Source: Nitrospirota bacterium (GTDB taxonomy: Bacteria; Nitrospirota; Nitrospiria; Nitrospirales; Nitrospiraceae). Taken from it: a stretch of 14,667 nt of DNA. The notes below the pieces were generated by a model. It worked only from the letters and a program-made list of their open reading frames with translations. It ran no database searches and had not been told where the DNA came from. Of the stretch, positions 1 through 14,667 are shown piece after piece. Within the stretch, counting starts at the first letter, position 1, and each line of letters begins with the position of its first letter. Location: positions 1 through 14,667 of the forward strand of contig JAIBHQ010000005.1 of assembly GCA_020028595.1 (NCBI GenBank), given 5' to 3'. The position numbers and the translations under genes were made by a program.

Positions 1-93
1 AGGCTGTTGACCGACCGAGCAGCGAGCCCGCCCAGCTGGCCGCGTGGAACCGGCGGCCAGCGTGTCGCAGCGGCGTATCGGCGGGTGCAGTAG
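1..93 (+). CDS. Possible 3' end of an unidentified gene (partial)
   Basis: An open frame enters from the left edge and stops at TAG 91-93, giving about 30 residues that I do not recognise. The main support for a plus-strand gene here is the intrinsic terminator at 120-161, which points the same way and would close such a gene. The frame starting at base 3 is also open, to TGA 117-119, and ends right against the terminator, so the true frame is undecided. Third codon positions are GC-rich in both frames. No function can be assigned. Confidence 0.25.
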   Translation, partial: RLLTDRAASPPSWPRGTGGQRVAAAYRRVQ

Positions 94-119
94 AAGCCGT
101 CATGAATAATGCGGGTTGA

Positions 120-161
120 GGCGACAGGCTTGGAAGCGGCCTGTCGCCTTTCTATTTTTTT
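120..161 (+). terminator. Intrinsic terminator; also hairpin I of repeat element 1
   Basis: A perfect 10-bp stem (120-129 with 139-148) encloses a 9-nt loop, TTGGAAGCG, and is followed at once by a T-rich tract at 149-161. This is the form of a Rho-independent terminator for transcription to the right. The same loop (YTNNNAGCG) recurs in hairpins at 2219-2253 and 2431-2463 with different stem sequences, so this is also a member of a repeat family. Confidence 0.75.
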
Positions 162-283
162 ATTTGTTGGTGAGTCTCTCTCTTTGCGAGTGCTGGTTGG
201 TCTGCTCCGACTGCGCGCATCGAACGAGCACCTTCTGAGTGTGCGCGTTCTGCGAGCAAGGGAGCAGACCAACCCGCACTCGC
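120..283 (+). repeat. Composite two-hairpin repeat, element 1
   Basis: Hairpin I (120-148) is followed by a pyrimidine tract (176-185, CTCTCTCTTT) and then by hairpin II. The arms of hairpin II are 186-208 and 261-283, with 22 of 23 positions paired and one T/C mismatch. Its apex, 210-258, carries the words ACTGCGCGC, CGAGCAC, TTCTGA, GTGCGCG and GCGAGCA. The same words occur in the same order and spacing at 2502-2550. The inner hairpin GCAC...GTGC presents TTCTGA in its loop. This repeat fills the gene-free stretch between the left-edge gene and the small Cys-rich gene. Function unknown. Confidence 0.7.
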
Positions 284-302
284 CATCCGTCTCTGCGTCC
301 GC

Positions 303-554
303 CTACCCTTTATCCTTGTAGCTCGGCATCGCCGTCCCCGCATCCCTCGGATGGATGACCCTGGCTTGATGGTCTTTCTTATGGCAGGTGCCTTTCTCAA
401 CGGTATAGGCCGTGCTCAAATTTTCTTTAATGTGCTTCTCAACCTGCTCGCAGAGATCTTCAGACGTGACGCCGAGACAGTGAAAACAGCAGGGCCGAGG
501 GTCTTCTTTGAGCGCCCTCTCAATGGTCGCCACGATGTCGTGCACAGTCTTCAT
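303..554 (-). CDS. Small Cys/His-rich protein of unknown function
   Basis: Encodes 83 residues. I do not recognise the family with certainty. Visible are C22, C23 and C26 in a PCCFHC motif, then C35, then C57 followed by H58 and H62, with a helical-looking segment between. An N-terminal C..C cluster, a helix and a later G-x-C segment suggest a small metal-binding, perhaps winged-helix-like, protein. This is inference. The ATG (554-552) overlaps the TGA of the DUF2127 gene as ATGA, so it is the last gene of a three-gene translationally coupled set. It ends 19 bp from the arm of repeat element 1. No signal peptide or membrane segment is visible. Confidence 0.65.
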   Translation of the reverse strand: MKTVHDIVATIERALKEDPRPCCFHCLGVTSEDLCEQVEKHIKENLSTAYTVEKGTCHKKDHQARVIHPRDAGTAMPSYKDKG

Positions 555-1105
555 GAGTCGTGTCCAAGCATAGCAGATTCATCGAGTGGCGCGGATTCGC
601 TGGTGTTTTTGCTGCGCTCCGACTTGAGATGCGCCACGAGGTACCAGACAATCGCAACATTGATCACCATGACCACCAACTTCAGCAGCGAAAACTGCTG
701 AGACAGCGTATAGACCTCGACCGGGATAAAGAGGCTGGTGGAAACGACCGCGAGATAGGGCGCCCACCACATCGCCAGCCAGAGACCGATGCCCTCCACC
801 AGCGACAATGAGCCATACACCAGGCTGCCGGCACTGAGCGCTTCGAGAGTGCGGGCGTCCATGACTCCGGCCGTGACAATGAACCCGTGCACGATGCGAT
901 TGTTCGGGTCCGCATGCAGGGCGTTGACGACATGTTCGAGCCACGCGGCGAGATCCTGGTGGATCAGGGCCAGCAGACCGGCACCGGTGCCGAACAATAA
1001 CAGGCCCTTGACGAGTTTGAAGCCGGCGATCGCACGGAGCTCATTCTTGGGAGTTGCTTTTTTCAATGGGAAGCTTGATCCACCACGGTGGTCACCCCTA
1101 TTCAC
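551..1105 (-). CDS. DUF2127-family integral membrane protein
   Basis: Encodes 184 residues with a soluble N-terminal ~20 residues, the family-like opening [19 protein letters not shown] (residues 23-41), and about four hydrophobic segments (roughly 29-49, 92-113, 114-132 and 137-160). The hydrophilic, Ser/Glu-rich tail is about 24 residues. This matches the DUF2127 predicted membrane proteins, whose biochemical role is not established. The start is GTG at 1105-1103, forming a GTGA overlap with the stop of the DUF1348 gene, with a GGGG Shine-Dalgarno-like run just upstream; no internal ATG offers a better start. The assignment is from sequence resemblance only. Confidence 0.78.
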
Positions 1106-1575
1106 AGCCCCAGATCGGACAGCCCGGCGTGATCGTCCGGGCGGCGGCCCAGCGGCCAGCGGTACTTGCGGTCGGCCTCCTTGATCGGGAGGTCGTTGAT
1201 GCTGGCGATGCGCCGTTGCATGAGGCCCTGCCCGGTGAATTCCCAGTTTTCGTTACCGTAGGAACGAAACCAGTTGCCCGCATCGTCGTGCCACTCGTAG
1301 GCAAACCGGACGGCGATCCGGTTGTCATGGAAGGCCCAGAGTTCCTTGATCAGGCGGTAGTCGAGCTCCTTCGCCCATTTGCGCTGCAGGAACTGCACGA
1401 TCGCCTCGCGCCCCGCAAGAAATTCGGCCCGGTTGCGCCACGTGCTGTCAACGGTGTAGGCCAGCGACACTTTGTGCGGGTCGCGCGTATTCCAGCCGTC
1501 TTCGGCCATGCGCACCTTCTGCGCGGCCGTTTCACGGGTGAAGGGAGGCAAGGGAGGACGGCTGGTCTCGCTCAC
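1102..1575 (-). CDS. DUF1348 / NTF2-like (SnoaL-fold) protein
   Basis: Encodes 157 residues. The segment W28-N-T-R-D to about residue 135, with conserved-looking [27 protein letters not shown] and NENWEF stretches, is typical of DUF1348 proteins, a branch of the NTF2-like alpha+beta barrel superfamily. Members are cytosolic and small-molecule binding or enzymatic; no specific substrate is known to me. The start is GTG 1575-1573 with an AGGAG ribosome-binding site 5 bases upstream (AGGAG-CAGAACT-GTG spacing). It is the first of three genes joined by 4-nt overlaps. The ParE-type toxin gene lies 72 bp upstream on the same strand, and read-through from the toxin-antitoxin promoter is possible. 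Confidence 0.82.
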
Positions 1576-1647
1576 AGTTCTGCTCCTGTTCAGAAGGCAT
1601 CAGGCACCGCTACCCCGACGGCCAGTGCATGGAGTTCCCGCCAAACT

Positions 1648-1947
1648 TTATTCGCCTTTTCGGAATTCTCGGGCTCCATGCAGGACACCCAGGACCGTGA
1701 CCTCATTCCCGTGAACTTCATAGAACAACCGATAGGTACGGATCAACAGTTCTCGAACGTTCGGATCTCCGATCTCAGGAACCACGCGCCCACGCTCGGA
1801 TAACGTGCTGAGACTTTCGGCTTTGCTGGAGACTTCATCGAGAAAAGCCAGGGCAGAAGGAGGAGAATCGTTCGCGATATAGGCTACTATCTCATCGAGG
1901 TCAGTTCGCGCACCAGGCGTCCAGACTACTTCGCGCCGCTTTGCCAC
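1648..1947 (-). CDS. ParE/RelE-superfamily toxin of a type II toxin-antitoxin system
   Basis: Encodes 99 residues. It shows the ParE/RelE pattern: a strand, then a helix (GARTDLDEIVAYIAND), a second helix (SALAFLDEVSSKAESL), R-G-R-V-V-P-E, then RELLIRTYRLFYEV and a final strand ending V-L-H-G-A-R-E-F. The R..VPE / YRLFYEV layout favours the ParE branch (gyrase poison) over RelE (mRNA interferase), but the target cannot be read from sequence. The frame is open further upstream. I chose GTG 1947-1945 because AGGA lies 5-6 bases before it and the fold begins right after; this gives a 22-bp overlap with the antitoxin gene, as expected of a coupled pair. Confidence 0.85.
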   Translation of the reverse strand: MAKRREVVWTPGARTDLDEIVAYIANDSPPSALAFLDEVSSKAESLSTLSERGRVVPEIGDPNVRELLIRTYRLFYEVHGNEVTVLGVLHGAREFRKGE

Positions 1948-2120
1948 TTTTTCCTGAGCTCGCGCATGACGTCCTCGTGCCGGAGCTTCTTCCCCTGCGC
2001 GAATTCCTGCCTGCCACGCTCGACCGTCTGCAACACGTAGAGACGATACTGGATCTCGTCCAGAGTGCAATCCTCTGGAAGCTTGTCGAGTAACTCAATG
2101 ACGGCCTGCTTGGTAGTCAT
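1926..2120 (-). CDS. Antitoxin partner of the ParE/RelE-type toxin
   Basis: Encodes 64 residues, mostly helical and charged, starting MTTKQAVIELLDKLPEDC. It precedes and overlaps the toxin gene, the usual antitoxin-first order. I cannot assign it to a named antitoxin family (RelB, ParD, Phd); the N-terminal helix with LPEDCTLDEIQYRLYVL resembles antitoxins of ParE-type pairs, where a C-terminal segment wraps the toxin. The frame could start at GTG 2135, but ATG 2120-2118 has a GAGGGGG run 5-8 bases upstream and is preferred. A TTGACA-17-CATAAT promoter lies about 30 bp upstream. Confidence 0.8.
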   Translation of the reverse strand: MTTKQAVIELLDKLPEDCTLDEIQYRLYVLQTVERGRQEFAQGKKLRHEDVMRELRKKWQSGAK

Positions 2121-2147
2121 GCCCGCCCCCCTCACTCATCAGACCCA

Positions 2148-2176
2148 ATTATGTCGCCAGTCCGAGGACCTGTCAA
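2148..2176 (-). promoter_or_regulatory. Sigma70-like promoter of the toxin-antitoxin pair
   Basis: On the minus strand, TTGACA (2176-2171) and CATAAT (2153-2148) are separated by exactly 17 bp: a perfect -35 and a 5/6 -10. The predicted start near 2141 leaves a leader of about 20 nt with the Shine-Dalgarno before ATG 2120. The spacer contains GTCCTCGGAC, a short inverted repeat that could be an antitoxin operator (inference). Confidence 0.75.
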
Positions 2177-2193
2177 CGGAGTTATGGGATCAG

Positions 2194-2211
2194 AGTGCAT
2201 TTCCCTGCACT
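2194..2211. promoter_or_regulatory. Candidate operator palindrome upstream of the TA promoter
   Basis: AGTGCA (2194-2199) and TGCACT (2206-2211) form a perfect 6-bp inverted repeat with a 6-nt centre, about 20 bp upstream of the -35 box. Beside it, CTCGGACCAG (minus strand, 2219-2210) repeats the spacer word CTCGGACTGG. Such paired sites are common in autoregulated TA promoters, but no binding is shown here. Confidence 0.3.
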
Positions 2212-2309
2212 GGTCCGAGCGAGGGATAAGGTTGCAAGCGCCTTATCCCTTGCCCACACTCTCTCTTTTCAACGGCGGATCGGGTTTCCTTCAACTGCGC
2301 GCTCTTTTT

Positions 2310-2349
2310 CACCCGCCCACCCCGGGCGTTGTCGCACCCACCCACCCCG
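2310..2349. repeat. C-rich 15-bp direct repeat; G-tract cluster on the minus strand
   Basis: CACCCGCCCACCCCG (2310-2324) and CACCCACCCACCCCG (2335-2349) match at 14 of 15 positions with a 25-bp period. The minus strand carries six runs of three or more G, in two sets of three with single-base loops. A long-loop G-quadruplex is conceivable but unproven. It lies inside the interruption of repeat element 2. Confidence 0.5.
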
Positions 2350-2398
2350 CGCCTGCAAGGCAGGCGCTTCTCCACGGGGATGCGCCCTTTGCCCGTGG
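2349..2398. repeat. Two adjacent short hairpins
   Basis: GCGCCTGC (2349-2356) pairs perfectly with GCAGGCGC (2360-2367) across a 3-nt loop. CCACGGG (2372-2378) pairs with CCCGTGG (2392-2398) across 13 nt. No T-run follows on either strand, so neither looks like a terminator. They sit directly before the displaced core word of repeat element 2. Confidence 0.5.
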
Positions 2399-2430
2399 CG
2401 AGCACCTTCTGAATGTCTGCTCCATTCCGA

Positions 2431-2475
2431 GCGGGGACAGGCCTATCAGCGGTCTGTCCCCGCCCACACTTTTTT
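2431..2475 (+). terminator. Terminator-like hairpin; hairpin I of repeat element 3
   Basis: GCGGGGACAG (2431-2440) pairs perfectly with 2454-2463 around a 13-nt apex, and T6 lies at 2470-2475 after a 6-base spacer. This is terminator-like for rightward transcription, although no plus-strand gene precedes it and the spacer makes it weak. Aligned with the hairpin at 120-148, the inner stem and loop share GACAGGC, AGCGG and CTGTC. Confidence 0.45.
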
Positions 2476-2564
2476 ACCAGGGGCGACGTGGCTGACTCGC
2501 AACTGCGCGCGTCCACCGAGCACATTCTGATCGTGCGCGGTGCGCGAGCACGGCGAGTCAGCCA
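2431..2564 (+). repeat. Composite two-hairpin repeat, element 3
   Basis: Hairpin I (2431-2463) and a T-run precede hairpin II, whose arms 2489-2500 and 2553-2564 are a perfect 12-bp inverted repeat (TGGCTGACTCGC). The 49-nt core 2502-2550 matches the core of element 1 (210-258) at 40 of 49 positions with no gap. The arms of the two copies match at only about 4 of 12 positions, yet each copy is fully self-complementary. The spacers between core and arms are identical in length (1 nt left, 2 nt right). Confidence 0.72.
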
Positions 2565-2626
2565 GGGAGCCCTTTCCTCACACGCGCGTTGCGCGAGCAC
2601 GGAAGGAACCCGAGACGCCACGTTGC
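2565..2626 (+). repeat. Truncated hairpin II copy next to element 3
   Basis: CCTTTCC (2571-2577) pairs with GGAAGG (2601-2606) with one bulged T, and GGG 2565-2567 can pair with CCC 2609-2611. The apex ends TTGCGCGAGCAC, matching the 3' end of the element 3 core, and contains its own CGCGC-GTT-GCGCG hairpin (2583-2595). A wider inverted repeat, 2483-2492 with 2617-2626 (ACGTGGC/GCCACGT plus flanks), encloses both this copy and hairpin II of element 3. It ends 7 bp from the hit stop codon. Confidence 0.5.
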
Positions 2627-2632
2627 GATCCC

Positions 2633-2977
2633 TTACCCCGGAGGCCAATGCATCGGCCGGCCACCCAGCACGTGCAGATGCAGATGGAACACGGTCTGGC
2701 CGCCGTTTTTGCCGGTGTTCACCACCAGCCGGTAGCCGCCCTCGGCAATCCCCTTCTGCCTGGCGATCTTGTTGCCGGTGAGCATGAGATGCCCCAGCAG
2801 GCTTGCATCGGCTTCGTTCAAATCGGCGATAGAGGCAACATGTTTGCGCGGAATCACGAGCACGTGGGTCGGCGCCTGCGGATTGACATCGTCGAAGGCC
2901 ACGACCTTGTCGTCCTCGTGGACGATCTTGGAGGGAATTTTCTTCTCGGCGATCTTGCAGAAGATGCAGTCGCTCAT
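2633..2977 (-). CDS. hit: HIT-family (HinT-like) nucleoside phosphoramidate/AMP hydrolase
   Basis: Encodes 114 residues, the usual size of bacterial HinT proteins. It opens CIFCKIAEKKIPSKIV and has the histidine-triad motif H98-L-H-L-H-V-L (H98, H100, H102), with H100 the expected nucleophile by analogy to HINT1. C4, C7 and a histidine near 46 resemble the structural zinc site of some members. The family hydrolyses purine nucleoside phosphoramidates; the physiological substrate is usually unclear. The frame is open far upstream inside hisIE, but the family start is ATG 2977-2975, which overlaps the hisIE stop as ATGA. It is the last gene of the his cluster. Confidence 0.95.
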   Translation of the reverse strand: MSDCIFCKIAEKKIPSKIVHEDDKVVAFDDVNPQAPTHVLVIPRKHVASIADLNEADASLLGHLMLTGNKIARQKGIAEGGYRLVVNTGKNGGQTVFHLHLHVLGGRPMHWPPG

Positions 2978-3708
2978 TTCTTCTTTGCCTTCTTGGGCGC
3001 GGCCTGCTTCACCCGGGCCTTCCCGTTCGTGTGTGTCTTCGCCAGGGCTTTGGCCTTCAGGCCGGACGTGCCGAAGCGCTTCGCCAGCTCCTGATAGACT
3101 TCCTCCGGCTTGATGTCGTGGTAACCGAGCGCGACGAGTGTATGGAACAGGAGATCGGCTGTTTCGTAGATGATCTCGTCTTTCTTCCCGCCCTTGGCCG
3201 CCAGCGCGACCTCGCCCGCCTCCTCCACCACTTTCTTCAGGACCTTGTCCACGCCGCCCGTGAGCAGTGTCGAGGTGTAGGACTCCGCCGAGGGATGGGC
3301 CTTGCGATCCTGGATCGTCCGATAGAGCTTGTCGAGAATGCCGCCGCCGAAGCCGTCCGCCGTCTTGATCCCATCCACTGAGCCGTCTTCGTGCAGGCGC
3401 ATGAAGAAGCAGGTCTTCTCGTTGGTGTGACAGGTCGGGCCGAGTGGCTCGGCTTTGACCAGGATGGTATCGCCGTCGCAATCCACGAAAATGTCTTTCA
3501 GGATAAGCTTGTTGCCGGACGTCTCGCCCTTTTCCCAGATTCTGTTCCGCCAGCGGCTCCAGAAGTGGACGGACTTCTTCTCCAGTGTCAGCTGGATCGA
3601 TTCCTGGTTCATGTAGGCGAGCATGAGCAGGCTGCCGTCCCGCCAGTCCTGGATGACCGCCGGGATCAAGCCCTGCTTGTCGAATTTCAAATGACTCAGG
3701 TTCATCAT
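2974..3708 (-). CDS. hisIE: Bifunctional phosphoribosyl-AMP cyclohydrolase / phosphoribosyl-ATP pyrophosphatase
   Basis: Encodes 244 residues catalysing steps 2 and 3 of histidine synthesis. The HisI domain (about 1-115) shows WSRWRNRIWEKGETSGN and the metal-binding D76-C-D-x-D80, C93-H94 and C100. The HisE domain (about 122-213) shows KVVEEAGEVALAAK and ETADLLFHTLVAL, the acidic MazG-like metal site. After a short linker the order is the usual IE fusion. The last ~30 residues form a Lys/Ala-rich tail not needed by the family. The start is ATG 3708-3706, immediately followed by a second ATG; AGAAG lies 5 bases upstream. It is separated from hisF by an 83-bp spacer of heptad repeats and overlaps hit by 4 bp. 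Confidence 0.96.
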   Translation of the reverse strand: MMNLSHLKFDKQGLIPAVIQDWRDGSLLMLAYMNQESIQLTLEKKSVHFWSRWRNRIWEKGETSGNKLILKDIFVDCDGDTILVKAEPLGPTCHTNEKTCFFMRLHEDGSVDGIKTADGFGGGILDKLYRTIQDRKAHPSAESYTSTLLTGGVDKVLKKVVEEAGEVALAAKGGKKDEIIYETADLLFHTLVALGYHDIKPEEVYQELAKRFGTSGLKAKALAKTHTNGKARVKQAAPKKAKKK

Positions 3709-3721
3709 CGCGCTTCTCGCA

Positions 3722-3794
3722 GGCTATAGGCGCTAGGTAATGGGCGATGGGTTGGTTTGCCCTATTGCCTATAGCCTATTGCCCATTGCCTCTA
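3722..3794. repeat. Inverted heptad repeat between hisF and hisIE
   Basis: Words with a 7-bp period: GGCTATA, GGCGCTA, GGTAATG, GGCGATG (3722-3749), then in the opposite sense CCCTATT, GCCTATA, GCCTATT, GCCCATT, GCCTCTA (3760-3794). AGGCTATAGGC (3721-3731) is a perfect 11-bp inverted match to 3767-3777, and AGGTAATGGGC (3735-3745) pairs with 3781-3791 with one wobble. The last heptad contains the hisF stop codon. Confidence 0.8.
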
Positions 3795-4553
3795 TCTAAC
3801 CGGAATGCCGCGGTCACGCAAATAGGCCTTGGCTTCCGGAATCGTATGCGTCCGGTAGTGAAAGATGGACGCCGCCAGCACCGCGTCCGCCTTGCCTTTT
3901 GTAAATCCATCATACAGGTGTTCCAGCGTGCCCACGCCGCCCGAGGCGATGACTGGAATGGACAGGGCATCGGAAACCGCCGCGGTCAGCTCCAGATCGT
4001 AGCCGTTTTGCCGGCCGTCCTGGTCCATGCTGGTAAGCAGGATTTCTCCCGCGCCGTAGCCTTCCATTTTCTTCGCCCATTCGATCGCATCGATGCCCGT
4101 CGGCTTGCGCCCGCCGTGCGTGAAGACTTCCCAGCCCTTTGAATCGGCAGCCCTCCGCTTGGCATCAATCGCGACGACAATGCATTGCGTCCCGAACCGC
4201 TCGGCGGCTTCCTTCACGAATTCGGGCCGCTCGACCGCCGCGGTGTTGATACTGACTTTGTCCGATCCGGCTGTCAATAAGTTGCGGATGTCCTCGAGCG
4301 TGCGGACGCCGCCTCCGACCGTGAGCGGCATGAAGACCTGCTCGGCCGTTTTGGCGACCACATCGAGAATGGTTTTTCGGTTTTCGTGGGAGGCGGTGAT
4401 GTCGAGGAAGCAGAGTTCGTCGGCGCCGTCGTTATCGTAGGCCTTGGCGATTTCGACCGGATCGCCCGCATCGCGCAGATTCACAAAGGAGACGCCCTTC
4501 ACGACGCGGCCGTCCTTGACATCTAAACAAGGGATGATCCTCTTGGTGAGCAT
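3792..4553 (-). CDS. hisF: Imidazole glycerol phosphate synthase, cyclase subunit
   Basis: Encodes 253 residues, the standard HisF length. The (beta/alpha)8 barrel carries the two catalytic aspartates at the family positions: D11 (IIPCLDV) and D130 (VVAIDAK). The phosphate-binding loops are VGGGVR (79-84) and ASGGVGT near 224-230. With HisH it converts PRFAR plus ammonia to imidazole glycerol phosphate and AICAR in the cytosol. The start is ATG 4553-4551 with AAGGG about 8 bases upstream. It follows hisA by 9 bp, so the pair is co-transcribed; its TAG lies inside the heptad repeat that follows. Confidence 0.98.
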
Positions 4554-4562
4554 GGCGACCCT

Positions 4563-5282
4563 TCATGAGGCGGCGGCGATCGCTTGTTTCAGGTCAATGA
4601 CTCCCTCGTAGAGCGCCTTGCCCAAAATGATCCCTTCGATCTTCGGGCCCAGCGCTTTAATCGCGGCGATGTCGTCGAGGCTCGAAATCCCGCCGGAGGC
4701 AATGACCGGCACCGGCGACGCATCCACGATGAGCTTGAGCGACAAAATGTTCGGTCCCGCCATCATGCCATCCTTCGCGATGTCGGTGTAAATCACGGCA
4801 GCCAGCGCCAGTCCACCCAGCGATGTGATCGCCTCGCGGGCCGTGACACCGGTGACCGTTTTCCAGCCGTCGGTCGCCACCAGGCCGTTCTTGGCGTCGA
4901 TGGCCACCACCACACGCTCGGGAAACACTTCGAGAATCTCCTCCACCAATTGGCGATTGGCCAGCGCCGTGGTGCCCATCACCACCCGCTTCGCGCCGGC
5001 GCCGAGATACATCCGCACCGTGTCGAGCGACCGGATGCCGCCGCCGACCTGAACCGGAATGGACACGGCGTTGACGATCGCCTCGATGTGCGAGAGATTT
5101 TTCGGTTCGCCTTCGAAGGCTCCGTTGAGATCCACGACGTGCAGTAAATGCGCACCCTGGTCCTGCCAGTTCCGTGCCATCTCCGCCGGGTTGTTGGAAT
5201 AGACCGTGGCCTGGTGCATATTGCCTTGCGTCAGGCGCACGCACTGGCCGTCCTTTAAATCAATGGCGGGAATGATCAACAT
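4563..5282 (-). CDS. hisA: ProFAR isomerase (1-(5-phosphoribosyl)-5-[(5-phosphoribosylamino)methylideneamino]imidazole-4-carboxamide isomerase)
   Basis: Encodes 239 residues, the typical HisA length. It is a (beta/alpha)8 barrel related to HisF, with catalytic D8 (IIPAIDLKDG) and D129 (VVAIDAKNG), and phosphate loops VGGGIR (79-84) and ASGGISS near 195-201. It catalyses the Amadori isomerisation of ProFAR to PRFAR, the substrate of HisF-HisH. The start is ATG 5282-5280, with AGGA about 9 bases upstream. The lipoprotein gene ends 42 bp upstream, and hisF begins 9 bp after the hisA stop. Confidence 0.97.
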   Translation of the reverse strand: MLIIPAIDLKDGQCVRLTQGNMHQATVYSNNPAEMARNWQDQGAHLLHVVDLNGAFEGEPKNLSHIEAIVNAVSIPVQVGGGIRSLDTVRMYLGAGAKRVVMGTTALANRQLVEEILEVFPERVVVAIDAKNGLVATDGWKTVTGVTAREAITSLGGLALAAVIYTDIAKDGMMAGPNILSLKLIVDASPVPVIASGGISSLDDIAAIKALGPKIEGIILGKALYEGVIDLKQAIAAAS

Positions 5283-5324
5283 GCCAGCATCCTACACAAA
5301 GCGACTTTCGCGGCGCGAGCGAAA

Positions 5325-6077
5325 TCAGCGCTTGGATTTTGCGCCGAACGGAAACTTGTCGGCCAGATTTGTCGTGCCGTACTCCACCAGTTCGTCCGCC
5401 GTGACGAACACGAACCCCCGCTCGAAGGATCCCTTGGCATCTTCGGTGAGCGGCTTTTGCTTCTCGTAGTAATTGCCGGCCCACAAGACGGTGCCGTCCA
5501 TACTGACGAGTTTGACTTCGAAGCCGACCGCCGCCGTCTCGCCGCCCAGCTTGCTGCCCTTCCGCTCCTGATAGACGACCACACGCCCGATAATCGCCGC
5601 ATCCAGGGACATCTTCTGCGCGATCTTCGCCGCCCGCCGTTCCGGGATGGCCTCGCCGCCTTCCGTCTCCAGCTTCTTGATCGCCGCGGCCGCATCGTCC
5701 GGCGAGAACACGTTCAGCCCTTCCCAGTTCTTGAGCTTGCCGTAGAACGAACGGGATACCTTCTCGGCCGCGGCCGCCGGAACGCCGGCTGCTTGTTGAC
5801 TCGAATAGCGTTCCCCGGACGGCGGCACCGCCACGGACATGTCCGAACGCCGGGCGCCTTGCGGGGCCACTATTTCGTCGTAGGGACGGCTCTCCGTGAT
5901 TTGCGGCGTCATCAGCGTGTCGAAGGGCAGCACGACCACCGTCTTGACCTGGTACTTGTCGATATTCGCCGACACCTCCGACGTAACCTTGGACTTGAAC
6001 GCGCAGGCGCTCAGCAGCGCCAGGGCCGCGATCACGTGAACCGTGCAGCGTGAAGCGTTCTTAAGATTGTGCCTCAT
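5325..6077 (-). CDS. Putative outer-membrane lipoprotein (CsgG/LpoB-like fold suspected)
   Basis: Encodes 250 residues. A basic start, a hydrophobic helix (13-22) and lipobox LLSAC with C25 mark a lipoprotein signal. After cleavage the residues following Cys are AFK, with no Asp at +2, which favours outer-membrane sorting in Gram-negatives. The mature part has strand KTVVVLPFD (45-53), a Pro/Ala-rich loop (83-104), a helix with Asp-Asp-Ala repeats, LDAAIIGRVVVYQ (158-170) and FEVKLVSMDGTVLWAGNYYE (186-205). This strand-helix order and the G-x-V/LW pattern resemble CsgG/LpoB/TolB-N-like lipoproteins; that is inference. It has no obvious tie to histidine synthesis despite lying between hisH and hisA. 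Its AGGAG sits in the upstream heptad repeat. Confidence 0.8.
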   Translation of the reverse strand: MRHNLKNASRCTVHVIAALALLSACAFKSKVTSEVSANIDKYQVKTVVVLPFDTLMTPQITESRPYDEIVAPQGARRSDMSVAVPPSGERYSSQQAAGVPAAAAEKVSRSFYGKLKNWEGLNVFSPDDAAAAIKKLETEGGEAIPERRAAKIAQKMSLDAAIIGRVVVYQERKGSKLGGETAAVGFEVKLVSMDGTVLWAGNYYEKQKPLTEDAKGSFERGFVFVTADELVEYGTTNLADKFPFGAKSKR

Positions 6078-6081
6078 CTGT

Positions 6082-6116
6082 TTCTTACTCCTTACGCCTA
6101 ACGCCTAACGCCCCAC
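6082..6116. repeat. Heptad repeat between hisH and the lipoprotein gene
   Basis: Five consecutive 7-mers: TTCTTAC, TCCTTAC, GCCTAAC, GCCTAAC, GCCCCAC. In the transcribed sense these read TTAGGCG-type units ending in TAAGGAG, which supplies the only good ribosome-binding sequence before the lipoprotein ATG. Unlike the other three arrays there is no inverted half. Confidence 0.75.
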
Positions 6117-6121
6117 GGCTG

Positions 6122-6766
6122 CTAGGACCACTCTCCAAAATTTTTGACAATGCGCAGGCCGGCGGCCTGGCTCTTTTCCGGGTGAAACTGGCAGGCGAAG
6201 ATATTATCCCGCCAGACGCTCGAGACGAACGGCAGGCCATATTCCGTCATGGTCGCCACCACCGACTTGTCTTGAGGTTCCACATAATAGGAGTGGACGA
6301 AATACACGTGTTCGCCCGAATTGATCCCCTTCAACGGCGGCGCCGCCCGTTCAACGGTCACGCCGTTCCATCCCATGTGCGGTACTTTTAAACGGCCTCC
6401 GTTGCCCCTGTTCTTTGGCACACTACCATTGTTGCCGAGAGGAAACTTCTTCACGCGGCCCTGCAAGATGCCCAGCCCCTTGTGGATGCCGAACTCTTCG
6501 CTCTCCGTGAACAGCAACTGCAGCCCCAGGCAGATGCCCAGGAACGGCTTGCCGGAGGCGATGGTCTTCCGGATCGGCTCGACCAGCTTGTATTGTTCCA
6601 GGTTGGCCATGCAGTCGGCAAAGGCGCCGACACCCGGCAGGACGACGTGGCTGGCGTCCGCGATCGCGCGAGGGTCGCGCGTGACGACGGCCTGGTGCCC
6701 GACTGTTTCAAAGGCCTTCTGCACGCTCCGGAGATTCCCCATGCCGTAGTCGATGATGGCAATCAT
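6122..6766 (-). CDS. hisH: Imidazole glycerol phosphate synthase, glutamine amidotransferase subunit
   Basis: Encodes 214 residues, a class I glutamine amidotransferase. The nucleophile is C79 (GICLGLQ), the oxyanion strand is PGVGAF (44-49), and the catalytic pair is H195 and E197 (CQFHPEKS). It releases ammonia from glutamine for HisF. Between VKKFP (105-109) and LKVPHMGWN (126-134) sits an extra Gly/Asn-rich stretch (about 111-125) that most HisH proteins lack. The start is ATG 6766-6764 with GGAG 7 bases upstream. Flanking spacers on both sides hold heptad repeats. Confidence 0.97.
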   Translation of the reverse strand: MIAIIDYGMGNLRSVQKAFETVGHQAVVTRDPRAIADASHVVLPGVGAFADCMANLEQYKLVEPIRKTIASGKPFLGICLGLQLLFTESEEFGIHKGLGILQGRVKKFPLGNNGSVPKNRGNGGRLKVPHMGWNGVTVERAAPPLKGINSGEHVYFVHSYYVEPQDKSVVATMTEYGLPFVSSVWRDNIFACQFHPEKSQAAGLRIVKNFGEWS

Positions 6767-6788
6767 GGCCGCTCCGCGGCAGGCACGA

Positions 6789-6866
6789 GGCTATGGGCTA
6801 TAGGCAATAGGGCAGAGATGTCTTGCAGTTTACCCATAGCCTATCGCCCATAGCCCATTACCTACA
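6789..6866. repeat. Inverted heptad repeat between hisB and hisH
   Basis: Heptads GGCTATG, GGCTATA, GGCAATA run from 6789 to 6809, and the opposite words ACCCATA, GCCTATC, GCCCATA, GCCCATT, ACCTACA from 6832 to 6866. Arms 6789-6811 and 6833-6855 form a 23-position stem with 20 pairs; its outer 10 bp are perfect. The final heptad contains the hisB stop codon. In RNA this would be a long stem just after hisB. Confidence 0.82.
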
Positions 6867-7470
6867 AACTCCCCTTCGTCGAGAGCACGCCCTTGACCCG
6901 CCCGTCGAGCGAGGTCGCCTGATCCAGCGCTTTTGCGAACGCTTTGAAGGTCGCTTCCACGATGTGGTGCGGGTTCCGCCCATACAACACGTTCACGTGC
7001 AGGTTGAACGCCCCGCGCGCCACGACGGCTTCGAAAAAGTCCTGGAACAGGTAGAGGTCGAAATTCTTGATGCGCCGGTTCGGCAGCTTGGCGTTGTAGA
7101 CGAGGTACGGCCGCCCGCTGAGGTCCACCGTGACCTGCGCCAGCGTTTCATCCAGCGGCACCGAAGCGAAGCCGAACCGCCGGATGCCCTTCTTGTCCCC
7201 CAGCGCCTGCTTGAGCGCGTCACCCAGCACGATGCCGATGTCTTCGACCGTGTGGTGGTCGTCGATGTGCGTATCGCCCTTGGCCTGAACGGTCAGGTCG
7301 AAAAACCCGTGCCGGCCCAGCAGGTCCAGCATGTGGTCCAGGAACGGGATGGGCGTGTTGATGCGGGTCTTGCCGGTGCCGTCCAGCGACCATTCGACCC
7401 GGATGTTCGTCTCTTTCGTCGCCCGCTTGATGACCGCGCGGCGCGCCCGTGCTGATCGTACTTTTTTCAT
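6862..7470 (-). CDS. hisB: Imidazoleglycerol-phosphate dehydratase (monofunctional)
   Basis: Encodes 202 residues, about the length of monofunctional HisB, with no fused phosphatase domain. The manganese-binding repeats are visible: D71-H72-H73-T-V-E76-D77 and N167-P-H168-H169-I-V-E172, plus H46 in PFLDHML. It dehydrates imidazole glycerol phosphate to imidazole acetol phosphate. The N-terminus has a basic extension of about ten residues ([11 protein letters not shown]) before the usual start of the fold. ATG 7470-7468 overlaps the hisD stop as ATGA, with AGG upstream inside hisD. Confidence 0.97.
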
Positions 7471-8753
7471 GAGAACCTGCTCTCCAGCGATTTCGCGTGG
7501 GCGTCGAGCCCTTCCATGTTGGCGATACGGGCCAGGTGATCCTTGACCCGCATCAGCTCTTCCTTGCTGTAGGAAATGAGATTGCTCTTCTTCACGTAAT
7601 CGTCCACGGACAGGGGCGAAAAGAACCGCGCCGTCCCGCCCGTCGGCAGCACGTGGTTGGGCCCGGCCACATAGTCGGCCACGGCCGGGGGCGTGTACCG
7701 CCCCAGGAAAATCGCGCCCGCGTGCCGGATTTTTTCCAGATAATCGAACGGCCGCTCCACCGACAGCGTCAAATGCTCCGGCGCGATCTCGTTGGAGACG
7801 CCGATCGCCTCGTCCATGTTCCCGACGACCAGCACCGCCGCATGGCGCGCCAGCGACTTGGAGACGATCGGTCCCCGCTTCAGCCGTTTCACCTGCTCGT
7901 TGAGCTGCCGGACCACATCGCGCGCAAGCCGTTCCGAGACCGTCACGAGCCAGACCTGCGCCTCTTCATCGTGCTCGGCTTCGCAGAGCAGATCGGCCGC
8001 CACATGGACGGGATTCGACTGCTCGTCGGCGACGACGAGCAATTCGCTGGGACCGGCCACCATGTCCAGCGCCACCGTGCCGTAGAGCAGGCGCTTGGCC
8101 GTCGCCACGAAGATGTTGCCGGGGCCGACGATCGCATCCACCCGCGCGATCGTCTTGGTGCCGTAGGCCATCGCGCCCACCGCCTGCACGCCGCCGATCC
8201 GGTAGACCTCGTCCACGCCGGCAATGTCCGCGGCGACCAATAGATAGGGGCTGACCACGCCCTTGGGCGCGGGCGTGCACATGACGACCCGCTTGACCCC
8301 CGCCACCTTGGCCGGAATCGCGCACATGAGCACGGACGAAGGATAGGCCGCCTTGCCGCCGGGCACATAGAGCCCGACCGCGTCCATCGGCACGACCATC
8401 TGCCCCAGCGTCGCGCCGTTGTCCTGGTACATCCAGGTCTTGGCGCGCTGCCGTTCGTGGAACACCATCACCCGCTGCGCCGCGTAGCGCAGGGCATCGC
8501 CTTCCTCTTTCCGAATCTGGTAGTAGGCTTCCTTGATCTGCTGCGGGCTGACCCGGAACTGCGGCGGCTTCAGCGACACCCGGTCGAACTTCTTCGTGTA
8601 GCGCGAAATGGCCGCGTCTCCGCCCCGTTCCACCGCCTTCAGGATGGTCCTGACGGTCGTTTCCACCTTGCCGCTCGACCGGCCTGCCCGGCCGGCGATC
8701 TTCTTCATCGCCGTCTTGAAGGCCTTGTCCGTACTCGACAGAATTTTGATCAT
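7467..8753 (-). CDS. hisD: Histidinol dehydrogenase
   Basis: Encodes 428 residues, full length for the family. It oxidises histidinol to histidine using two NAD+. Catalytic E326 and H327 lie in NEIAPEHL, and zinc ligands by alignment with the E. coli enzyme are H261, D360 and H419. The fourth ligand, glutamine in the E. coli L-S-Q-A-E-H motif, is glutamate here (C257-E258-A-E-H261; codon GAA). Other signatures are GLYVPGG and [11 protein letters not shown] 8753-8751 overlaps the hisG stop, with GGAG upstream; the 3' end overlaps hisB. Confidence 0.97.
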
Positions 8754-9430
8754 CGCGTGCTCCGCTTCTTCGCCCGCTGCACCCGCCGCATGTTCGTCCG
8801 GCGGCCGGCGCGACGCCCGTTCAATCGCGCCATCAGTTCTGAAATTTCACCGTGTTTCATCTTGAGGCTGGCCCGGTTGACGATCAGCCTCGCCGAGGAC
8901 TCGGCGATCACCTCGACTTCTTCCAAATCGTGCGCTTTCAACGTGCGTCCGGTGGAAACGAGATCCACGATGCGATCGGCCAGATCCACGACCGGCGCCA
9001 GTTCAATGGACCCGTAGAGCTTGATGATCTCGACCGGAATCCCCTTCTGATTGTAATAGCGCTCCGTGATGTTCGGATATTTCGTCGCCACGCGCAGCTT
9101 CGCGGACAGGCGCTCGCGCACCTTGTGCCCTTTCTTGGCGGCGACGGAGAGGCGGCACCGGCCGAACCTGAGATCCATCGGCTCGTAGACGTCGAGATTC
9201 TGCTCCAACAGCATGTCCTTGCCGACAACACCCACATCCGCCGCGCCGTATTCGACGTAGGTCGGCACGTCGCTCGGCCGGATGATCATGAATGTCAGGT
9301 CCTTTTCGGGACACTCGATAATCAGCCGCCGGCTGCCCGGGGACAAACCCTTACTCACGTACCCGGCCTTCCGGAATAGTTCCATTGCCGGCTCCAGCAG
9401 TTTCCCCTTCGACAAGGCCACCGTAATCAT
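8750..9430 (-). CDS. hisG: ATP phosphoribosyltransferase, short form
   Basis: Encodes 226 residues, first enzyme of the pathway (ATP + PRPP to phosphoribosyl-ATP). Signatures are [15 protein letters not shown] (62-76) and the PRPP loop DLVSTGRTL (156-164). It lacks the ~80-residue regulatory domain of the long form, so by family knowledge it should need HisZ as regulatory subunit; hisZ is not in the window. The last ~23 residues (204-226) are an Arg/Lys-rich tail with 11 basic residues. The frame is open upstream through murA, but the family start is ATG 9430-9428, overlapping the murA stop as ATGA with a GGGG run before it. Confidence 0.96.
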
Positions 9431-10716
9431 GCCCGCCCCTTTGCAATCTGATTGGGCTGGCCCATGCCGGGCACCCGCCGGATGGCCGCGCCCAGGCCGC
9501 TGAGTTTCTCCTCGATCCGTTCGTACCCGCGGTCCAGATGGTAGACCCGCGCGATCTCCGTGTCGCCTTCCGCCGCCAATCCCGCAACAACCAGGCCGGC
9601 GCTGGCCCGCAAATCCGACGCCATGACCGCCGCGCCGCTCAGCTGTGTGGTTCCGGTCACCACCGCGTGGCTGCCGTCCACCTTGATGTTCGCGCCCATG
9701 CGCTGCAACTCCGGCACGTGGATGAAGCGGCCCTCGAACACGGTTTCCGTAATCACGCTGGTGCCCTGCGCCACGCACATGAGCGCCATCATCTGCGCCT
9801 GCATGTCGGTCGCAAAGCCGGGATAGGGATAGGTCTTCACATCCACGCTCTTGAGACGCTTCGACGCCTTGAGCCGAACCGATTCCTTGCTCTCCGTCAC
9901 CTCGGCGCCCGCCTCGCGCAGTTTCGCCGTCACCGCTTCCAGGTGCTGGGGCCGGCAGTCCTTCACGCAGACGTCGCCGCCCGTGATCGCCGCGGCGGCC
10001 AGGTAGGTGCCGGCTTCGATCCGGTCGGGAATGACTTCGTGATCGGCGCCGCGCAATTCCTTCACGCCCTCGATCGTGATCATGTCGGTTCCGGCGCCGG
10101 CAATCCGCGCGCCCCGCTTGACGAGGAACGCCGCGAGGTCGACAATTTCAGGCTCCTTCGCCACATTCTCGATCACCGTCGTCCCGTCGGCCAGGCATGC
10201 GGCCATCATCAGATTTTCCGTGCCCGTCACCGTCGGGAAATCCAGGCAGATCCGCGCACCCTTCAATCGCGGCGCCTTCGCTTTGATATAGCCATGCTCG
10301 ACCGTGACGGTCGCGCCCATCTGCTCCAGGCCCGCCAGGTGGAGATTCACCGGCCGGGAACCGATCGCGCAGCCTCCGGGCAGCGAGACGATGGCTTCCC
10401 CCCATCGGGCCAGCAACGGACCCAGCACAACCACCGACGCGCGCATGGTTCTCACTAAATCGTATGGCGCCTCCGACGAACGGAGCGCATCCATCTTCAT
10501 GACTACCCGGTTGCCCTCGGTTTTCACCGTCGCGCCCAGGATGCCCAACAGCTTGCCCATCGTGAAGACGTCCACCACGCGCGGGACGTTCGTCACGGTG
10601 CACTCGCCACCGCCCAGGATGACCGACGCCAGAATGGGCAGCGCGGCGTTTTTCGCCCCGCTGACCTTGATGTCGCCCTGCAACCTGCGCCCGCCTGTGA
10701 TGATAATTTTGTCCAT
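9427..10716 (-). CDS. murA: UDP-N-acetylglucosamine 1-carboxyvinyltransferase
   Basis: Encodes 429 residues, normal for MurA. It transfers enolpyruvate from PEP to UDP-GlcNAc, the first committed step of peptidoglycan synthesis, in the cytosol. It shows K22 in SGAKNAALP and the catalytic C116 in [14 protein letters not shown]; the cysteine means the fosfomycin-sensitive form is expected. Other signatures are [15 protein letters not shown] and [11 protein letters not shown]. The start is ATG 10716-10714, but the preceding bases (ACTATATTCCA) contain no Shine-Dalgarno, so initiation may be weak or depend on coupling or structure. It overlaps hisG by 4 bp; a 101-bp heptad-repeat spacer separates it from prmC. 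Confidence 0.97.
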
Positions 10717-10721
10717 TGGAA

Positions 10722-10825
10722 TATAGTAATCAGTAACGAGTGATCAGTGATGAGTGACAAGTTGTCCTGACTTCGCCCTTGCGCATCTCGCCCTCGTCAC
10801 TCATGACTCATCACTCATCACTGTT
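10722..10825. repeat. Inverted heptad repeat between prmC and murA
   Basis: Heptads ATCAGTA, ACGAGTG, ATCAGTG, ATGAGTG, ACAAGTT run from 10729 to 10763, and CACTCAT, GACTCAT, CACTCAT, CACTGTT from 10798 to 10825. CAGTGATGAGTGA (10745-10757) is a perfect 13-bp inverted match to 10811-10823. The right half runs through the prmC stop codon (TGA, 10820-10818). Confidence 0.82.
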
Positions 10826-11720
10826 TTCTCGCACAGACGACCCGGTCAATCCCGGCCTGGTCAGGCCGAACGTCCACGACTCCATACTGCTTCGTCGTGT
10901 CGAGAAGCATCCGCACTGATTCCGCCTGTCCCTGCCCGACTTCCATGATCAGCCAGCCGCCTGCGCTCAGGAACTCGGGCGCTTCCTGCACGAGGCGGCG
11001 ATAGACCGCCAGGCCGTCCTCGCCTCCGGCCAGCGCGATTCGCGGCTCGAACAAACGGACTTCCGGCTGCAACGCCTCCCATTCGCGCTCGGCGATATAG
11101 GGAGGATTGGAAACGACGATGTCCACCCGGCCGGACAGCCCGCTCGCACGAAGCGGCTTCAGGAGATCGCCTTCCAGAAATGTCACCTGCCCGGCCACGT
11201 CATGGCGCTCCGCGTTCCGCCGGGCCACGCGCAGAGCCTCCGCCGAACGATCCGTCGCATGGAGCACCGCCAGCGGCAGCCGGCGCGCCAGCGACACGGC
11301 GATACAGCCCGACCCGGTGCCGACATCCGCCACGACCGGCCTGCGTCCCGCCGCCGGGTGCATCCCGGCGCAACGGACGGCGGCTTCCACGAGCAGTTCC
11401 GTTTCGGGCCGGGGTATGAGCACGCCGGGCTCCACTTCAAATTCGAGCCCGCAAAATTCCTGCGTGCCCAGCAGATATTGCAGCGGTTCCCGATCGGCAC
11501 GGCGCGCCAGCAGCGCCTGCGCGCGGCGCAATCCTTCGCCCTCCACGATCTGCGACTCGTTCAGGCGCAGATCGAGCGGCGTCACGCGCAAGGCATGTTC
11601 GAGCAGCCAGGCCGTTTCCAGCCCCGCCTGCTCGATGCCGGCACGCGAGAGCCGCGCGGCACCCTGACGCGCCAGATCGCCGATGGACATCGCCTGTGGG
11701 GGCACATCCGTCCCGATCAT
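10818..11720 (-). CDS. prmC: Peptide chain release factor N5-glutamine methyltransferase
   Basis: Encodes 300 residues. It methylates the glutamine of the GGQ motif in release factors using S-adenosylmethionine. An N-terminal helical domain (about 12-80) leads to the linker [16 protein letters not shown], then [15 protein letters not shown] (98-112), SAM motif [10 protein letters not shown] (132-141) and N205-P-P-Y208, which holds the target glutamine. It lies directly after its substrate's gene prfA, overlapping by ATGA at 11717-11720. AGAGG lies 5-9 bases before the ATG. An internal ATG at residue 11 is a possible alternative start. Confidence 0.96.
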
Positions 11721-12826
11721 GAGACCTCTGAGACCATCTGCTTCGTCTGCGCGGTCTTCAATCCTTCGATCAACTCGTCCATATCGCCGTCCAGCACCTG
11801 CTCCAGCCTGTGCAGCGTCAGCCCGATCCGGTGATCCGTCACGCGATTCTGCGGGAAATTATAGGTCCGGATCTTCTCGCTCCGGTCGCCGGTCCCGACC
11901 TGCGACTTCCGCTGCTGCGCGATTTCGGCGTCCTGCTTCTCCCGCTCCGCTTCCACGATGCGCGTGCGCAGCGTGCGCATGGCCTTCGCGCGATTCTTCA
12001 ATTGCGACCGCTCGTCCTGGCAGGTCACGACCACGCCGGTCGGAATGTGCGTGATCCGCACGGCCGACTTGGTCGTGTTGACACTCTGCCCGCCGGCACC
12101 GGAGGAACAGAAGGTGTCGATCCGGAGGTCGTTCGGATTGATGTTCACATCCACTTCCTCCACTTCCGGCATGACCGCCACCGTGACGGTCGAGGTGTGG
12201 ATGCGCCCGCTGGCTTCCGTGGCCGGCACCCGCTGGACGCGGTGCACGCCGCTCTCGTGCCGGAGCCGGCCGTAGGCGCCCTTGCCTTCGACCAGCAGGA
12301 CGACGTTCTTGTACCCGCCGATGCCCGTCTCGTCCGCCTCCATCAATTCCGTTTTCAGCCGCTTGCGCTCCGCGTAGCGCGTGTACATCCGCAGAAGATC
12401 GCCGGCGAACAGGGCGGCTTCTTCGCCGCCTGCACCCGCCCGGATCTCGACAAACGTGTTTTTGCCGTCGCGCGGGTCTTTCGGGACCAGCAGCTCCATG
12501 GCCCGCTCTTCCATCCGGCGCCGGCCCTCTTGAAGCGTGCGGACTTCCTCGGTCGCCAATTCCTTCAGTCCGGCATCGGCGCCGGCATCCTTGAGCATCT
12601 GCCCCGCGTCGTCGAGTTGCTTGAGCAGCGCCTGGTAGTCGGCGAGCAGGTGCGCGACCTCTTCCAAATCAGTGCGTTCCTTGTTGAGCTTGCGGACCTG
12701 ATCGGGCTGGTTGAGGACGGACGGCTCCGTGAGCTGACGGGTCAGCTCGTCGTAGCGCCTGGCTGTGGCCTCCCACTTGACCAGCAGCAACGATTCCTTG
12801 GACTCTGCCGTGTTCGTTTCAGCCAT
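11717..12826 (-). CDS. prfA: Peptide chain release factor 1
   Basis: Encodes 369 residues and ends translation at UAA and UAG. The stop-codon-reading tripeptide P201-A-T203 ([14 protein letters not shown]) identifies RF1 rather than RF2. The GGQ motif is at 245-247 ([12 protein letters not shown]), the site methylated by PrmC. Domain 1 is the usual long helical bundle, and the protein is about ten residues longer at the N-terminus than the E. coli form. The start is ATG 12826-12824; the ribosome-binding site is weak (TAGGT). It is the first gene after the double terminator that follows rpmE, so a promoter between about 12827 and 12950 is expected, though none is convincing. Confidence 0.97.
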
Positions 12827-12851
12827 ACCTACTACTCTATCCGATTATCTC

Positions 12852-12903
12852 GGACCCAAAAAACAGAGGGACCCTGCCCGTTCGTGAATCAGCGTCTCTC
12901 TGT
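12852..12903 (-). terminator. Second, degenerate copy of the post-rpmE terminator
   Basis: Minus-strand arms 12903-12890 and 12876-12863 pair at 12 of 14 positions, followed by T6 (12863-12858). The right arm and T-run are a 28-bp near-exact duplicate of the copy 90 bp away (27 of 28 identical), while the left arm has drifted. It probably still terminates, less efficiently. Confidence 0.6.
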
Positions 12904-12941
12904 ACTCCTTCTTCCTGTCCCTATCCGTCTCCTTAATTCCT

Positions 12942-12992
12942 GGTCCCAAAAAACAGAGGGACCCTGCCCCTCAACGAAGCAGGGTCCCTCTG
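12942..12992 (-). terminator. Strong intrinsic terminator of the rho-rpmE unit
   Basis: A perfect 14-bp stem (12992-12979 with 12967-12954, arm CAGAGGGACCCTGC) with an 11-nt loop is followed immediately by T6 on the minus strand. It starts 42 bp after the rpmE stop codon. GGTCCC downstream of the T-run can pair with the terminator's own right arm, but forms later. Confidence 0.92.
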
Positions 12993-13033
12993 GTGAATGC
13001 GCTAATGCGTCCGATTTGCGATCGGCGTCACCC

Positions 13034-13240
13034 TTACTTCGTCTTCTTGGCGTACTTCTTTTTGAACCGCTCCACACGCCCTTCCGTATCCAGGATTTTC
13101 TGCGTTCCCGTGAAGAAGGGATGGCACTTGGAGCAACTGTCCACTTTGAGATCGCCGGCCGTCGAGCGCGTCTTGAAACTGGCCCCGCACGCGCAAGCGA
13201 TGGTGACTTCCCTGTACACCGGATGAATACCCTTTTTCAT
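13034..13240 (-). CDS. rpmE: 50S ribosomal protein L31, zinc-binding type
   Basis: Encodes 68 residues, the usual L31 length. The opening [20 protein letters not shown] and the four cysteines C16, C18, C36 and C39 mark the zinc-containing (C+) paralogue, which is normally a zinc store under Zur control in bacteria that also have a C- form. The C-terminus is basic, as usual. The start is ATG 13240-13238 with AGAGGA about 7 bases upstream. It lies 21 bp after rho and is closed by the terminator at 12942-12992. Confidence 0.97.
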
Positions 13241-13261
13241 GATCGTCCTCTTTCAGCCTTT

Positions 13262-14512
13262 CTACCGATTCATTGACTGCAGGAAGTCCTGATTGGTCTT
13301 GGTCCCGCCGATCTTGTCGATCAGGAACTCCATCGCTTCCATCGTCCCCAGCGGACTGAGCACCTTTCGGAGGATCCACATCTTATTGAGCCGGTCCTTG
13401 TCCACCAGCAACTCTTCCTTGCGGGTGCCGGACTGGCTGATGTCGATTGCCGGGAAGATCCGCTTGTCGGCCAGCCGGCGGTCCAGATGAACCTCCATAT
13501 TGCCGGTGCCCTTGAATTCCTCGAAGATGACGTCGTCCATGCGGCTACCCGTGTCCACCAGCGCCGTGGCCATGATGGTCAAGCTGCCGCCGTTCTCGAT
13601 GTTGCGGGCGGCGCCAAAGAACCGCTTCGGGCGCTGGAGCGCGTTGGAATCCAGACCGCCGGAGAGCACCTTGCCGCTCGGCGGCGCGATCGTATTATAC
13701 GCGCGGGCCAGCCGGGTGATGCTGTCCAGCAGAATGACGACGTCCCGCTTGTGCTCGACAAGGCGCTTGGCCTTTTCCAGGACCATCTCGGCCACCTGCG
13801 CGTGGCGCTGGGCCGGCTCGTCGAACGTGGAACTGATCACTTCGGCCGCCTTGACCTGCCGCTGCCAATCGGTGACTTCTTCCGGCCGCTCGTCGATCAG
13901 CAACACGATCAGCGTGACTTCGGAATGATTTTTCAGAATGGCGCGCGCGATGGCCTGGAGCAGCATGGTCTTGCCGGTCCGGGGCGCCGCGACGATCAGC
14001 CCGCGCTGCCCCTTCCCGATCGGGGTGGTCAGATCCATGATCCGCGTGCAGTATTCCTCCTGGTCGAATTCCAGCTTGATCCGCTCTTCGGGATACAGCG
14101 GCGTCAGGTTGTCGAACAGAATCTTGTCCCGCGCGATCTCCGGCTCCTCGAAATTGACCTTCTCGACTTTCAGCAGGGCGAAATACCGCTCGCTCTCTTT
14201 CGGGGGGCGAATCTGGCCGGACACGATGTCCCCGGTTCTCAGATTGAAGCGGCGGATCTGCGAGGGGGAGATATAAATGTCGTCGGGACCCGGCAGGTAG
14301 TTGGAATCCGGCGCACGCAGAAATCCGAAACCGTCGGGCAGCGTTTCCAGCACGCCCTCGCCATAGATCGAGCCGTTTTTTTCAGTCTGCGCCTGGAGGA
14401 TGGCGAAAATCAGCTCCTGCTTGCGCAAGTTCGCTGCACCCTCGATCTTGAGGTCGCGCGCGACTTCGTTCAGATCGGCAATCGTCTTCTGCTTCAGTTC
14501 GGCAAGATGCAT
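13262..14512 (-). CDS. rho: Transcription termination factor Rho
   Basis: Encodes 416 residues from the chosen start; E. coli Rho has 419. It is an RNA-dependent hexameric ATPase. It has an N-terminal helical domain, the RNA-binding cold-shock-like domain with DGFGFLR (about 60-66), Walker A AAPRTGKT (about 175-182), Walker B VVILLD (about 258-263), the Q-loop region [10 protein letters not shown] and R-loop region DKRIFPAID. Two in-frame ATGs have ribosome-binding sites: 14530 (AGGAG, 4-nt gap) and 14512 (GAGGAG, 6-nt gap). I prefer 14512 because [11 protein letters not shown] aligns with the usual Rho N-terminus and the spacing is better. rpmE follows 21 bp downstream. Confidence 0.96.
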
Positions 14513-14539
14513 GGTCTTCTCCTCTAACATAGTACTCCT
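14513..14539 (-). promoter_or_regulatory. Two stacked ribosome-binding sites before rho
   Basis: AGGAG at 14539-14535 precedes ATG 14530, and GAGGAG at 14524-14519 precedes ATG 14512. Both ATGs are in the rho frame, 18 bp apart. The second has the more usual 6-nt spacing. Two N-terminal forms of Rho differing by six residues are possible. Confidence 0.5.
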
Positions 14540-14667
14540 GACCTCCACGCTACCGAGACACCTGCCCCGGCCTCATTACGCCCGTTCACTGCCTGCAATG
14601 CTTGTTCTGGATGACTGACGAAGGTCACGACGGCGCTGCTTCGCTGTTCGACGAGGATGTTTCGCGG
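14524..14667 (-). CDS. Possible 3' end of an unidentified gene upstream of rho (partial)
   Basis: One minus-strand frame is open from the right edge to TAG 14526-14524, about 47 residues, ending 11 bp before the preferred rho start. The stretch [19 protein letters not shown] has a faint RNA-recognition-motif look, but this is too short to assign. A second minus-strand frame stays open only to a TAA near 14570. It may equally be an untranslated rho leader. Confidence 0.3.

Follow-up and report, generated by a model that had tools for sequence, protein, structure and literature searches.

Nitrospira-like bacteria carry, dispersed between their genes, a family of long hairpin repeats with a conserved apex and self-complementary arms, several copies of which lie in the 14,667-nt stretch of DNA analyzed here (the window). 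The observation of such a repeat is confirmed, and the interpretation first placed on it is, as a whole, partly supported. In the reading that we favor, to which we give about an even chance, this is a dispersed non-coding family resembling REP elements and MITEs, whose working form would be a single long, imperfect hairpin formed by one DNA strand, the + (core) strand; a structured RNA or terminator is a serious rival. No description of the repeat family was found in the literature searches made.

Hairpin composites in the window

Hairpin I copy 1 (116–152, + strand; loop TTGGAAGCG) is followed by a T-rich tract and joined by a linker with a pyrimidine-rich sequence (153–185, +) to hairpin II copy 1 (186–283, +), an inverted repeat whose arms (186–208/261–283) are predicted to fold around a core at 209–260. 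Both copies are included in the models that match them, R2 for hairpin I (48.5 bits) and R1 for hairpin II (184–284, 105 bits). Further downstream, one composite is split by another. The outer composite begins with a hairpin I (2218–2254, +; R2, 45.4 bits, included in the model) and with the left arm (2282–2292) and first 10 nt of the core of a hairpin II (2282–2302, +), is interrupted at the TC-bulge position of that core by a branched insert of C-rich sequence, here called module X (2303–2398, +), and continues with further core (CGAGCACCTTCTGAATGT; 2399–2416, +; a direct repeat, 94% to 225–242) ending in the tip loop. Inserts judged by eye to resemble module X occur in loci L003, L068, L196, and L169. 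The unit between the outer halves is itself a whole composite of hairpin I and hairpin II (~2417–2575), of which hairpin I (2429–2465, +; R2, 46.1 bits) and hairpin II (2481–2572, +; inverted repeat with arms 2481–2500/2553–2572 and core 2501–2552; R1 match at 2476–2576, 92.1 bits) are both outside the models. The outer hairpin II resumes at 2577–2611 (+) with its right half, which is placed by nhmmer, matching 2563–2600 to profile positions 14–51 (E 0.0018), and by RNAfold of 2211–2615, which pairs the right arm GAAGGAACCC (2602–2611) with the left arm GGGTTTCCTTC (2282–2292). About 21 nt separate the end of this right arm from the HIT gene's stop codon (gene at 2633–2977, − strand; gene call, HIT domain). 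The original prediction had counted three independent composites plus a separate truncated hairpin at 2565–2612; the arm pairing shows the latter to be the interrupted copy's right half.

Several of its details were reproduced. The cores at 210–261 and 2502–2553 are 81% identical in an ungapped 52-nt alignment, the inner 12-nt arms (197–208/261–272 and 2489–2500/2553–2564) are each fully complementary and agree at 4/12 positions between copies, and the hairpin I loop motif YTNNNAGCG is present at 130–138, 2232–2240, and within 2429–2465. Stem pairs said to change on both sides between 116–152 and 2218–2254 are real, and number five rather than three in alignment A2, whose rows were chosen for a stem of ≥8 Watson-Crick pairs.

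Conserved apex, covarying arms, and the folded strand

Hairpin II is a single long imperfect hairpin composed of a ~50-nt core and ~22-bp arms that are divergent yet complementary. Its tip sequence is conserved among copies, and its purine mismatches and TC bulge are kept: G·A in 169/172, A·G in 166/172, and the bulge in 155/172 copies, chosen by ungapped match to the core profile and taken from loci fetched without the core pattern. Loci L117–L236 were left out of this recount because the pattern that fetched them already prescribes the TC bulge and the mismatched bases on the left; with them, the counts are 178/182, 179/182, and 165/182 hairpin II copies, respectively.

In alignment A1 (69 rows), two-sided changes were counted in 499 cells compared with 185 after shuffling (0/500), the helix-1 figures being flattered by the choice of 69 of the 70 best-paired among 139 diverse copies. 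In copies picked by core only, as for the other arm statistics outside A1, own-arm pairing was 83.4% Watson-Crick versus 67.4% with arms swapped between copies, and 92/241 single copies lay above the 99th percentile of the swapped-arm control. This control is high because the arms have a common consensus; their gapless identity between copies averages 43% (left) and 39% (right) versus 28–29% shuffled (241 copies), contrary to the earlier claim that they lack similarity. The proposal of a conserved apex with covarying stems and a fold under maintenance is borne out by A1 and by own-arm versus swapped-arm pairing, and these sequence comparisons support maintenance of the predicted fold on RNA or single-stranded DNA. 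At one orthologous locus (L284/L317; flanks 94% and 88.5%), the arms are wholly different yet complementary again. Copies also occupy corresponding sites in different genera, where their stems have undergone compensatory change (L002/L015); this comparison, like those of nesting and of presence and absence below, uses non-independent loci. Between genera, the identity of hairpin II cores reaches 98%.

Arm mismatches on the + strand comprise 342 G·T versus 143 A·C (219 versus 64 with Watson-Crick neighbors; 292 versus 138 without the pattern-fetched loci), with a ratio of 1.44 in the swapped-arm control, and the G·T excess is present in all four gene contexts. Since G·T is favored over A·C on the + strand, this strand is, judged by its mismatches, the one that folds, whether as RNA or as single-stranded DNA. 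A preference for G·U over A·C is a classical RNA signature and counts in favor of a structured RNA; the G·T preference is compatible with RNA and DNA alike and cannot separate them. The DNA fold is more stable on the + strand in 211/232 copies, by ~3.7 kcal/mol.

Occurrence, nesting, and orientation

The covariance model R1 found hairpin II in 140/147 genomes of the window's family (Nitrospira-like), a scan in which ≤27 candidates per genome were scored and copy counts are lower bounds, and in 59/245 genomes drawn across the phylum, all 59 belonging to that family. Six single-contig genomes hold 17–56 matches each. The covariance-model scan suggested for finding further copies yielded many, including 15 R1 matches (E ≤ 1e-3) in the 1.3-Mb partial source genome. 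Hairpin I forms a covarying family of its own, in many cases placed immediately upstream of hairpin II (14/19, counted in loci fetched for holding hairpin II) and often followed by a T-rich tract. It is limited to some genera, R2 matching in 7/10 genomes tested and not in G036, G100, and G096, all of which have hairpin II; the description as a two-hairpin family thus holds for some genera and fails in these genomes. A possible coding frame upstream of hairpin I, with the end ..VAKR*, was rejected as not a consistent gene. One exact core pattern had no match in viral contigs, nor one 101-nt query in phages and plasmids.

No scored copy (0/307) lies inside a gene called by a codon-scoring caller made for this analysis, which recovers the window's his operon; it replaced our longest-ORF caller, which placed 142/288 cores in an ORF and was judged too noisy in GC-rich DNA. 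Between co-directional genes, 102/158 antisense copies lie within 15–45 nt of a stop codon, and sense copies stand well away from genes (median 334/219 nt).

Whole units sit nested in the hairpin tips of other members of the family: 51/370 copies have a right half 18–70 nt downstream (opposite-strand control, 1/370), and in 12 of the 18 copies that also have a left half, the right half starts at tip position 23. The suggestion that the core inserts into hairpin loops was therefore correct as to the site, the tips of own hairpins, and incorrect as to the insert, which is a whole unit rather than a bare core. Presence and absence at matching sites were seen, e.g., in L128 and L120 versus L231. 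In unique DNA, no clean insertion flanked by an exact duplication of its target was resolved, and no genes were found between separated core halves in the collected loci.

In the six single-contig genomes, the folded strand runs against the fork 109:41 (150 listed among 200 matches; dnaA taken as origin, terminus set opposite), and the bias is significant on leaving out any one genome. Four of the six (G030, G084, G095, and G100) belong to one genus, so common copies are counted more than once; with one genome per genus (G100 and G013), 41 copies run against the fork and 7 with it. G096, the sole tested genome of a third genus, has no bias (11:10). The folded strand is thus preferentially the leading-strand template in most genomes tested. 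Among 87 copies in five of these genomes, the core is antisense in 44 and sense in 3 where operon genes run with the fork, and antisense in 6 and sense in 14 where they run against it; orientation set by genes alone is rejected, as head-on operons reverse the sense/antisense preference. Outside fork-co-directional operons the bias is weak (28:12, p = 0.017), and in head-on operons alone it is not significant (14:6, p = 0.12). Strand-specific folding and replication-related orientation were both unforeseen in the original prediction.

Interpretation

If the working form is a hairpin of single-stranded DNA, units would spread as, or via, the folded strand, and its tip and mismatches may be recognized by a putative enzyme. 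Copies might be retained best in positions where the strand that folds is kept off the lagging template, which becomes single-stranded, by analogy with attC sites in large chromosomal integrons, and the arms could change freely because only complementarity would matter, possibly helped by replication template switching. Against a mobile element, the retention of copies at corresponding sites in different genera, with compensatory change, fits a host function no less than a mobile remnant.

The serious rival, in our estimate rather unlikely, is a structured RNA read in the core direction, with hairpin I as an intrinsic terminator and hairpin II as a protein-bound or RNase-resistant stem that would stop or trim antisense or head-on transcripts, and with placement resulting from damage in sense inside operons. 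The T-rich tract after hairpin I, the distance of sense copies from genes and the closeness of antisense copies to stop codons, and the covariation at L002/L015 fit such an RNA as the G·U preference does, whereas orientation tracks the fork even in head-on genes (not significant alone), the C+T-rich flanks of hairpin II contain only 26% T on the right (251 copies), the window has no Rfam match at gathering score, and a terminator would not be expected to nest at tips.

Returning to single-stranded DNA, a new class of mobile element lacking an HUH transposase, reverse transcriptase, or integron integrase is unlikely; its units would be copied as folded hairpins of one strand, join the strand that is synthesized discontinuously at the fork, and home preferentially to the tips of their own kind, which would turn old copies into nested landing pads. 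Counting against the favored reading too, searches for Y1 transposases, reverse transcriptases, and integron integrases linked no enzyme to the hairpins. Y1_Tnp (PF01797) was not found in G000, G001, G002, and G010, all copy-rich, and among 71 Y1 matches the 30 inspected (22 in the family) had no core within up to 1.5 kb on each side. Reverse transcriptase (RVT_1) occurred in 3/12 genomes and was not found in G000 (77% complete), G001, G002 (89%), G010, G028, and G036; for the HUH transposase that IS200/IS605-type or IS91-type single-strand transposons carry between their hairpin ends, the Y2 profile PF04986 matched 0/12 genomes, but its control was also silent. Integron integrase (TIGR02249) exceeded the cut-off in 5/61 genomes, four in the window's family and none in its genus, nor in any of the six genomes just named; weak matches occurred in all 61 genomes and also in all 14 control genomes. 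No transposase was recognized by eye among the 45 largest clusters of neighboring ORFs.

Functionless remnants of a defunct transposon are more doubtful still. Template switching, described as able to create and maintain perfect stems (PMC8794818), would keep the arms complementary, as in the wholly replaced arms of L284/L317, and deletion of hairpins on the lagging template would set orientation, in line with the more stable DNA fold of the core strand; however, arm-to-arm copying should erase the conserved mismatches and bulge, symmetric copying does not predict a strand-specific G·T excess, and the cores are too alike across genera for this account to sit easily. Mobilization in trans of attC-like or REP-like sites by an integron integrase or REP-associated Y1 transposase is very improbable: strand-selective hairpins beside stop codons with the folded strand on the leading template recall large integrons, but the foot motifs GTTRRRY/RYYYAAC and GTAG/CGTC do not exceed shuffled background, integron integrases are rare, and several copy-rich genomes have no Y1 match.

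For Nitrospira, which are key nitrifiers, these data define a widespread and apparently undescribed intergenic element, with many copies in >100 genomes whose sequences give access to strand choice, fork orientation, nesting at tips, and the rewriting of arms.

Relation to known systems

MITEs, BOX, ERIC, and NEMIS elements are short non-autonomous hairpin repeats, modular and nested as the Nitrospira repeats are; the latter differ in lacking fixed terminal inverted repeats, in their variable arms, and in their fork orientation bias. REPs form strand-asymmetric hairpins with mismatches, and REP/RAYT repeats share with the Nitrospira repeats an intergenic, dispersed, palindromic, and multicopy nature. 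REP elements, BIMEs, and REPINs are described as GTAG/CGTC-tagged (PMC3733652, PMC3116915), and a further likeness is that the CGTC class of REPs is also described as lacking a dedicated transposase (PMC3733652). In contrast, the Nitrospira hairpins have no tetranucleotide tag: at the left/right foot of 251 copies, GTAG (5.6%/0.4%) and CGTC (5.2%/14.3%) were below shuffled and CTAC (9.6%/13.1%) about equal to it. They are also about 100 nt long rather than 20–40 nt, conserve the apex and vary the stem, nest in their own tips, and have no Y1 gene found alongside. Sponge mitochondrial genomes are described as containing repetitive hairpin-forming elements dispersed in intergenic DNA (PMC2800124); the Nitrospira repeats are instead bacterial and strand-specific, with a conserved mismatch-bearing apex.

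attC sites, covered for chromosomal integrons also in PMC11023631, are described as having little-conserved stem sequence and unpaired bases that matter (PMC2727003), and in large chromosomal integrons their folded strand lies mostly on the leading-strand template (25/30 arrays; PMC5371416). Folding of one strand, mostly on the leading template, and conserved mismatched or extrahelical bases, in Nitrospira suggested by sequence evidence, are thus likenesses. However, attC boxes RYYYAAC (R'') and GTTRRRY (R') occur at the hairpin ends of 0–1.2% of 251 copies, no more than shuffled, no cassette array or linked integron integrase was seen, and the repeats are scattered between core genes and have a long conserved core. 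Membership in the attC or REP class is largely refuted, and the Nitrospira repeats provide a second, independent case, beside large integrons, of folding hairpins on the leading-strand template, in which retention versus insertion is directly testable.

Structure and distribution of hairpin II

Two complete copies of hairpin II are present on the + strand of the window (186-283 and 2481-2572), whose source genome is partial (1.3 Mb); they share a 52-nt stretch with 81% identity, and the arms are complementary within each copy. The core is a continuation of the hairpin, not an open loop, and reads on the + strand TGC-[G]-CGCA-(TC)-GAACG-[A]-GCAC-NN-TCTG-NN-x-GTGC-[G]-CGTTC-TGCG-[A]-GCA, where square brackets mark the bases that form opposed G.A and A.G mismatches and parentheses mark a TC bulge. 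This mismatched apex is conserved: G.A occurs in 178/182, A.G in 179/182 and the TC bulge in 165/182 copies. Because 120 loci came from a search pattern that itself fixed some of these bases, the count was repeated with the pattern-found loci left out (169/172, 166/172 and 155/172, respectively). A subclass of cores (loci L136, 2487-2560; L186, 1263-1338; L197, 4346-4419; L101, 2004-2077) carries a tip loop of 25-30 nt, often CGCCC...ATCYT, in place of the TCTG-type tetraloop. Some copies (L086, L201, L219, L068, L065) are directly preceded by a recurrent motif resembling CTCCAAGCTCGCTCGTT(A/C)TCTC, possibly a different form of the tip or an additional module.

The core, used as a BLAST query, matched 31/61 related genomes, all 31 from the Nitrospira-like family of the window, and the covariance model of hairpin II (R1) matched 140/147 genomes of this family and 59/245 of a phylum-wide draw, again all within the family. 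Copy numbers vary from as few as one or two matches in some genomes of the family to 17 to 56 in each of six single-contig genomes. The core pattern was found in at least 120 public contigs, titled, among the matches listed, Nitrospira, Nitrospirae, Nitrospirota or Nitrospiraceae, save four (L173, L194, L216, L232) labeled as Elusimicrobia, Gammaproteobacteria and Pyrinomonadaceae MAGs, which are probably mis-binned Nitrospira contigs. No viral contig matched one exact core pattern, and a single BLAST search of phages and a single one of plasmids gave no match.

Maintenance of the fold and its strand

In an alignment of 69 hairpin II copies, the selection of which favors well-paired arms, 499 cells are changed on both sides compared with 185 in shuffles (0/500 shuffles reach the observed value), and pairing is 82% compared with 35-49% for slid structures. 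When 241 copies were selected by core only, arms scored a mean of 20.0 with their own partner and 14.5 with the arm of another copy (sd about 2.5), with 92/241 exceeding the 99th percentile of the swapped-arm control; Watson-Crick pairing in core-selected copies was 83.4% and 67.4%, respectively. The arms are nevertheless homologous across copies (identity 43% and 39% vs. 28-29% shuffled). Across 62 pairs of corresponding loci, several of them with flanks of low identity and possibly paralogous, 1482 base pairs are unchanged, double changes kept pairing in 286 cases and broke it in 129, and single changes kept it in 162 and broke it in 293, with 24 gapped. At one orthologous locus (L284/L317), the flanks are 94% and 88.5% identical, the right flank being nearly identical where it adjoins the hairpin, and the core is conserved, whereas the arms are wholly different yet complementary again, which makes the locus a candidate case of either re-insertion or arm rewriting through template switching.

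With G.T and A.C given equal score, arm mismatches on the + strand comprise 342 G.T vs. 143 A.C (219 vs. 64 with Watson-Crick neighbors; 292 vs. 138 without pattern-found loci), and the excess appears in every gene context (205:74, 52:30, 44:21 and 69:34). Base composition accounts for only part of it, because the ratio is 1.44 when arms are swapped between copies. The + strand fold is also the more stable in 211/232 copies with DNA parameters and in 180/232 with RNA parameters. The G.T excess and this stability therefore indicate, at the sequence level, that the fold is strand-specific and maintained on the + strand, as either RNA or single-stranded DNA. The main rival reading takes the first option, with a putative RNA function and hairpin I as a terminator.

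Gene context and replication-fork direction

Hairpin II is intergenic, with none of 307 copies having a gene on each side lying inside a gene called by codon scoring; longest-ORF calling, which placed 142/288 cores within some ORF, was discarded as noise. The gene to the right usually terminates next to the core, minus-strand neighbors in co-directional contexts lie at 15-45 nt in 102/158 copies, and tight co-directional contexts comprise 127 antisense and 24 sense cores.

Across six single-contig genomes, four of which belong to one genus, and with dnaA taken as the origin, the core strand opposes the direction of the fork in 109 cases and follows it in 41; thus, the folded strand is mostly the leading-strand template. 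The bias holds with any single genome left out, is not significant individually in genomes G030 and G095, and is present in two of the three genera tested, being absent from G096 of another genus (11:10). Taking a single genome per genus (G100 and G013), 41 cores run against the fork and 7 with it. Among 87 copies with gene context, cores are antisense in 44 and sense in 3 where operons are co-directional with the fork, and antisense in 6 and sense in 14 where operons oppose it (Fisher p=2e-7; 27:1 and 1:5 in G100 and G013). Since orientation reverses with operon direction relative to the fork, core direction follows the fork more than the gene; when operons co-directional with the fork are excluded, a bias of 28:12 remains (p=0.017).

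Nesting at hairpin tips

The copies that the original prediction called interrupted and truncated (here 2282-2416 and 2577-2611) belong to a single hairpin, whose halves are separated by a complete unit. This nesting is a repeated, precise arrangement: among 370 full copies, including corresponding loci of related genomes, a right half lies 18-70 nt downstream in 51 on the same strand and in 1 on the opposite strand, and 18 of the 51 also have a left half upstream. In these 18, a distance of 29-35 nt separates the right half from the inner core, and 12 of the right halves begin at tip position 23. The tip is present in each half at L067 (TCTTCTGAGGCC / CCTTCGGAGGCC), suggesting that about 4-12 nt of target were duplicated; in most cases the duplication is inexact. 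Some nested cases may be composites that later moved as one. By eye, a C-rich branched insert (CACCCGCCCACC...) interrupts several outer cores at the TC bulge (window 2303-2398, L068, L196, L169, L003), as though the bulge offered another landing site.

We propose that the units would be mobile as single-stranded DNA, that the tip and mismatches would be recognized, and that copies would be retained on the leading template. Enzyme-family searches, inspection of neighboring ORFs and a search for genes between split halves revealed no mobilizing enzyme.

Hairpin I

Hairpin I constitutes a second family, in which the loop reads YTNNNAGCG and the stems covary: in rows chosen for pairing, 44 cells show double changes, against 12 after shuffling. 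Its model (R2) matched 7/10 genomes tested (G000, G001, G002, G031, G020, G021 and, weakly, G013) and detected no hairpin I in G036, G100 and G096; a core follows within 160 nt downstream on the same strand in 14/19 copies, a count drawn from loci fetched for hairpin II. The predicted two-hairpin family therefore describes one branch only.

Hairpin I often forms outward-facing inverted pairs 0.1-1.9 kb apart, several in G001, G002, G020 and G031; the pair at L037 (2274-2310, -; 3250-3286, +) flanks a hicA/hicB-type toxin-antitoxin pair, the HicB match being slightly below the cut-off. Between both hairpin loci of the window, the - strand (303-2120) carries accessory genes for DUF2127 and DUF1348 proteins and for a ParE-type toxin, together with a small ORF (1926-2120) that has no Pfam match and may encode the antitoxin of this toxin.

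Comparison with known elements

No Rfam family matched the window, and no description of the element was found among the titles listed in the Nitrospira literature on repeats, hairpins and noncoding RNA. A 2025 REP survey includes N. moscoviensis in a table, so single copies may already be tallied there as generic REPs (PMC12306157). The bottom strands of attC sites in sedentary integrons are likewise reported to lie mostly on the leading-strand template (25/30 arrays), a placing interpreted as limiting folding (PMC5371416). On the features tested, hairpin II belongs to neither the REP nor the attC elements, and we file it among the interspersed bacterial hairpin repeats, as a new form.
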